Source: Planctomycetota bacterium | GTDB taxonomy: Bacteria; Planctomycetota; UBA8108; UBA1146 | Direction of reading: 5' to 3' | DNA: 64,000 nucleotides | NCBI GenBank assembly: GCA_016776905.1 | Contig: JADHSM010000010.1 | Coordinates: 62,001 to 126,000, forward strand | In this document: piece after piece, positions 1-64,000 of the stretch | Layout: each line of letters begins with the position of its first letter | Numbering within the stretch: position 1 is the stretch's first letter | Translations under genes and position numbers: made by a program | Notes under the pieces: model-generated | Told to the model about the DNA's origin: nothing | Seen by the model: the letters and a program-made list of their open reading frames with translations, nothing else | Databases searched by the model: none

Positions 1-459
1 CAGTAAGACCTCTACAAGATTCTCCTCAACGACCACTTCTGGCGGCTGAGAGCCGCTCTCAAACCAACGACCGACCAACATTTTCAAGGATCGTGCAGCG
101 AGCTCTTCGGCATCTGAATAAAGAACCCAGCCTCGCATCTTCTTCTCGCCATTGAAAAGAGCGTCCGCAGCAGAGATTCCACTCACAAAACTGTCGGGAT
201 CCGCCTCAAGGATCTTTTCTCGTAGATCTTTGACGTCCTCGGTTTCGATAGAACGATTCGCCCCGGCGTCAGATTCGATCTGAATCCGGTCGGTACCCAG
301 CTCTGAGGACCTTTCGATCGCAGCAGTTCTAGAACCCTCGAGAATGGCGGCGGGGGCCACCATCAAGGTGACAGACCACAGAATTCCCTGGCAGATCAAT
401 AATGTCCGGACCGGATGCCTGAGAAGTTCACTCAGAGCACCTTTTAGGGCACCAAACAT
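1..459 (-). CDS. MacB/FtsX-type ABC transporter permease, N-terminal part (cut by window edge)
   Basis: This reading frame is open from an ATG at 459 to the window edge (153 codons, no stop), so the ORF track omits it. The protein starts MFGALKGALSELLRHPVRTL, followed by a hydrophobic stretch (LLICQGILWSVTLMVAPAAIL) ending near residue 40. That is the usual N-terminal layout of MacB-type permeases: a short cytoplasmic segment, TM1, then a periplasmic core domain. The segment ending VVVEENLVEVLL resembles the 'VVLGxxLAxxLF' part of that core domain. AGAGGAAAA lies just upstream of the ATG as a ribosome site. Such permeases work with a LolD/MacB-type ATPase in lipoprotein or small-molecule export; the partner would lie outside the window. 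The family call is by pattern only, and the C-terminal three TM segments are not visible. Confidence 0.7.
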   Translation of the reverse strand, partial: MFGALKGALSELLRHPVRTLLICQGILWSVTLMVAPAAILEGSRTAAIERSSELGTDRIQIESDAGANRSIETEDVKDLREKILEADPDSFVSGISAADALFNGEKKMRGWVLYSDAEELAARSLKMLVGRWFESGSQPPEVVVEENLVEVLL

Positions 460-646
460 ACCTTTTTTCCTCTTCAGATTGCTGGATCGGTTTAGGCGGG
501 TCCAAAGTTCGGACACACTTCATAGATTCCTCGGTCGGGTTCTCGCCTCGGCTCTATATTCGGATTATCCTTCGGGGAGGTTCGGAGGCAACCGCACTCG
601 AACATCCCGGTAGGGAATCGTGCACAGTTGAATCAGGAGGTCTGAA

Positions 647-1117
647 ATGACCGATATTCGAAGTTTTATTGCTTTTCATGCATCTCGACCCGTCATCGGG
701 TTGTTTTTAGCCCTAGGCCTCGTTGTGACCATGGGCTGCGCAGGATTTGTTCCTGTCGAGGATTCCATCAACGTCGTGGAGCAACATCAACCCGATGATA
801 TCCCGGCACCTTTTGGATTCGATCTCGATCCAAACTCTTGGTCATACCTGAAATTTCAGGATGCTCCCCTTCCTATGCGGTCCGTAGAGGTCATTTACTG
901 GGGCGATCGTCCGATAACCGAGATTTCTTCTTGGTACAAACAGCAAATGCCGATTCACGGCTGGGAGTTCGTTTCTGACAGTAACGATGCAGGAGAAACT
1001 CAGTTACGTTATTCTAAGAACGATGAGTACGCAGAAGTTCTCGTTCGCAGAATGCCAGATCAAAATGGCGAGTACTACGTAACGAGACTCATCGTCAGGA
1101 TCGGTGTCGATTCCTGA
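647..1117 (+). CDS. Small lipoprotein-like protein of unknown function
   Basis: 156 residues. The ATG is preceded by AGGAGG at ideal spacing. The N-terminus has a charged start, a hydrophobic core (VIGLFLALGLVVTMGC) and a Cys at about residue 31. The residues before the Cys (TMG) are a weak lipobox, so lipoprotein export is likely but not certain. The mature part is acidic and carries a compact motif (YWGDRPITEISSWYKQQMP) followed by GWEFVSD and alternating polar/hydrophobic strands. This looks like a small alpha/beta periplasmic domain. I do not recognise a named family. It lies 36 bases upstream of the next membrane-protein gene in the same direction, so co-transcription is probable. Function unknown. 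Confidence 0.75.
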   Translation: MTDIRSFIAFHASRPVIGLFLALGLVVTMGCAGFVPVEDSINVVEQHQPDDIPAPFGFDLDPNSWSYLKFQDAPLPMRSVEVIYWGDRPITEISSWYKQQMPIHGWEFVSDSNDAGETQLRYSKNDEYAEVLVRRMPDQNGEYYVTRLIVRIGVDS

Positions 1118-1153
1118 CCAACCCTTAATGGAGTTGAGGAGAATAACACCTTC

Positions 1154-1933
1154 ATGGCAAACAATGGTCCCGGACGCCCAGAGAAAAAAATTCAAAGTAC
1201 TGATACCGACGAATCCCAAGATCTAGAAAAGACTCTTGAGGATGCAACGTCAGTTGTGGTGGATGCGGCGAAAACCAATTCAACCACCTTGGTAGTCGGA
1301 GTCCTTTTCCTTCTCGCATTGATTTCCCTCCCATCACTTTTGGGTCGAATCGAAGAACAAAAGATTCAAAGATGGAATGATCAAATCGATGCGTGCCTCG
1401 CTCAGGAAAAAGAACTCGTCTTATCGAACTACCCTGCTCTTCTTGACGAACTTGAAGGAACACCGGTAGAAGCCTACGCATACTCCAGAGTGAGTACCTG
1501 GATGTGGAATCAGGACGACGCAGACTTGCGAAATGCAACACTCCAGTTGCTCGAAAATGCGAGTACCAAATTCCCTACCGACATGCTCATCAGTACTCGC
1601 ATCATGGAATACAGTTCGACCATCGCCTCCAATGCAACATTCACACTTCCGGAACCTCCGGTTGTAGAGGTGATCGAAACTGAAGCGCCTGCTGAGGGCA
1701 CGGCTGCGCCTGCGGGTGATACGCCTACGCCTGTGGGTGGAGTCTCTGTACCTGCTGATGAAACGGCGGGTGGTAGTGCTGCGACGACTGTGAACGAAGA
1801 GCCGAAAATCGACTTCGGAGATTCTGATCCAGCGACAATCCCTCAGAATCCTGCTGATTCCGGGGAAAGCGAACCCAGTGACTCCGGGCAAAGTGACTCC
1901 GGGCAAAGCGAACCCAGTGACTCCGGACGCTGA
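1154..1933 (+). CDS. Single-pass membrane protein with Pro/Thr/Ser-rich repeat tail
   Basis: 259 residues, starting at an ATG with GAGGAG upstream. Residues 1-45 are polar. One membrane helix (TTLVVGVLFLLALISLPSLLG) lies at about 48-68. A helical extracytoplasmic region follows to about residue 170. The last 80 residues are low complexity, rich in Pro, Ala, Thr, Gly, Asp and Ser, with near repeats such as SDSGQSDSGQSEPSDSGR. The helical middle part (LDELEGTPVEAYAYSRVSTWMW...LLENASTKFP) could be TPR-like, but I cannot assign a family. Its 3' end overlaps the track start of the downstream pseudouridine synthase by 56 bases in another frame. Function unknown. Confidence 0.75.
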   Translation: MANNGPGRPEKKIQSTDTDESQDLEKTLEDATSVVVDAAKTNSTTLVVGVLFLLALISLPSLLGRIEEQKIQRWNDQIDACLAQEKELVLSNYPALLDELEGTPVEAYAYSRVSTWMWNQDDADLRNATLQLLENASTKFPTDMLISTRIMEYSSTIASNATFTLPEPPVVEVIETEAPAEGTAAPAGDTPTPVGGVSVPADETAGGSAATTVNEEPKIDFGDSDPATIPQNPADSGESEPSDSGQSDSGQSEPSDSGR

Positions 1934-2951
1934 AGAAGCGCTCTCCCCTGAGATCCCCGATTCTCCTCCACCCAGAGAATCGGTGGTATCTCCGGAAGCG
2001 GACGGTGATCGACTCGACAGTTGGTTAGCCCATCACAATAAAGACTATTCTCGATCCTCACTTCGAAAACTCATCGAAGTGGGGACCGTTTCCATCAATG
2101 GCACCGTCAACAAAAAAGCTTCGCGAAAATTAAGCTCAGGGGACTGTATTATTTTTGCACCCCCTCCTCCCCCGTCATTGACTCCACTTCCTGAAAACAT
2201 TCCCCTCGATGTTCTCTTTCAAGATGAACATATTCTGATTATTTCCAAGCCGGCAGGCATGATCGTCCATCCTTCTCCCGGAGCTCCACCAGAGGGCACA
2301 CTGGTGAATGCGTTACTGGGACATGCCGATGATATCTCAACGGTAGGAGAATCTGATCGTCCTGGAATAGTTCACAGGCTAGACCGAGAAACTTCTGGTG
2401 TGATGGTGGTCGCAAGAACAAATAACGCGCACAGAGAACTCTCTCGTCAGTTTCATGACCGGGAAGTCTCCAAGGAATACCTCGCTCTTTGCCATGATGT
2501 TCCTGAAAAAAAATCGGGTGAAATTGACCTGCCTCTGGCTCGGTCATTTACGGATACAAAAAAATGGACCGTACGCCATGACAGCGATGCCCGTCAGTCC
2601 TTCACCGCCTGGAAACTCAAGGCCACCTTTCCAGATTTGAAAAAGCCGGTCTGCTGGTTCCATTGCTTCCCGAGAACAGGGCGAACTCACCAGATTCGCA
2701 TCCACTTACGAGCGATCGGGCATCCCATTCTTTGTGACTACCTCTATGGCAGAGAACGAAAGCTCGAATTATCCCAACTGGGGAAAAATCAGCCTCATTC
2801 TCTTTTGGAGCGGCATGCTCTGCACGCATGGAAACTACACTTGAAACATCCGGTAAATGGCAAATCCATGCGATTCGAAGCCCCGCTACCCTCCGATTTG
2901 GAACCCTGGTGGGTCGCTGCCACTCAAGAGGAGATGGACGAAAGCCCATAA
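1878..2951 (+). CDS. RluA-family 23S rRNA pseudouridine synthase
   Basis: An S4 RNA-binding domain (DGDRLDSWLAHH...SRSSLRKLIEVGTVSINGT) spans about residues 42-95. The RluA catalytic domain follows, with the family signature GIVHRLDRETSGVMVVAR; its Asp is the catalytic nucleophile. Further conserved elements are GRTHQIRIHLRAIGHPILCD and the early IVHPSPG. The family isomerises uridine to pseudouridine in 23S rRNA (RluC/RluD types) or tRNA; the target cannot be told from sequence. Start choice is open: the track start is GTG 1878, inside a repeat of the preceding gene, and further in-frame GTGs lie at 1893, 1917 and 1983. GTG 1983 sits just before the S4 domain and would remove the overlap. 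None has a convincing Shine-Dalgarno, so translation may be coupled to the upstream gene. Confidence 0.9.
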   Translation: MTPGKVTPGKANPVTPDAEEALSPEIPDSPPPRESVVSPEADGDRLDSWLAHHNKDYSRSSLRKLIEVGTVSINGTVNKKASRKLSSGDCIIFAPPPPPSLTPLPENIPLDVLFQDEHILIISKPAGMIVHPSPGAPPEGTLVNALLGHADDISTVGESDRPGIVHRLDRETSGVMVVARTNNAHRELSRQFHDREVSKEYLALCHDVPEKKSGEIDLPLARSFTDTKKWTVRHDSDARQSFTAWKLKATFPDLKKPVCWFHCFPRTGRTHQIRIHLRAIGHPILCDYLYGRERKLELSQLGKNQPHSLLERHALHAWKLHLKHPVNGKSMRFEAPLPSDLEPWWVAATQEEMDESP

Positions 2952-3122
2952 ATTGACTCCATTATTGGAGCATGTCCCATGGGCTGACGTTGCAGACCCT
3001 CAATGTGCCGGATATTCTATTCATTCGATGAGAAATGCCTATTCCAGAGATCTCTTTAAGGAAACCTCCGGGATTCGCAACCAATGGTGACAATTACGAC
3101 AGCATACCCACGGGAGAATTTC

Positions 3123-3560
3123 ATGAATGAATACATCGAGAGTTTCCAAACTGTGCCTCTATTCAAAGGCTTGGAACCCACTGAAATTCAAAACCTGATG
3201 CGCATCTCTGAAGACATTGTCGCTAAAAAGAGCGACACCGTCGTTCTTCAGAATACGCCGGGGGATGGATTCTACATCATCAGTGCCGGTGCTTTTGAAG
3301 TCCTCAAGTCGGGGAATCGCAATGAAGTTTTGGGGAGACTTGAGTCTCTCTCTTTCTTTGGAGAGATGTCTCTCATCAGTAACGAAATGCGTTCCGCTAC
3401 TGTCATGTGCGTAGAGGATGGTCGTCTCAAGAAAATACCTGCAGCCCCCTTCCAGAAACTGCTCGATGAAGGTGACCTCGTGGCCTACAAGGTGATTCGA
3501 AATATGGCCACAATTCTCGCACAAAGACTCGCCGCATCTGACAATCGTCTCGTTTCATAG
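3123..3560 (+). CDS. Cyclic nucleotide-binding (cNMP) domain protein
   Basis: Single-domain protein of 145 residues. I place the start at ATG 3123 (MNEYIESFQTVPLFKGL), which has GGGAGAA seven bases upstream, rather than the track start at 3084. The sequence follows the CRP/cAMP-kinase regulatory fold: PLFKGLEPTEIQNLM, then GDGFYIISAGAFEVLKSG, then the phosphate-binding-cassette region LSFFGEMSLISNEMRSATV (FGE...RSATV), then a C-helix (AYKVIRNMATILAQRLA). No DNA-binding helix-turn-helix follows, so it is not a CRP-type transcription factor; a free sensor subunit is more likely. It sits 15 bases ahead of rsmD. The ligand is unknown. Confidence 0.88.
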   Translation: MNEYIESFQTVPLFKGLEPTEIQNLMRISEDIVAKKSDTVVLQNTPGDGFYIISAGAFEVLKSGNRNEVLGRLESLSFFGEMSLISNEMRSATVMCVEDGRLKKIPAAPFQKLLDEGDLVAYKVIRNMATILAQRLAASDNRLVS

Positions 3561-3575
3561 ACACGATTTCGGTTT

Positions 3576-4166
3576 ATGTCACGCAAAGGTTCCATTCGTC
3601 TGGGTAGCGGACACCTCAAAGGTAAAAGTGTTCAGGTTCTCGAAGGTCTCGCTGTCCGACCCATGAGAACCCGGGTACGAGAGGCTCTCTTCAATCGTCT
3701 TCAAAATCAAATCTTATCCGCACGTGTTCTCGATGTTTTTGCAGGTTCGGGAGCGCTAGGAATAGAAGCGATATCTCGTGGTGCACGACAATCGATCTTG
3801 ATTGAAAAAAATAAAGACGTCTTAGAAATCCTGAAAGCGAACCTTCAGAAACTCGGCGTCGAAGCCCAATGTAAAATCATGGTGAAAGACGCTTACCGAC
3901 TGCGCCCAAATCCTCCTGGTTCAGGTTTCGATGTGATCCTTCTGGATCCACCCTTCCCCGATTATTCAGGCCCACAATCAAAGCCCTGGACGTTAGCGAC
4001 ACAACTCGCGAGCGGAGCCTGGCTCAATGCCGGTGGACTTCTCATCATGGAATATCCTTCCAGAGAAGAAATAGCGGCGCCCCCCCCGGGGCTTGAGGCC
4101 CAGGAAGGACGCCGCTATGGCGATACCAGTCTGATTTTTTGGTCGAAAGCGAAATCGAGTTCCTAG
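3576..4166 (+). CDS. rsmD: 16S rRNA (guanine966-N2)-methyltransferase RsmD
   Basis: 196 residues, the normal length for RsmD. It uses S-adenosylmethionine to methylate G966 of 16S rRNA during small-subunit assembly. The order of motifs fits: GSGHLKGK at the N-terminus, RPMRTRVREALFNRL (RsmD signature), SAM-binding motif I VLDVFAGSGALGIEAISRGA, and the catalytic motif VILLDPPFPDY (family D/NPPY/F). It ends with a typical YGDTSLIFW. The stop codon shares the sequence CTAG (4163-4166) with the stop codon of the convergent M42 peptidase, so the two coding regions overlap by 4 bases. Confidence 0.95.
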   Translation: MSRKGSIRLGSGHLKGKSVQVLEGLAVRPMRTRVREALFNRLQNQILSARVLDVFAGSGALGIEAISRGARQSILIEKNKDVLEILKANLQKLGVEAQCKIMVKDAYRLRPNPPGSGFDVILLDPPFPDYSGPQSKPWTLATQLASGAWLNAGGLLIMEYPSREEIAAPPPGLEAQEGRRYGDTSLIFWSKAKSSS

Positions 4167-5206
4167 GAATCGTATCCCAGATCAATTTCGTGCGCCTGAT
4201 TGAGGAAGTTTGCCAACAATGCCACGGTGGCTTCCAGGTCTCCTGAATCGATCGTCTCTACCACTGTGTGTACATATCGACAGGGGACAGAGAGAGTGAT
4301 GGCAGGCACAGCGGATCCTCCACGTTGAATACCGCCCGCATCTGTTCCACCAGCAGTAAGAATTTCCATCTGGAAAGGGATATCTTGCTCACGGGCAATG
4401 TTCCTCATGGCGCGAACCATCTTCGGATTTGAAATACTGGAACTATCGTGAATCTTGATAGCGACCCCTGCACCCAATGCCGAAATTCTTTCGTGCTCTG
4501 TCGCCCCAGGAATATCGCATGCAAGAGTCACGTCGATAGCGATTCCACAGTCAGGTTCGATTCTGTGAGAAGCGGTCATTGCCCCTCGCAAACCCACTTC
4601 TTCCTGAGTGGTCGCCACTGCGTAGACGGACACATTGTCATTGCTGTATCTCTTCACCGCTTCGATAAGGGTGTAAATCGAAACCCGGTTGTCCAAACTC
4701 TTTCCGCTGCATCGACTCCCGTTAACTTCAAAGCTCTGTTTGAGGGTAACAGGATCACCGATCTCTATTCGTGACTGGGCTTCTTCTTTAGTCAAACTGA
4801 CATCAACAAAGAGCTCAGGTACCGTCGGCATCTTTTTGCGATCCTCGGGGGTCATGATGTGAATCGGCTTGGATCCAATCATCCCCGTAATCTCTTCGCC
4901 ATTACTGGTGTTGACTGTGACTCGTTTTGCTATCAATGTTTTGGGGTCAAACCCACCCAACGGAGACAGTCTCAAAAATCCACGATCGTCAATGTGCTTG
5001 ACCACAAAGCCAATCTCATCGAGGTGGCCAGCAAGCATCACCTTGGGACTCCCAGGCTTTCCTTCCTTGATAGCAATACAGTTGCCGATTCCATCGACTT
5101 CGATGCGATCGACATAAGCTTCGATTTCCCGACGGAATATCGCACGGATTCGATCTTCAAATCCGGGTGCACCGTGGGCTTCACAGAGTTCTTTTAATAG
5201 TTCCAT
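4163..5206 (-). CDS. M42-family metallo-aminopeptidase
   Basis: 347 residues, typical for M42 (FrvX/YsdC/PepA-like tetrahedral aminopeptidases and deblocking enzymes). Visible motifs are MLAGHLDEIGFVVKH (first metal His and Asp), LDNRVSIYTLIEAV (bridging Asp), TTQEEVGLRGA (catalytic Glu and metal Glu), AIDVTLACDIPG (metal Asp) and GGTDAGGIQRGG with the final VPCRYVHTVVE (metal His). All expected catalytic and dinuclear metal ligands appear present. It should act in the cytoplasm on short peptides. ATG 5206 has AGAGG upstream. It is likely the last gene of the minus-strand run that includes the rhomboid protease; about 59 bases separate it from the 118-residue gene. Confidence 0.93.
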   Translation of the reverse strand: MELLKELCEAHGAPGFEDRIRAIFRREIEAYVDRIEVDGIGNCIAIKEGKPGSPKVMLAGHLDEIGFVVKHIDDRGFLRLSPLGGFDPKTLIAKRVTVNTSNGEEITGMIGSKPIHIMTPEDRKKMPTVPELFVDVSLTKEEAQSRIEIGDPVTLKQSFEVNGSRCSGKSLDNRVSIYTLIEAVKRYSNDNVSVYAVATTQEEVGLRGAMTASHRIEPDCGIAIDVTLACDIPGATEHERISALGAGVAIKIHDSSSISNPKMVRAMRNIAREQDIPFQMEILTAGGTDAGGIQRGGSAVPAITLSVPCRYVHTVVETIDSGDLEATVALLANFLNQAHEIDLGYDS

Positions 5207-5265
5207 TTCTGCCTCTTTTCGTGATTATTCCAATCGCTGATCCTCACACCGATCCCCCCTTCAGG

Positions 5266-5622
5266 TCAAGGAAAAGAACCTGGTGGATCTCCATCTTCTC
5301 CCCTTAATCGGCTCAGATTGACAGAACCGGCTCTTTCAACAGTGTCAGACAAGAGATCGACCCTCCATCTCTCCGCCACCAAATGATGCTGGCGAGAAAA
5401 AGGGTGCGGTCTGGGATGACGAATGATCTGAAAAACGATGGCCACGAGATCCTTGTCAGCCATCTCGATATCCATCACATCACAACGACCAAAATGGGAA
5501 GGCTTGAGAGATGTTCCTGCGAGGCGACTCGGATTTGAAAAAAGAAGTTTGAGCTCTTTTTTTGCACGTCGCCTTTGGCCATAACGACCAAGGATTCCAG
5601 AGAGAATCCTGAAAAAAGTCAC
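5266..5622 (-). CDS. Conserved-looking small basic protein, unknown function
   Basis: 118 residues. It starts at a GTG whose last bases form the stop of the rhomboid gene (GTGA overlap), which strongly suggests translational coupling. The sequence is basic at the N-terminus (GRYGQRRRAKKELKLLFSNP), has a central acidic/hydrophobic segment (CDVMDIEMADKDLVAIVFQIIRHPRP) and a charged tail. There is no signal peptide and no membrane segment. The middle part could be a small alpha/beta fold. I do not recognise the family. Its only functional hint is coupling to a rhomboid protease. Confidence 0.6.
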   Translation of the reverse strand: MTFFRILSGILGRYGQRRRAKKELKLLFSNPSRLAGTSLKPSHFGRCDVMDIEMADKDLVAIVFQIIRHPRPHPFSRQHHLVAERWRVDLLSDTVERAGSVNLSRLRGEDGDPPGSFP

Positions 5623-6494
5623 TGACCAGACCTACGTTTTTCGCCGATACGTCGTAAGTCATCTCGCTCTTCGTCAGTGAGGGATTCGACTCCTGAAGTA
5701 CTGACTTTCCGCAGTAACTCGTCCAATCTCATCTCTTCAGAAAGATCTCGCTCCGGTACTTCAACCTGAGAATCGGATCTCCGGCTCGGATAATATTCTG
5801 AAGGCGATCTACTAGTGGAACTTTTCTTTGCTATCGTTTTTTTCAAACCCGAGGTCAAATTTCCCCCGATCACTCCGATCGCAATCAGTGCAAAAATGGC
5901 TCCACCGAGGTGTGCCGCATGCCCGATATTACCACCACCGCCATTGGCCTGATCTAGCAGGCCTTTAATGTCAAAAGCCACAAACGCAGCAGCACAAGCC
6001 CATGCAGGTACTGGCAATATTCCATAAATGTAAATTTTCACACGGGGATAATAAATCGCAAAAGCAGTCGTCATGGCACAAACCGCACCCGAAGCCCCGA
6101 GAGCAGGGATATCAGCGAACCCGAAAAGAGTCATTGAACAATGAAGCAGTGACGAAAAGAGAGCCGCACCGAAGTAAAACATCAAATATTTTCGTCGACC
6201 CCAGCGAGCCTCCAGCGGAGCTGAAAAAGAATAGAGAACCAACATGTTAATGAGAAAGTGCCACAGATCTATATGGGAAAAAGCAGCGGTGAGCAGAGTC
6301 CAAACACGCAGACTTTCGAGGTTGCTCACGCTTGTCATGAAATTTTGGTACATGAAGAGATTGCGACCCAAAACCTGCCAAGCCACGAAAACGAGGATAT
6401 TCACGCCTAGCACGAATTGCAGACCTGATACCGATCTCAAAAGCCGGCTTCTGGACGAACTGTCCCTCATATAGTCCCGATCAAAAATTCCCAA
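5619..6494 (-). CDS. Rhomboid-family intramembrane serine protease
   Basis: 291 residues with about six hydrophobic segments. The rhomboid features are in order: FSHIDLWHFLINMLVLYSF (HxxxN-type stabilising residues), the catalytic serine in LGASGAVCAMTTAF (GxSG), and the catalytic histidine in GHAAHLGGAIFALI. These proteins cut other membrane proteins within the bilayer. The C-terminal 80 residues are cytoplasmic, charged and rich in Ser/Arg, with no recognised domain. The track start is a TTG at 6494 with GAGGA close upstream; ATG 6470 is an alternative that keeps all catalytic elements. It follows the selenoprotein candidate by 11 bases and overlaps the next gene by 4. Confidence 0.93.
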   Translation of the reverse strand: MGIFDRDYMRDSSSRSRLLRSVSGLQFVLGVNILVFVAWQVLGRNLFMYQNFMTSVSNLESLRVWTLLTAAFSHIDLWHFLINMLVLYSFSAPLEARWGRRKYLMFYFGAALFSSLLHCSMTLFGFADIPALGASGAVCAMTTAFAIYYPRVKIYIYGILPVPAWACAAAFVAFDIKGLLDQANGGGGNIGHAAHLGGAIFALIAIGVIGGNLTSGLKKTIAKKSSTSRSPSEYYPSRRSDSQVEVPERDLSEEMRLDELLRKVSTSGVESLTDEERDDLRRIGEKRRSGQ

Positions 6495-6505
6495 GAATCC
6501 TCAAT

Positions 6506-6853
6506 TCACTTTCCCATGACCTGTTCGTAAGCATCTTCATGAAATCCAACGAGGAGTGTTTTTCCGACTTTCAGCGTCGGAGCCCTCAGATTTCCACTCG
6601 GCCCCATGATTCCCTTGGCAAGATCATCATCCAATGGAGGATCTTTTTTCATATCATGCTCGATGATTTTTTTCCCTCTGGCGACGATCACTTTACTAGC
6701 CGCTTGGGCTAACTCCAAAGCCTCCTCTCTTCCGAGACGAACCTTCTTGGCATCCACCAGCTCCTTCGTCTTCACATCATCGCCCAGGAACTCCTGAGCC
6801 TTCTTGCACGACGTTCATCCATTACGGTGATACCACCAGTCGATTTTTTTCAT
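6506..6853 (-). CDS. ArsC-like thioredoxin-fold protein with in-frame TGA: probable selenoprotein (U-x-x-C)
   Basis: The ORF track shows only an 89-residue piece from a GTG at 6775. Reading upstream in the same frame gives 13 more codons, a TGA (6815-6817), then 12 codons back to an ATG at 6853 that has AGGAG seven bases before it. The full product is 115 residues: MKKIDWWYHRNG-U-TSCKKAQEF at the start, then a chain ending near GNLRAPTLKVGKTLLVGF. This is the ArsC/Spx/glutaredoxin-like fold: beta-strand, redox CxxC at the helix start, and a conserved RAPTL segment near the end with the likely cis-Pro. The TGA falls exactly on the first Cys of CxxC, and a hairpin fitting a bacterial SECIS follows. 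I infer selenocysteine and an oxidoreductase role. Alternatives are a nonsense mutation or sequencing error. Confidence 0.85.
6782..6799 (-). promoter_or_regulatory. SECIS-like stem-loop downstream of the in-frame TGA
   Basis: On the minus strand GCTCAGG-AGTT-CCTGGGC forms a 7-bp stem (one G-U pair) with a 4-base loop. The loop begins 22 bases after the TGA at 6815-6817. From memory of bacterial SECIS rules, the loop should lie roughly 16-37 bases from the UGA and carry a G in its first two positions; both hold here (loop A-G-U-U). It lies inside the coding frame, as bacterial SECIS elements do. SelB binding is inferred, not shown. Confidence 0.75.
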
Positions 6854-6938
6854 CTCTATACTCCTGATCGCTAGCAAATTTGTTCCCAGTCGCGCTCGCC
6901 AATATTATGCATCGGTCAGAGGAGGATTCCACAGGAGC

Positions 6939-7760
6939 TCAGGAAGATCCCCTCCGCGCTGCTCGAATCGCAATCCTCAAGCGGCGAACACCCTCTACAA
7001 TTCGAGGCCCTGGCCTCCCGAGATAAGATTCAGCAACACAGAATACACTCCGGTCCCTCACGGCTCGCACCTCTGCCCAACCATTCCTCTGAATCACTTT
7101 TTCAGGGTTATATTTGGCGGGGTCTACGCCACACCAAGAAATAATCACAACCTCCGGATTATGAGCGAGGACAGATTCCGTCTCCACTTCCATACTATGC
7201 CCTGGGGCATCCTTCCACGGATTGACTCCCCCAGCGATGTGAAGCATTTCATTGATCCATGAATGGCGAGCGGGAATAAAAACGGGCTTGGGCCACCACT
7301 CAACTAATACCGGAGCGAGTTCCTTGACCGCTTTATCAGTGACCGCAGTATCAGTGAGTGACTCTTCGTGATCTACCGACGAAGTCTCCAGTCCTCTTTG
7401 CATCCATTGAATGAGGGCTTCCCCCCTACTGGAAACTCCGAGAGCTTTTGAAATGTCGCGAATATCTCGATAAATGTCTCCGATACATCTGGGATCAGGA
7501 GCCATGTATTCCAGCCCCTTCGCCCGGATTTCTTCCACCACTTTTTCATGACCCGGAACTGTAAGGGAAGCCAAGGTGATATCGGGTTGAAGTTCCTCGA
7601 GGGCATCCACGTCAATTGAGAGATCCGGTCCCAGACGCGGAAGTTTGGAAACCACCTCTTCGGGATGGTCAGAATGATCATCCACTGCGACAAGAACATG
7701 AGACATGCCCAGAGCACAGACGATTTCAGTATTGGAGCAGGTCAAAGAAGCTACGCGCAT
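6939..7760 (-). CDS. BtuF-like periplasmic-binding-fold protein (cobalamin/metal-chelate type) without signal peptide
   Basis: 273 residues of the helical-backbone binding-protein family used by cobalamin and siderophore ABC importers. Typical pieces are MRVASLTCSNTEIVCALGMSHVLVAVDDHSDHP near the start, LEELQPDITLASL, VFIPARHSWINEMLHIAGGVNPW, NPEVVIISWCGVDP, and a C-terminal WAEVRAVRDRSVFCVAESYLGRPGPRIVEGVRRL. The protein starts directly with the first beta-strand and has no signal peptide or lipobox, so it is either cytoplasmic or its true start was missed. No BtuC or BtuD gene is nearby. It follows the large kinase gene by 31 bases, perhaps in one transcript. The substrate is unproven; cobalamin is the family's usual ligand. 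Confidence 0.82.
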   Translation of the reverse strand: MRVASLTCSNTEIVCALGMSHVLVAVDDHSDHPEEVVSKLPRLGPDLSIDVDALEELQPDITLASLTVPGHEKVVEEIRAKGLEYMAPDPRCIGDIYRDIRDISKALGVSSRGEALIQWMQRGLETSSVDHEESLTDTAVTDKAVKELAPVLVEWWPKPVFIPARHSWINEMLHIAGGVNPWKDAPGHSMEVETESVLAHNPEVVIISWCGVDPAKYNPEKVIQRNGWAEVRAVRDRSVFCVAESYLGRPGPRIVEGVRRLRIAIRAARRGSS

Positions 7761-7791
7761 GTGTACAGGATAACCCCTGAATCTCGACGGG

Positions 7792-10700
7792 TCAGGCAGT
7801 TGTCGAAGTCTGGTTTTGTCGAGGCAATAAGAACCCCATCAATCCACAATGTGCTTCAATCAGAGATTTGCCTTCTGCGCTTTCCAGAACGCTCGCATCG
7901 GGATCTGCAATATAGGCCAGTGCCCTCACTTTGCCCTCTGACCTGAGAGGCATGACACATAGACTCTGCATTCCGGATTTATAGAGACACTCCAGAGTTT
8001 GGGTTCTGGGCTCATCCACGATCCTTTTCGCGAGGACGCCTTTACCGCTATCCCAGACGTCCTCGACGAGAGACAACGCTATTCGGTCTTTATGACCCTT
8101 CAGTGGCTTCCCGGAGGCATCGACTCCGAAGGCTACGTGAACTTCGTCTCCTCTGCGAGTTAAGATCCATCCTTGCTGTCCGCGTATGGCTCGAACCAGG
8201 GCAGACAGAGACTTCGGAATAATGACTCTTGGAACAGGTGTCAGTGCGGCTTCTCCGAGAAGAGTGGTCACTCTCATCATTTCGGCAGAAAGGCGTTCCT
8301 GCTCACGATGGATGTAAACTGAACTCTCTGAAGCCATTCCTTCTTCGAGATCCTCTAGAACGGTATCAGAGCTGATTTCTTCCGTGAGAACCTCTTTAAC
8401 TTCGCGTCCACCTTCAAGTCCTGTTCCGACTTGCTGGCTCTCAAGATAGGGAGCCCGTAAATGATTGGGAAGCGACTCAGAGACCGCCTGATGTAATCGA
8501 TCACACTGCTGATATGACTGACGAGCATCGTCCAGTTTTCTCTGTTCCACCTGAAGCTCAGCAATCTGATTCATAATTCGAATACGAAGATCTAAGTCTG
8601 ATCTTTCACGGGATCCTTTTTCAACCGCCTCAAACTTCTCAAGGCTTGTCTCTGGATCTTGATTCAACGCCGAGTCGATACAGGCCTCTAGATATTGGAT
8701 CTCTAGAGATAATCTACGCTGGGAAATATCTTCATTGACATAACGTAGTCGATCCAAAATATCAGTCGCCTGTTGGGTTTTCCCCTGCTCAATATTTAGG
8801 TACACCAATTCTAAAAGACATTCAGCGAGCCCTATCCCTTTACCGGATCTCGAATGAACTCCATATGCCCTGAGTAAATCACTTTCCGCAGCATGGAGAT
8901 CTCCAGTGATCCGTCGTATTTTTCCTCGTATCAAATAGTTTCTCGTACTGAGATATCTCATATTGAGTTGCTGACTGAGTTCTCTCGAGATCTCCACCTT
9001 TTCAAGACCTAGAGAAAGATCACCGCAACGCATCAAAGCCTCCGCTTGATGATGCAGTGCAAGAGCCCGACCTGAACGATCACCCGACTCTTCTGTTGAT
9101 TGGATGACTTGATCAACGATCCCCAGTGCTTCTGCGATCTGCCCATCCGCCAAATATGCACCGCAAAGCGCATTGAGTGATCGGGTGACTCCAGTAGAAG
9201 CCTCCAGATCTTCATGAATCTCGAGCGCTTGTCGGTGGAAATCAATCGCTTGCGAAACTTCTCCCCTGGCTTGGGAAGCATGCCCAATGTTGGCCAGGAA
9301 AAACGCTTTTTCAGCGCTTGCGTCGTCATCGTCTAATAGAGACAACCCCTCGGCACTGATCTTAAGCGCTCGATCATAATCGCCAGTACAGTATTGAATC
9401 CATGCCAAAGAACCTAGGACTCGAAGTTGCTCATTTCCCCTCACTTCTTCATCCAGTCTCATGACGATGTCAGCGGATTCTCTCAACCATCTCAGGGCGG
9501 AAGGGTAATCCCCCAAAATCTCATCGATTCTGCCCAGTTTCCTGAGGGCACGCACTCGATACATTTCAAGCTCAACACACCCATCTTCTCGTTCGATCTT
9601 CTTCGATTCGATTTCATGAAATGAAGTTTTTGCAAGATCAAGGTCACCGAGCACTATCGCGGCGTCACCCATCTTTTCTCGAATCGCAAATCGTTCCTGA
9701 TGATGATCATCCGTATCTGTAAGACGACAAAGTGCTTGTTGGTAATGCTCCAGGGCTTTTCCATGAGCATGAACGACTTGCATCGCCTCACCGGCCGCTA
9801 GCAAATGCTCTAACGCTTTCTCAGGACAGTCCGATCTCTGGAAGTGATACGAAAGATCTTCCCGAACACCCGAAAGATCCGCGGAATGAAACTCCTCAAT
9901 CCCCTCGGCAAGAAGTCCGTGCAAGCGTCTTGATTCGGCCGGTGGAATATCACGAATAATGATTTCCTGAAGCTTTGGCTGCAGAATGGCATACGTCGGG
10001 CGACCAGAATCTAAACTTCTCGAAACCATTCCCCTCGCGTCGAGTTCACGGAGATCCGATCTCAATGTTTCTTTAAATCCGTTGATGAACTCCAGTAACT
10101 TTACAGGGGCAGATTTCCCATGCAGCGCGAGCAACCGCAGAAGACTACGTGGCTTTTCAGCAAGAAGCCTTACTCTTCTATGGAGAACTTGGTGAATACC
10201 CGCTGGAAGTTCAACGCGTGATAACTCACCACCTCCGCGAATAGTCCAGCCCTCTGAGTTTCTGTGAATGATGCCTTCTTCTTGCAACACCTTGAGCATC
10301 TCGACAAGGAATAGTGGATTGCCTGCGGTTCTTTCCTCAAGTCTGTCAAGAAATGTTGCAGGGATCGCTTCGACCTGTAGAACATGTTGAATCAGTTCTG
10401 CGATCTGAGGGCGGCCAAATCTCTTTAATACAAGTTCATCGACAACGCTCTGGTCTCTGTATTTGTCTATAAATTCTTGCAGTGCAGGAGATCTCTGATC
10501 GTCATCTCGCATCGTCAACACAACAAGTATTTTACTTTCAGAGTTCGATTTTAAAATTCGCTCCGTAAGCCTATCAAGAAGTGCGACCGTTGGATCGTCA
10601 GCCCAATGAAGATTATTGATGACCACCACAGAAGGTTTCTCTCGTGAGGCCAACTCCATAAAGCGGGCGACTTCATCCACAAAGTTTTGAGAAAAGCCCT

Positions 10701-12030
10701 CGGGACGATCATCGAGATCATCGGAAGAACTTCCAGCTCTCAATCTGGGACAAAGACGTTGGAGCATTTTTCCATGGTTCTTGAATAACTCAGAACCCAA
10801 ACCAGCAGACAACGACATTTGCTCAAGAATCGTTTTAAATGGCTGATAAGCTTGCTGACCTGACTCTAGGCAATGCCCCGTAAACACGGGCATCTCTCGT
10901 AGTTTCAAATGATGAGAAAACTCATCGATCAATCGACTCTTCCCGATGCCAATCTCTCCTGAGACCAGGAGTAGCGGGCGAGATCTGTCAGTTTCATGGG
11001 GATCTCCTCCCTCACGAAGAGCAAGGCCTGTATTTCTTTCGACACCATCTCGAAGATATTCCAATTCAAATCTTCTACCAATTAACCTATTACTATGCAG
11101 ATATGAATTTTGAGTCTCCGCTGTCTCTGCCTGCCAATGTCTTCCTGCTCCAGCACTGACTGCCTGAATTATTTCTCGGGCAGTAGAAAAACGAAGTTCA
11201 GGATCTTTTTCAAGCAACTTAATGATGATCTCTACGAGATACTGCGGCTCTCCCGAAAGATCATTGCGAATATCTTCTCTCCATCGACCTTCGATTCTGC
11301 CGACAGACACTCCTTCAGCAGAAACAAAGGGCAATCTGCCGCACATGATCTGATAGAGCGAGACGCCAAATGAATAGAGGTCTGCACGTCTATCAGGGGT
11401 TCCACCCTCAATGATTTCAGGTGCGACATAGTGCATTGTTCCTTTGATCGCAAAATCAAAAGTGCCGGTTATTTTTTCGGCAAGACCGAAATCGATTAAC
11501 TTGGCAACTGGTGGCCCTAAACATTTATCAGTCGAGGCATCTTTATTTAGATCTTGGACAACTTTCGAAGAATCTTCTCCGCCAAATTGCCTCGTTCTTG
11601 TCACGAGGATATTGTCAGGTTTGATATCGAAATGAACATATCCCTGGGAATGGATGTATTCCAAAGCACGACATATCTGAACGATGACATCGAGGAACTC
11701 CGCTTCTTCAAAGGAAGTGGACGCACCCAAAAAATCATCACCTCTGATGAACTCACTCACGATAAACCAGTCGTGACTCTCCTGAACTCGGCCAAAGTCA
11801 TGGACCCTCGCCAGATTAGGATGAATCAGTCGAGTCAGAGCTTCATATTCAATTTTCGACCATTCTTCGGAGTCCTCAAGGCGTTCTGATCGAAGGACCT
11901 TGAGTGCAACCTTGCGGCGTACCCTTGTCAGGTCTTCGCAGAGATACACCGTGCCCATTGCTCCTGCACCTAGTTGGCGAAGGACGCGATATCGACCATT
12001 GATACAATCTTCTGAATGGAAGGAACCCAT
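7792..12030 (-). CDS. Giant Ser/Thr kinase - AAA ATPase - TPR - GAF signalling protein (PknK-like)
   Basis: 1412 residues. The N-terminal protein kinase domain has a glycine loop (LGAGAMGTVY, 21-29), Lys44 in VALKVL, catalytic loop HFDIKPDN (133-140), DFG (180-182) and GTMHYVAPE. A STAND-type ATPase follows: Walker A GEIGIGKS (358-365) and a Walker B-like VVVINNLHWADD. The central and later parts hold many tetratricopeptide-like repeats (for example FFLANIGHASQARGEVSQAIDFHRQALEIHE). A GAF-like domain closes the protein (about 1270-1400). The catalytic loop reads HFD where most kinases have HRD, so activation-loop control may differ. The architecture matches PknK/HAAA-type regulators that sense a ligand and phosphorylate partners; target and ligand unknown. 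ATG 12030 starts just before the kinase fold. Confidence 0.92.
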   Translation of the reverse strand: MGSFHSEDCINGRYRVLRQLGAGAMGTVYLCEDLTRVRRKVALKVLRSERLEDSEEWSKIEYEALTRLIHPNLARVHDFGRVQESHDWFIVSEFIRGDDFLGASTSFEEAEFLDVIVQICRALEYIHSQGYVHFDIKPDNILVTRTRQFGGEDSSKVVQDLNKDASTDKCLGPPVAKLIDFGLAEKITGTFDFAIKGTMHYVAPEIIEGGTPDRRADLYSFGVSLYQIMCGRLPFVSAEGVSVGRIEGRWREDIRNDLSGEPQYLVEIIIKLLEKDPELRFSTAREIIQAVSAGAGRHWQAETAETQNSYLHSNRLIGRRFELEYLRDGVERNTGLALREGGDPHETDRSRPLLLVSGEIGIGKSRLIDEFSHHLKLREMPVFTGHCLESGQQAYQPFKTILEQMSLSAGLGSELFKNHGKMLQRLCPRLRAGSSSDDLDDRPEGFSQNFVDEVARFMELASREKPSVVVINNLHWADDPTVALLDRLTERILKSNSESKILVVLTMRDDDQRSPALQEFIDKYRDQSVVDELVLKRFGRPQIAELIQHVLQVEAIPATFLDRLEERTAGNPLFLVEMLKVLQEEGIIHRNSEGWTIRGGGELSRVELPAGIHQVLHRRVRLLAEKPRSLLRLLALHGKSAPVKLLEFINGFKETLRSDLRELDARGMVSRSLDSGRPTYAILQPKLQEIIIRDIPPAESRRLHGLLAEGIEEFHSADLSGVREDLSYHFQRSDCPEKALEHLLAAGEAMQVVHAHGKALEHYQQALCRLTDTDDHHQERFAIREKMGDAAIVLGDLDLAKTSFHEIESKKIEREDGCVELEMYRVRALRKLGRIDEILGDYPSALRWLRESADIVMRLDEEVRGNEQLRVLGSLAWIQYCTGDYDRALKISAEGLSLLDDDDASAEKAFFLANIGHASQARGEVSQAIDFHRQALEIHEDLEASTGVTRSLNALCGAYLADGQIAEALGIVDQVIQSTEESGDRSGRALALHHQAEALMRCGDLSLGLEKVEISRELSQQLNMRYLSTRNYLIRGKIRRITGDLHAAESDLLRAYGVHSRSGKGIGLAECLLELVYLNIEQGKTQQATDILDRLRYVNEDISQRRLSLEIQYLEACIDSALNQDPETSLEKFEAVEKGSRERSDLDLRIRIMNQIAELQVEQRKLDDARQSYQQCDRLHQAVSESLPNHLRAPYLESQQVGTGLEGGREVKEVLTEEISSDTVLEDLEEGMASESSVYIHREQERLSAEMMRVTTLLGEAALTPVPRVIIPKSLSALVRAIRGQQGWILTRRGDEVHVAFGVDASGKPLKGHKDRIALSLVEDVWDSGKGVLAKRIVDEPRTQTLECLYKSGMQSLCVMPLRSEGKVRALAYIADPDASVLESAEGKSLIEAHCGLMGFLLPRQNQTSTTA

Positions 12031-12181
12031 GTTTCCCCAGGAACGGGGCTCCAGGGCATTCGAGATGCCTACCGTTCCAAAGAAGAATACGACAGATCAG
12101 GGAATTGGGCCGACAGGGGTCGCTAAAACGCCATTATTCGGCCTCTATCGACCAATATCAGATGTAATGAAAAAAAATGAC

Positions 12182-12727
12182 TTAGCGAACCTGACGGAAT
12201 GGGTCCTCTTGCTCGATGGCCACCTGGAGAGCATCCACCTTTTTAAACCAAAGCTGAGCAGCGTCTAATATCGCGGATCCCTTTTCAGGATTGTTACGAA
12301 ACTCGTCCTGAACTCGCTTCAAACTTGATTCCGCTTTACCCAGAACACCCTGGGCCAATTCTTGCCAATAGTTTTTTATGCTGTTGTCGCTGACAGCGCG
12401 AGAACGGTCGTAATAATTTTTCGCCCGATCATCCACCCAGTACTGAACTCGGTTCAGAATGATTCCGGCTTCTTGAGTCGTCATCTGAGGTACAAATTTA
12501 TCGATACTACGATAGACATCTGCTTGCTCGGAATTCATCTCTTTAGATCCACCAAATGGCATTCCAATAAATGACAATACAATAAGTGTCACCACTGGTA
12601 ATCCCACGAGGCCGCAAACCCCGATCAAGAGGTCTCCCATATCAAGGTCATCCTCTTCTGCCCTGATGACAGGAGGCTTCCCTTCACCTTTTTGAGGTGC
12701 AGATCTTGTTGGCTTTTTCGTTGCCAA
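12182..12727 (-). CDS. Single-pass membrane protein, unknown function
   Basis: 181 residues. A polar, Lys-rich N-terminus (about 35 residues) and an acidic patch (EEDDLDMGD) are followed by one membrane helix (LLIGVCGLVGLPVVTLIVLSFIGM, about 33-57). The remaining 120 residues are helical and charged, with a likely coiled coil (AQGVLGKAESSLKRVQDEFRNN). It is separated by 8 bases from the upstream 166-residue gene, which has the same design: basic tail, one TM, helical extracytoplasmic part. The pair probably forms a complex. No family recognised. Confidence 0.7.
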   Translation of the reverse strand: MATKKPTRSAPQKGEGKPPVIRAEEDDLDMGDLLIGVCGLVGLPVVTLIVLSFIGMPFGGSKEMNSEQADVYRSIDKFVPQMTTQEAGIILNRVQYWVDDRAKNYYDRSRAVSDNSIKNYWQELAQGVLGKAESSLKRVQDEFRNNPEKGSAILDAAQLWFKKVDALQVAIEQEDPFRQVR

Positions 12728-12735
12728 TCTAACTC

Positions 12736-13236
12736 CTAGTCTTCAGTAAACATGGGAGCAACTTTACTGAGGTCCCCGATGATGGTTTGAATCTTGGAGA
12801 AGTCAGAATTATATCCTGAAAACTCTGGCGGAAGAATACCCTCAGGAGTTCTCACCTCTGCGAGCATCTCACGTAACTTTTGCTGTGTACCACTCGAGAA
12901 GTCCATAGCCTTTTGCCATTCTCTGGCAAACTTCTTCGAATCATCGTCACTCCGCATTTGAACGACTTTTCTGGCCATAACTTGAGACTGAGATATATCT
13001 CTCTGAATGGCCCTATATTCTTTGTCGCTCGTAGTCTCTTCAATGATGATTTTGGCCTCTGTGGGTCTGTTCAAAATGCTATATGCAAAAATGGAGACGG
13101 TTGAGATCAACAACACAAGAGTGACGATCACCACAGCAGGATGAGCACCCTTCTTGGCTTTCGGCTTATAAGCCGGACGATCCTCAGATCCGGAATCGGA
13201 TCGGTCCCTTTGGGGACGACGACGAGCTCTGTTCAA
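12736..13236 (-). CDS. Single-pass membrane protein, unknown function
   Basis: 166 residues, starting at a TTG (13236) with AAGGA eight bases upstream. A strongly basic N-terminus (NRARRRPQRDR..., KPKAKKGAHP) precedes one membrane helix (AVVIVTLVLLISTVSIFAYSIL, about 33-54), predicting a cytoplasmic N-terminus. The extracytoplasmic part is helical (REWQKAMDFSSGTQQKLREMLAEVRTPEG). It lies 8 bases upstream of the 181-residue membrane protein and about 130 bases downstream of manA in the same direction. No family recognised. Confidence 0.68.
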   Translation of the reverse strand: MNRARRRPQRDRSDSGSEDRPAYKPKAKKGAHPAVVIVTLVLLISTVSIFAYSILNRPTEAKIIIEETTSDKEYRAIQRDISQSQVMARKVVQMRSDDDSKKFAREWQKAMDFSSGTQQKLREMLAEVRTPEGILPPEFSGYNSDFSKIQTIIGDLSKVAPMFTED

Positions 13237-13365
13237 AAGACATTTCCTTCCGAGATTTTTCAGTCGCCCAGAGCCCCGGAGTAATCACTCCAAAGGGCCC
13301 TTCCCCGGGACAACTGAATCAATCCGGATGGTAGCCACTCACCCCGCCACGGTCAACTTGACCGA

Positions 13366-14355
13366 TCAGGTGGGGATACAGAGTATTGCCCAACTCTCAG
13401 AAGCTGATTTAAGGTGAAATTCACCTTCTCCGGGAAGCAATAGGCGAACTGAGCCTTCATACAGTCGCTCTCCGTGGCTCTCTGCTGAACCCGAAAGAAT
13501 ACAGAGGATCGAACTTCGATCCTCAGGGATGTCCAATTGACCCTCCCATGGTCCCTTCAGCTCAAAAACCTGATAAGGAGAAGCCGCTATTCTGAGCTGC
13601 CACCCTCCCTGCGATTCTGGATTCACGGGGATCACATCTGTGGAATCCTGCTCAGGTGGGTCTAACTGTAGAGCCATTTCGAGATGAAGTTCTCTGGGGT
13701 TCCCATCCAGTCCCACATTATTTCCGTCATGGATTCTGAATGTGACATCACTGGGCTGCTGGATTTCCGCCAGGACTATTCCCGCACCGATGGAATGCAC
13801 TGTCCTCGGAGGAATATGAAGTATGTCACCTCTCTTCACAGGGACTTTATTGAGAGCTTCTTCAACACACTCTCCTTTAGCCGCTGCTTCAGATAATTTT
13901 TTCATATCCCAGTTCGCAGAGAATCCGACTCTGACAAACGCTTCTGGATTCGCGTCTAAGATGATCCAAGATTCTTCCTTACCCGTAGATCCTAATCCTC
14001 TGTATTTTGAAAACGCATCATCGGGATGAACCTGAACGGATAGTTCCGTATTGGCATCGAGAAACTTAAAGAGTAATGGGAACTCTGACTCAGCAGCCTC
14101 ACCACCCCATGATGGTCCTAAGATTTTTTCGGGTGAGGCTTTTATCAGGTCAGAGAGTAGCAATCCATCGTGCACTCCTGAGTTGATTCTTGAGTGTCGA
14201 CTGTGATCTCCAACTGTAGAAACAAGCCAAAGTTCTCCCAGAGGAAGAACGGACTCAGCACCGGGAAGCAAATAAGGGAGGAGTTTTTTTCCTCCCCATG
14301 GCTTACTCACAGGCACGGGATCCAGCTTGAGAGCCTCCCGCTGAAGAGGGCTCAA
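13366..14355 (-). CDS. manA: Type I mannose-6-phosphate isomerase
   Basis: 329 residues, the length of short (Bacillus-type) class I enzymes. It interconverts mannose-6-phosphate and fructose-6-phosphate, feeding polysaccharide synthesis. Visible features: SKPWGGKKLLPYLLPG at the start, LGELWLVSTVGDHSR (G-E-x-W), the zinc/active-site motif LSVQVHPDDAFSKYRGLGSTGKEESW (QVHPDD plus Glu), VKRGDILHIPPRTVHSIGAGIVLAEIQQPSDVTFRI (cupin metal His), and a second cupin half at the end. All metal ligands appear present. The start overlaps the recN stop by 4 bases (ATGA), so the two genes are coupled although functionally unrelated. Confidence 0.92.
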   Translation of the reverse strand: MSPLQREALKLDPVPVSKPWGGKKLLPYLLPGAESVLPLGELWLVSTVGDHSRHSRINSGVHDGLLLSDLIKASPEKILGPSWGGEAAESEFPLLFKFLDANTELSVQVHPDDAFSKYRGLGSTGKEESWIILDANPEAFVRVGFSANWDMKKLSEAAAKGECVEEALNKVPVKRGDILHIPPRTVHSIGAGIVLAEIQQPSDVTFRIHDGNNVGLDGNPRELHLEMALQLDPPEQDSTDVIPVNPESQGGWQLRIAASPYQVFELKGPWEGQLDIPEDRSSILCILSGSAESHGERLYEGSVRLLLPGEGEFHLKSASESWAILCIPT

Positions 14356-16046
14356 GCCGTCTCCAACGTATTCGCTTCGACGACCATGGCCCTTGCTTCC
14401 TCTAGCGATCTCTCAGTAGCCCTGTCGCCTCGAAGCATCGAAGCCAGTTCACGAATACGGTCCTCGCCCTCTAGAGATTCTAGGAACGTACTGGTCTTTC
14501 CGCCGTCGACCTGTTTGACAACCTTATGTTGCCACATGCCATGACATGCCACCTGGGGAAGATGGGTCACACACAAAACCTGATGACTCTCTCCGATTTG
14601 CCTCAGTTTTTGTCCGATAGCGAAACCCATTCGCCCTCCGACATTGCTGTCGATTTCGTCAAAAACAAGAGTTTCCGTACCGGTGACACCGGCCAAAGTT
14701 TTCACCAAAGCCAACATCACTCTTGAAAGTTCTCCACCACTCGCGACCTCTGCGAGTGGACGAACAGGCTCCCCGGGATTGGCACTGAAACAAATGCGGA
14801 ATTGATCTGCACCTTTTTCATCCATCCCATTCCAGTAACGGGTTCCCTCTAGGGGGCTCAACTCGCCTACAATTTTAGCTTTTTCCAAGCCCAAATCTTT
14901 TAACTCATCTGAACAATACCGAGTGAGTTGCTGAATAATTTTCACTCGTGCTTCAGTGAGTAATCGAGTGCCCTCTTTTAATTGGTCCACACATCGACTC
15001 AACCCCGCATGCAGATCTGGGAGTTCTTCTGAATCTCCAGAAATCTGTTGCTGTTCGTTTCGACATTCAGCCAGATATGACAACAAATCCTCTTCGGGTC
15101 GATGATACTTCTCTTCCAATGTCACAATTTGATCGAGCCGACGGCTTTTTTGATCCAGAGCGACGGGATCCATATCCAAATCGGCATCGATGCCAGATAA
15201 CTCACGCAATGAATCTTCTAATAAACTTCTCGATTGAATACATCCTTCAAGAAGCGCTGCTATTCCTGGATGTAATTGTTCAAAGCCACGGAGATCTCTC
15301 TCGGTAGATCCCAAGGAATCCAATACACAGCCGTCTTTATCAAGAATCCTCGTCCTCGCTCCTGCAATAGCAGCAAGAACCCTATCCCGTTCTTCAAGAA
15401 GCTCTAACTCTTGCTCTAACGAGGCACGCTGGCCTTTTTTCAGAGAAGCTTGCTCCAATTCTTCAATCACATGTTCCAGAAAAAGAGCTCTGTCTCTTCG
15501 TTCCCGGCTACTTTCTTCGAGAGCCTGGATTCGCTTTTCTAGCTCTCTCGCTTCGTTCCAAGCAGAGGCATGAGCCTGACGTTTTTCCAGCAGCCCACCA
15601 AACCTGTCGAGTAACTCCAATTGGGTTTCCGATTGCAATAGCGTCAATGCTTGCCCTTGCCCAATCACCTCAATCAGAAAGGGCGCGATTCTTCTCAGAA
15701 CAGTGGTGGTTGATTCTCGACCATCGATCCGACAACGACTTCTGCCCTCTTTTGCAATTTCCCGCTCAATCAGCAGTTCCCCATCTTCGATAGAGAACCC
15801 GAGTTCTTCACTGATTTTTTGGCAGTTTGATTCGGAGAGCTGAAAAATACCACGGACGAATGCTCGAGAGGCTCCCCGTCTTATGACGTCAGTTCGGGTG
15901 CGCTCTCCTCGGAGAATCAGCATAGATGCCAGAAGCATCGATTTACCCACTCCAGTTTCACCACTCAACACATGCAGTCCTGAGCCCGGATCAAATTCTA
16001 TTTTTTCAATCAGGCCGAGGTCTTCCACGGATAGATGAACGAGCAT
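14352..16046 (-). CDS. recN: DNA repair protein RecN (SMC-like ATPase)
   Basis: 564 residues, normal for RecN. The N-terminal half of the ATPase head has Walker A GETGVGKSMLLASMLILRGERTRTDVIRRGASRAFVRGIF, the usual RecN opening. A coiled-coil arm fills about 150-350 (many Glu/Leu/Arg heptads such as RASLEQELELLEERDRVL). The C-terminal head has the ABC signature ASGGELSRVMLALV and Walker B LVFDEIDSNVGGRMG, then the RecN-specific VLCVTHLPQVACHG. RecN acts early in recombinational repair of double-strand breaks. It lies 14 bases after the tRNA-binding-domain gene and overlaps manA by 4. Confidence 0.96.
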   Translation of the reverse strand: MLVHLSVEDLGLIEKIEFDPGSGLHVLSGETGVGKSMLLASMLILRGERTRTDVIRRGASRAFVRGIFQLSESNCQKISEELGFSIEDGELLIEREIAKEGRSRCRIDGRESTTTVLRRIAPFLIEVIGQGQALTLLQSETQLELLDRFGGLLEKRQAHASAWNEARELEKRIQALEESSRERRDRALFLEHVIEELEQASLKKGQRASLEQELELLEERDRVLAAIAGARTRILDKDGCVLDSLGSTERDLRGFEQLHPGIAALLEGCIQSRSLLEDSLRELSGIDADLDMDPVALDQKSRRLDQIVTLEEKYHRPEEDLLSYLAECRNEQQQISGDSEELPDLHAGLSRCVDQLKEGTRLLTEARVKIIQQLTRYCSDELKDLGLEKAKIVGELSPLEGTRYWNGMDEKGADQFRICFSANPGEPVRPLAEVASGGELSRVMLALVKTLAGVTGTETLVFDEIDSNVGGRMGFAIGQKLRQIGESHQVLCVTHLPQVACHGMWQHKVVKQVDGGKTSTFLESLEGEDRIRELASMLRGDRATERSLEEARAMVVEANTLETA

Positions 16047-16060
16047 TGGTTTCCCCTTCG

Positions 16061-16426
16061 TTAGCCGACTCTGCAGCCGGGAGCGACCATTCCATCTGGC
16101 CCGAGCAATCGAACGACGCCTTCGTCTTCAACAGCCAAGAGCATACCGCGTGACTCCACACCCCGGATGGTCGCAGGTTCGAGATTCCATACCACGACGA
16201 TGGTTTTCCCTTTCAGCTCATCGCGGGTGTAGTGCGCTCTGACACCCGCAACGATTTGACGCTTCTCTGTTCCGCCATCTATCGTCAGGAGCCATAGCCG
16301 GTCTGCCTTCGGGTGAGGCTCTACTTCCAACACCTTTGCCGTTCTTAACTCTACTTTTGTGAAATCGTCGAAATTGATGGTTGGAATATCGTCTGAGGAT
16401 ACTTCGGCATCTGCGGATTCGTTCAT
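16061..16426 (-). CDS. Free-standing tRNA-binding (EMAP/Trbp111-like) domain protein
   Basis: 121 residues. After a short acidic leader, residues 15-121 match the OB-fold tRNA-binding domain found at the C-terminus of methionyl-tRNA synthetase: TINFDDFTKVELRTAKVLEVEPHPKADRLWLLTIDGG, then RQIVAGVRAHYTRDELKGKTIVVVWNLEPATIRGVESRGMLLA, then a short tail. As a single-domain protein it would act as a dimer binding tRNA in trans, like Trbp111, or as the beta subunit of MetRS. No metG is nearby to decide. It is the first gene of the recN-manA run. Confidence 0.9.
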   Translation of the reverse strand: MNESADAEVSSDDIPTINFDDFTKVELRTAKVLEVEPHPKADRLWLLTIDGGTEKRQIVAGVRAHYTRDELKGKTIVVVWNLEPATIRGVESRGMLLAVEDEGVVRLLGPDGMVAPGCRVG

Positions 16427-16538
16427 GGGGTTCCCTCTCTGAATTGGATTCTATTAAAAGTCTGAACTGCACTTCTAATACTCAGGGGTTAGAGGTGCAA
16501 TCACCCGTCCCCATCTGAAAGCAAAACCCGGAAAGCAG

Positions 16539-16571
16539 AAAACTCCCTGCCGCTGCGCGACGGGGAGTTTT
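16539..16571 (-). terminator. Probable bidirectional rho-independent terminator
   Basis: AAAACTCCC (16539-16547) pairs with GGGAGTTTT (16563-16571) around a GC-rich loop. With A-rich and T-rich ends it can work on either strand. It lies downstream of the minus-strand gene at 16622-16990, before the recN run begins. Confidence 0.75.
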
Positions 16572-16621
16572 CAACAAGAGTCACAAACTTCGAAATCTAA
16601 GGCATATCGTGGTGGTTACCC

Positions 16622-16990
16622 TCAAATTCCGTCGTTCACTAAGTTCTGAATCATTTCTTTTAACGCTGCGACATGTTCGGGCTTCTGAAGATCAAATCCC
16701 TGAATCAGTTCTTCTAGAACTTCAGGATCCTTAGATTCCACAGGGTTCTGGCCGTCAATATCATGAACCTGATCGGAAATCCCATCCGAGTTTTCCTCGA
16801 GAGGAATATCGTCTGCGATACGTCCACTGTCTTCGGAGCCTTCCGATTCGACAGGAGCGGTGGATCCATCAGGACCGTCGGGGCCATCAACACTGTCAGG
16901 GCCAGAAGGGCCGCCAAGACCAGAAGGGCCATCAGGACTCCCTGGACCCTCAATCTCCCCAGAACCAAAATCGATACTATCCATGCTCAT
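16622..16990 (-). CDS. Gly/Pro/Asp/Ser-rich low-complexity protein, unknown function
   Basis: 122 residues with no signal peptide or membrane segment. The first half is a run of G-P-D/S-G triplets (GPGSPDGPSGLGGPSGPD, VDGPDGPDG), collagen-like in composition but not strictly Gly-x-y periodic. The second half is acidic and ends in a short predicted helix (PEVLEELIQGFDLQKPEHVAALKEMIQNLVNDGI) that could be a docking or dimerisation segment. It stands alone between a terminator and a gene-poor stretch. Coding is supported by the ordered C-terminal half; function unknown. Confidence 0.55.
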   Translation of the reverse strand: MSMDSIDFGSGEIEGPGSPDGPSGLGGPSGPDSVDGPDGPDGSTAPVESEGSEDSGRIADDIPLEENSDGISDQVHDIDGQNPVESKDPEVLEELIQGFDLQKPEHVAALKEMIQNLVNDGI

Positions 16991-17397
16991 CCATCCCTAC
17001 TTTCCCTTCGAGACCTGCTAAATAATAACTTCTTCAGGGTGTCCCGATACCCTGATATTGCAGCGCCGGCCTGCCGGAGGCCAAGATCATGGTGAAAGAT
17101 CCACGCGTACATTCGTCATCGACAGGAACATGAGGGTTCTTTAGCCTTTTTTTCAAAAAAGTCGGACTTCGCTCCTCTTCGAGCCTAACAAGCCACTCCT
17201 GTTAACCATAAACCATTTATTTAAAAGGATTTATGGAAAGAGAAACCGATAGCCCGTTCGCTGAATATAAAAAAATCACCTTCTCCGGACCATCCGGAGA
17301 AGGTGAAAAATACATGTTCTTCGGTTCATTCGTACAGGACCCGCGTAATGCACGATGAGCCTTCAATGGAAGAACAATCTCTATCTCAATTGTTTCG
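16991..17397 (-). other. Gene-poor stretch with small hairpins
   Basis: About 400 bases without a convincing gene. It holds the likely promoter region of the 122-residue gene, a small GGCCT/AGGCC hairpin near 17070, A/T tracts around 17150, and the strong terminator at 17270-17305. The 65-codon ORF 17217-17414 overlaps that terminator and is not credible. Confidence 0.6.
17270..17305 (-). terminator. Rho-independent terminator of the 656-residue repeat-protein gene
   Basis: A perfect 12-bp inverted repeat CACCTTCTCCGG / CCGGAGAAGGTG (17277-17288 and 17294-17305) has a 5-base loop. On the minus strand it is followed by a run of T, so it ends transcription of the gene stopping at 17398. Confidence 0.9.
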
Positions 17398-19368
17398 CTA
17401 GAGAACGGGAACACCCAGGCGACTGAGTTCTCTCACCCGGATCCTCATTTTTTGTTCTTCTGAACTCTCCCGATCAGGACTCTTCTTCTTATCGGCCTTC
17501 TTGTTGTTGGCCTTCTTGTTATTGGCCTTCTTGTTGTTGGCCTTCTTGTTATTGGCCTTCTTCTTATCGACCTTCTTGTTGTTGGCCTTCTTCTTATCAG
17601 CCTTCTTCTTATCAGCCTTCTTCTTATTCGCCTTCTTCTTATTCGCCTTCTTCGGAGAATCGTCCCCGCTCTTATTTAAAAGAACTTCATCGAACTCTCC
17701 CTGCCTCATGCCGGACTGCAGCTTCTCGACCATTTCTTTTATGATTTCGAGAGACGGCAACTCTCCGAGATCCATTTCATTCCCATCGATTTCAATCATG
17801 ACGGATGTCTCGAAGTCGCCGCCCATGAGTTCTGCAATGTCCATATCAAACTCGACATCGCCACCTTCGAACTCGTCGAAATGGTCGACTCCAATCACGA
17901 TCCCCCCAGGCTCACCCGATGCCCCCTCGAACAACTTGGAAAGATTGGCAATCTTCAGAGGTTCCGTCACCGAAAGCTCAGTATGGAACTCCACATGATT
18001 AAAATCACCTGAAGACATCGCAGGGCATTTCAGTTCTTCGCCGCATTCTTCCTCACCGCAGCATTCTTCTTCGCCGCAGCATTCTTCTTCGCCGCATTCT
18101 TCCTCACCGCAGCATTCTTCTTCGCCGCATTCTTCTTTACCGCAGCATTCTTCTTCGCATTTATTTTGTTGCATCCAGGCATGGATTTCACCCATGGCTT
18201 TCATGTGATGTGCCTGAAGAGGCATCTTCATTCCGGAATGCCCTTCCAAGAAAACAACATGGCCATCCATTCCAGGGATAACCGCATCACCTTCCAGCAT
18301 CATGTGCTCGAGGAAATTAGGACCTTCGGTCACCCTTCCATGCATACCAGATCTACCGTTGCGCCCTCGTAACATCATGGGAGAAGGCCCCGTACGTCCG
18401 AATGAACCTCTCCGATCGATACCGATATGGGTGACTCCCCATTCCGCAGGGGAATCGAAGCGTGTGGAGTCCATTTGTTCTTCAAATCGAGAAGACCGAA
18501 GACGACGCTGCATACGTCTTTCCATGGGACGCCTTGTCATTCCCCTGTCATTGCTCCGCCACTCAAAGCGGGCATTCCTTCCACCTTCACGATACTCGTC
18601 ACGATCCCAATCACGATGCTCTTCACGATTACGATGCTCTTCACGATCCCAATCACGATTCTCTTCACGATCACGATGCTCTTCACGATCACGATGCTCT
18701 TCACGATCACGATGCTCTTCACGATCCCAATCACGATTCTCTTCACGATTACGATTCTCTTCACGATTACGATTCTCTTCACGATCACGATGCTCTTCAC
18801 GATCACGATGCTCTTCACGATCCCAATCACGATTCTCTTCACGATTACGATGCTCTTCACGATCACGATGCTCTTCACGATCCCAATCACGATTCTCTTC
18901 ATGATTACGATGCTCAACTCGATCACGACCCCGTTCTTCTTCACGACGATCGCGTCTGTCTCGATGCGGTGATCTTGAATCGTCGCCACGAGCTCGATCA
19001 TCTCGCGAACGCGCCTGATTTCTCCTCAAGCGATCTCCGCGACCGGTTCCATTCTCTTCAAGATCTTGAATGCGCTCCTCTATCACCCTCGCCATATCCA
19101 TCAAACGCGCCAACTCACCCCGCAAAGCTTCGAGTTCTGGCTCTGCGGCTTCATTTCTTGAACGCCTTCTGTTGGCGGGTCTTCCGGCATCTGAATCCTC
19201 ATGGTCATCCACTTCTACAGCGGCTTCAGCGGACTTATTTTCATTTGCTGACTCCACTGACAAAGTCTCTTCTGCCAGAACTACACCTGAGGGATGCACA
19301 TGAATACATGCGGGTAAAAATATTCCAGCGAGCATTAACAAGCTCGCCCTGCGAAGTAGATTTTTCAT
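17398..19368 (-). CDS. Exported protein with three different repeat tracts (Arg/Glu/His, Cys/Glu, Lys/Asn/Ala)
   Basis: 656 residues; ATG with AAGGG upstream. The signal peptide (MKNLLRRASLLMLAGIFLPAC) contains an LPAC that could be a poor lipobox, while VVLA-EE offers a signal peptidase I site. After an acidic coil (EALRGELARLMDMARVIEERIQDLEENG) come residues about 145-258 built from EEHRDR and ENRDWDR units. A short Met/His-rich globular part (VIPGMDGHVVFLEGHSG) follows. At about 401-445 lies a tract of EE(E)CCG/ECG units with 13 Cys. Next is an acidic domain (SVMIEIDGNEMDLGELPSLEI). Near 570-630 is a KKANN/KKADK tract. I know no such family. The Cys/Glu and His tracts suggest metal binding; this is inference. 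It is 24 bases downstream of the HEAT/PDZ gene, likely co-transcribed. Confidence 0.8.
   Translation of the reverse strand: MKNLLRRASLLMLAGIFLPACIHVHPSGVVLAEETLSVESANENKSAEAAVEVDDHEDSDAGRPANRRRSRNEAAEPELEALRGELARLMDMARVIEERIQDLEENGTGRGDRLRRNQARSRDDRARGDDSRSPHRDRRDRREEERGRDRVEHRNHEENRDWDREEHRDREEHRNREENRDWDREEHRDREEHRDREENRNREENRNREENRDWDREEHRDREEHRDREEHRDREENRDWDREEHRNREEHRDWDRDEYREGGRNARFEWRSNDRGMTRRPMERRMQRRLRSSRFEEQMDSTRFDSPAEWGVTHIGIDRRGSFGRTGPSPMMLRGRNGRSGMHGRVTEGPNFLEHMMLEGDAVIPGMDGHVVFLEGHSGMKMPLQAHHMKAMGEIHAWMQQNKCEEECCGKEECGEEECCGEEECGEEECCGEEECCGEEECGEELKCPAMSSGDFNHVEFHTELSVTEPLKIANLSKLFEGASGEPGGIVIGVDHFDEFEGGDVEFDMDIAELMGGDFETSVMIEIDGNEMDLGELPSLEIIKEMVEKLQSGMRQGEFDEVLLNKSGDDSPKKANKKKANKKKADKKKADKKKANNKKVDKKKANNKKANNKKANNKKANNKKADKKKSPDRESSEEQKMRIRVRELSRLGVPVL
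17480..17655 (-). repeat. 15-bp tandem repeat encoding KKANN/KKADK units
   Basis: About eleven imperfect copies of a 15-bp unit (plus strand: ggccttcttgttattg and variants such as ttcttcttatcag). On the minus strand each copy encodes five residues, NKKAN or DKKAD. The unit length keeps the frame, so copy-number change would only lengthen or shorten the Lys-rich tail. Confidence 0.9.
18033..18165 (-). repeat. Tandem repeat encoding Glu/Cys units (EEECCG, EEECG)
   Basis: Plus-strand copies of ttcttcgccgcagcattc and shorter variants lacking one Cys codon. They encode about eight alternating GEEECC and GEEEC units. Thirteen cysteines fall within about 45 residues, all spaced by acidic triplets. 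Confidence 0.88.
18593..18930 (-). repeat. 18/24-bp tandem repeat encoding EEHRDR / ENRDWDRE units
   Basis: Plus-strand unit cacgatcacgatgctctt (18 bp), mixed with a 24-bp form containing cacgatcccaatcacgat. About eighteen copies are present. Both lengths are multiples of three, which explains why long ORFs appear in the other frames here; those ORFs are shadows. Confidence 0.92.
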
Positions 19369-19392
19369 CGTAACCCTTCAAAGTTATCGAAA

Positions 19393-20619
19393 TTATTTAT
19401 TAGTTTTTTCATGACTGATTTTTGTTGAGAGAATCACGCATTTCCCTTTACGCATGACTTGAAACTCCAGCGGCTTCAATGGTTGTCGGAATGCACCTGC
19501 GAGATGTAAGTTATTTTCAATATCTTGATCGTCTGACTTGAGAAAAATATCCCAAACCTTAAAGCCTAATTTCTGAGCTAAACTATCTTCACGTATCGAA
19601 CGAATCATGTAGTTCGCATTTTCTATACCTAGAAGATGCGATTTAAGCCCAGGGTGAACCTCTTCTAATTCGAATCCCATCGGCTCCACACGAAGACGTT
19701 GGCCATCACTCTGAATATTTAAGACGACCTCTCCATTGAGGATCTCTGTCTGGTGACTCTCTGAAGACCCCCATGAAGTACGACTGCCACTGAAGAAGGT
19801 ACTTCGAGGTCTACGTGACCTCGAAGTACGCTCTTTAAACATCTCTTCGATCTGAGCAGGCCTTGAGATTCCAAATCGAATGTCCTTTGACAACTCGCGC
19901 TGCATTCGCTCCAGTTGCTCGACGGGATCGAAGTCCGCGTCCTCCAATAAACGTTCTATTGTCTTTTCTGGTCTGAGAGAGGGTGTTGTTTTCCCAACAT
20001 TTCGTGGTCTGACGAGGTCGACAATGTCCACTTTTGATTTACTGAGTTCTCCTTCACCAAACTCTATGGTGACAACTCCTCCTGGACCTACCAAAACTTT
20101 CCTCCGCAAGGTTGCGCCGGTACCCGATTCCCGAGTCTCTTCCAGCACAGGGTTATCGAGATTCGAAATTAATTCCTCAGCCTTCGATCGAATTTCTAAA
20201 TCTTGATTCTTCAGCGCCTTCACCAAATATGGCCTGACAACAGCCCCCTTTTTCAGCAGATTCTGCGCAGCTGATTCTCTCTTTTCCCAAGAATCCGACC
20301 CCAAATCATTGATCCAATTCTGGATGGTGGAATCAATTTTTTGAGGGTCAGCCACTGCAACTATCTTCTCTTTCGTGACCTCTGATTTTTCAGATCGAGT
20401 CTCTACGGAGTCGGGTGTCTTTTTTTGTGTGTCTGAAACCTGCTGGTCCACGCCATCCTGAAAAATTTGAGAAGCGAAAAAAGTATCCGGAATCCCTAAG
20501 AACAGAAGGACTGCAATCATGCAGACAGGGCTCTTTGGGGAAAGAAAGCTCTTCCATTCCATTCCGAGGAGATGGGGAGAGACACTGGGCTCGGGATTCC
20601 GGAAATTCAGCAAACTCAT
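19393..20619 (-). CDS. Membrane-anchored HEAT-repeat and PDZ-like domain protein
   Basis: 408 residues. A hydrophobic segment (VCMIAVLLFLGIPDTFFASQIF, about 32-53) acts as anchor or late signal peptide; an internal ATG (MEWKSF) is a possible alternative start. Residues about 100-150 look like HEAT units (IQNWINDLGSDSWEKRESAAQNLLKKGAVVRPYLVKAL, DLEIRSKAEELISNL). A Ser/Arg-rich linker follows. The last 100 residues read as a PDZ domain (LGIENANYMIRSIREDSLAQKLGFKVWDIFLKSDDQDIENN...FRQPLKPLEFQVMRKGK). There is no protease domain, so a scaffold role in the envelope is more likely than HtrA-type proteolysis. A good sigma-54 site lies about 100 bases upstream, and the three-tract repeat protein follows by 24 bases. 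Confidence 0.78.
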   Translation of the reverse strand: MSLLNFRNPEPSVSPHLLGMEWKSFLSPKSPVCMIAVLLFLGIPDTFFASQIFQDGVDQQVSDTQKKTPDSVETRSEKSEVTKEKIVAVADPQKIDSTIQNWINDLGSDSWEKRESAAQNLLKKGAVVRPYLVKALKNQDLEIRSKAEELISNLDNPVLEETRESGTGATLRRKVLVGPGGVVTIEFGEGELSKSKVDIVDLVRPRNVGKTTPSLRPEKTIERLLEDADFDPVEQLERMQRELSKDIRFGISRPAQIEEMFKERTSRSRRPRSTFFSGSRTSWGSSESHQTEILNGEVVLNIQSDGQRLRVEPMGFELEEVHPGLKSHLLGIENANYMIRSIREDSLAQKLGFKVWDIFLKSDDQDIENNLHLAGAFRQPLKPLEFQVMRKGKCVILSTKISHEKTNK

Positions 20620-20721
20620 TCACTTCTCTCTTTCAAGACTTCAGAAGAACTGACGATCAGCGGAGCCTTCAACGGGCTCACACCTCACACCCTTCTAATT
20701 TTCACGTCTCCAACCGGTAAT

Positions 20722-20737
20722 AGCAAAGTGTGGGCCA
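20722..20737 (-). promoter_or_regulatory. Candidate sigma-54 promoter of the HEAT/PDZ operon
   Basis: The minus strand reads TTGGCCC-ACACT-TTGCT. Against the consensus TGGCAC-N5-TTGCW it matches five of six -24 bases and all of -12, with the exact GG-N10-GC spacing. The predicted start point leaves a leader of about 90 bases before ATG 20619. Sigma-54 control is inferred from this match and from the activators encoded nearby. Confidence 0.6.
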
Positions 20738-20835
20738 ATTTATCTATCGCGACCAAACCCTGCACCTTCAACTCGCAAGTTGTTAGAAAATATAGACTTA
20801 GATATATCAGAATATTATTCCCCTGAACTCAGCGC

Positions 20836-20880
20836 AAAAAAAAAGAGGAGGATTTGGGGCATCGCCCCCAAATCCTCCTC
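20836..20880 (-). terminator. Strong rho-independent terminator
   Basis: GAGGAGGATTTGGGG pairs with CCCCAAATCCTCCTC across a six-base loop (20845-20880). On the minus strand it is followed by about ten T. It ends transcription of the carboxypeptidase-regulatory-repeat gene at 20921. The remainder of 20620-20920 holds the promoter of the HEAT/PDZ operon and no gene. Confidence 0.92.
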
Positions 20881-20920
20881 TGATTTACCTCAAATAAGGT
20901 TTCTGTTTCGGGATACTCCG

Positions 20921-23900
20921 TCAGTCTCCCAACTCAATTTCAAGAAACTCTGTGGTTCCTGCAGGAAGGAAGACTTCGAAAGTGGGCGCGTCATTCAGTG
21001 AAATTTTTCGCTGCGTTGTTCCGAAGCTTGTCACTCTCACCGTATAGGTTCCTGTGGGTAGCCCAGGGAAAGTAAAGAAACCTTTCCTGTCTGTCTGAGT
21101 TCTAGCATCGGTTCCTTTGACTCCTCCTGAGAGAAGCACCTGAACGCCAGGTACAGAATCGCCATTCGTTTCGAAAAGGCGGCCTTCGATGATGCCACCC
21201 GTACCAATGGCCACGATCAAATCTGAAGTCCCACTCAAAACATCCGTGACGACCTCTGTAATATAAGCGCGATGCTCAACCTTCAAATCTACTTGAGGGA
21301 CAGATAATCCAATGAATTCAAAGTATCCATCTGGCCCTGTCATGATCTGATCTTTACGCGGTGAGGATCCGGTTCGAATTGTACTGGTTAAGAAATTTCG
21401 AGTTCCCCCGATAACAGTCACCTTTGCACCGGCAACAGGCTGATTGGAATTCGAATCGATAATCTGGCCAAGAACACGACCGCCCTGACCGAGACGTATC
21501 GTCTGTACATCAAACCAATCATTTGAGCGAATCACGACATCATCAATCGTCGCCTGAGCAAAACCCGGAGCCCCAATGATCACTGAGTATCTTCCGGGAG
21601 CGAGGCCATCAAACTGGAAAAAGCCATCTTCAGGTTGGAATGTCCTCGCGGGTACCTTTGTGGTCGGCTTATCACCCACAATGATGCGTGGCGAAACGCT
21701 AAAGGCTCGCAGCGGACTTCCATCCTCTTGCAAGACCGTTCCTCGAAGTCCACCGAGTGCTTCTAGTTGAACGATAATTTCGTCACCATTGACCGGAACC
21801 TCAAACAGACGAATCTCTGCAAAACCATTCTTTTCCACAGCGAGGTCTACAGGAAACTGCCCGAGATTATCGAAACTGAATCGGCCCGTGAGATCAGAAC
21901 TCTTTGAAATTTTCCGAAGACCATCACTGGTATCGATTGCGACGACTCTTGCGCCCTCAATAGGATTACCTGAAAAGTCTGTGACAAGCCCGGCAAGTAC
22001 AGCCCCTTGAGTCAATCTCAATTCAATGTTGGCAGTGTTCATGCCCTCTTCAACGATGATTTCACTTTTCTCAACTGTTAAGAAGCCATTCATTGCACAG
22101 ATTAAATTGTGATATCCAGACGGCAAACTCTTGATGGAAAACTGTCCTGCTGCATCTGAGACTGTTTTGTTGGGCAAGGACTCAGGATTTACATCTCCCA
22201 GCCATTCATCTCTAACCGCAACAATTGCGCCTTCGAGAGGAACCCCCGATTCGTCTACCACAATGCCGCTAATAGCACCCCCGACCTTCATTGTCAGGGT
22301 GACATTCGTGAGCGATCCTCCGGCCATAAGATCAAAGGTCTCTGATTGGGTCGTCAAGAATTGTGCATGAGTTCCCTCAACGAACATTTCTGTTCCAGGG
22401 GAAACCTCAACAACTTCGAACGAGCCATCTGCCTGACTCATCACCGGAGGCGCAGCGTTAACCACGACCGGATTTTGTTCCGAATGCATTTTTCGTGCAC
22501 TCACGGAGACCCCTTGTAACGGGCTTCCATTGGCATCTAGGACGATCCCTGTCACCACACCATTTCGCTCTAAGTAAAAGTTCTGCCCCGTAGTTTCGAC
22601 GCCCTCAGCAACACTGGCTTCAACATTTCCGGAGCGCATGTATCCAGGGGCATCCACATTCAAATATGCGACAGGGCGACGCTGCTCAGTCACTCCTCGA
22701 ACGTAAAATGTTCCTGAGGAATCTGTAACTGCTGATTTCTTCACATCTGCCACATCATTTACAGTAATCACAGCCCCAGCAATCGGCTCAGAAGTCTCTA
22801 CGTCGAATACTCCACCACTAATGGCAGCGCCTTGACTTAACTGAATACTCAAAGGCTCTGCTGAAGGGCGAATCCGCAACTGCTGATGGGTCGCATAATC
22901 TTCGAAGCTGACGACGAGTCTGTAGTCCAATTCATCCAACGTATCAAAACGAAAGGCTCCATTAGCATCCGTTTCAATTCCAGCATCTGTCAACTCGATA
23001 GGTGAACCTTCAGTTCTTGTACCCATCGGGTTGATCTTGCAACGAGCACCTTCGAGGGCATTACCGTCCGGGTCGTAAACTGTTCCTTCAATGACTTGCC
23101 CTGGAATCAACACCACGTCGACTTGCTCAGATCCACCTGAGACAACTGACAATTTCTCAAACTGACGAGGCTGATATCCATTGGCCTGGATCACCAATCG
23201 GAATTCGGAACCACCACCGAGCTCATTGAACTCGAATTGACCACCGCCGTCGGTGTTCCTAAAAGCCAGAGGCGGGAACGCTCTTTCCTGAATAATTTCA
23301 ATGATGTCCATCGTGCCCGTCTGACGATAGATCTGAACAAGAGCATCGCTAACGGGAACCCCTCCCGGATCTGAAACCACTCCTGATAGGATTCCGCCCA
23401 GTTCGAGCATGAAATCCACACCTTCGCTACCGGCAGAGATGTATCTCTTCTCTGCAGGAGAGAATTCCGAAACAACGGTCTGTAGTCGGTAACTCAAGTT
23501 TTCAAGTCCCAAGATCTGGTAACGACCAGATTCATCGGAGACTGCAACGACTCCATTTTCCTGCTGCATTTCTTCCAAATTCAAGAGCACCTGCAAGCGT
23601 GTTTGAAGAGGAGCATCTTGCTCGACACGTTCCTTGAACGCGGCGACCTGCACACCGGGAATTGGATTGCCAGTCGGATCCAATATTGTTCCACTGATGC
23701 TCAATCCTGAGGAAAGTACCAGTACGACTTCCGTGGAATCAATACTGCTATCTCCGGTCAAGGTGAGCTCTTGGCGTCCACCCTGATACCCAGAAAGAGA
23801 CGCCTGAAAACGGAGTCGACCCGGACTCAAGTCTGTGAATGAAAATCGGCCATCTGTTCCGGTCCTTGTCTCATTCAATTTGGAGAGACCCATACCGTCG

Positions 23901-24169
23901 CCTCCCCGAAAATTCGAGACGATCACTTCCGCGAGCGGAAGAGGCGTTCCATTTACATCCTGAACAACACCACTCACCGACACCTTTTGCTTTGGGCGAT
24001 CCGGTAACTTGGTATTGGTAGATTTTGGCTGACCAAGATCTTCAACAACTACATTTCGTGAAGACCCACCCTGAGGCAGAGGATCAGAGTCGGTAAGGAA
24101 TGTCATTAAGACGAATCCGATTCCGACGATCAACAGGGTGATCACACCAGCTTTTATTGCCGCATTCAT
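20921..24169 (-). CDS. Membrane-anchored protein with about eleven carboxypeptidase-regulatory-like (Ig-like) repeats
   Basis: 1082 residues from ATG 24169, which has AAGGAG at perfect spacing; the track's GTG 24193 lies before that site. A single N-terminal helix (AIKAGVITLLIVGIGFVLMTFL) anchors a long chain of about 90-residue beta-sandwich repeats. Each opens with a motif like ISGTILDPTGNPIPGVQV or LAGLVTDFSGNPIEGARV and ends with a G-x-F-x-F-x-x-L-x-x-G-x-Y element. I count openings at VSGVVQD, ISGTILD, LSGVVSD, IEGTVYD, ISGGVFD, VTGIVLD, ISGIVVD, LAGLVTD, LRGTVLQ, VLGQIID and IEGRLFE. These domains usually act as rods or adhesion modules. No catalytic domain is present. Confidence 0.9.
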   Translation of the reverse strand: MNAAIKAGVITLLIVGIGFVLMTFLTDSDPLPQGGSSRNVVVEDLGQPKSTNTKLPDRPKQKVSVSGVVQDVNGTPLPLAEVIVSNFRGGDGMGLSKLNETRTGTDGRFSFTDLSPGRLRFQASLSGYQGGRQELTLTGDSSIDSTEVVLVLSSGLSISGTILDPTGNPIPGVQVAAFKERVEQDAPLQTRLQVLLNLEEMQQENGVVAVSDESGRYQILGLENLSYRLQTVVSEFSPAEKRYISAGSEGVDFMLELGGILSGVVSDPGGVPVSDALVQIYRQTGTMDIIEIIQERAFPPLAFRNTDGGGQFEFNELGGGSEFRLVIQANGYQPRQFEKLSVVSGGSEQVDVVLIPGQVIEGTVYDPDGNALEGARCKINPMGTRTEGSPIELTDAGIETDANGAFRFDTLDELDYRLVVSFEDYATHQQLRIRPSAEPLSIQLSQGAAISGGVFDVETSEPIAGAVITVNDVADVKKSAVTDSSGTFYVRGVTEQRRPVAYLNVDAPGYMRSGNVEASVAEGVETTGQNFYLERNGVVTGIVLDANGSPLQGVSVSARKMHSEQNPVVVNAAPPVMSQADGSFEVVEVSPGTEMFVEGTHAQFLTTQSETFDLMAGGSLTNVTLTMKVGGAISGIVVDESGVPLEGAIVAVRDEWLGDVNPESLPNKTVSDAAGQFSIKSLPSGYHNLICAMNGFLTVEKSEIIVEEGMNTANIELRLTQGAVLAGLVTDFSGNPIEGARVVAIDTSDGLRKISKSSDLTGRFSFDNLGQFPVDLAVEKNGFAEIRLFEVPVNGDEIIVQLEALGGLRGTVLQEDGSPLRAFSVSPRIIVGDKPTTKVPARTFQPEDGFFQFDGLAPGRYSVIIGAPGFAQATIDDVVIRSNDWFDVQTIRLGQGGRVLGQIIDSNSNQPVAGAKVTVIGGTRNFLTSTIRTGSSPRKDQIMTGPDGYFEFIGLSVPQVDLKVEHRAYITEVVTDVLSGTSDLIVAIGTGGIIEGRLFETNGDSVPGVQVLLSGGVKGTDARTQTDRKGFFTFPGLPTGTYTVRVTSFGTTQRKISLNDAPTFEVFLPAGTTEFLEIELGD

Positions 24170-24313
24170 GCTGTTTCTCCTTCGCAGATTCACTCTTATA
24201 AAGTGACTGCTCTATTCATTCAGGGACTCATTCCGAGCGAACCTAAGAGTCCCGTATTTATACTCTATTCAGTAAGTTTCATCCGACTACCAGAGCCGTT
24301 TGAATCAGAAAAT

Positions 24314-25741
24314 TTATTCACTTTTCGCACTTTGACCTTCTGGGTTTTCTTTCAGTCGATATTTCCGGATACGGTATTGAAGCGTTTTGTAGGTGATTCC
24401 TAACATCTTCGCAGCCGGCTCCAATTTCCCGTCTGAGCGCATGAGAGCTTGCTCAATGAGGTTTTTCTCAAGATCTTCGAGAACGATCCCCTCGGAGGGC
24501 AGATTAAAAACGGAATCAAGGCCGAGCTCTAAACTCTCTGACTCACCCCGTAATCCTGGAGGTAAAAGATCTTCTCCAAGCAGTGAGCCTTCGCCCAAAA
24601 CCATCATTCTTTCGAGACAATTCTCCAGTTCTCTCACATTACCGGGCCAAGAATGCCCATCGAAAATCTCCATCACCTCACCGGTGATGCCTTTAAATTC
24701 ACGATCATGCCTCAATCCACCTTTGAGAAGAAAGTGCTCCACCATGAGCGGAATGTCTTCTTTGCGATTCCTGAGAGGAGGAATCTCAAGCACGACAACA
24801 TTCAATCTGAAAAACAAATCTTCCCTAAACTCCCCTGCCTCAACGGCCTGCCGGAGATCTCTCCCAGTCGCTGCAACGATACGGCCGCCGAACGGGATGA
24901 CTTCGGAAGAACCGACTCTGGAAAACTCAAGCTCCTGAAGAGACCTCAATAGTTTTGGCTGTAATTCCAAATCCATTGCGCCAATCTCATCCAAAAAGAG
25001 AGTTCCCTCACCCACATCTTCAAATCTTCCTGATCGTCTCGAAGACGCGCCGGTGAAAACACCCTTTTCGTGTCCGTACAATTCACTTTCGATAAGATTC
25101 GGGGGGATAGCAGCGCAGTTGATGGCGACAAAAGGATCATCCTTGCGAGGACTTAAATCATGAATAGCCTTGGCAACGAGTTCTTTCCCCGTGCCACTTT
25201 CACCACGAATAAGGCATGTCGCACCTGTTGCTGATACTCGCTCAATTCTTTCAAAGAGTTGAACCATTCCAGGATGCTTCCCAATGATTCCACTAAATCC
25301 AAACTCTTTTGAAATCATGGACCGAAGTCGTTTGTTCTCATGAGCGAGTCGAGACTTTTCAACAGCAGACTCGATCGTCAGCATAGTCTTTTCAAAATCG
25401 AGAGGCTTTTCCAAAAATGCAAACGCCCTCGCTCCACCAGATTGGAACGCAACTTCACTACTGGCGAATGCTGTTACCAGAATGACTTCACACTTAGGGT
25501 CCTGATTGCGGACCTTGAGGAGAAGTTCTAAGCCTTCTTTATCGGTGGGCATTCGCAAATCGGTGACAACCAGATTAAACGGCTTATCCGATCGGCTCGC
25601 TGTCTCAAAAAGTGATAGAGCAGCGGGCAAACTGGCTGCACCAGAAACCTCATAGCCTGACTTAAGGAGGGAGGAAACAAGAATCTCCCTCTGCGGACGT
25701 TCGTCATCTGCAACCAGAATACGGCCTTTAAATTCCATCAT
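24314..25741 (-). CDS. NtrC-family sigma-54-dependent response regulator
   Basis: 475 residues. The receiver domain (1-125) has the acidic pair ADDE (11-14) and phospho-acceptor Asp61 in VVTDLRMP. The AAA+ domain has Walker A GESGTGKE, Walker B GTLFLDEIG, and the sigma-54-contacting loop as GVFTGA instead of GAFTGA. A Fis-type helix-turn-helix closes the protein (LEPAAKMLGITYKTLQYRIRKYRL). It activates sigma-54 promoters when phosphorylated by its kinase, here the gene directly upstream with a 4-base overlap. The GVFTGA variant is unusual but conservative. Targets are not known; nearby sigma-54 sites are candidates. Confidence 0.95.
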   Translation of the reverse strand: MMEFKGRILVADDERPQREILVSSLLKSGYEVSGAASLPAALSLFETASRSDKPFNLVVTDLRMPTDKEGLELLLKVRNQDPKCEVILVTAFASSEVAFQSGGARAFAFLEKPLDFEKTMLTIESAVEKSRLAHENKRLRSMISKEFGFSGIIGKHPGMVQLFERIERVSATGATCLIRGESGTGKELVAKAIHDLSPRKDDPFVAINCAAIPPNLIESELYGHEKGVFTGASSRRSGRFEDVGEGTLFLDEIGAMDLELQPKLLRSLQELEFSRVGSSEVIPFGGRIVAATGRDLRQAVEAGEFREDLFFRLNVVVLEIPPLRNRKEDIPLMVEHFLLKGGLRHDREFKGITGEVMEIFDGHSWPGNVRELENCLERMMVLGEGSLLGEDLLPPGLRGESESLELGLDSVFNLPSEGIVLEDLEKNLIEQALMRSDGKLEPAAKMLGITYKTLQYRIRKYRLKENPEGQSAKSE

Positions 25742-27672
25742 GCGTCCTTCTCCACTGAAACAGGGAGATGGAATCGGACTTCTGTTCCAACACCTCGCTC
25801 TGAGGTGATCGTCAGTTTTCCTCCGTACCTTTCAGTCACCCTTCTAGCAATAGAGAGACCTAAGCCTGTCCCACCCTTGCGACGAGTGACATAAGGTAAA
25901 AGAACCTGACTTAAATCTTCTTCTTTTATACCGGGACCCGTATCGGAAAACTTCAAGACGATCCAATGGCTATCAGATTTTGCTTCGATATTCAGTTTTC
26001 CACCGTTGGCCTCCATCGCTTGGAGTGCATTCATTGCGACATTCAGCAATGCGCTTTTTGCCTCCACTTTATTCCAGCGAGTTAAGGATAAATTCGAATC
26101 CACAGCGCTCTTGATTTCAACATTTCTGGAAAGCGATTCGCTCTCCAGCAATCTCAATAAATCCTCAACGAGATCGGAGACATTGACGATCTCTGACTGC
26201 TGGGAACTTGGCTGAGCTAATTGAAGGAAGTCTGAAACGATGTTGTTCAAACGTTCAATTTCATCTTTTACATCCTTGGTAAAGTTCAAAAATTCTTCTC
26301 GCTCTGCTGCTTCTTCGGGCTTGAACTCATGGCGAATTCGCCCCACTAGAAGAGAAATAGCGCTAAGCGGATTTCGAATGTCATGTGCAACACCCGCAGC
26401 AAGGTCACCCATCGTCTGGACCCTTTCGCGATGCTCCAGCCCTTTTTCGAGTTCCCTTGCCCGACCGATTTGCTGAACCATGTCATTGAATTGGGTATTG
26501 ATCAGAGCAAACTCTGAATCTTGCGTATGGGGCAATCGAACCTCAAGATCACCTGAAGCGACGCCTTGCATGCCTTTTACGACTTCACTCACAGGCTTCA
26601 TTAGGTGACTACCAAGAAGCCATGCGAGAATCAGGCCCATAAGAAAAATTGTCACCGTCGCTTGTAGATTCATTTTATTTGTTTCTTCGACGACAAGATC
26701 CAAACGACTCAGATACGAATCCAGATCGATACTGAGCTGTGGATATTCCGTCGAAACAACTTTGGCTTCCTGCAGCCTCGCTTTATTCCCTGAATAGGTT
26801 TGAGAGTCCACGCCTTCAATCGGGAGAACAATCGCTGCTGAAATCTTCTCTCTGAGGGAATCTTCGGATTGCGCTTCAGGCGCAGCCATGCTGCGAGGAA
26901 GAAGATTAGGAAAATCAGGATCTCTCCACACGTAGAGTCCGGGGATGCGAAATCGCGCCGATCTTACACTTTTAAGAACAGCATCTCTTTTCCCAGTTTC
27001 TTCTGCCAAACTCCCTGGACCCTCATTACGACGACCCTCATGGCGACGATCCTCATTACGACGACCCTCATGGCGACGATCCTCATTACGACGACCCTCA
27101 TGGCGACTATCCTCATGGCGACTATCTGGATCCCCGAAGCTCAATGATAAACCAAGTGCATGAGCCATCTCTTGGATCCCATTTGAATTTGGTAAATCAG
27201 GCTGCGTCTTTGTCATCAATGAAAATAGTAGATCTTGGATGCTGAGCTCAAACTGTACGCGAGAATTCGCTTGCTGCTGAATCTCCATCAAAGACTGCAT
27301 ATCCAGCCTTAGACTTTTCACGGGCTCTTCAGATTGAGACGAATTCCAAAAGGAAAGCTCAATCTCTTGATTAATTGGCGTGTCATAGATTACTGGCGTG
27401 TCATAGAACCTTGACGACTGGGAACTTGACGACTGGGAACTGGACGACTGGGAACTGGACGACTGAAGACTAGACGAATTGTAAAAAGCGTTGATCAATT
27501 TCTCAGTGGCTTCATCTGCAAGTTCTATCGCGATAGTTTCCGCTTCCTGGAAAATATGGTCGGCACCCTTCTCCATCACCACTGATTGGACCGCGAGAGT
27601 CCCAGCCATCAAGACTCCTAATAAAAGGAGTAACTTGACTCGAAGATTCCAGATTCCAAGCACGTTGACCAA
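25738..27672 (-). CDS. Membrane sensor histidine kinase (NtrB/AtoS-like) with repeat-expanded sensor domain
   Basis: 644 residues, TTG start (27672). TM1 covers about 10-33 and TM2 about 335-357; the sensor between them should be periplasmic. A HAMP segment follows, then HisKA with the phospho-acceptor His in AAGVAHDIRNPLSAI (about 429), and a HATPase domain with N-box (MNALQAMEANGG), G1 (FSDTGPGI) and G2 (GGTGLGLSIARRV). The sensor contains two low-complexity tandem tracts: SSSQS units near residue 75 and RHEGRRNED units near 195-215. Neither is known from this family to bind a ligand. It overlaps its response regulator by 4 bases (ATGA). Confidence 0.93.
   Translation of the reverse strand: MVNVLGIWNLRVKLLLLLGVLMAGTLAVQSVVMEKGADHIFQEAETIAIELADEATEKLINAFYNSSSLQSSSSQSSSSQSSSSQSSRFYDTPVIYDTPINQEIELSFWNSSQSEEPVKSLRLDMQSLMEIQQQANSRVQFELSIQDLLFSLMTKTQPDLPNSNGIQEMAHALGLSLSFGDPDSRHEDSRHEGRRNEDRRHEGRRNEDRRHEGRRNEGPGSLAEETGKRDAVLKSVRSARFRIPGLYVWRDPDFPNLLPRSMAAPEAQSEDSLREKISAAIVLPIEGVDSQTYSGNKARLQEAKVVSTEYPQLSIDLDSYLSRLDLVVEETNKMNLQATVTIFLMGLILAWLLGSHLMKPVSEVVKGMQGVASGDLEVRLPHTQDSEFALINTQFNDMVQQIGRARELEKGLEHRERVQTMGDLAAGVAHDIRNPLSAISLLVGRIRHEFKPEEAAEREEFLNFTKDVKDEIERLNNIVSDFLQLAQPSSQQSEIVNVSDLVEDLLRLLESESLSRNVEIKSAVDSNLSLTRWNKVEAKSALLNVAMNALQAMEANGGKLNIEAKSDSHWIVLKFSDTGPGIKEEDLSQVLLPYVTRRKGGTGLGLSIARRVTERYGGKLTITSERGVGTEVRFHLPVSVEKDA
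27020..27125 (-). repeat. 30-bp tandem repeat inside the histidine kinase sensor domain
   Basis: Copies of acgaccctcatggcgacgat plus cctcattacg run from 27031 to 27120, about three and a half units with few changes. They encode RHEGRRNEDR units. The unit is a multiple of three and can expand without a frameshift. Confidence 0.9.
27411..27480 (-). repeat. 15-bp tandem repeat encoding SSSQS units in the sensor domain
   Basis: About four and a half copies of ttgacgactgggaac with single-base changes, encoding Ser-Ser-Gln-Ser-Ser. A second near-duplicate (tggcgtgtcatagat, two copies) lies just before it. Confidence 0.88.
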
Positions 27673-27739
27673 AACGGTCCATCCTCTCGAAGCAGGAATC
27701 CACGGTGGATTCCCAGTGACGGGTCGGCGTCAATATCTG

Positions 27740-27755
27740 TGCAAATGATGTTCCC
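27740..27755 (-). promoter_or_regulatory. Possible sigma-54 promoter of the histidine kinase operon
   Basis: The minus strand reads GGGAAC-ATCAT-TTGCA. The -12 element is perfect and the spacing correct, but the -24 matches only four of six positions. It lies 68 bases upstream of the kinase start codon. Weak on its own. Confidence 0.35.
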
Positions 27756-27871
27756 GCTTCATTCGACTTCATGGAAAACAACTTCAGCCGTCCATGATCA
27801 CATAAGTTATTCATTTTAAACGACTTAAGATGCTCCATGTTTAGCGAACACACTCACAACTACTGAACCAT

Positions 27872-27919
27872 ACCCCATATGGGGCCTCATATGCGGTTCA
27901 AATGTATCCATTTGATACA
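27872..27919 (+). promoter_or_regulatory. Two palindromes in the divergent control region (operator candidates)
   Basis: CCCCATATGGGG (27872-27883) is a perfect 12-base palindrome. TGTATC-CATTT-GATACA (27903-27919) is a perfect 6+6 inverted repeat. Both lie in the 364-base region between the histidine kinase and the squalene-cyclase-fold gene, which otherwise holds no gene. No regulator can be named. Confidence 0.45.
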
Positions 27920-28036
27920 CATGAGTGACCTGTGAATTGCTCTCTTTTCGCCAACAGCAGAACGTGCGAGCATTCCGCTTTCCGTTCCATGACGACAAAA
28001 TGCACGGTTCCTGACCTGAGAAACGAAAGAAATCCC

Positions 28037-29305
28037 ATGTCACTGATATCCCTAATGGCTCTCCTTCCGCTCACGTTGATGACACTTCCAGATGACCAGG
28101 CTCCATCGAAAGTGGATTGGTCTGCAGCTCAACAAGAGGCGATCGAATTCCTTATCGATGCCCAAGAAAATGTCACCACAACTGAGGGGGGTACCGAGAT
28201 CTCGACTGGAGAATGGCCTTACGAAGGTGTGTACCGTGAACGAGGACAAATCCCTCCGGGATATCGGGTGGGCGGTACCGCAATAGTGATGCGATCGATT
28301 CTGGAAACACAGTCTGAACAATTATCAAAACTCAAAAAGTCCCCCCCTCTCATTCCGGCTTTGGAGAGAGGGCTCCGTTTCCTTCTCAAGGAATCTGTCC
28401 AAGCACCACGAATGGGCGTGGGCTTTAATGGTCGATACGACGTTCGTGACTGGGGGCACATCGAAGCTCTCGAAACCTTGCTACGAATGCAACAACTCGA
28501 CCGAGTCCCCACAGATCTGGAGACTCCTGTAAAAAATCTCATTACAACATTGATCAAGACGTTGGAAGAGAATGAGATTAAGGGTGGTGGCTGGAATTAC
28601 TCACGATCCAGAAGAGGAGCCAGCCCCGCTTCTCCATTCATGACCGCACCTGCAGTGCTCGCTTTATTCAGAGCTCGAGAATTGGGCTACGACATCGATA
28701 CAGGGATCATCGAACGCGCACTGGATACCATCGAAAATGCACGACTCGAAAGCGGAGCCGTTCAATACTCCACAAATCCAGAACGTGCCACAGGTGAAGG
28801 TTTCGAGGCACTCGAAGGTGCATGTGCACGCATGGCGGTGAGCGAATTGGCCCTCTCACTTGGAGGCCGGTCCAGTCTTGATCGCGTCAGGTTTTCCGTA
28901 AAATCATTCTTTGATCATTGGAAGTGGCTAGAGCGAAGAAGGGCGCAAACAGGAACACATAACCCACCCTTCTACATCGCACCCTATTACTTCTTTTACG
29001 GGCACCTTCACGTAGCGAGAGCCATTGAGCTACTGCCAAAAGAAGAGCAAGAAAAGGCACGGCTGCAACTTCTCAAATTGCTGTGGCAAGTCCGAGACCC
29101 TGAAGGAACCTGGAATGATCGAGTCTTTCCCCGAAGCGCTTGCTACGGCACTGCGATGACTCTTCTCGCTCTGAAATCTCCAGCAACCCCTCTTCCCGCC
29201 GAGTTCAAGCCGGTCGAAATCAAGAAGCCTCTACCGAAGCCCAAAGAAGAGAATGAAAAAGCGGAGAATGAAAAAGCGGAGAAATCAGAACCCGTTTCAC
29301 TTTGA
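28037..29305 (+). CDS. Exported squalene-cyclase/prenyltransferase-fold (alpha-toroid) protein
   Basis: 422 residues from ATG 28037 (MSLISLMALLPLTLMTLP), a plausible signal peptide; the track's extra 35 residues do not look like export signal or domain. The chain holds repeating alpha-hairpin motifs of the terpenoid-cyclase/prenyltransferase toroid: AAQQEAIEFLIDAQEN, WGHIEALETLLRMQQL, GGGWNYSRSRRG, FMTAPAVLALFRARELG, RALDTIENARLESGAVQYST and LLKLLWQVRDPEGTWND. The catalytic DxDD of squalene cyclases is absent, so it is probably a non-enzymatic or differently used member, as is common in Planctomycetota-like genomes. The tail is Lys/Glu-rich (ENEKAENEKAEK). Function unknown. Confidence 0.82.
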   Translation: MSLISLMALLPLTLMTLPDDQAPSKVDWSAAQQEAIEFLIDAQENVTTTEGGTEISTGEWPYEGVYRERGQIPPGYRVGGTAIVMRSILETQSEQLSKLKKSPPLIPALERGLRFLLKESVQAPRMGVGFNGRYDVRDWGHIEALETLLRMQQLDRVPTDLETPVKNLITTLIKTLEENEIKGGGWNYSRSRRGASPASPFMTAPAVLALFRARELGYDIDTGIIERALDTIENARLESGAVQYSTNPERATGEGFEALEGACARMAVSELALSLGGRSSLDRVRFSVKSFFDHWKWLERRRAQTGTHNPPFYIAPYYFFYGHLHVARAIELLPKEEQEKARLQLLKLLWQVRDPEGTWNDRVFPRSACYGTAMTLLALKSPATPLPAEFKPVEIKKPLPKPKEENEKAENEKAEKSEPVSL

Positions 29306-29323
29306 ACCGGGTGCAAACCTCTA

Positions 29324-30709
29324 TTAGAAAATCTTACCGGGATTGAGAATCCCTTTGGGATCAAAGACTTTCTTGATGGAGCGCATCAGGTCGAGTGTTG
29401 TTTCTGGAAAGACCACATCCATATAAGGGCGTTGAACGACCCCGATTCCATGTTCACCTGAAATTGTTCCTCCTAATTCGTGAACTCGAATAAAAATTTC
29501 CCGAATAGCATTTGATAAACCTTTCTCCCAGAACTCTTCTGAAAGTTCACCTCTGATAATATTGACATGCAAATTCCCGTCACCAGCATGCCCGTAACAA
29601 ACCGACTGGAAGCCATATCTACGACCCACTTCCTTAACAGTCCTGAGCAACTCAGGTAACTGATATCGGGGAACCACTGTATCTTCTTCCTTATATACGG
29701 ACTGGGCTTTAACCGCTTCACTCACCTTTCGGCGAAGAGACCAGAGGCCATCTTTTTGTGCTGTAGAATCAGCAAACAAAACTTCATCCGTCTCAAATTC
29801 CTCAAGAACTGCGACGATGCTTTCACACTCTTGCATGATCACAGCGGCATCGTTTCCATCGACCTCAATCAAGAGATGAGCCTCATGGTTATCTTCAACT
29901 TTTATGGTGAAATCCTGAGTAAATTCCTGGGCCCATACCAAGGCATCCCGCTCCATAAATTCGAGTCCACTCGGCGTTATCCCCGCTCTGAAAATAGCAG
30001 CAACAGCCTCACAAGCTTGCTCTGCTGAGAAAAAGGGCACCAGCAACAATGCATCATGGGTCGGATGGGGAATCAATTTCAGAACGATTTTTGTCACGAC
30101 AGCCAAAGTACCCTCTGAGCCAACAATCAGTTGGGTAAGGTTGTATCCCGTTGCATTTTTCAAAACATTGGCACCCGTCCAAATGACCTCGCCATTTGGA
30201 AGTACCACTTCGAGATTCAGAACATAATCAAGTGTCACGCCATACTTGACCGCCTTTGGGCCTCCTGAATTTTCAGCAACATTCCCACCAATAAAACAAC
30301 TTCCCTTACTCGCCGGATCAGGTGGATAGAAGAGGCCTTTTTCCCGAACCGCTTCCTGAAGAACCTGAGTGATGACACCCGGCTCAGTGGTCACCTGATG
30401 GTTTTTTTCATCGATATCCAGAATGCTATGAAATCGTTCCATAGAGAGAAGCACTCCTCCCTTGATGGGTAGCGCTCCACCACTAAGCCCGGTTCTAGCC
30501 CCACTAGGGGTCACGGGAATTTCATGCTGGTTGCAATATTTCATTATTCCTGAGACCTCTTCAGTAGTCTCAGGCTTCAACACCAATTGTGGAGGAAAAC
30601 AAAGGTCTTCAGTTTCGTCACTGCCATACCGTTGTAAATCCGGTTCTGCAGTGAGGCACCGATCCTTAAAGAGATCTTTAAAATAATGAATGTGATCGGA
30701 AAAAGTCAT
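29324..30709 (-). CDS. FAD-linked oxidase, glycolate oxidase subunit GlcD / D-lactate dehydrogenase type
   Basis: 461 residues, the usual length for GlcD-like enzymes. The FAD-binding (PCMH) half shows VTPSGARTGLSGGALPIKGGVLLSMERF and PDPASKGSCFIGGNVAENSGGPKAVKYGVTLDYVL. The C-terminal oxidase domain ends with VCYGHAGDGNLHVNI (metal-binding His) and GTISGEHGIGVVQRPYM. Such enzymes oxidise 2-hydroxy acids (D-lactate, glycolate, D-2-hydroxyglutarate) and pass electrons to the respiratory chain. No GlcE/GlcF partners are adjacent, favouring a single-subunit type. It follows the LOR/SDH gene by 28 bases on the same strand. The substrate cannot be fixed from sequence. Confidence 0.93.
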   Translation of the reverse strand: MTFSDHIHYFKDLFKDRCLTAEPDLQRYGSDETEDLCFPPQLVLKPETTEEVSGIMKYCNQHEIPVTPSGARTGLSGGALPIKGGVLLSMERFHSILDIDEKNHQVTTEPGVITQVLQEAVREKGLFYPPDPASKGSCFIGGNVAENSGGPKAVKYGVTLDYVLNLEVVLPNGEVIWTGANVLKNATGYNLTQLIVGSEGTLAVVTKIVLKLIPHPTHDALLLVPFFSAEQACEAVAAIFRAGITPSGLEFMERDALVWAQEFTQDFTIKVEDNHEAHLLIEVDGNDAAVIMQECESIVAVLEEFETDEVLFADSTAQKDGLWSLRRKVSEAVKAQSVYKEEDTVVPRYQLPELLRTVKEVGRRYGFQSVCYGHAGDGNLHVNIIRGELSEEFWEKGLSNAIREIFIRVHELGGTISGEHGIGVVQRPYMDVVFPETTLDLMRSIKKVFDPKGILNPGKIF

Positions 30710-30737
30710 ACTTAGTAATTTCTCCGTCTGAAGCCGA

Positions 30738-31934
30738 TCAACCTTCGATTAACTGTTCTCTCAGTCTTCGAACGAAGAGCCCCACATCCGTCACGATACC
30801 AATCGCCTGAGCGGAGCCCCTGTCTGCAAGTTTAGTAGCGACGGCGGGATGGATATCCACGCAAACGAGAGGAACCTCTCCAGAGAGCATATTCCCGACT
30901 CCAATCCCATGAAGCATCGTCGACAGGATAATCACCAGGCCAGCACCTTTGAGTTGCTCTGCATATTGATCTTGAGCTTTGAAAAGATCCATCTCTGTAT
31001 CTGGGAGAGGTCCATCATCCCGAATCGATCCCGCTAGGACATAGGGAATATTGTTTTCTACAAGGGAGTGCATTAAGCCGCTCTCAAGATCACCGGCCTG
31101 AACTGCAGCAGGGATGGAACCGTGAGCCCGGACTTTATTGATGGCTCGCATATGGTGCGAATGCCCATGAGGCATCACTCGACCATCTTCGACTGAAACT
31201 CCGAGGCTCGTGCCTAACCATTGCGCTTCAATATCGTGGACAGCCAAAGCATTTCCACTGAGGACAGAATCAACCCAGCCCGCTCTCACCAACAACTCTA
31301 ACTCTCTCGATGCTCCCGTATGAACGATAACAGGCCCGGGAACCCAGACTATTTTCTGTCCTTTATCTCGAGCCTTTCGAGCAAGATCGACCACTCTTTT
31401 AGTTTGGACTTCAGCTCTTCTCTCAGAAGAGACATCGTTTGCCATAAATGCAAATTCATGGCTCTCCTCACGAGAACTATCATGAACGAGGCGAACCCCC
31501 ATAAATCCTGTCAGAATGGGAGATCCCTCTTTGATATCTCTCAATTTGATGCAGACCGGATTTGAATTCTTCAGAGTAAGGCACCCATCCATTCGCTGAT
31601 CCAGTACATCCGTCCACTCGCCATCCAGCCATACCTGAGTTTTGTGGTGAGTCGTACTATAAAAGCTCTCGGGAGCGACTCCGTCCGCTGGAGCAGACTG
31701 CCACTCAGGATCCTGAACATGATCTTGTTCGAATCCTAGAGCCAGCAGTTCCTCGATCGTCTTCTGATCAGCGCGAACACCGAGATGAAGTTCGGTCTCT
31801 GTAAGCCTTAAGACTTCAAAAGACTCCCCCTCGGTGAGCAGAGACTCGGAAAAAAGATCCCGGACTCGCTCCAACAGGGCTCTGGAGTCTTCATCTGCAA
31901 TAGAACGAAGTATGTTTTCGAATTTTTCGGTCAT
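30738..31934 (-). CDS. LOR/SDH-domain protein (TIGR00300 family; arginine/ornithine-type dihydrolase or cyclodeaminase related)
   Basis: 398 residues. Signature stretches of the family are VWVPGPVIVHTGASRELELLVRAGWVD, LSGNALAVHDIEAQWLGTSLGV, MPHGHSHHMRAINKVRAHGSI, NIPYVLAGSIRDDGPLPDTEMD and LSTMLHGIGVGNMLSGEVPLVCVDI. The N-terminal 100 residues form the LOR-type domain. Related proteins include the C-terminal part of cyanobacterial AgrE/ArgZ and archaeal ornithine cyclodeaminase; members bind NAD in a Rossmann fold. The N-terminal arginine-dihydrolase (amidinotransferase) domain of ArgZ is not present here. An ornithine or related amino-acid conversion is likely but unproven. Confidence 0.88.
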   Translation of the reverse strand: MTEKFENILRSIADEDSRALLERVRDLFSESLLTEGESFEVLRLTETELHLGVRADQKTIEELLALGFEQDHVQDPEWQSAPADGVAPESFYSTTHHKTQVWLDGEWTDVLDQRMDGCLTLKNSNPVCIKLRDIKEGSPILTGFMGVRLVHDSSREESHEFAFMANDVSSERRAEVQTKRVVDLARKARDKGQKIVWVPGPVIVHTGASRELELLVRAGWVDSVLSGNALAVHDIEAQWLGTSLGVSVEDGRVMPHGHSHHMRAINKVRAHGSIPAAVQAGDLESGLMHSLVENNIPYVLAGSIRDDGPLPDTEMDLFKAQDQYAEQLKGAGLVIILSTMLHGIGVGNMLSGEVPLVCVDIHPAVATKLADRGSAQAIGIVTDVGLFVRRLREQLIEG

Positions 31935-32039
31935 CGTGAGACTATCCCTGCAAGTAAGATCCCGGTCAGATCACTTTCAATTCGGGGGAGCTCCCCGATT
32001 CCTGGCCCTCAGATGGGTTAGGATACCACGAGCAGCCTA

Positions 32040-32055
32040 TGGGGTGGATCTTGCA
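32040..32055 (+). promoter_or_regulatory. Possible sigma-54 promoter of the kinase-FHA activator operon
   Basis: TGGGGT-GGATC-TTGCA has TGG at -24 and a perfect -12 with correct spacing, but the other three -24 bases differ from consensus. It would start transcripts near 32067, about 70 bases before the kinase ATG. If real, the activator would control its own gene. Confidence 0.4.
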
Positions 32056-32084
32056 GCCGCCGAAATTCGTAGGATACAAAGATT

Positions 32085-32109
32085 CCGGGTTCTCTTTTTG
32101 AGAACTCGG
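32085..32109 (+). promoter_or_regulatory. Hairpin in the kinase mRNA leader
   Basis: CCGGGTTCTC (32085-32094) pairs with GAGAACTCGG (32100-32109) around TTTTT, with one G-U pair. It ends 27 bases before the kinase ATG, just ahead of the GAGGAG ribosome site. It may be an mRNA control element or an operator at DNA level. Confidence 0.5.
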
Positions 32110-32136
32110 CCAGCCAGAAGAGAGGAGATTCAATAA

Positions 32137-33876
32137 ATGCGAAATAAACTGCTATTCTCCTCTTCAGACCACTCCGGAGGGGAACTCTCCGCCGGTGACA
32201 CTCAGCCGATGCAAACACCCCGATTTGATAAAATCGGCAACTTCCTGATCGAAGAAAAAATTGGTGAGGGCGGCATGGGAATCGTATACCGAGCCCACGA
32301 CCCCACTCTGCAAAGAACTGTAGCGATCAAGAAGGTTCATCCTCGGCTGAAAGACCATCAAGACATCAGGGACAAATTTTTGGCCGAAGCCAGAGCCATC
32401 GCCGCGGTCAACCATCCCAACATCGGTCAGATCCATGCCATCCATGGAGAAGAAGATCTTCCCTACTTTGTCATGGAATTCTTAGAGGGTCCCAGCTACG
32501 AGCAGATTCAAGCTCGGGATGGAAAACTGGACACACTGGAGATATTGAAAGTCGCACTGTCTGCAACAAGCGCGCTTCAAGAGGCTCGTCAAAAAGGAAT
32601 CATCCACAGAGACGTCAAACCTTCGAACCTTCTATTGGACTCCCATGGTGTGATTAAACTCGTCGACTTTGGCTTAGCCGGCTCCATTGAGGAATCGAAC
32701 GAAAATGATGCCGAGGTCGCAGGAACTCCTCAGTACTGCTCTCCAGAACAGGTCCAGGGTTTCCAAATGGATGAGCGATCGGACATCTATAGCCTCGGAG
32801 CGACTCTTTATCATCTTCTGACCGGGAGACCTCCGTTCGAACGAGAAACTCGAATGGAATTACTCATTGCGCATGTTAATGCAGGAATTGCAGCGCCCTC
32901 GACCCTGATGACACAGGTCGATCCGGAACTCGAACATCTCATCCTTCGAATGTTGATGAAATTACCCGAGGATAGGCCCCAAAATTACAAAGAGTTAAAT
33001 CGGGAGCTTCAAGCGCTCGATAGACGATTAAATCCTGATCGTCAAAGAATCACTAAAACTTCAATCCTTTCTACTGTGGTAACAAGCATGTTCTTAGTCA
33101 CGATTTCTGTAGCACTTTTTGCTCCAGATAGTTTCGATAGAGTGCTCGGACGAAATCCTGAAACAGAAATGGTGAACGAGTCCCTCTCTAGCTGGCTAAA
33201 AACAAACGATCAAAAAGACCAACTCGTTTTCGATTTTTCTCAGGGATCGGCGCAACTATCACGGTTTTTCCAAAATCAGGAACTCGAGTCTTCTCCCGGT
33301 GGACGAAAAATCATCAGCCCTGTCATCAAGGATGGTCAACTCAGATGGGCAAATGATCCAAGGCCCATATCATTCCCATACATGCAGGAATTAGACCTTT
33401 GGCATATCAAAGGCCTAAGAGTTCTGGGAAGACCTGATCTGGAATTGAGAGTGGCTGAAGACCCTGATAATCCAGGATCTCGCTGGCGTATAGGACTCTC
33501 CGTGGGCCTTGCACGACCGCCACAAATTGAAATTTTGAAAGACGGAACACCGATACAAGTTGAAATAGAATCCCATAAGGTGACTGCTCCTGTGAGAGAA
33601 GGCGTCGACCTCGAATTGATACTCGAGAAGTTGCCCCTTCAAGAGATAAATAGAGTTCAATACAGACTCATTGTGCAACCCTTGGGAACTCAAGACCCTC
33701 CCTCATTAGCAACCATCTTCAGCATACCTGCCGGATCTATCCCTTCAGGAGCTCCACAATTGAGATGTGAAGGCGACATCACAGGCTGGAATACAAAGAT
33801 TAATTTCATGAAGTTATCTGGGAAGCTGGATAGAGACCGGATTCTCAGAGATGGGTCCAGTCGGAGTAGCCCATGA
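32137..33876 (+). CDS. Transmembrane Ser/Thr protein kinase (PknB-type)
   Basis: 579 residues; ATG preceded by GAGGAG. The kinase domain covers about 36-300: glycine loop IGEGGMGIVY (42-51), Lys65 in VAIKKV, HRDVKPSN (157-164), DFG (177-179) and GTPQYCSPEQ. All catalytic residues are intact. A single membrane helix (ILSTVVTSMFLVTISVALF, about 309-327) leads to a 250-residue extracytoplasmic domain of beta-rich, unrecognised sequence that presumably senses something. The stop overlaps the start of the FHA-sigma-54 activator by 4 bases (ATGA), so both are made together. The likely partner is that activator, whose FHA domain would bind phosphothreonine. Confidence 0.95.
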   Translation: MRNKLLFSSSDHSGGELSAGDTQPMQTPRFDKIGNFLIEEKIGEGGMGIVYRAHDPTLQRTVAIKKVHPRLKDHQDIRDKFLAEARAIAAVNHPNIGQIHAIHGEEDLPYFVMEFLEGPSYEQIQARDGKLDTLEILKVALSATSALQEARQKGIIHRDVKPSNLLLDSHGVIKLVDFGLAGSIEESNENDAEVAGTPQYCSPEQVQGFQMDERSDIYSLGATLYHLLTGRPPFERETRMELLIAHVNAGIAAPSTLMTQVDPELEHLILRMLMKLPEDRPQNYKELNRELQALDRRLNPDRQRITKTSILSTVVTSMFLVTISVALFAPDSFDRVLGRNPETEMVNESLSSWLKTNDQKDQLVFDFSQGSAQLSRFFQNQELESSPGGRKIISPVIKDGQLRWANDPRPISFPYMQELDLWHIKGLRVLGRPDLELRVAEDPDNPGSRWRIGLSVGLARPPQIEILKDGTPIQVEIESHKVTAPVREGVDLELILEKLPLQEINRVQYRLIVQPLGTQDPPSLATIFSIPAGSIPSGAPQLRCEGDITGWNTKINFMKLSGKLDRDRILRDGSSRSSP

Positions 33877-35729
33877 TGACACGCATTCATACAACTACGC
33901 AAAACTCACCGTCTCTTCGGTTTGATGTCTCTAACGAGAAAGCACGACAAGGCGGAATCGTCATCGGTCGTGATCCTGGTTCAGATATTCAAATTCCTGA
34001 TCCTGCTGCTAGCCGATTTCATGCCCGACTAGACTTGAGCGAATCAGGTTGGAAGATCACTGACCTCGACTCCTCTAATGGTACCTTCGTAGATGGTGAT
34101 CCCGTGAAGAATCAAACTCTTCATCACGGACAAAGCATCGGAATCGGCGATACCAATATCTTTGTAGAAACTGCGATATCGACGCTTTCAGAAAACCTGG
34201 ACCGTACACAGGTCATTCACAAAACGCCGAACATCCCGGGTTCTCTAGACGCTTCAAAAGTAGGCAACATCCTTCATGCACTGCACCAGGCCACACCGTT
34301 CTTGGGCGCAGGATATAGTCAGTTTGAGAAGTTGGAAAAAGGCCTTCAATCGATTGTAACCGGCTTGGAATCTGATCGTGGAGCCATCTTGATGTTGGCC
34401 AATGACGAATGGATTTGTAAAAGTGCGTGGTCAAGAAGTGGGCATCCCCTTCAGGGATTTGTCCTGAGCCAAACGATTCTCAGCGAAATACTTCAAGCCA
34501 GAAGAGCTGTTCTTTCTCGAGATACTTCTATCGATCCTAGGTTCGAAGACAAACGAAGTGTTGCAGGAGATGAAATAAGAAGTGTTATCGCCGCTCCTAT
34601 TTTTGTTGAGGAGACTCTGGGCGGAATATTCTACATCGACCGAATTGATGGAGACTCTCATCCATTTGGCGAAGCAGAACTCTGGGCTACAGGTATTGCA
34701 GCCTCAGCCATCGGCGCCGGCCTATCGTTGAATGAAGAAATCATCGAACTGAACCAAGAGAAGCATGGCCTGGTGAAATCCGTCTTGGATACACATCCCA
34801 TCATTGGATCTTCTGAAGGTATTAATCTTGTCCGAAATTTCATAAAGAAAGTCGCCCCGACTAACGGAACCGTGCTCATTCGGGGTGAGACAGGAACCGG
34901 AAAAGAACTCGTCTCTCGAGGGTTGCACTATCAGAGCCCTCGCGCAGCATCGCCGTTCATTACGATCAACTGTGCAGCCATTCCCCAGCACCTGATCGAA
35001 AGTGAACTTTTTGGTCATGAAAAAGGATCTTTCACCGGTGCAGACTCTCTCAAATTGGGCAAGTTTGAAGCAGCACAGGGCGGAACTATCTTTCTAGACG
35101 AAATCGGGGAACTACCCGAAGCTGCGCAAGCAAAAATGTTGCGACTACTAGAGACTCGTTGCTTCGAACGCATTGGAAGTAATACCTCCATCGAAGTCGA
35201 CATTCGCATCATCGCGGCAACTCATCGTGACTTGCGCCTTGAAGTCGAAAATTCAAACTTTCGTGAAGACCTTTTTTTCCGGCTTGCAGTGCTCGAAGTG
35301 CTAGTTCCTCCTCTTCGTGATCGAGAAGACGATATCGACCTACTGACAGATCACTTCCTCGACGAATTTACGGGCAGAGAAAAAGTGCGGAGAACTCTCA
35401 CGCCCGCTGCCCGAGAACTCCTTCGTTCACATGCTTGGCCCGGCAATATCCGCGAACTGAGAAATGCCCTCGAAAGTGCTGTTATTCTCTCAGAGAATCC
35501 AGTGATAGACGCTTTCGACCTACCTATATCGTCGCTTCAACATGGAAAATCGAAGAGTTCGAATGCGGAAGAATGGCAACCGTTACCTCTCAAAGAAGTC
35601 GAAGAAATTCACCTTCTAAGAACTCTCAAGTACGTGAATGGGAACAAGAAGAAAGCCGCCGAGTTATTGGGGATTGAAAGATCTACCCTCTACGCGAGGC
35701 TTCGTAATGCGGAAAAAAAACCGGAGTAG
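33873..35729 (+). CDS. FHA-GAF-AAA+-Fis sigma-54-dependent transcription activator
   Basis: 618 residues. The FHA domain (about 15-95) has its phosphothreonine-binding residues in VIGRDPGSDIQIPDPAASRFHARL and DSSNGTFVDG. A GAF domain follows (about 140-290; RGAILMLANDEWICKSAW, GGIFYIDRI). The AAA+ domain has Walker A GETGTGKE (about 337), the canonical-type sigma-54 loop GSFTGA (about 385), Walker B GTIFLDEIG and an arginine-finger region. A Fis-type HTH ends the protein (GNKKKAAELLGIERSTLYARLR). There is no receiver domain, so activation is by FHA and GAF rather than by a histidine kinase. The overlapping kinase gene and the type II secretion genes with sigma-54-like promoters make it their likely activator. 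Confidence 0.95.
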   Translation: MMTRIHTTTQNSPSLRFDVSNEKARQGGIVIGRDPGSDIQIPDPAASRFHARLDLSESGWKITDLDSSNGTFVDGDPVKNQTLHHGQSIGIGDTNIFVETAISTLSENLDRTQVIHKTPNIPGSLDASKVGNILHALHQATPFLGAGYSQFEKLEKGLQSIVTGLESDRGAILMLANDEWICKSAWSRSGHPLQGFVLSQTILSEILQARRAVLSRDTSIDPRFEDKRSVAGDEIRSVIAAPIFVEETLGGIFYIDRIDGDSHPFGEAELWATGIAASAIGAGLSLNEEIIELNQEKHGLVKSVLDTHPIIGSSEGINLVRNFIKKVAPTNGTVLIRGETGTGKELVSRGLHYQSPRAASPFITINCAAIPQHLIESELFGHEKGSFTGADSLKLGKFEAAQGGTIFLDEIGELPEAAQAKMLRLLETRCFERIGSNTSIEVDIRIIAATHRDLRLEVENSNFREDLFFRLAVLEVLVPPLRDREDDIDLLTDHFLDEFTGREKVRRTLTPAARELLRSHAWPGNIRELRNALESAVILSENPVIDAFDLPISSLQHGKSKSSNAEEWQPLPLKEVEEIHLLRTLKYVNGNKKKAAELLGIERSTLYARLRNAEKKPE

Positions 35730-35757
35730 AACCGGTCGCTGATAAGGATCTATTGCA

Positions 35758-36525
35758 GTGAACGCTCTCACAATTTGTGTCTGGGTAGGACTGTCTCTCC
35801 CCTTTCCTCAGCAAGTCGGGGACCAACTCCCTGCAGGATATATTCCCGCAGGCTGCGTTCTTCATGCATGGTCACTTTCTACGGGTGAATCATTGATCTT
35901 AGAGTCTTCAAAAATTGGACATCTTCCTGTGAAGATTCTGAAGCCGATTCAAGTCACAAAATCGGCTTCCGATTTTCTTCAAACACTTTTGCAATCTAGC
36001 GGCCTATTCTTGAAACCTATTACAAGATCTAGCACACATTGGGTGACCATGGACCCATTGAAAATGCCTCCCCGTCCCACTCAAATTATTCGAGTGATAC
36101 CCATTCAGCATCTAGACTGTGATTCCATCTGTGATTTGTTACGACAAGAAGCCAAGCGAAGAGAGAAAAATCTCGAACCACTCGATCGCTACAGTAATTT
36201 TGTTTCCGATCTTCGATCAAATAGCGTGGTTATCACTGTCGCTTCCGAACCCCGCTTGAAGTACTACCTCAATTTTATCGCCAAAACTGATCAACCCCCT
36301 GAACTTGGAAACGACAGACCAGTCCTTCGAAGCTGGCGCGCTCAGAAAATGAGATCCTCTCAACTTGCAGAACTTCTCAAAGATCGCTGGAGTGATCGGG
36401 GAGGCCAGCCGATTCAAGTCGTAGCCAACGAATCAACAAACACCCTTCTCATTCGCATCCCTCTTCACCTTTGGCCCGAAGCTGAGAAAATTTTGCAGCA
36501 GCTCGACGGTCATAGCGACTCTTGA
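35758..36525 (+). CDS. Exported small protein with two secretin N-domain-like repeats
   Basis: 255 residues, GTG start with AAGGAT upstream and 28 bases after the activator gene. A short hydrophobic start (LTICVWVGLSLPFP) may be a signal peptide. Residues about 30-110 resemble a secretin/TonB short N0 domain (LILESSKIGHLPVKILKPIQV...DFLQTLLQSSGL). Residues 115-180 and 190-250 resemble N1/NolW-type domains (QIIRVIPIQHLDCDSICDLLRQE...RSNSVVITVASEPRLKYYLNFIAKTD; LRSWRAQKMRSSQLAELLKDRW...NESTNTLLIRIPLHLWPEAEKILQQLD). The beta-barrel secretin domain is missing. It may extend or plug the GspD channel encoded downstream. Confidence 0.72.
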   Translation: MNALTICVWVGLSLPFPQQVGDQLPAGYIPAGCVLHAWSLSTGESLILESSKIGHLPVKILKPIQVTKSASDFLQTLLQSSGLFLKPITRSSTHWVTMDPLKMPPRPTQIIRVIPIQHLDCDSICDLLRQEAKRREKNLEPLDRYSNFVSDLRSNSVVITVASEPRLKYYLNFIAKTDQPPELGNDRPVLRSWRAQKMRSSQLAELLKDRWSDRGGQPIQVVANESTNTLLIRIPLHLWPEAEKILQQLDGHSDS

Positions 36526-36973
36526 AATGCCTCTGCCAGCTCAAGATTTCGAGTGAGACCTCAGTGACCTCCCCCTGAGTTTCGGTTTTTCGAATCTCAT
36601 TTCCTGGATCGAGATCCGATCTCGACGATGGACCTCATTTCAATTGTGTTCAAATTTAAGACACTCTTCACCCCAGATAGGTCCATCGAGCCCCCTTCGC
36701 ACCTTACCGGAATTTACCTAAGCCCTTTATTTAAATAAACTTGGAGAACTTTCCAAGTTGGTGTGGACGGGCATTTGATTTGCATAAAATAAGGGGGAAC
36801 GGTGGAAGCCCTCCGTTTTCAAAGTCAGAGAGAATGATCTCCCTGTCTTGAGTCACATCGAGATTCCCTGCTCCAGAGTCCACGGAGAAGGCTCTTTTCG
36901 ATATTCAGGGAAATTTGTCCCAAAAACCCCCAAGGCCAACCGCCTGCTGACCGATGAAGAGGGAGGAAATGCC
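36526..36973 (+). other. Non-coding control region ahead of gspD
   Basis: About 450 bases with no credible gene. The first 240 bases are AT-mixed with no motif I can name. A sigma-54 site lies at 36769-36784, and a leader of about 180 bases runs to ATG 36974, ending in GGGAGGAA. The leader contains small inverted repeats but no riboswitch class I recognise. Confidence 0.6.
36769..36784 (+). promoter_or_regulatory. Candidate sigma-54 promoter of the gspD-J operon
   Basis: GGGCAT-TTGAT-TTGCA matches four of six -24 bases of TGGCAC, including the essential GG and the following CA, and all of TTGCA, with exact GG-N10-GC spacing. It lies about 190 bases before the gspD start and about 1 kb after a sigma-54 activator gene. 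Confidence 0.65.
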
Positions 36974-39304
36974 ATGAACCCCATGTTGAGAGGGTGCACA
37001 GCAATGCCTCATAGCGAAAAGGTCTCCCCCGTCGAGACCTCCACAATCAGTCCACTGGTAAACCAGCAAGAGAAGACCTTCAAGTCTCTGCTCTTACTGG
37101 CTCTCTCTGTCCTCCTGGTCGTTCCAGGATTACCGGGAATTACCGAAGCCCAAGATGGTTCAAATGCCGGAGATACTCCGGTTGAAACAGAAACCACTGA
37201 AGCAGCCGAGCCACTCGAGTTAGGGGGAGAATTCTCCATGACCGAGGGTTCCGTTCCTGTTCTCAGTCTTCTCCGTTTCATTCAGAGAACCACCGGGAAA
37301 TTCGTCAACTACCCATCCAAAGACAACGATCAGGCCTTCGCTGAAGAAGCCATCGTTGAAGTATTGGGTGACATCGATCCTCTCACCTATCCGGTGATCA
37401 AAGCGATCCTTGAAACCAATGGCTACGAGCTTTGGGAGAGCACGCTCGAAGATGGCACTGTCGCCATCAACGTTCGTACCAGCGCTCCCACTGCGAGATC
37501 CACTTCTAATGTGGATCCTGTCAGCCCCATCATTGGTCCTGAGGATTCAAGTGCTGAGAAAGATGGCGAAGAGTTGGCGACACTTGTGCTTCAACTCGAA
37601 CACACAACTTCTGCTGTGGTTCGACAAGCTCTTCAAGAACTTCTCGGCATCGCAGGTGCTGGAAGCGCATCCGGCAGTGTCAAGTTGGTCACCATCACTG
37701 AAAACGAAACACTGCTGATCAAAGCCAAGGTCAGAATCCTTGAACACATTCAGCAAATCGTGAAGTACATCGATGTTGAAGTCACCGGACCAGACCAAAC
37801 CCTGACGATCAGGGAATTGTTCTACGCAGATGCCCAGAGCATCGTTCAAATCGTGACAGAAGCATTGAGCGACTTCAGCCCCACCGGCACAACAGGACGC
37901 CGAACTGTTCCCAGTCAGGGACAGGGAGGTGGAGCCGCCAACACCAGAAATTCACAGTCGAGCGCCCTAGCGGGTGAATCAACACGACTGATTGCAGATG
38001 ACCGAACTCAGAAAATCCTGATCCAATCCACGGATGGTGAAGAACTGGATTTGGTACACCAACTGATCGATGAACTCGACACCAAGGTGCGAAATGTCAG
38101 AAATACCACCTGGATCTACAAAGTAAACTTCCTCAAAGCTGAGGAGTTGGCCGACAATATTCGTCAGCTGGTCGAAGGTTCCGAAGGATCATTGAGTCGG
38201 AGCAGTAGCAGCAGAACAAGTTCAAGAACTGGCCGTACCGGATCAGCAAACAACGGTGGAGTTCAGCAACAGCAACAGTTCACCCCAACGCGTATCGTCC
38301 CACACGAACAAACTAACTCACTGATCATCCAAGCAGAGCCAGAAGAATACGAAGAGATCGAAAACATCCTGAAGCAAATCGACAAGCGTCGTCGCCAAGT
38401 ATTCCTTGAAGTCGCTCTGGTACAGGTGAAGGACACTTCTTCCCTAAACTACACGCTCGAATTCCTTGCCGGAAATCTGGACGACCAAAACCTCGCAGGA
38501 CTACTTCTCAGTTCATTCGGAGCCAGTACCGTGGCTCCCGCTCTAGATCCAAACGGAATCATCACTGGCTTAACAAGGACACCAGGGATTGGAAATGGAC
38601 TGAGCGGAGTCCTCCAACAGGACGGACAGTTCCCCCTGATCGTGAATGCGCTGAAGACCGACGAGGACAGTAATATCCTCGCGACGCCGTTCATTCTTGC
38701 TGACGATAACCAAGAAAACTCGATCTCTGTTCTTACAGATATCTTCTACACAACTTCAAACACGACTAACGTCAACGTGACCACAAGTCAGCAATCTGAA
38801 TCTGCCGGAATCACACTTTCATTGATTCCTACGATATCCAGTGAAGTTGTTCTTCTTGAGTTAGAGCTTGAAGTATCCGCTTTCGCGGCTGTCAGTGATG
38901 GAACCGGAGCTCTTCCCGACAAGACAACAAACACCGTGACCTCAAAGGTCACCATCCCTGACGGTGGTATGTTCATCATTGGAGGCCTAGCACAGATGGC
39001 CCAAGCGAATGTAGCCAGCAAGGTTCCGTTCCTCGGAGATCTCCCCATCATCGGGACGTTGTTTCAGTCCAAAGGAAACAGCAGCATTAGGGACAATCTT
39101 TATGTCTTCCTCAGTGCCCACATCATGGACGACAGTGAATACAACAACCTCGGCAACTTCACCAAAGATGCCATTGAGGGTGTTCGCTCCTTTGACGACG
39201 ACATTCGATTGCAACAGTTCAGTGATCCAGATAACCAGCGCGACAATGACCTGCTGCCTCTGACTAAGAGCAAAAATGCTACCGAGAAAGAGAATCGGCC
39301 ATGA
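36974..39304 (+). CDS. gspD: Type II secretion system secretin GspD
   Basis: 776 residues from ATG 36974, which has GGGAGGAA upstream; the track start at 36848 lies in the leader. A long polar N-terminus precedes a hydrophobic signal core (LLLLALSVLLVVPGLPGITEAQ). N-domains follow: ELGGEFSMTEGSVPVLSLLRFIQRTTGKFVNYPS (N0), then N1-type repeats (LVLQLEHTTSAVVRQALQELLGI, IRELFYADAQSIVQIVTEAL, IYKVNFLKAEELADNIRQLV). The secretin domain has RRRQVFLEVALVQV, ATPFILADDNQENSISV and the signature VPFLGDLPIIGTLFQSK. It forms the outer-membrane channel. The Ser/Gly-rich loop near 410-430 is an insertion. No S-domain or pilotin gene was recognised. Confidence 0.95.
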   Translation: MNPMLRGCTAMPHSEKVSPVETSTISPLVNQQEKTFKSLLLLALSVLLVVPGLPGITEAQDGSNAGDTPVETETTEAAEPLELGGEFSMTEGSVPVLSLLRFIQRTTGKFVNYPSKDNDQAFAEEAIVEVLGDIDPLTYPVIKAILETNGYELWESTLEDGTVAINVRTSAPTARSTSNVDPVSPIIGPEDSSAEKDGEELATLVLQLEHTTSAVVRQALQELLGIAGAGSASGSVKLVTITENETLLIKAKVRILEHIQQIVKYIDVEVTGPDQTLTIRELFYADAQSIVQIVTEALSDFSPTGTTGRRTVPSQGQGGGAANTRNSQSSALAGESTRLIADDRTQKILIQSTDGEELDLVHQLIDELDTKVRNVRNTTWIYKVNFLKAEELADNIRQLVEGSEGSLSRSSSSRTSSRTGRTGSANNGGVQQQQQFTPTRIVPHEQTNSLIIQAEPEEYEEIENILKQIDKRRRQVFLEVALVQVKDTSSLNYTLEFLAGNLDDQNLAGLLLSSFGASTVAPALDPNGIITGLTRTPGIGNGLSGVLQQDGQFPLIVNALKTDEDSNILATPFILADDNQENSISVLTDIFYTTSNTTNVNVTTSQQSESAGITLSLIPTISSEVVLLELELEVSAFAAVSDGTGALPDKTTNTVTSKVTIPDGGMFIIGGLAQMAQANVASKVPFLGDLPIIGTLFQSKGNSSIRDNLYVFLSAHIMDDSEYNNLGNFTKDAIEGVRSFDDDIRLQQFSDPDNQRDNDLLPLTKSKNATEKENRP

Positions 39305-41004
39305 GACATTCGATCTTTTCAGAACTGATCGAGGAGGGGCTTCTCAATGAAGCTCAACTTCTTGAATGTCAGGAAGAGGAGCGTTCCACCGGTATGCCCA
39401 TCGATAAGGTGCTACGGGAGAAAGGATACGTCTCTGAATCCGCATTTCTGCAAGCACTAGCAAAACAACTTCGACTGCAATTCGCCGAGGAGCTTGTTGA
39501 TTTCAAGGTTCCTGAGAACTTCATCGAGATGGTGCCAGCGCAGTTCGCTCGGACCTACAACCTCATCGCCGTAGGTGAAGAACCCGGCATTTTGTTGGTG
39601 GCAACTTGTGATCCTCTCGACGTTCAACCCATGGACGACCTATCTGCCATGGTAGATCTCGTGATTGAACCCGTGATCTCTACTCGTAGTGAAATCACAG
39701 CACTGATCAATCGTGCCTACCAAAAATCAAGCGCGGACGTCGACGAACTCCTCGAAGGACTCGACGATGACGAGCTGATCGGAATCGCTGCTGAAATAGA
39801 CGAGACCGAAGACGTCCTCAACATTGCCAACAAGGCTCCCATCATTAAATTGATGAATACGATCATGTTTGAAGCCCAAAAGAACCGGGCATCCGACATT
39901 CATCTGCAGCCCTTCGCGGATCGCCTACAAGTCCGTTACCGAATTGACGGCATTCTTTACGATACCAAAGTGATTCCCAAAAAGATTCAGGATGCTCTCG
40001 TATCTCGAGTCAAGGTCATGGGAAAAATGGACATCGCTGAACGCAGACTCCCCCAGGACGGAAGAACTTCTGTAAAAATAGGAGATAGCGATCTCGACCT
40101 GAGGATTTCTTCTGTACCAACTAGTTATGGTGAGCGCATCGTGTTTCGTCTACTCGACAAAAGTGCACGACTTTACACACTCAAAGAAATTGGTCTGGAC
40201 GACAGAAACTATCAACTCCTCGATAAACTGGTGAACTCTTCTCATGGCGTGCTCCTCGTAACGGGTCCCACTGGATCAGGGAAATCTACGACCCTTTACG
40301 CCGCGCTTGCCGAGATGGATTCTCAGGAACTGAACATCATCACGATCGAAGACCCGATTGAATACAACATTGATGCGATCAGTCAGATTCAAGTATCCAA
40401 CAAAAAAGGCCTGACCTTTGCATCGGGACTTCGATCCCTCATGCGTCAGGATCCGGATGTCATGATGGTCGGAGAGATCCGAGACATGGAGACCGCAGGA
40501 ATCGCCGTTCAGGCCTCCAACACAGGTCACCTTGTGTTCTCAACACTTCACACCAACGACTCTGCGGGTGCAGTGAACCGAATGATCGATCTTGGAGTCG
40601 AACCATACTTGGTCTCTTCTTCTCTCATCGGTGTCGTCGCTCAGCGACTCGTTCGCGTGATTTGCCCCCGTTGCAAAGAGTCCTACGAACCCGAGGCTGG
40701 TCAACTGAAGACCTTAGGCCTCACTCGTGAAGACCTCCTGGAAGGGCTTCTTTACAGAGGCCGAGGCTGTGACGCCTGCCTAGGCCGTGGTTACTACGAC
40801 AGAACCGCGATCTATGAAATCCTAACGATGAATGAAACGATTCGTGACCAAATCATCTCTAGAACCAGTGCGTCTGTCATCAAGCAGACCGCGGTGGAGA
40901 CTGGCCACCTCAGAACCTTGAGGATGGATGGAGCGCGAAAGGTGGCCCAAGGGATCACCACCGTAGACGAAGTATTCCGAGTGACTCAAATGGATGTTTT
41001 CTAG
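39301..41004 (+). CDS. gspE: Type II secretion ATPase GspE
   Basis: 567 residues, starting 4 bases inside the gspD stop (ATGA). The N-terminal MshEN/GspE-N domain (about 1-150) binds the inner-membrane platform. The ATPase core has Walker A GPTGSGKSTTLYAAL (about 321-335), the Asp box ITIEDPIEY, Walker B DPDVMMVGEIRDMETA and the His box STLHTNDSAGAV. A zinc-binding C-terminal module has two CxxC pairs (CPRCKESY and CDACLGRG). It powers pseudopilus assembly from the cytoplasm. N-terminal variability means a type IV pilus PilB is formally possible, but the pseudopilin set favours secretion. Confidence 0.95.
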   Translation: MRHSIFSELIEEGLLNEAQLLECQEEERSTGMPIDKVLREKGYVSESAFLQALAKQLRLQFAEELVDFKVPENFIEMVPAQFARTYNLIAVGEEPGILLVATCDPLDVQPMDDLSAMVDLVIEPVISTRSEITALINRAYQKSSADVDELLEGLDDDELIGIAAEIDETEDVLNIANKAPIIKLMNTIMFEAQKNRASDIHLQPFADRLQVRYRIDGILYDTKVIPKKIQDALVSRVKVMGKMDIAERRLPQDGRTSVKIGDSDLDLRISSVPTSYGERIVFRLLDKSARLYTLKEIGLDDRNYQLLDKLVNSSHGVLLVTGPTGSGKSTTLYAALAEMDSQELNIITIEDPIEYNIDAISQIQVSNKKGLTFASGLRSLMRQDPDVMMVGEIRDMETAGIAVQASNTGHLVFSTLHTNDSAGAVNRMIDLGVEPYLVSSSLIGVVAQRLVRVICPRCKESYEPEAGQLKTLGLTREDLLEGLLYRGRGCDACLGRGYYDRTAIYEILTMNETIRDQIISRTSASVIKQTAVETGHLRTLRMDGARKVAQGITTVDEVFRVTQMDVF

Positions 41005-41023
41005 GAACGGATAGAGTTCAGAG

Positions 41024-42238
41024 ATGCCGATTTATTCTTACAAAGCCATCGACCAGCGAGGGCGTAACTCAAAGGGCAACATCGATGCCGATACGGCTCG
41101 TGAAGCTCGTGATAAGTTACGTCACCAAAAACTACGTGTCACTGACATGGAGCGCATCGATGCCGTAAGTCAGAAATCCACAAGCATCTTCAAGTATCGA
41201 TTTGAAAGAAAAGTCGATATTCGAAACCTGGCCATACTGACGCGCCAGTTTTCCACTCTTCTTGCTTCGGGTGTCCACTTGTCAGAAGCACTCAATGTCT
41301 TAGTTGAACAAATTGAAGAAAAACGCCTAGAAGTCATCTTCAGAGATATCCGTGAACGCATCGTAGCGGGCGCAGGCCTTGCAGATGCCCTGAGCCTTCA
41401 CCCTTCAGTGTTCAGTGATCTCTACATCAATATGGTGCGCGCAGGAGAGGCCAGTGGAAATCTCGACGAGATTCTTTACAGCCTTTCTGATTACCTACAG
41501 AAGCAAGCCAGCCTACGTGGCAAATTGGCAGCAGCTCTCACATACCCCGCCATCATGATGGCAGTAGGACTCGCAGTCGTCGTCTTCTTGATGACATTTG
41601 TGGTTCCAAAGATCACTGAAATGCTAGTCCAAAAAGACAACGCTCTTCCATGGGCTACTGAAGTCTTGATCATGATCAGTAACGCCTTTAAGGCTTATTG
41701 GCTGGTTGGAATCGGAGCATTACTGGCCTTCCTTATCTTCCTTGAAGGATTAAAGAAAACTGAAAAGGGAAGGTTCGCATACGACCGAATGCTACTGCGG
41801 ATTCCCGTACTAGGAACACTTCTACAACGCTCGGCGATCTCTCGTTTCACTGTCACATTGTCAACGCTGTTGCGAAGTGGGCTCCCAGCTCTGGATTCCC
41901 TGAATATTGTGGGAAAGGTTGTCAATAATGCGGTCATGTCTAAGACCATCAGCGAGATTGCTGATCGCATCGTTGAAGGTGCAGACATCTCAACCCCACT
42001 CAAAAAGTCTCCTCTTTTCCCCCCAATGGTCGGTTACATGATTGCCGTTGGTGAACAAAGTGGAGAATTGGAATCCGTACTCAATCGAATTTCTGAAACG
42101 TACGAAGAAGAGATCGAGCTCGCGATTCAAAAGCTGACCGCGATGATCGAACCCATCATCATCGTATTACTCGCGGTGGTGGTGTCGTTCATCATCCTCG
42201 CAGTGTTACTGCCACTGTTGCAGTTTAACAATACTTGA
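41024..42238 (+). CDS. gspF: Type II secretion inner-membrane platform protein GspF
   Basis: 404 residues. Two GspF domains (about 70-190 and 275-395) each precede hydrophobic segments: LAAALTYPAIMMAVGLAVVVFLMTFVVPKI, LVGIGALLAFLIFLEG, and the C-terminal IEPIIIVLLAVVVSFIILAVLLPLL. The start PIYSYKAIDQRGRNSKGNIDA and the internal FTRQF/LARLL-type LTRQFSTLLASGVHLSEAL are typical. The domain core GEASGNLDEIL recurs as GEQSGELESVL. It links the ATPase to the pseudopilus. It lies 19 bases after gspE. Confidence 0.95.
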   Translation: MPIYSYKAIDQRGRNSKGNIDADTAREARDKLRHQKLRVTDMERIDAVSQKSTSIFKYRFERKVDIRNLAILTRQFSTLLASGVHLSEALNVLVEQIEEKRLEVIFRDIRERIVAGAGLADALSLHPSVFSDLYINMVRAGEASGNLDEILYSLSDYLQKQASLRGKLAAALTYPAIMMAVGLAVVVFLMTFVVPKITEMLVQKDNALPWATEVLIMISNAFKAYWLVGIGALLAFLIFLEGLKKTEKGRFAYDRMLLRIPVLGTLLQRSAISRFTVTLSTLLRSGLPALDSLNIVGKVVNNAVMSKTISEIADRIVEGADISTPLKKSPLFPPMVGYMIAVGEQSGELESVLNRISETYEEEIELAIQKLTAMIEPIIIVLLAVVVSFIILAVLLPLLQFNNT

Positions 42239-42288
42239 TCAACAGAAGAGAGAAGCGGCCTAAGGGCCCGGAATATGGAGGCTTTGTC

Positions 42289-42720
42289 ATGAAAAAAGCA
42301 CCAAGAATATATGACGCAGGATTTACGCTGATCGAACTGATCGTCGTCATCGCAATCATCGGAATTCTTGCCACCTTTGTTGTCCCCAATGTCATGGGAA
42401 GAACTGACCAGGCAAAAGTTGCAAAAGTTAAGAGCGACTTCAAGGCTCTCGATACTCAGTGCAAAATGTTCAGAGCCGACCACGGTCGCTACCCAGATTC
42501 TATCGACGAACTTCTGAGTCCGCCGACTGACCCTAACGGGATCACCATCGACTACCTCAGTAGTGAGCCTCTCGATCCTTGGACGAATGAGATTTACTTC
42601 TTCGAGATGATCGACGGCCGACCCGTCTTTGTATCACTCGGCGAAGATCAAACCGAGGGTGGCGAAGGGTATGCTGCAGACATTTACTCTGACGACAGCA
42701 ACTCTCAAGGAAGATTCTGA
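42289..42720 (+). CDS. gspG: Major pseudopilin GspG
   Basis: 143 residues from ATG 42289 (GGAGG seven bases upstream); the track start is 18 codons too early. A short leader MKKAPRIYDAG is cut before F in AGFTLIELIVVIAIIGILATFVVPNVMGR, the type IV pilin-like N-terminus with Glu5. The soluble part (VKSDFKALDTQCKMFRADHGRYPDSIDELLSPPTDPNGI...DPWTNEIYFFE) is the GspG fold, with D/E residues in the loop where calcium binds in known GspG. It forms the pseudopilus shaft. The prepilin peptidase gene is not in the window. Confidence 0.95.
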   Translation: MKKAPRIYDAGFTLIELIVVIAIIGILATFVVPNVMGRTDQAKVAKVKSDFKALDTQCKMFRADHGRYPDSIDELLSPPTDPNGITIDYLSSEPLDPWTNEIYFFEMIDGRPVFVSLGEDQTEGGEGYAADIYSDDSNSQGRF

Positions 42721-42724
42721 TTTA

Positions 42725-43255
42725 ATGAATCCACGGAACTCCAATACTGGCTTCACTATCATTGAGCTGATCGTCGTGATCGCGCTCTTGGGTATTATTG
42801 CCACTATTGTCGTTCCTAATCTCGACAACTTCTCTCCAAGATATAAGCTTCGATCTGCTGCCAGAACAGTCGGCCAAACTGTCGCTTGGGCCAGAAGCCT
42901 TGGAGGCGGGATCGGACGTGAATACGTGATTCGATACCGCCTTGAAGAAGACACCATCGAAATCCTTCTTCCCCCCGAGGAAGACGAGGATCCGAATATG
43001 GATTTCGACTCCCGGGAAAGTCTCGGTGCAGAAACTCTTCCTAATGGTGTTGAGATTACGCGGATAGTTCAACCTGATGGTAGTCGTGACGATTATGGAG
43101 TTGTAGATCTGGTTCTGGATAAGTACGGATCCTCTGGCTCACACATTGCCATTCTGAAAAATGAGGACGACCAGAGTATAGCGGTCTATTTCCAAGCCAT
43201 TTTGGGGACTACTGATTATCTCGCCGGTGAAGAAGCGGAGTTCCCACAATGGTAG
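42725..43255 (+). CDS. gspH: Minor pseudopilin, GspH-type
   Basis: 176 residues from ATG 42725 (AAGGAAG upstream), five bases after gspG; the track start lies inside gspG. The prepilin motif is NTGFTIIELIVVIALLGIIATIVVPNLDNF with Glu5. The remainder (RSAARTVGQTVAWARSLGGGIGREYVIRYRLEEDTIEILLPPEED...) matches the GspH/FimT layout: an amphipathic helix, then beta-strands. It overlaps the next gene by 7 bases. The letter H is assigned by gene order and by helix-then-strand form; minor pseudopilins are hard to tell apart by sequence. Confidence 0.85.
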   Translation: MNPRNSNTGFTIIELIVVIALLGIIATIVVPNLDNFSPRYKLRSAARTVGQTVAWARSLGGGIGREYVIRYRLEEDTIEILLPPEEDEDPNMDFDSRESLGAETLPNGVEITRIVQPDGSRDDYGVVDLVLDKYGSSGSHIAILKNEDDQSIAVYFQAILGTTDYLAGEEAEFPQW

Positions 43256-43740
43256 CTCGCCCATCTAACCCCACTCTCCCTGCACAGAATAAAGGGTTCA
43301 CGCTTGTCGAGCTTGTTATGGCAGTCGCCATCCTCAGCGGAGCATTCTTGACGATCCTCGACCTCAGAGTGAAAGCTCTCGATGACGCTTTCAAGTACAA
43401 CAATGACCGACTCGTTAACCGGGTCGCACGTCAAAAATTAGATGAAGTTTCATATGGCCTAGAAGAAAACTCTTCTGGAGAAATCGAAATCCCTGGAAAA
43501 AAGACTCCAGAGCCTTGGCGCTGGAGCGTCACCATTCAGGACCAATCGAACACAGAGTTCGGACCTAGACTGCTCTTCATTGAACTGACATTGGAGTACC
43601 CATCTGTCTACAGTAGTTCAAGTTCTGAAGACGATCTAGAAACCGTCATTATCGCTACTCGAGTGTTGGTCAACGAACAAAACCCTTTGTACACATATGC
43701 TGAACCCACCTCGGATTCGTTGAATAACGGTGGTTTCTAA
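43249..43740 (+). CDS. gspI: Minor pseudopilin, GspI-type
   Basis: 163 residues. A 15-residue leader ends in NKG before FTLVELVMAVAILSGAFLTILDLRVKALDDAFK. GspI proteins typically show this pattern: Glu5, an early helix, a 'LDEVSYG'-like segment (RQKLDEVSYGLEENSSGEI) and a WRWSVTI strand. The C-terminal part is polar. It overlaps gspH by 7 bases and shares one base with the gspJ start (TAATG), indicating a tightly coupled operon. Assigned as GspI by position and by the W-x-W-x-V strand. Confidence 0.82.
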   Translation: MVARPSNPTLPAQNKGFTLVELVMAVAILSGAFLTILDLRVKALDDAFKYNNDRLVNRVARQKLDEVSYGLEENSSGEIEIPGKKTPEPWRWSVTIQDQSNTEFGPRLLFIELTLEYPSVYSSSSSEDDLETVIIATRVLVNEQNPLYTYAEPTSDSLNNGGF

Positions 43741-44633
43741 TGAAAAAGAATGAAGGATTCACACTCATAGAACTCGTCGTTGTTCTCGGAATGTTTGGTC
43801 TAGTCATGCTAGCCAGCTACACGATTCTTGAAACAACAATCGAAGCCGACAGACGTGTGCAACTCGCGACGATGACTGGCAAAGTAGGAGAAGCCATTCT
43901 CAACCAGATGCGTCGTGATATTCAGGGCGTAGTTTGGCGAGGCCATGGACAGGAAGTTTTCCAAGGGCAAAGTCGAGGGGATGATGACAATGGTGAAGAC
44001 ACCATCGATTTCCTGACGACCGCCCCTGTGCCTGAACCTAAAGAAACGATTTCTTCATGGACCGGGGAAGTCACTTCCGTCGGCTACGCTTTAAAATCTG
44101 GCGACGATGAGGACTTAATCCTGTTCAGAAGAGTCGCCTGGGACCTCCAATCGGATCACTTCAATAAAGGAACACGAACAGCCATCTACGATCGAGTGAT
44201 GGCGATGGATATTCGGTATCTGAATCAAGAAGAAGAATGGGTCGACGACTGGGATGCCAGCTCCATTCTTCCTGAAGAAAATCTGACCGATTTCCCCTTC
44301 CTCGATGAGGAAGAATTCCTCGCTGCAGAAGATGCCGCACTCGCTGCAGAAAACCCGACGACAGGATCCCAAAACAACAGTTCGACCTCAGGGAGCATCG
44401 ATCCCGCCACGGGTGAAGAGATTCCGGAAGAGCCGCTTCCGCTCCCTATCCCCAAAGCGGTCGAAATCACCCTGTATCTCCACTATGGAGATGAGCGCGG
44501 ACAGATACTGGACTCATCAGGGGAGCCCGTGCTGGAAGTCTTTTCGACCGTTGTCCCTCTGATCACCACTGATCAGGTCCTCATCCCTGATCCGGATTTG
44601 GACAGCCTGGAAGGGCTTCTCGGAAACAACTAA
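43740..44633 (+). CDS. gspJ: Minor pseudopilin, GspJ-type
   Basis: 297 residues, longer than the usual 190-220. The start MKKNEGFTLIELVVVLGMFGLVMLASYTILE is a prepilin signal. GspJ-like strands follow (VGEAILNQMRRDIQGVVWRG, DTIDFLTTAPVP, SVGYALKSGDDEDLILFRRV, YDRVMAMDIRYLNQEEEWVDDWD). An acidic Glu/Ala-rich insert (FLDEEEFLAAEDAALAAENPTTG) and Ser/Thr linker occupy about 185-225, before the last strand (AVEITLYLHYGDERG). The insert accounts for the extra length. A terminator follows 12 bases later, so this ends the plus-strand secretion operon. Confidence 0.85.
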   Translation: MKKNEGFTLIELVVVLGMFGLVMLASYTILETTIEADRRVQLATMTGKVGEAILNQMRRDIQGVVWRGHGQEVFQGQSRGDDDNGEDTIDFLTTAPVPEPKETISSWTGEVTSVGYALKSGDDEDLILFRRVAWDLQSDHFNKGTRTAIYDRVMAMDIRYLNQEEEWVDDWDASSILPEENLTDFPFLDEEEFLAAEDAALAAENPTTGSQNNSSTSGSIDPATGEEIPEEPLPLPIPKAVEITLYLHYGDERGQILDSSGEPVLEVFSTVVPLITTDQVLIPDPDLDSLEGLLGNN

Positions 44634-44644
44634 TTGATTTGTGA

Positions 44645-44720
44645 GGGGCCTCCGGAAGGATGGCAAGAACCCGGATTGCGTGATCCCTAGGTTCGAGCTA
44701 CCGGAGGCCCCGGTTTTTTT
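44645..44720 (+). terminator. Terminator of the gspD-J operon
   Basis: GGGGCCTCCGG (44645-44655) and CCGGAGGCCCC (44701-44711) form a perfect 11-bp stem closing a 45-base loop, followed by GG and seven T. The long loop is unusual for a simple terminator. Confidence 0.85.
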
Positions 44721-44839
44721 ACCCCTCTCCGGCTTTGACACCCCCCTCCTTCCTGTGCCACATACGCACGCCTACTCCCCCATAACCTTAAAATTCGACC
44801 TCAAATAGGCAATCTGAGGTAAAATCCCGCCTGATGAAT

Positions 44840-44855
44840 TGGCACCACAATTGCG
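44840..44855 (+). promoter_or_regulatory. Strong sigma-54 promoter of the Kelch lipoprotein operon
   Basis: TGGCAC-CACAA-TTGCG matches the consensus TGGCAC-N5-TTGCW at all six -24 bases and four of five -12 bases, with exact spacing. It is the best sigma-54 match I found in the window. The predicted start lies near 44867, giving a leader of about 365 bases. Confidence 0.75.
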
Positions 44856-44866
44856 ATACCCTAGTC

Positions 44867-45230
44867 ATGGAACAGGAATGGCCCGATAAGAAGATCTGGC
44901 CCTTCTACCTGAGTGCTCCTGAAATGAGGGGCAAAGTGCTATTTGGCCCATGGGAACAACGTAAGACACTTTTCTCGCAAGGTAGACAGTTGTCCTGTGC
45001 CGATTTAGAATCCGGACTTGCGAGAAGACCCCGAAGGGCGATACACCCTGATGGGAATCAGGTGTGTTCAATGGCCCGGCTGATGCGTCTTGCTGATCTC
45101 TCCGGGGAAAAAGAGAGATCGACATCCGATTACGCCAACGCCCATCAGAGCGTCTCGTTTCGGTTTTCAGTAATACAACCACCCGCCCGGCCTGTCTTAC
45201 AGACTCCGGAAAGAATGTCCCAGGAAAGAG
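44867..45230 (+). ncRNA. Long structured mRNA leader upstream of the Kelch lipoprotein gene
   Basis: After the sigma-54 site no credible gene is seen for about 365 bases. Instead there are stems: TTCTCGCAAG/CTTGCGAGAA (44972-44981 with 45017-45026, enclosing a second CCGATT/AATCCGG hairpin), ACACCCTGAT/ATCAGGTGT (45043-45065, one bulge), and a perfect GATCTCTC/GAGAGATC (45095-45102 with 45113-45120). I searched by eye for the c-di-GMP-I (GEMM) core and did not find it. A regulatory leader or separate small RNA is inferred. Confidence 0.5.
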
Positions 45231-47138
45231 ATGGAACGAATGAGCCCTCTCAGCAATCAATGCTCAAAGTATTCGAGAATCAAAAGTACAGCCCTCCTGT
45301 TGATTTTGATCGGTGGATTACTTCCCATCATCGGATGTCACGGAAGCGGTGACTCCATTCCCAATATCAATAATGCAGCGGCATTCCTCGAAGATGACAA
45401 TGTCGTCAACGGACCGCAAATGGTGACCCCACGATACGGGCACACTGCAACCACACTTGAGGATGGAACGGTTCTGATCACTGGCGGATCCGACGAACGC
45501 CACCTCACCTCTCTCGATACTGCGGAAGTCTTCGACCAAGGAGCCGCTGTCGAGTTTGGGGAGCCGATCCCTGACAGTGTATCGGGAGACTTCATCGATA
45601 CCGATGTTGAGGGTGACGTGATTACCATGCCGCAGGGTGGACGCATTTTCCACACCGCAACCTTACTGCCAGATGGCAACGTATTGATTTGTGGCGGTAC
45701 CGCAGATGCGCTCTTCGCAGAAGCTGCTGACGTTTCAGAAATCTACAACATCGGTAGCCGCGAGTTCGGTCCAGATTCTCTCTTCATCGATCCGGATCTG
45801 GGAACCCCTAGATTCCGTCACTCAGCGACCCTCCTGCCCAACGGAAAAGTCCTTATAGCAGGCGGCCAAGAGTCTCGTAACGAAACGATCATCGACCCGA
45901 ACTTTGCACCAGGCCAACCGGGATTCCAGATCACCATCAATGTCTTCCCATCGCTGAAGTCGATGGAGATCTTTGACCCTGCCTCAAGATCTTTCGTACC
46001 TGCGATCTCTGTTGCAGGACAAGATGCTGAGTTCCTCAGCGCGCGAGGCAGAGTAGGCCATTCCACCGCCGCTCTCGGAGGACTGGATAATGAGCTGGGA
46101 ACAACTGACGACATCATCTTCCACGCTGGAGGATTCCAAACCCTGTCCACTATCTTTGCTCCACAGTTCAAACTGCCGTGGCAGAACGATACCGATAACG
46201 CTCAAAACTTTGAGTACTACGACGTCACCACAGGTGACAACCGTTTGGCAGCGGGAATCGTATCGGGGAGCAGGGTTAATACAGCCGCGCTGCTGAACCT
46301 CGGCCAAGTCAGGAATTCAACTCTGGAATTCGACCTCACCGATCCACCCGACGGCATTATCGACCCTCTGACTGGAGACATTCCTTCAGTGCCAGGCATG
46401 ACCAATCTGCTCGTGATCGCGAATGGCGACGATGACAGCCCAGCATGCCCCACAGGTGTCACCACAAATGATCTCGTGGTTGCAACCTTCACAGGCTTCG
46501 GACCTTCTGATGGATTAACGTTCACGGTCTTCGCAGGAACTGCTGGACTGACGAATAACATCGAGAACCTCGTCGCAGACCCCATGAACTGTGCGCCATT
46601 CGCAAGGAGTGAAGCGGACATGGTCATGGTGAATACCCGTAGAACGTACAATGGTCAATCCATCGTCACGGGAGTAGGACTGACCGCCGGTGGTGCGTAT
46701 GAACTCGTGCCTCCTGCTGGCGGCTGTGTTGAGATTATGGCCGGAGTTTGTAGTAACGGAATTCAAGGTGTCACCATCTTTGACCCCTTCTACAATTTCC
46801 AGACAGATCCCACTTGGAATCCCGTACCCAACTCAAATCCCATCACTCATCCGACTGGAATCTTCGGTACTTTGATCAATGTGGATACGACGTACGCAGA
46901 CGATCTTCCCGATAACTTCGGTGTCGCTCTTGACCCCTCGATCCAGTTGAACCAAGCAAAAGTGCTTCATACGCTCAGCGTGGTTCCTGGAGAAGATGGA
47001 CTTCTAAATACTGTGGACGACCGAATCGTCTCTATTGGTGGCGGAGTCAGTTACTTCCCCAACTACGGAGATGAGCCTGCGACCATCAGCTGCGAGATTA
47101 TTTTGCTTCCTGGCACCAATACGCCTGAAGCACCTTAG
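45231..47138 (+). CDS. Kelch-repeat surface lipoprotein
   Basis: 635 residues. AGGA lies just before ATG 45231; ATG 45240 is an alternative. The signal (STALLLILIGGLLPIIGC) ends in a good lipobox, IIGC, so the protein should be lipid-anchored. The mature chain has Kelch/galactose-oxidase-like blades: QMVTPRYGHTATTLEDGTVLITGG, GRIFHTATLLPDGNVLICGG, PRFRHSATLLPNGKVLIAGGQES, and GRVGHSTAALGGLDNELGTTDDIIFHAGG. A degenerate C-terminal half ends with GLLNTVDDRIVSIGGG. A beta-propeller is predicted. It lies between the two secretion gene blocks under its own sigma-54-like promoter, so it may be a substrate or accessory of that machine. Ligand unknown. Confidence 0.85.
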   Translation: MERMSPLSNQCSKYSRIKSTALLLILIGGLLPIIGCHGSGDSIPNINNAAAFLEDDNVVNGPQMVTPRYGHTATTLEDGTVLITGGSDERHLTSLDTAEVFDQGAAVEFGEPIPDSVSGDFIDTDVEGDVITMPQGGRIFHTATLLPDGNVLICGGTADALFAEAADVSEIYNIGSREFGPDSLFIDPDLGTPRFRHSATLLPNGKVLIAGGQESRNETIIDPNFAPGQPGFQITINVFPSLKSMEIFDPASRSFVPAISVAGQDAEFLSARGRVGHSTAALGGLDNELGTTDDIIFHAGGFQTLSTIFAPQFKLPWQNDTDNAQNFEYYDVTTGDNRLAAGIVSGSRVNTAALLNLGQVRNSTLEFDLTDPPDGIIDPLTGDIPSVPGMTNLLVIANGDDDSPACPTGVTTNDLVVATFTGFGPSDGLTFTVFAGTAGLTNNIENLVADPMNCAPFARSEADMVMVNTRRTYNGQSIVTGVGLTAGGAYELVPPAGGCVEIMAGVCSNGIQGVTIFDPFYNFQTDPTWNPVPNSNPITHPTGIFGTLINVDTTYADDLPDNFGVALDPSIQLNQAKVLHTLSVVPGEDGLLNTVDDRIVSIGGGVSYFPNYGDEPATISCEIILLPGTNTPEAP

Positions 47139-47162
47139 TCGCCCTGGAGAGTTCTCACATTA

Positions 47163-48290
47163 ATGAACAGGTCTTCTGATTCACGAACTGGAAAAGCGAA
47201 CTCAAATTCGCTGAGGACTTCTCGTCCGGGTGTGTTTCCCCAGAATCAATCTGGGGAAACAAATCTCCAATGGATAGCGATCCTTACACTTCTGGCTTTG
47301 GGTTGGTTTTTGTCTTTGCTTTGGTCACAAATAGAACCTGAAGCTCAGAAAAAAAAATCCGTCGCCAACCCCCCTCAGGTCGCCAAGACTTCCGCTCGCA
47401 CAAATGCAGCGAAAGGTTCCTCAGATTCGTCCGTCTCTCCCCTCGACACCCTGTCAGAAGCTGAACAACTGATCTTTGACGACATCTTTGAATTGTTCCT
47501 TTTGTGTCAATGGAACTCTGCGATGGATGCTTCGACGGCACACAGAGTTGCTCGAGCCCGAACGGACCTACAAAACCTTCTCGATAGCCTCGGCCCTGAG
47601 CATGTCGCAATGCTCACCGGGATTCTTGAAGAAGAACCAGATTTCATCAACCGACGCTTTCTTCTAAAAGCGTTGGGCAAAATAGGGTCTGAAGAAGCGC
47701 TCAATTCACTTCTGGAGCACTATTATTGGGCGAACTCTGAAGGTAAAGAGAGTGAAGTGAAGCACACCATTGAATCTCTCTCTCTGGCAAACAATGACGC
47801 TTCATTTGATATCCTTCGAGACTTCTCCCTCTCCGAAGAAGACGAAATTCACAGATACCGATTCGTGGAAGCTCTGACCCAACACTCCAGATCAGAAGAC
47901 GCTCGCGATGTATACGGAGCACTGCTAGAAGACCCCTCACACTTCCGAGTTCGCCAACGAGCCGCTTATGGATTTAAAGTCTCAGGAAAGAAAGTGGACG
48001 CCCAGACGGTGGAATCTGCTCTTCTGGCCGAAAAAAATCCTTACGTCAGACAATCTTACCTAGGCGCACTTGGGGGCATTCGAGATGTCAATTCCATCCC
48101 AATGGTTCAGAAAATATTATCTGAAGACAACGATATCTCTACGCGGATTTCAGCGGTTCGAGCTCTTCTTCGTATCGATGGAGCGAATGCCATTCAAGCA
48201 CTACTCGTGGCCCGTAACACTGGTGATTCCTCGGATCGGGTAAACCAAGAGATTGTCACAGCCCTTCAACAACTCGGCATAGATGACTAA
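47163..48290 (+). CDS. Membrane-anchored HEAT-repeat protein
   Basis: 375 residues, 24 bases after the Kelch gene. A polar N-terminus precedes one membrane helix (WIAILTLLALGWFLSLLWSQI, about 40-60) and a Lys/Ser-rich linker. From about residue 105 the chain is all helical with HEAT-like pairs: INRRFLLKALGKIGSEEALNSLLEHY, IESLSLANNDASFDILRDF, RQRAAYGFKVSGKKVDAQTVESALL and RISAVRALLRIDGANAIQALLVARN. Such repeats form scaffolds for protein binding. The position between Kelch lipoproteins and secretion genes suggests a periplasmic adaptor; this is inference. Confidence 0.82.
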   Translation: MNRSSDSRTGKANSNSLRTSRPGVFPQNQSGETNLQWIAILTLLALGWFLSLLWSQIEPEAQKKKSVANPPQVAKTSARTNAAKGSSDSSVSPLDTLSEAEQLIFDDIFELFLLCQWNSAMDASTAHRVARARTDLQNLLDSLGPEHVAMLTGILEEEPDFINRRFLLKALGKIGSEEALNSLLEHYYWANSEGKESEVKHTIESLSLANNDASFDILRDFSLSEEDEIHRYRFVEALTQHSRSEDARDVYGALLEDPSHFRVRQRAAYGFKVSGKKVDAQTVESALLAEKNPYVRQSYLGALGGIRDVNSIPMVQKILSEDNDISTRISAVRALLRIDGANAIQALLVARNTGDSSDRVNQEIVTALQQLGIDD

Positions 48291-48376
48291 TCTCGGGGCT
48301 TGAGTGTCACCGAATTGCGGGGCACCATAATTCCGTCGGCAAACCCATCTAGCCCAAAGAGCTGAGGTTTGCTGCC

Positions 48377-48416
48377 ACCTGAAGATTGTCGATGGAATAC
48401 TCTCGTATCTTCAGGT
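48377..48416 (+). promoter_or_regulatory. Perfect 10-bp hairpin just before the second Kelch gene
   Basis: ACCTGAAGAT (48377-48386) pairs with ATCTTCAGGT (48407-48416) around a 20-base loop. The only Shine-Dalgarno-like AGG before ATG 48427 is in the 3' arm, so the hairpin could mask the ribosome site. Confidence 0.5.
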
Positions 48417-48426
48417 AGTTCCAGCC

Positions 48427-50544
48427 ATGAAGGGACATGACTTCTTGCGACTCCACCGCTTGAGATTCTTATCTCTTTCATGTTTCCTTACTCTCTTATT
48501 TGGTTGCCAATCAGACGACAGAATAAAACTCATTCATGCCAGAATCAGTCCTGCCGAAACTCCAGTAGAGGAATGTCAGGGTCGTATAGTTCTCACTTTT
48601 GATCAGTCCCTCCCTTTAGATACCAACCAACAAATCAATATCGACTTTCCACATCCAGACTTCACCGCTGGTGAGTTTGAACTCTCGAGCGGTCCCCGTG
48701 ATAATGAATGGACAATAAAACTTCTCTCCGGCTTTGAAGATCTTCTTCCTAGAGGAGAACTCCCAGATGGAAGCCGCGCGAGTTTGAAGCTCGATATCGT
48801 GCAACTTCAAAACGATCTAGGTTCCACTTCCTTCCCACCTATCCTTCTCACAATGTCCCCCCAGGAACCTGCGGCGCTGACCGGAGCTCGCTGGGTTGAT
48901 ACCGACGGAAGTTCAACCGTGAACAAGGAAGACCTACTTATTTTGGAATGGGATCGCTATGTATCCGTGGAGCCTAGCGACAATAGCATTGGAGTCACCA
49001 CTCCTGGACCGAGAGATCTCGTTCAGTTAGCGGTCAAAGGTGACCGCTTAGGAACCGCAGATGACCCTGAGGTTTGGATCACTTCAGGTCCCTCTCTTGA
49101 ATCACAGATAATTCTAGGAGACTCCCCCATTCTTACTGTCGATGGGAATGCCGACCCCGATCGATATCAGTTTGAAGGCTCGAGTAGCGGCATCGCCTTG
49201 TCTTCAACTTCGATTATTCCTTCCCGTGATTTAATAACGACCAGAGGAGCAGGAGTCAGCTCACCAAAGGTTATCGATCTCACAGGTGATTGTGCGCCTT
49301 GGAGCGAAATTTCAATCCCAGCAGAGATCAAAGCTCTCGAGGATTGCACTCTAACCCCTATCCTCTTCAATCAGTTTCTGGTGACAGGAGGAAGAACACT
49401 TCGAAGATCTGGCGTTTCCAGTGTTGTGAATGAAGCATGGATTATTGATCCCTTAGGAGATCACCAAGGTCCCTTTTTCATGAACCACCCTCGAAAGGGA
49501 CACACGGCAACTCGCATTGCCGGCCCAGATCAGTTACCAGACAACATGGATGACATGGTTCTCATTCATGGGGGCTGGGATGGAAACAAGGTTCGAAGCG
49601 ATTCTGAATTATTCCGTATCGGTATTAACGGACCTGAGTTTATTCCCCTTGAAAATACAACCTCAACGACACCTCGATTCGAACACACTTCCCATGTCTT
49701 AAATGATGGACAGTCCGTCCTACTTGTTGGTGGGCGTCTAGAAGGACAGCTCAACGGTATTCTCGAATTACTTAAGATAGATTTTGATTCTGAAACAGAA
49801 GCAAATGTTCCAACCTTGCGTACAGAGCAAATAGGGGAACTTGGATTCCCGAGGCACCAACATGCCTCATTACTGTTCAAGGACACTGAGAACCCCCTGC
49901 TATTCGTCTACGGGGGATACGGTGGCTCATTGGGTGCTCCATATGTCAACTTCACAGCAGAACACTGCCGAGTCCTCTCTGCCCCCGAGGTGTTCCGCAT
50001 TCAAAAAGGAACCGAGATCGCTCGGCCTCTTTTACTGAACTCCGATGCCGACCTTCCTGGACCACGTCGAGGACTCGTCATGATGTCATGGAAGCATTCG
50101 GAAATTCCGGGACATTCGGCTCTCCTCACTTCGGGGACAAGAAAACCGCCCATCCCTGACCCCTTCGCACCTCTCCAGACAAACAGTTGCCGAACAGGAT
50201 ATCTGGTGGAGTTGAAGGATAATGGACGAGGAAGAATCGTTCTGGAATGGGCCCCGGCAGGAAGAACTGCGGTTGAAACATTTCGCCCATGCACCGCATC
50301 GCTTCCGGGTGGACGAATATTAATCGTGGGAGGCACTGATTCGGGAGGATCACCCGTGAATGACGCTACCATTTTTGACCCCGTAACAGGGAATCTTGAA
50401 CGCGTCTGCCAATCAGTAGATTTCGGACCCAAAGGAGTTGTGATTACCCAGCGCGCGCTTCCCTTATGGGGAGGTGCTGTCATATTGGGCGCTGATACTC
50501 AGAATCTGTCGAGTAGGGCTGTCCGCTTCAACGCTTCCCGCTAA
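48427..50544 (+). CDS. Large Kelch-repeat lipoprotein
   Basis: 705 residues. The signal sequence (FLSLSCFLTLLFGC) ends in a good lipobox, LFGC. Residues 35-300 are a beta-rich region (IRLIHARISPAETPVEECQGRIVLTFD...), perhaps Ig-like. Kelch blades begin near 300: FNQFLVTGGRTLRRSG, HPRKGHTATRIAGPDQLPDNMDDMVLIHGG, TPRFEHTSHVLNDGQSVLLVGGR, PRHQHASLLFKDTENPLLFVYGGYGG and RPCTASLPGGRILIVGG. The 'PDNMDDMVLIHGG' type resembles 'DNELGTTDDIIFHAGG' in the first Kelch gene, so the two are related. A hairpin covers its ribosome site region. It ends 9 bases before the convergent gspM-like stop. Likely surface-exposed; function unknown. Confidence 0.84.
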   Translation: MKGHDFLRLHRLRFLSLSCFLTLLFGCQSDDRIKLIHARISPAETPVEECQGRIVLTFDQSLPLDTNQQINIDFPHPDFTAGEFELSSGPRDNEWTIKLLSGFEDLLPRGELPDGSRASLKLDIVQLQNDLGSTSFPPILLTMSPQEPAALTGARWVDTDGSSTVNKEDLLILEWDRYVSVEPSDNSIGVTTPGPRDLVQLAVKGDRLGTADDPEVWITSGPSLESQIILGDSPILTVDGNADPDRYQFEGSSSGIALSSTSIIPSRDLITTRGAGVSSPKVIDLTGDCAPWSEISIPAEIKALEDCTLTPILFNQFLVTGGRTLRRSGVSSVVNEAWIIDPLGDHQGPFFMNHPRKGHTATRIAGPDQLPDNMDDMVLIHGGWDGNKVRSDSELFRIGINGPEFIPLENTTSTTPRFEHTSHVLNDGQSVLLVGGRLEGQLNGILELLKIDFDSETEANVPTLRTEQIGELGFPRHQHASLLFKDTENPLLFVYGGYGGSLGAPYVNFTAEHCRVLSAPEVFRIQKGTEIARPLLLNSDADLPGPRRGLVMMSWKHSEIPGHSALLTSGTRKPPIPDPFAPLQTNSCRTGYLVELKDNGRGRIVLEWAPAGRTAVETFRPCTASLPGGRILIVGGTDSGGSPVNDATIFDPVTGNLERVCQSVDFGPKGVVITQRALPLWGGAVILGADTQNLSSRAVRFNASR

Positions 50545-50553
50545 AGACCGACA

Positions 50554-51111
50554 CTACTTTACAGCTGAACTTTCTTCTCCGCCAAAACTCACAATGACGA
50601 GAGTCAAATCCCAAAGATCTTCGTAACTTCCTCTTTTAGATCTGTTCACCAACTTCACCTTTTCAAATCCAAGGTGAGGTGCTCTCGCCGAGATATTCGC
50701 GATGAAGGTGATGTGATCGCGGAGTAACCGAGGCTCAAATGTTGCATTATAAGTAAACTTTTTAAAGCTATCCCGGAGACTCTTTTCGTCTTTAGTCGCA
50801 CTTTTGATCTCGGGACGTGCAGAAGAGTTTTTCATGCTTTCAATGATGTCAATGACGACATCACTGATATTACCTGCGTTCTTTTTACTATCTTCACGAC
50901 GCCTATGAGCCAGAACAACTTCTTTGCTTTCGGCACTGCCCAGCAACTGCTTCAGCTTACCGAGTTGAACTTCTTCGGCAGCGGTTCTAGCCTTGAACTC
51001 TGCGGCTTGCCCCTTCACATAAAAGCCCCATGCCCCGAAGACTCCGGAGCAAAGGAATAATGTTAAAAGGACAATCTGTACGAGATCGTTGGTGGATCCT
51101 TTGGAACTCAT
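50554..51111 (-). CDS. Type II secretion GspM/PilO-like membrane protein
   Basis: 185 residues from ATG 51111 (AGAGGCG upstream), one base after the gspL-like stop; the track start lies inside that gene. One N-terminal helix (DLVQIVLLTLFLCSGVFGAWGFYV) is followed by a coiled coil (EFKARTAAEEVQLGKLKQLLGSAES) and a small ferredoxin-like domain with alternating strands (FKKFTYNATFEPRLLRDHITFIANISARAPHLGFEKVKLVNRSKR...LWDLTLVIVSF). That is the plan of GspM and PilO, which bind GspL/PilN in the inner-membrane platform. Sequence identity to either is too low to choose by eye; gene order supports the role. Confidence 0.75.
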   Translation of the reverse strand: MSSKGSTNDLVQIVLLTLFLCSGVFGAWGFYVKGQAAEFKARTAAEEVQLGKLKQLLGSAESKEVVLAHRRREDSKKNAGNISDVVIDIIESMKNSSARPEIKSATKDEKSLRDSFKKFTYNATFEPRLLRDHITFIANISARAPHLGFEKVKLVNRSKRGSYEDLWDLTLVIVSFGGEESSAVK

Positions 51112-51112
51112 T

Positions 51113-52870
51113 TTATCGCCTCTTTCCACCAGCAACGGACTGCAACAGGAATAGATTCAATGTCAGTATTTTCTTTTCGCCATCCGACTTCAGGTCATCT
51201 TCGATTCGGAAAAACTTTGTCGAAGCTGCGAGTGCTCCAGCGGCACTATTTGCTTGTGTCGCATCTAATACTCGGAGTGAGACAATTGACTTATTCTCTG
51301 ATCTTTTCAAACCATTCAGATCGATGTTCGTCCATTCGGGGTATATCTCTGGTCGAGCAGCACTCACACCCTTGGTGATATCTTCGAACAACTCAAGAAT
51401 CGGAACGTATTCATCAATGCGAGCTTTGTTGTTACCAGAGGACCCGCCTTTTAGAGCCATGATCTCTCTCTCTGCTGCATTAAAGATGGATCCGCCACCT
51501 TTTCCCCGGGTTGCCGGGTCTTCACCGAATCTTGCACGGTAAACTTCAAGCTGATTTGTTCTCACCGTTTCATACTCCGACTTGCGAAGCTGACCTTCTC
51601 TATGGCTGTCGATAAGAAGTGCAATCGAAGACATGCAAAGAATAAAGCCCAGCATGATTAAGCTAGGAATGAGTTTTGCGAAACGACGCTCGTAGCGAAA
51701 CTCTTCCTTTCTTAAATCGAAATTGGTGAGCCCTTGACCAGCAGCACCCAAGGCCAGCCCTACAGCAATCGCACCACTTTCATTACAACGATCAACTTTA
51801 TCGAGACCGACACTGGACTCAATGGAGTCACAGACCCTCAGGTGCTGTGCAGTCACTTCAAACTCTTCAGAGAGCCTGTCAGCGACGGAAAGTTCTTTTG
51901 AAACCTTTCCTGAAACCATGATCCGATCAATCGGATCTCTCAGCCAATATCCAGCAAAGGTTCTTTGTATCTCAGTGATCAACCGATCTAGCATGTCCTC
52001 CGGATCAGCTTCAACCTGAACAACCTTTTTCATCCCAGGAACTTGCAACTGGTCGAACTCTTCATCGGAGACCACCGCTATCGCAAGTTCTTCCATAGGA
52101 TCTTCAACGAACTCAGGCTTTTCACCTTCTTCGAAAAGTTGACTGAACTCTTCATTGAGTGGAGAAGTATCCTTATTTGCAACTTCGCCATCTGATTCAC
52201 TATTTACGGCGCTCGGTTCTGGCGCAGGCAAACTTTGCTTCGCCATCAACTTCATGTGATTCGAAGTTGATCTGAGTCTCATGATTCGACCCTCTTCGAG
52301 TAGGACAAAAGTGGTGTTACCCGACTCCATGTCCACAAGAAGGGTTCTCCCTGTCCTCAGCTCCGGGTGCGACACATGGAATGCTGTCGCCAACGCCGTG
52401 GAGTCAATCTCGACCTGCATAGGATCAAGACCGCTTCCTTCGAAGAGGTTCAAGTGAGCCTGAATCGATTCTTTTTTAATTGCACCAATAAGAAGGTGCG
52501 AGGAAGCTTTGTCTTCAGAGCACTTGATGTAATCAATGATCAAATCATCGATAACGACTCCCGGAATGTGCCCTTCACTTTCGTACCGAATCGTCTTTTG
52601 AATGACTTCGTCTTTTGTGAATGGGACTGAGAAATCTCTCAAAGTCATCAAGCGCGTAGGCAATGCTGAAGCGACCTCTACCCCGACTCGATCCCCTTCA
52701 CCAAGATTCGTTTTCAAAATCTCAGTCAGAGAATCAACTCGCTCAGCAGCGGTTTCTCCATCTATTGCCGACTCGATGTAATCCACGAGGACCGTCTGCT
52801 TGGATGAAACATCCAATACAGCGATTCGTACACATGAGTCGTCTATTTCAATACCTGCGTGCAGTGCCAC
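51113..52870 (-). CDS. Type II secretion GspL-like protein (PilM-type actin fold joined to PilN-type membrane part)
   Basis: 585 residues. Residues about 1-200 and 280-385 form an actin-like ATPase fold as in PilM/GspL cytoplasmic domains (HAGIEIDDSCVRIAVLDVSSKQTVLVDYIE, TRLMTLRDFSVPFTKDEVIQKTIRYESEGHIP, LDPMQVEIDSTALATAFHV, TGRTLLVDMESGNTTFVLLEEGRIM). An acidic insert sits between. A membrane helix (LIPSLIMLGFILCMSSIALLID, about 405-426) is followed by a coiled coil and a PilN/GspL periplasmic ferredoxin-like domain ending in LRIED...LTLNLFLLQS. GspL proteins have this joined form. It should recruit GspE to the membrane. The track M is at 52870. Confidence 0.85.
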   Translation of the reverse strand: MALHAGIEIDDSCVRIAVLDVSSKQTVLVDYIESAIDGETAAERVDSLTEILKTNLGEGDRVGVEVASALPTRLMTLRDFSVPFTKDEVIQKTIRYESEGHIPGVVIDDLIIDYIKCSEDKASSHLLIGAIKKESIQAHLNLFEGSGLDPMQVEIDSTALATAFHVSHPELRTGRTLLVDMESGNTTFVLLEEGRIMRLRSTSNHMKLMAKQSLPAPEPSAVNSESDGEVANKDTSPLNEEFSQLFEEGEKPEFVEDPMEELAIAVVSDEEFDQLQVPGMKKVVQVEADPEDMLDRLITEIQRTFAGYWLRDPIDRIMVSGKVSKELSVADRLSEEFEVTAQHLRVCDSIESSVGLDKVDRCNESGAIAVGLALGAAGQGLTNFDLRKEEFRYERRFAKLIPSLIMLGFILCMSSIALLIDSHREGQLRKSEYETVRTNQLEVYRARFGEDPATRGKGGGSIFNAAEREIMALKGGSSGNNKARIDEYVPILELFEDITKGVSAARPEIYPEWTNIDLNGLKRSENKSIVSLRVLDATQANSAAGALAASTKFFRIEDDLKSDGEKKILTLNLFLLQSVAGGKRR

Positions 52871-52912
52871 GACAGGACTCCTCTCGCTATTCGGTGATCT
52901 TTACTTAGAGGA

Positions 52913-54046
52913 CTATTGATCCCTAGATGGGCGTCCGCCTTGATTACGCTGTAGACCTTCCAGTTGACGAATTGCGCCTTCTGGATTTTTTTGTAAATCA
53001 ATGCCGAGGGTCGCTTCAAGTTGCTTACGACTGGCTTTCTGATCAGGGGTTTCATTGTCGATTCCGCCCCGGATGCTTCCTTTATTTGTATTCTTTACCG
53101 TTCTGCCAGAACTTGATTTGGCAGTCGCACTCACACCACTTCGGTTCACAGTTCGGTTCGAAGTTGCAGGAGCACCTGCTGGTGTTGAACCCGCACCTTT
53201 TCTGTCGGTGGGGACAACTTCACCCTTCCCGTTCTTAATCACACCACGAGTATCCGCTGGGATACCCACGTTCGTAGTGGGTTGCTGTCTTCCTCCTGGA
53301 AGACCCGCATTGAGGCCATAAGCTTCGACTTCTTCGGGAGTGAAACCACGCAGAACCAATCCGTTTTCAGTTTCATTGATAACGGGATCAATAATACTTT
53401 CGGTTTTTAGCGTGTAGGTGCGTCCATTGTGTTTGTAAATGACGGTTCTGGGTCCCTGAGAGATATCCAAAACTTCGTAGTAATCTTCTTCGACTCGAAA
53501 CTCTTTTCCCTTTTCGAGATACCTCGTTCTGGCGGCAGCCTGCGCACTCGGCAATCGGCTCCCGACACCTCCTTGGCTAGAAGAAACTCTTCCTCTGGAG
53601 GAGGTTCTAGGATTGCTACCCCGAGTTCTGCTACTCGTAACTCGTCTTGATGAAGAATTCGCCACTGGAGTTGCCGCTGTTTTATCCTGAATAGTCGCAA
53701 ATCGACGACCCTCTTCAGAAATAATCACAGCCATGACTTTCCAATCGCGCAGCGGGCCTCCATCAAGAATAGGCATCTCAGGTTCTCTTTGTGCCTGGAT
53801 CGGAGCGACTATGGGTACCGGTTTCTTTCTGTAGAAATCACGAATTACACTTTGGTATTTATTAGGTACAAGTCTCGGAACATCTGTAGGAAGAGCAAAA
53901 TCAGTCGGCTCCACCAATCGAATGACCTTCTTTTCGCTAGAGGTCATACCGAACATTCCTAGAAACACCATGACCAGCATGGCGATTCCACCGATGTTGA
54001 CGACCGTGAGTCCCCATCGGATCACTTTTACATTTATTTTCATCAT
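52913..54046 (-). CDS. Type II secretion GspC-like inner-membrane protein
   Basis: 377 residues from ATG 54046 (AAGGATG upstream); the track's first 17 codons overlap gspK. One membrane helix (WGLTVVNIGGIAMLVMVFLGMFG) is followed by a Pro-rich linker and an HR-like domain: GPLRDWKVMAVIISEEGRRFATIQD...ARTRYLEKGKEFRVEEDYYEVLDISQGPRTVIYKHNGRTYTL. This pattern (processed value, G-x-x-V, tight beta-strands) is that of GspC HR or PilP domains that bind the secretin N0 domain. A Ser/Arg/Gly-rich insert splits it. The last 120 residues are low complexity (STPAGAPATSNRTVNRSG) and basic. There is no PDZ domain. Assigned by layout and position. Confidence 0.72.
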   Translation of the reverse strand: MMKINVKVIRWGLTVVNIGGIAMLVMVFLGMFGMTSSEKKVIRLVEPTDFALPTDVPRLVPNKYQSVIRDFYRKKPVPIVAPIQAQREPEMPILDGGPLRDWKVMAVIISEEGRRFATIQDKTAATPVANSSSRRVTSSRTRGSNPRTSSRGRVSSSQGGVGSRLPSAQAAARTRYLEKGKEFRVEEDYYEVLDISQGPRTVIYKHNGRTYTLKTESIIDPVINETENGLVLRGFTPEEVEAYGLNAGLPGGRQQPTTNVGIPADTRGVIKNGKGEVVPTDRKGAGSTPAGAPATSNRTVNRSGVSATAKSSSGRTVKNTNKGSIRGGIDNETPDQKASRKQLEATLGIDLQKNPEGAIRQLEGLQRNQGGRPSRDQ

Positions 54047-54065
54047 CGATTCATCCTTTGAAATC

Positions 54066-55619
54066 TCATCGCTGTAACTCTCTCCAGGAAAGCACAACGA
54101 CGTGACGATCTCTCCTCGCGCAAACTAGTCTACCCGAGAGCGTTCTATTATCCTTGGTACCTTTGAGAGTTGCAGTGAAATACTTGCTCGAAAAAACAAC
54201 CTTGGATTCAAGGTCGCTTTTAAGCAATTCCAGAATCGAATCCTCTCCAGGAGTCGACTCTGACCATTCTTCATTAACCTGACCTAATTGATTGATATTC
54301 GTGAAATGCTCGAACTCCTGTGCCGCATCTTCCTCTTCTTCAGAAGCGAATGAATCAGCGTCTTCTTCCGATTCTTCCTTGAAGGTGTCGCCCTGTTGGA
54401 AAATCTGCCAAGCGATGTCCTTGGCCTCTTCAAAGTCTTCGAAAGAGCGAAGAAGAGAGATGATCACTTCTGGACGCGCGGTATTGAGGTTGATCTTTCC
54501 GGAGGAATTTGCTGTCAGGACATGGCGCAACCCGATCGGAGCAATGGGGGCCTCGACCATGTCGTCCAGCAGTGAATACCCCGATTGCTCGAGGAAGTCG
54601 AGCGATCCCAATCCCGGAAGAGACTCGAGATCCATGCCACCCGTCATTCCTGATGAAAATCCATCCTGATTCGCAGCGGCAGCGTCTTCTGCTTCAGCGA
54701 GGGCTATAGGATCAACGGGGCCTTCGAGTAATTCGAGTGAAATATCTTCGATTTCAAGCAAGGCGTCGAGACTGTGAATTCTTCGGGTACTTTCTTCCGA
54801 AACTCGCTGATATACGAATGTAACGATGGACTCTGCGACCCCTGTGGCATCAGGAGTTTCCGAGTATTCAAATCCATTTTCCTGATTGTAATCCACGACT
54901 GCTTCAATCAATCGAATCATCATCTCTTGAGCGGCGTCGACAACTTCCTGATCAGGAATGACAAATTCTTCCAATTCTGAATCCAGATCACCAGCACCAT
55001 TAATGGTTTCGTCAATCACGGCTCCAGCTTGTCCAAGATTTGACAGATCAACCCCATCAGCGGCGTCGGTTGCAGACTCTTCTTCCTCTTCTACAACCAA
55101 CTCAAAGATGTGATTAAGATCAATACACGATTCGCCATCAATCACCTCTCCGGTGACATTGACTTCATTGATATAATCCTCGATCGCATAAGCCCAGGTA
55201 TCATGGCGAGTATCCACTTCATTTTCGTCTTGAGAACTTCCGGCTTCAACTCCGGCTCTTCCACCAGAGTTTCCAGTCGGATTGCCCGCCCCTGGCCCCT
55301 CTGGGTTCGACGTATCCAAGTCTGAGTTGAACTCATCCTCGAGAATCTCTTCCTCCAACAATCCCAAATCTTCCATGAGATCTTCAGACACGTTTTGAAC
55401 AACTTTTCTGGAAGCCGCCTGAAGGGAGTACGTCAGTTGAGTGTATCCTTGTCGATTCTGGGAGATTCTCTTTTCGACCTGGGTGACAAAGACCATCTGA
55501 GTGATCACAACCGTCAAAACGAGAACGAGGACCAGCACGATGAATAAAGCCATACCCGAATCGACCCTATGGGCAGATTCTTGAGCTTTCTCAGTCGTCA
55601 GAGGTACCTTGTTCTTCAT
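54066..55619 (-). CDS. gspK: Minor pseudopilin GspK, unusually acidic
   Basis: 517 residues, against about 320 for usual GspK. The N-terminus has a hydrophobic pilin-like helix (GMALFIVLVLVLVLTVVITQMVFVTQVEKR); as in many GspK proteins the residue at position 5 is not Glu. The K-type helical domain carries the helix-hairpin motif KINLNTARPEVIISLLRSFEDFEEAKDIAWQIFQQGDTF. Residues about 60-330 contain long Glu/Asp/Ala-rich acidic segments (VVEEEEESATDAADGVD, EEDADSFASEEEEDAAQE) that make up the extra length. GspK caps the pseudopilus tip with I and J. A sigma-54-like site lies about 80 bases upstream; the C-like gene follows by 19 bases. Confidence 0.88.
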   Translation of the reverse strand: MKNKVPLTTEKAQESAHRVDSGMALFIVLVLVLVLTVVITQMVFVTQVEKRISQNRQGYTQLTYSLQAASRKVVQNVSEDLMEDLGLLEEEILEDEFNSDLDTSNPEGPGAGNPTGNSGGRAGVEAGSSQDENEVDTRHDTWAYAIEDYINEVNVTGEVIDGESCIDLNHIFELVVEEEEESATDAADGVDLSNLGQAGAVIDETINGAGDLDSELEEFVIPDQEVVDAAQEMMIRLIEAVVDYNQENGFEYSETPDATGVAESIVTFVYQRVSEESTRRIHSLDALLEIEDISLELLEGPVDPIALAEAEDAAAANQDGFSSGMTGGMDLESLPGLGSLDFLEQSGYSLLDDMVEAPIAPIGLRHVLTANSSGKINLNTARPEVIISLLRSFEDFEEAKDIAWQIFQQGDTFKEESEEDADSFASEEEEDAAQEFEHFTNINQLGQVNEEWSESTPGEDSILELLKSDLESKVVFSSKYFTATLKGTKDNRTLSGRLVCARRDRHVVVLSWRELQR

Positions 55620-55694
55620 CGATTACTTCCTTTGTCACCGCCGGGACACCCGCCGACTCCCCACGGGAATCGAAATCCTTGTATAGCCATCTTC

Positions 55695-55710
55695 GGCAGA
55701 TCTCATGCCA
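55695..55710 (-). promoter_or_regulatory. Candidate sigma-54 promoter of the gspK-C-L-M operon
   Basis: The minus strand reads TGGCAT-GAGAT-CTGCC: five of six -24 bases, and a -12 with the essential GC but C for the first T. Spacing is exact. It lies about 76 bases before ATG 55619. Confidence 0.55.
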
Positions 55711-55856
55711 TTCTACACCCCTGTGCTCAGGAACTTTGAATGTCTCAGGAAATCATAACAGGTTGTAATAAAAAGGTTTATGAATCTCAGGAGCAGAGAG
55801 CACCCTCAAAATTTACAGTCATACACCCCGAGTGAGGCACTTCGTGTTCGAATTTA

Positions 55857-58800
55857 CTACATTTCCGGAGCATCGCTGGGGGTAGGACCGGTGTCAGGAC
55901 GCCGCTCCTTGAGGGTCAAGGTCAGGACCACTGGGAGTACTACAAGAGTGAGGAGCGTCGATGTCCCCAAACCTCCGATAATGGTTTTTCCCAAAGTCGT
56001 GAACTGTGGACCCGTAGTAATCTGAGTCGCATAGGCCATGGGAATCAGTCCCAGAATCGTTGTCAGTGCGGTGATGAGAATCGGGCGCAATCGATCGCTG
56101 GCTCCAGAGATGATGGCATCTAACCGAGATGCACCTTCCTGCATACGTCTCAAGACCTGATCGATGAGCACTATCCCATTATTGACGACGATGCCGCTCA
56201 GAAGGATCGTTCCGATTGCTGCAGGTGTATCTAGGTTATCTCCCTGAAGAAACAGGAACCATATCACCCCTGGGACGGCCAAGAATACTGAGAGCATGAG
56301 AACAAGAGGAGTCCTCATTGATTCAAAGAGACACGCCAGAACCATGTAGACGAGAAATACGGAAAGATACATCCCTTCTCCAAAGGACTCCCGGTTTCTC
56401 CATCGCCCTGACCACTGCTCACCCAAATCCCAAGAGTAGCCCACAGGCCAAGAATACTGAGCCAGTGCTTCCTCCACTCGAGCCTGAACGACCTGCTGAT
56501 CTTCGAGTCCGAGTTGTACCGAGATATTTGCATATGCCATTCGATCCCAGCGCTTACGTTCATCGGGAGCTTCCGCTTGAACGAGGGTACCTAAATCTTC
56601 AATCGGCAATTCCAAATCATCCGTGATGGCGAATTTCATACTCTTTAACTCTGTGACGCTATCGGTCTCTTCATCGACGAGCCCCAAATTGATTTCCATA
56701 TCATTGGATCGGGTTCTCAGACTCGAAAGGCGACTTCCAGCAAATGCCATACTGACACTTCTTGCGACTTGGTTACCGGAAACCTGCAGTCTCGCTAAGA
56801 GATCCTCATTGGGCTCAAGACGAAGTTCATCGACCTGATCACGACCAGGTATTTCACTATCCATGACACCTTCAACACCTAAGAGGTAACTGGAAACCTT
56901 CGGCGCGAGATCATCCAGCAATGACCCAGAAACCCCTTTGAGACGGACATTGATGGTGCCAGCACTGGATCTTCCCCCACCGCCACGTCCACCCCAGCCC
57001 CAGCCATTACTGGTCTTGATGTTAAATCCTGGAACTTTGGGGAGCACGCTCCCAATTTTGACTCTGAGGTCTGCAAGATATTCCTCTGTCGCTAATTCCT
57101 GGGGAGGATATACGCGTGTTATTGCATTTCCATCAGAGAACCACGAATAGATATCACCTTCACCGATGACTTCTCTGTTCGATTCAAGTATCCCCTCGAT
57201 CTGCGTAACAACTTTTTCCATCTCCCGGAAATCAAGCCCCTCGACAGGGTTGTAGGAAACATTGGCAAAGTTCGTTTTCCAATCCATATCAGAAAGGTCG
57301 AAACGAAATCCATTCTGGAAGGGAATCATGACACTGAAGGTTGCAGCTGCAGCGATGACTAAGGTCAGCCATTTGTATCGAATAGCTCCGGTAAGAAAAC
57401 GTGAGTAAGCATTACGGAAGGATTCGAACCAAGCCGCTTTTTTCACTTCTTTTTTGCCGAAGATTCTTGCTGAAACCATCGGTACGAGAGTCAATGAAAC
57501 GAAAAGACTCGCACCAATCGTCAGCGAAATGACGATGCCCACACTCCCCAAATGTTCTGAGAACTGACTCTCTCCTGAGATGATCACAGGCAGAAACACC
57601 ACCATTGTCGTCAAAGTCGCGGCGAAAACGGGTGTTGCCACTTCCATGGTTCCACGAGTAGCAGCAAGGAGAGGATCCTCACCCATCGCCGCACGCCGCA
57701 CTATCGACTCAACAACCACGACCGCTGTATCTACCAGCATGCCGACACCAAGCATCAACGCCAAAAGTGTCAGCGTATTCAGTTCCATTTCCATGAGATG
57801 CAATGCAGCCATCGCAGTCAGAACTGAAATCGGAATCGCCATTCCCACAAGAAAAGTTGCCGAGATCCTTCGTAAGAAAAGCATGAGGACAATAAGAGCA
57901 AGCCCACCCCCAACAATTCCGGCATCCCGGAGTTGGCCGATGGAGCTTTCAATCATTTTTCCCTGGTCTTGCCAAACAAGCAGATCGATCCCCTCCAATT
58001 GAGGGTCACCCTGAATCTGCTCGACAACTTCACGAATCTTACGACAAACATTGACCGTATTTGCGCCAGATTGCTGAGACACTTCTAGAGATATGGCGGG
58101 GGCATGATTGAGGTGACGTCCCCATCTCATCTCGCCTTCAACCTTTTCAATAATCGCTACCTGGCCGAGACGAAGCCCCTTGTCATTGATCGGTAGATCG
58201 AAGAGATCTTCATATTCATCGATAGCGTTGAGCATTCGTAAGCGACGGGTCTTCCCGTCTTTCCTGATTTTCCCGATGCTCGCATCCACATTCGATCCAT
58301 TGATAACCGCTGCAATACCACCCAGGCTAAGCCCGTGTTTCTCAAGATCACCCTTACGGAATTGAATCTTAACTTCGAGAGGCTTTATCCCGTCTAGCTC
58401 GACTTGACCTACCCCATCGATACGTTCGAGTGGCCTCTGAATTCTGTCGACCAGAAGGTTGTAGTTCTCCGAAAGATCAATCCCTGGGGAACTGATCCTT
58501 GCTTCCATGATCGTTTCGTTTCCCGGTCCCCAACCGCCATCACGTACTCGTATTCTCTCGAGGTCCTCCACCGGGAGGTCATTGATAGCGCGAGCCAACC
58601 GTTCTCGAATTTCTACTTTGATAGCATCGGTATCACTCCCGTGGCCAAACCTGAGAGTCACCCGCCCTCTTCCATCACTGGACTCGCTCTCAATCCCCTC
58701 AAGACCATGCAGCGTCGCCAATGCCTCTTCGAGGGGGCGCACCACTTCATTTTCAACTTGGGTTGGAGAAGCGTTGGGGTATGGGATCGTGATATTAATT

Positions 58801-58934
58801 CGATTTTTACTGAAGTTTGGCAGCGCGCTCAAAGGAAGTTGTTGGACAGATAGGATTCCGGCAAGAATCAGTAATAGATGAATCGTTAAGGTCGTGATGG
58901 GTCGGGAAAGACAGAGGCGAACAAAGCTTTTCAT
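55857..58934 (-). CDS. RND efflux transporter subunit (second pump gene)
   Basis: 1025 residues, the full length for RND (HAE1/HME) pumps, with twelve predicted membrane helices. Features: the start FVRLCLSRPITTLTIHLLLILAG with TM1, PNFSKNRINITIPYPNASPTQVENEVVRPLEEAL (porter domain entry), TM4 with LGVGMLVDTAVVVVESIVRR (one Asp of the proton relay), ATPVFAATLTTMVVFLPVI and, in the second half, GIVVNNGIVLIDQVLRR. It exports compounds by proton exchange across the envelope. Its gene overlaps the first RND gene by 4 bases, and both share one adaptor, as in MdtABC-type heteromeric pumps. The substrate is unknown. No outer-membrane TolC gene is in the window. Confidence 0.95.
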   Translation of the reverse strand: MKSFVRLCLSRPITTLTIHLLLILAGILSVQQLPLSALPNFSKNRINITIPYPNASPTQVENEVVRPLEEALATLHGLEGIESESSDGRGRVTLRFGHGSDTDAIKVEIRERLARAINDLPVEDLERIRVRDGGWGPGNETIMEARISSPGIDLSENYNLLVDRIQRPLERIDGVGQVELDGIKPLEVKIQFRKGDLEKHGLSLGGIAAVINGSNVDASIGKIRKDGKTRRLRMLNAIDEYEDLFDLPINDKGLRLGQVAIIEKVEGEMRWGRHLNHAPAISLEVSQQSGANTVNVCRKIREVVEQIQGDPQLEGIDLLVWQDQGKMIESSIGQLRDAGIVGGGLALIVLMLFLRRISATFLVGMAIPISVLTAMAALHLMEMELNTLTLLALMLGVGMLVDTAVVVVESIVRRAAMGEDPLLAATRGTMEVATPVFAATLTTMVVFLPVIISGESQFSEHLGSVGIVISLTIGASLFVSLTLVPMVSARIFGKKEVKKAAWFESFRNAYSRFLTGAIRYKWLTLVIAAAATFSVMIPFQNGFRFDLSDMDWKTNFANVSYNPVEGLDFREMEKVVTQIEGILESNREVIGEGDIYSWFSDGNAITRVYPPQELATEEYLADLRVKIGSVLPKVPGFNIKTSNGWGWGGRGGGGRSSAGTINVRLKGVSGSLLDDLAPKVSSYLLGVEGVMDSEIPGRDQVDELRLEPNEDLLARLQVSGNQVARSVSMAFAGSRLSSLRTRSNDMEINLGLVDEETDSVTELKSMKFAITDDLELPIEDLGTLVQAEAPDERKRWDRMAYANISVQLGLEDQQVVQARVEEALAQYSWPVGYSWDLGEQWSGRWRNRESFGEGMYLSVFLVYMVLACLFESMRTPLVLMLSVFLAVPGVIWFLFLQGDNLDTPAAIGTILLSGIVVNNGIVLIDQVLRRMQEGASRLDAIISGASDRLRPILITALTTILGLIPMAYATQITTGPQFTTLGKTIIGGLGTSTLLTLVVLPVVLTLTLKERRPDTGPTPSDAPEM

Positions 58935-61900
58935 GACACAGCCTCACCTTCGGAATCGCTGACGAGGGCTCGATATCCACTCGGGATCACTGCCAGAGTC
59001 AAAATCGTTGCCACAGCAAGTCCCCAGACCACCGTGATCGCCAATGGCTTTCTCAGTTCAGCGCCTGGGCCAAAGCCCATCGCTAACGGCATCAATCCTA
59101 AAATCGTAGTCGTACTTGTGATCAATATTGGACGCAATCTTTCGATCCCTGCACGACGTGTTGCCTCAGTTGCGCCCAACCCACTATTTTGCAACTGTTG
59201 GATCCGACTGACGTAAATAATTCCGTTATTGACGACAATTCCACATAAGAGAATCACGCCGATCATCGAAAGAACTCCCAAGGGTATTCCTGTGAAGAGC
59301 ATTGCAAAAATGGCCCCACAAATTCCCAAGGGTACCGTCAGAATTACAATGAATGGCAACTTCAACGATTCAAATGTGCTGGCTAACACCAGATAAACCA
59401 CGAACACAGCAAGAGCTAATGCCATGCCCAAGCTGCGCAGAGATTCTTTCATCTCAATGTTCTGTCCCGACATTTTTGCAGTTGTCGTCGGGGACAATAT
59501 GCGTCCGTCCAAAGCCCTGATGACATTCGCGGTTGCGGTACCAAGGTCGACGCCAAAAGTCCGGGCAGTGACAGAAACAGATCTTTCGCCACCCACTCTT
59601 CGGATTTCAACCGGTCCCAACGCCTCTTTCAAACTGCCGAAGGCGGCCAGCCTCAAGACGGCATCATCTCCTTGTGTAGGAGTTCTGATCGAATCCCTAC
59701 CGGCTTCTTCCAAGGTTCTTTCTAAGGCGCCTTTGATACGAACTCGAATATCGATGGGCTTTTCAGCAAAACGATACTGAGAAGCCACCTCACCAATCGC
59801 TCGTGATTTCATGCCATCTGCGATTTGTCCGAGATTGAGTCCATATGCAGAAAGTCGATAGGGGTCCATGCGAACATGGATTTCGGGAACCTGATCTGGA
59901 ACTCTTGGATTCACATCTGTTAATCCCGCAACAAGGCTCATGCGATCAGCAACTGTCATCGCTGACCGTCTCAGCTCTTCGAGGTCGTCGTCGTAAACTT
60001 CGACTTCAATCGGATCACGAAAGGTGAAGAGAGAGGGTCGCCCGAGCGAGAAAGGACAATCAGGGATTTCCTTAAACCGTTCCTCGAGCTTCTCGATGAG
60101 AGCCGTCTCATCTTGGCGAGTGGCCCCATTTTCAAGTCCGAGTGTCAAACGGGCAATATGTTCTCTTCGTTCTCCTGATTGAACTTCACCAAGAACCGGA
60201 GATTCACCCACTGTCGAAGTATAAAGAGCGATCGGCCAATCTTCGGCTTTCAATTCAGAGACGATCTTTTCAAGAGCAGCGACTTTACGATCGGTTTCTT
60301 CTAGGGGAGTGCCCTCGGCCAATTCGACATCGAAGAAAAACTGTCCCTGATAAAGGTCTGGTACAAGTTCAGTTCCAAGATCGTTCACCTTCGGGAGCAC
60401 TACGGTGCAAAATGCGAGTGCCAGTACGGGTGCCCCCCATGGCATGGAAAGCAATCCACCCAAGGAACGAGAGTATAGATTTTGAGCACCCGTGAGAGCC
60501 CACGAGAACAAGCTCGCCAATGGCGACAAAAGCTTATCGATAAAGGCGATAAGCCGGCTCAATATGCCACCAGAGAAACGATGACCACTAGCAACCACTG
60601 TAGGAATCACCGTCGCGGCAACAAACAGACTTGCGACGAGGGAGTAAGTAACCGTCAGGGCCTGATCCCGGAAGATCTCTCCACCGATTCCTTGGACAAA
60701 AATCAGGGGTAGGAAAACTGCGATGGTCGTAAGCGTAGAAGCGACGATGCCGCCAATCACTTGACCTGTTCCCTTATAAACAGCTTCGAAAGGAGACATT
60801 CCCTCCTCCCGAAGTCTTTGAATCGACTCTAGGACAACAACACTGTTATCGACCAGCATGCCGATTCCCAAAGCGAGACCACCTAGGGAAAGGACGTTAA
60901 GACTGATTCCTGTCAGTTCCATCAGCAAAAATGTGACAGCGACAGATACGGGGATCGACAATGCTATCGTCAATGTACTGAGCATATTCCTCAGGAATAC
61001 ATAGAGAACGAGAGCGGCAAGAAGCGCGCCCATTAAGGCAGTCGACTCCACACTCTCGATAGACTCTTCAATAAATCTCGCCTGGTCCGAAAGAACGACC
61101 AGCTCACAGTCTGCGAGCTCCTTGTCATTCTCCAACTCTGCGAGACGCAGTCGTAATGCCTTGGCGACATTGACGGCATTCGCATCGCCCTCTTTATACA
61201 AGTCGATTTGAACGGCCGGCTGACCATCGACACGGACGAGAATCTCATCATCTCTGGGAACGATGGCCACGTCACCGATATCTTTGACCTGAACCGTCCC
61301 TGTTTGTCCCTGAAGAACGATGACATCCTCGATGTTCTCAAGGGATCTAAACTCTTTTACTGTTCGCAACCGGTAGGCCGTTTGCCGGTCACGGATCTCT
61401 CCCCCTGAACGGTTTACGTTTTCTTGGGATATGCGCCTAGCGACCGTCGCAACATCAAGAGAGAGTGCCTCCAGTTTTTGAGCATCCAGGTCGACCAGAA
61501 CTTCATCTTCTGCGCCTCCGGTCACCCTCGCGGCAGCCACACCGGTCACAGTCTCCAGTTTTCTCTTAATCTTGAGTTCTGCTAATTTTCTAAGATCTGG
61601 AATCGACCGAGAACCCGTTAATGCAAGACGAGTCATAGGATCAAGAGACGGATCAAACCGAAAAACCAAGGGTGAACGCGCATCTTCAGGAAGATTGACT
61701 AAGTCCAGTTTCTCTCTCACATCGAGGCTCGCCCTCTGCATGTCAGTGTCCCAACTGAACTCTAATACAACTTCCGAAACCCCGGCCCTTGAAGTGCTGG
61801 AATACCTCAAGAGACCTTGGGTCACTCCCACCACCTCTTCGATGGCATCGGTGACTAACTGCTCGACCTCTTGCGGGGAGGCATCGCGTAACTCGGTTTG

Positions 61901-62044
61901 AACTGTAAGGGTCGGATAGTTGATATCGGGGAGAAGCTCGACGGGAAGTCGTTTGAGAGAAAGTACTCCGAAGGTCACCGCGGCGATGGTGATCATCGCG
62001 ACAGTCACTGGTTTTCGGACAACACTTTTCAGAAATGACTCCAT
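58931..62044 (-). CDS. RND efflux transporter subunit (first pump gene)
   Basis: 1037 residues with twelve predicted membrane helices. Features: [27 protein letters not shown] (TM1), [69 protein letters not shown] (TM4), [19 protein letters not shown], and [23 protein letters not shown] near the end. The two pump genes are only distantly alike, so they are not a recent duplication. It lies 7 bases after the adaptor gene. A heterotrimer with the second pump is possible but not shown. The porter loop carries Arg- and Glu-rich patches; the substrate cannot be read from it. Confidence 0.95.
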   Translation of the reverse strand: [1037 protein letters not shown]

Positions 62045-62051
62045 CGGTCTC

Positions 62052-63275
62052 CTAGTTCTGTTCCTTGACCGCTGGGACTTTCGGATTAGGTCGAAGTTTT
62101 AGTGGGTTCTCAGGCACGGACATCGGCTCAACTGTCAGTTCATCTACTTCTACGGGAATACTCCTGTAAACACTGACTTTACTGCGATCCTTCAGCTTAT
62201 CGATTCCTTGAACCACAAGCCTGTCACCGATTCCTAATCCCTCTTCGATCACGACGATGGAATCATTTTCAAACCCTGTGATAACTTCGACTTCTTGAAC
62301 CGTTTCATCATCCAATAGACGAAACACGACTGAACGGTTTCCCCTCAGAGCCAATGCTTTCCTTGGGATAATCATTCGATTTTCTAAGGTGCGGGTGATC
62401 ACGTCGATATGAACGAATGCTCCCGGCCTAAGATTGACGGCGGCCTCGGGGAAAACGACGAGAACCTCAACTGTTAACGAAGTTCTATCAATAACGGGGC
62501 TGATCCTTTCGATCACTCCCTCCGTCACGATAGGTCCATCGCTTTCGGTTCTAAGGACACATCTCTGTCCTTTTTCAATGTCTGTCACTTCACTTTCCGG
62601 AAGGAAAATTCGAACCCGAAGAGGTTCAAAGTCCGCGTAGGTGAAGAGTTCATCGCCGACTCGAACATATTGGCCAGGCTCAATGCCCCTTCTCACGACA
62701 ACACTGTCAAACAATACCGATGGCTGAGAATGCCCAAGATCAATAAGGGCGCGGTCATGTCCGGCTTTTGCCCTCTGCATGGCAAATCGAGCGTTTTCTA
62801 CAGTTTCTTTTGAGGAGTCTCCTGAGCTGGCGAGACCTTCGAGTCGATTCAAGTTCGCTTGGGCTTGCTGAAGTTCTATCAACGCCAAGTCGGCAGCGAT
62901 GTGCAATTCCTCTTGATCGATAGCACAGAGCAATTGACCCTTAGAAACTTTTTGCCCCTCCACCACTGAAACTTTATCGACGGTACCTTCGACACGAGAG
63001 AGCAGACTCACTTCACGTTCGGGCTCAAGAATTCCACTGCTGCGAACGCGTTCACGGATGATCGCCAAAAGAGTCGAGCTGACCTCGACGGGCACAACCT
63101 CTTCCGACTTCATTCCCGCATATCCTGCCCCCCCCATCGAAGGACGCCCTGGAAATCCAGGTCTTTGACCCGGCGTTGCGGGCTTTTCAGATGATTGGGG
63201 AAAGAAACCGTGTGAAAACCATCCGATGGAGATCAGTGCAACAACGGCAAATAATCGAGGAAAGACTGTTTTCAA
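62052..63275 (-). CDS. RND periplasmic adaptor (membrane fusion protein)
   Basis: 407 residues. An N-terminal hydrophobic segment (LFAVVALISIGWFSHGFF) acts as anchor or signal, followed by a Pro/Gly-rich linker. The lipoyl-like hairpin shows SGILEPEREVSLLSRVEGTVDKVSVVEGQKVSKGQLLCAIDQEEL, then a helical hairpin (ALIELQQAQANLNRLEGLASSGDSSKETVENARFAMQRA), then the second lipoyl half (VRRGIEPGQYVRVGDELFTYADFEPLRVRIFLPE), beta-barrel and membrane-proximal domains. It bridges the pump to an outer-membrane duct. It overlaps the DUF971 gene by 4 bases and precedes both pump genes. Confidence 0.94.
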   Translation of the reverse strand: MKTVFPRLFAVVALISIGWFSHGFFPQSSEKPATPGQRPGFPGRPSMGGAGYAGMKSEEVVPVEVSSTLLAIIRERVRSSGILEPEREVSLLSRVEGTVDKVSVVEGQKVSKGQLLCAIDQEELHIAADLALIELQQAQANLNRLEGLASSGDSSKETVENARFAMQRAKAGHDRALIDLGHSQPSVLFDSVVVRRGIEPGQYVRVGDELFTYADFEPLRVRIFLPESEVTDIEKGQRCVLRTESDGPIVTEGVIERISPVIDRTSLTVEVLVVFPEAAVNLRPGAFVHIDVITRTLENRMIIPRKALALRGNRSVVFRLLDDETVQEVEVITGFENDSIVVIEEGLGIGDRLVVQGIDKLKDRSKVSVYRSIPVEVDELTVEPMSVPENPLKLRPNPKVPAVKEQN

Positions 63276-63604
63276 GAGACACCCTTCTCACATTCGGGGC
63301 AGGGGCAAGTTTCCCTCAGACGTTCTAACGACCAGATGCCTGTCGCGTGACCATCGGAAAACTTCAGGTTGAGACCATATCGCCCCGTCGGCTCGACAGC
63401 GACAACGCGTAGATTTTTGGGAAGAGAATCGGGGTCGAGAATAGGCTTGCGAGTCCATTCATCGACACATGAAGCGCACTCACAAGTCTCACGCAATGAA
63501 CGATGAGAATAGAGGCTTTCGTGGCCATCGACCCACACCACCAGCAAAGTGGCGGGCTCTAAGAGCATGATCTGCTCAGCCTGGTAACGGACTTTTGAAC
63601 TCAA
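63272..63604 (-). CDS. DUF971 / gamma-butyrobetaine-hydroxylase-N-like domain protein
   Basis: 110 residues from a TTG at 63604, which has AGAGG four to five bases upstream; this start keeps the whole domain (EQIMLLEPATLLVVWVDGHESLYSHRSLRETCECASCVDEWTRKPILDPDSLPKNLRVVAVEPTGRYGLNLKFSDGHATGIWSLERLRETCPC). The track start (TTG 63667) adds a CVKC segment, and ATG 63568 would cut the first strand. The two halves with 'LRETCxCxxC' Cys pairs are typical; such Cys often bind zinc or an Fe-S cluster. The domain also occurs near Mrp/ApbC Fe-S carriers. It is the first gene of the RND operon with a 4-base overlap. Its role in efflux is unknown. Confidence 0.85.
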   Translation of the reverse strand: MSSKVRYQAEQIMLLEPATLLVVWVDGHESLYSHRSLRETCECASCVDEWTRKPILDPDSLPKNLRVVAVEPTGRYGLNLKFSDGHATGIWSLERLRETCPCPECEKGVS

Positions 63605-63712
63605 TTCGCCTCTTCTCCTACACTTAACACATGAAGAAATCATACCTTCAGACCAAGATTTCCCCAATTAAAGGCGGGCTATTCATTGAGATTGCGGTGG
63701 GAAAAGGCGTGA

Positions 63713-63882
63713 GCCCCCTCCGGAAATGGGTCGATTCCGGAGAGGGCCGTTTGGAAGGCAAATTGCTGTTTTCCCCTGGATTGCGGCAACAGGGGGAAAA
63801 ATGTAGGTCGGAGAGAGGTACGCCGCGTCAACTTCGGGGAAAAAACTCTGTGGGTTCGACCACTCCCCAACTCTCTCCGACC
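63713..63882 (-). ncRNA. Three stacked hairpins upstream of the RND operon (structured leader or small RNA)
   Basis: Three inverted repeats follow each other. 63806-63817 with 63871-63882 forms a perfect 12-bp stem (GGTCGGAGAGAG), enclosing nested GGGG/CCCC and GTGG/CCAC stems. 63769-63778 with 63790-63800 pairs TTTTCCCCTG with CAGGGGGAAAA. 63713-63725 with 63735-63747 pairs GCCC(C/T)CTCCGGAA arms. The one mismatch of the last becomes a G-U pair only on the minus strand, favouring transcription toward the operon. No tRNA or known RNA family could be fitted. The remaining bases of 63605-64000 hold no gene. Confidence 0.5.
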
Positions 63883-63910
63883 GCCGAACCAACAGGAAGG
63901 TACCTTGTAC

Positions 63911-63940
63911 AATATAAAATGTAAAGTACATTTTTGTAGA
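63911..63940 (-). promoter_or_regulatory. Putative promoter with operator-like inverted repeat
   Basis: On the minus strand TCTACA (-35-like) and TATATT (-10-like) are 18 bases apart. The spacer holds a perfect inverted repeat AAAATGTA-CTT-TACATTTT (63916-63934). Such a repeat between promoter elements is typical of a repressor operator for a dimeric regulator. The regulator is not identified. Confidence 0.45.
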
Positions 63941-64000
63941 CCTCGCCAGAACGGCTTCATGGGCCCATATCGTCGCAGATGACGGTTGAGGGTGGGATAT

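Follow-up and report, generated by a model that had tools for sequence, protein, structure and literature searches.

Enterobacteria make the zinc-binding chaperone ZraP of the periplasm from a sigma-54 promoter under ZraSR control (PMC4987338), and chaperones and ZraR-type regulators are over-represented among the sigma-54 targets predicted in Planctomycetia (PMC12316311). The cysteine-rich YTV proteins are major wall proteins of Planctomycetales (PMC8567305), and periscope proteins are exported proteins whose repeat tracts vary in length between relatives (PMC8201768). The metal chaperone PacL1 is membrane-anchored, bears low-complexity glutamine/alanine repeats on the cytoplasmic side together with a metal-binding motif, and cooperates with a metal exporter of the P-type ATPase class (PMC9374683). 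Metallothioneins are marked by a very high cysteine density.

The window—the whole stretch of 64,000 nucleotides analyzed here, taken from a genome of 2.92 Mb in 26 contigs—encodes on its minus strand a repeat-built, putatively exported protein of 656 aa plus stop codon (17398..19368; ORF, translation, and orthologs), which shares single traits with each of these systems. As in ZraPSR, a membrane histidine kinase and an NtrC-type regulator lie beside a gene whose exported product carries possible metal ligands, and a putative sigma-54 promoter accompanies the pair: the promoter element is found at 13/13 loci, and the kinase and regulator genes are syntenic. Unlike in ZraPSR, however, this protein is built of repeats and its gene is apparently co-transcribed with a PDZ/HEAT gene. 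ZraP is also several times smaller than the 656-aa protein. Up to E 0.1, Pfam yielded no ZraP/CpxP match for the protein, searches of its orthologs up to E 1 gave no hit to that family, and LTxxQ is absent; judged by these comparisons, it is not a ZraP/CpxP member. With the YTV proteins it has in common that it is exported, Cys-rich, lineage-restricted, and planctomycete, but it lacks the YTV motif, carries its cysteines in one tract only, and belongs to uncultured marine lineages. Like periscope proteins, it appears exported and its tracts vary in length between relatives, whereas the tracts are of low complexity instead of folded repeat domains, and the LPXTG-type C-terminal anchor of periscope proteins is absent from its end, RELSRLGVPVL. 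The combination of a membrane anchor, here a probable one, low-complexity repeats, and a metal-binding motif—here only a candidate one—recalls PacL1, yet no P-type ATPase exporter gene is adjacent, and it is PacL1 whose repeats are cytoplasmic and of the glutamine/alanine type. The cysteine density is very high, as in metallothioneins, with 13 cysteines in 45 residues, but this tract sits inside a 656-aa exported protein, and no metallothionein model of Pfam or NCBIfam was matched.

The 656-aa protein matched no family in Pfam and NCBIfam (Pfam: none up to E 0.1), and neither it nor its orthologs could be assigned to any meaningful family by sequence searches of Pfam, NCBIfam, and PDB; weak matches to Val-tRNA ligase and histone H1-like models were discarded, as they were mainly due to the Lys tract. 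Also, no account of such a family was found in the literature. The family is hence undescribed and its layout without a described counterpart, as the sequence-only reading had supposed; orthologs were retrieved, and none of them points to a known structural family. Members occur in 13/16 genomes of the same planctomycete family, spread over the genera g1, g4, and g5, and within the own genus all six other genomes carry a relative, while a search with an N-terminal profile found none when run against 13 further genomes of the class. Those relatives that carry a name are assembled from metagenomes and nearly all labelled Planctomycetota (e.g., Planctomycetia bacterium TMED53 and MCMED-G47). The carriers are uncultured, mostly marine planctomycetes.

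All parts of the protein are encoded on the minus strand. The N-terminus bears a signal or anchor with LPACIHVHP and an [A/V]xA site (19264..19368; alignment A2 of 13 loci and class search), followed by a coiled-coil helix of residues 77–122 (19003..19140). The Arg/Glu/His/Asp tract of residues 146–259 (18592..18933; TRF, codons, and AF2) is composed of 18-bp units (CGT GAA GAG CAT CGT GAT, REEHRD) and 24-bp units (CGT GAA GAG AAT CGT GAT TGG GAT, REENRDWD). An Arg/Met/Gly-rich linker of residues 260–401 (18165..18591), whose position matches the Met/Gly/Arg region of the orthologs, leads to the Cys/Glu tract of residues 404–448 (18025..18159; TRF, codons, and selection in relatives). The acidic, non-repeat region of residues 449–572 (17653..18024; ortholog comparison) is followed by a Lys/Asn/Ala tract with a 15-bp unit at residues about 573–629 (17482..17653; TRF and codons) and by a conserved C-terminal tail (17401..17445; ortholog comparison), which ends in RIRVRELSRLGVPVL.

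TRF detects three arrays within the gene—15-bp × 11.5, 33-bp × 3.1, and 78-bp × 4.1—with a best score of 475 versus a maximum of 68 among 200 codon shuffles. Every cysteine of the Cys tract is encoded by TGC; the neighboring genes favor TGT over TGC by 29:9. All 30/30 lysines of the Lys tract are AAG, and arginine is CGT almost throughout the repeat tracts; codon usage of the neighboring genes is mixed. This uniformity implies that the tracts arose by DNA-level amplification. Hence, the sequence-only reading—three unrelated tracts in one ORF, repetitive in frame at the DNA level—is borne out in coordinates, units, and cysteine count, but it is incomplete, as members of the family share further parts: the N-terminal motif and the hydrophobic C-terminus, both conserved, and between them a coiled coil, a Met/Gly/Arg region, and an acidic region. 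Antisense ORFs over the repeats were discarded as a mechanical by-product, since it is the minus-strand frame that shows conservation, codon-level selection, and the signal peptide.

The export proposed earlier agrees with the signal-like N-terminus kept at 13 loci. In alignment A2, PACIHxHP is invariant at 13/13 loci, as are Cys21 and A32 of the [A/V]xA site. The canonical lipobox (PROSITE PS51257) is not matched, the sequence being LPAC with Pro at −2, and the N-terminus may either be lipidated at this non-canonical lipobox or use the [A/V]xA site that follows. The conservation of PACIHxHP (19264–19368) goes far beyond what a signal peptide should show.

AF2 modeling of the full protein yields a mean pLDDT of 47.6 and is confident only in the coiled coil and the R/E helix, with nearly all of the remainder below 50. 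A signal helix is predicted for residues 4–22 and the coiled-coil helix for residues 77–122 (block pLDDT up to 86), where orthologs display a heptad-like Leu pattern. Over the Arg/Glu/His/Asp tract, the model shows a 93-residue helix (162–254) with block pLDDT mostly about 89–94, obtained from a shallow alignment. As predicted, this long isolated helix would fit the single alpha-helix type of charged domain and suggests that the tract forms a single charged alpha helix in the window species. Such a rod is probably not shared by the whole family, since the His/Gly-rich tracts of relatives are not expected to form a helix of this kind. The acidic region gave no confident fold in either the 656-aa protein or a g4 member (mean pLDDT of the latter 32.4).

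Mean column identity in the full-length ortholog alignment is 38%, and the order of parts is broadly the same across genera: a signal-like N-terminus with LPACIHxHP, a coiled coil, a charged/His tract, a Met/Gly/Arg region, a Cys or His tract, an acidic region, a Lys tract, and a hydrophobic tail ending in [PVI][VI][LF]. The filling is REEHRD in the window species, GHEHGHDHG and RHDHD in the relatives G012–G015, RRDND in G006, and GRGEMMMGRTGM-type units in G005 and G007. Relatives in which the region of the Cys tract is sequenced bear a Cys-rich or His/Asp/Glu-rich stretch at this position; the g4 forms have only 7–10 cysteines, and in G010 the Cys tract is missing, with (HEID)n at its position. 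As this relative lacks it, the Cys tract is not the core of the family. Compared over these sequences, the repeat units are replaced between genera while the order of parts is kept.

The sequence-only reading left out the operon context—a PDZ/HEAT partner, a sigma-54 promoter-like site, and a histidine kinase/NtrC pair—all on the minus strand. The PDZ/HEAT protein of 408 aa with an N-terminal membrane segment (19393..20619; Pfam on orthologs) is encoded immediately upstream of the repeat gene at every locus where this is visible, and its stop codon lies 24 bp upstream of the repeat gene in the window; the two genes are apparently co-transcribed. Further upstream follow a syntenic protein with 11 carboxypeptidase-regulatory-like domains (20921..24193; Pfam CarboxypepD_reg 1.2e-113), an NtrC-type sigma-54 response regulator (24314..25741; Sigma54_activat match at G000:C25:86788-87288), which is 65–96% identical in syntenic orthologs, and a membrane histidine kinase with HAMP, HisKA, and HATPase_c domains (25738..27672; Pfam), whose gene overlaps that of NtrC. 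This order is kept wherever the contig extends that far. The periplasmic part of the kinase is poorly conserved; in the window species it contains in-frame repeats, SSSSQ and RRHEGRRNED (27021–27126 and 27413–27477), that are absent from complete orthologous kinases.

PDZ_2 is detected in 9/10 PDZ/HEAT orthologs (best 3e-11) and HEAT_2 in 7/10, and the Gly of the PDZ carboxylate loop is invariant among them. The repeat proteins end in [PVI][VI][LF] at 10/10 loci with a sequenced end, the final residue being L or F. From the adjacency of the genes and the chemistry of the tail, the C-terminus possibly docks in the PDZ domain of the partner. Metal genes were sought near the repeat gene, and none is adjacent. 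An operon at 55857–63275 encodes an RND efflux pump with two permeases and an adaptor; as metal-gene context (55.9–63.3 kb) it was rejected, since multidrug models fit better than CusA/CzcA and it is also far away.

About 100 bp upstream of the PDZ gene lies a sigma-54 promoter-like −24/−12 site, TGGCCCACACTTTGCT (20722..20737, minus strand), which is kept at 13/13 loci. The element TGGNYCNNNNTTTGCW recurs at these loci in three genera, with G007 one base off (TGGCCT at −24), and forms the clearest conserved block of the 13-locus intergenic alignment, the rest of which is poorly conserved. The genome encodes RpoN and 13 strong NtrC-type activators; perfect TGGCMCN4TTTGCW sites occur only five times in 2.9 Mb. 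One of these (L105, G000:C20:197572) lies about 140 bp before the reading frame of GroEL. From position and the conserved element, control of the PDZ/repeat operon by the kinase/NtrC pair is well supported as an inference. In the g3 genome G003, FlgM comes after the PDZ/HEAT gene, CsaA-like and RecN genes come next, and the repeat gene is absent; in G016—of another family of the same order—synteny extends over the genes for NtrC, the carboxypeptidase-like protein, and the PDZ/HEAT protein, and the visible stretch likewise contains no repeat gene. The promoter element was not found in the examined stretch of G003 (about 360 bp upstream) or of G016. Thus, judging from these two outgroup loci, promoter and repeat gene appear together. 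At the position of FlgM (anti-sigma-28) in g3, the window encodes a small Gly/Pro/Asp-rich protein (16622–16990) with no Pfam match, which may be a decayed or rewritten FlgM.

Among G012–G015, length differences in the His, Cys, and Lys tracts amount to whole in-frame units; G013 and G015, for example, differ by two 25-residue Cys units, with flanking parts 88–100% identical. The expandability of the tracts claimed earlier thus holds between species, the comparison to which its support is limited. An assembly break falls in or beside the repeat gene in 6/13 genomes versus about 1.1 expected (P about 2e-4); hence, tract lengths from single assemblies, the window included, need caution. For G013–G015, dN/dS is lowest in the Cys region (0.02–0.07) and mostly 0.10–0.38 in the other main regions, the Met/Gly/Arg region of relatives showing 0.10–0.16. 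The protein is therefore under purifying selection, and this selection, together with the conserved promoter element, suggests that the gene is expressed.

We favor, with a probability of roughly one in three (0.35), an exported, probably membrane-tethered, metal-binding accessory protein of a sigma-54-controlled envelope response to stress or metal, ZraP-like in its action. Hereby, the histidine kinase would sense an envelope or metal signal, and NtrC and RpoN would turn on the PDZ/repeat operon. The repeat protein would be exported and stay attached to a membrane through its N-terminus, with its coiled coil assembling it into oligomers; the charged tract would serve as a rod or brush of tunable length, formed in the window species by one alpha helix. 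The Cys/Glu and His/Asp/Glu tracts would either buffer soft metal ions or engage in disulfides, the Lys tract would bind an anionic polymer, and the hydrophobic C-terminus would dock in the PDZ domain of the protein produced along with it. Metal capture by the Cys/His tracts, already considered in the sequence-only reading from their composition, is plausible because relatives keep a Cys-rich or His/Asp/Glu-rich stretch at the same place; polyanion binding by the basic tract, likewise proposed there, is a guess. Several points count against this accessory-protein reading: no similarity to ZraP/CpxP or metallothioneins, no adjacent metal gene, G010 without a Cys tract, only 7–10 cysteines in g4, the poorly conserved kinase periplasmic part, and the non-canonical lipobox.

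Export, cysteine richness, and the coiled coil and helical rod predicted by AF2 would also fit a cross-linker or scaffold of the envelope, in which the cysteines form disulfides, the charged and Lys tracts attach to polymers of the wall or matrix, and tract length tunes the spacing. Such a role would be comparable to that of the Cys-rich wall proteins of Planctomycetes—the YTV proteins being major ones in Planctomycetales—and of the Cys-rich outer-membrane proteins of Chlamydiae. However, the missing YTV motif, the relative G010 without a Cys tract, and a promoter of the inducible sigma-54 type, not obviously that of a constitutive structural gene, make this rather doubtful. If the tracts were mere spacers, setting the distance of the tail or acidic region from the surface, the protein would be a periscope-like stalk of variable length in which composition is secondary; unit numbers that differ between close species, an R/E tract predicted as one long helix, and tract compositions that vary between genera agree with this. 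But no other region of the protein has a dN/dS as low as the Cys region, and Cys/His character is held at one place in relatives; composition therefore matters, and we consider the stalk unlikely. The same turnover could reflect low-complexity drift, that is, expansions tolerated in a slippage-prone lineage, with function residing in the N-terminus, acidic region, and tail. The in-frame repeats of the neighboring kinase, missing from complete orthologs of other species, the wholly different units between genera, and the codon homogeneity left by DNA-level amplification speak for it; yet the tracts keep their order and chemical type (charged/His, Met/Gly/Arg, Cys or His, Lys) at matching positions from genus to genus, and the Cys region is under purifying selection, which renders drift improbable.

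An unlikely further possibility is a lineage-specific exported polymer that was gained together with its own sigma-54 promoter and forms a tunable metal/polymer-binding brush on its PDZ partner. Here, the order of slots—anchor, coil, charged rod, Met/Gly/Arg, metal slot, acidic region, polycation, and PDZ-binding tail—would be fixed and the repeat filling repeatedly replaced, for example Cys/Glu by His/Glu/Asp. Independently of this possibility, the exported protein has an architecture conserved as chemical slots with repeats turning over, linked to an identifiable sigma-54 switch; it offers a testable case for selection on composition and length instead of sequence, and a lead to envelope sensing in uncultured marine planctomycetes.

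Lys-rich repeats are present elsewhere in the same genome: one ORF (L002, G000:C20:223455) bears histone-H1-like (AKKKV)n repeats and another (L003, G000:C6:337) bears (NKANKASKA)n.
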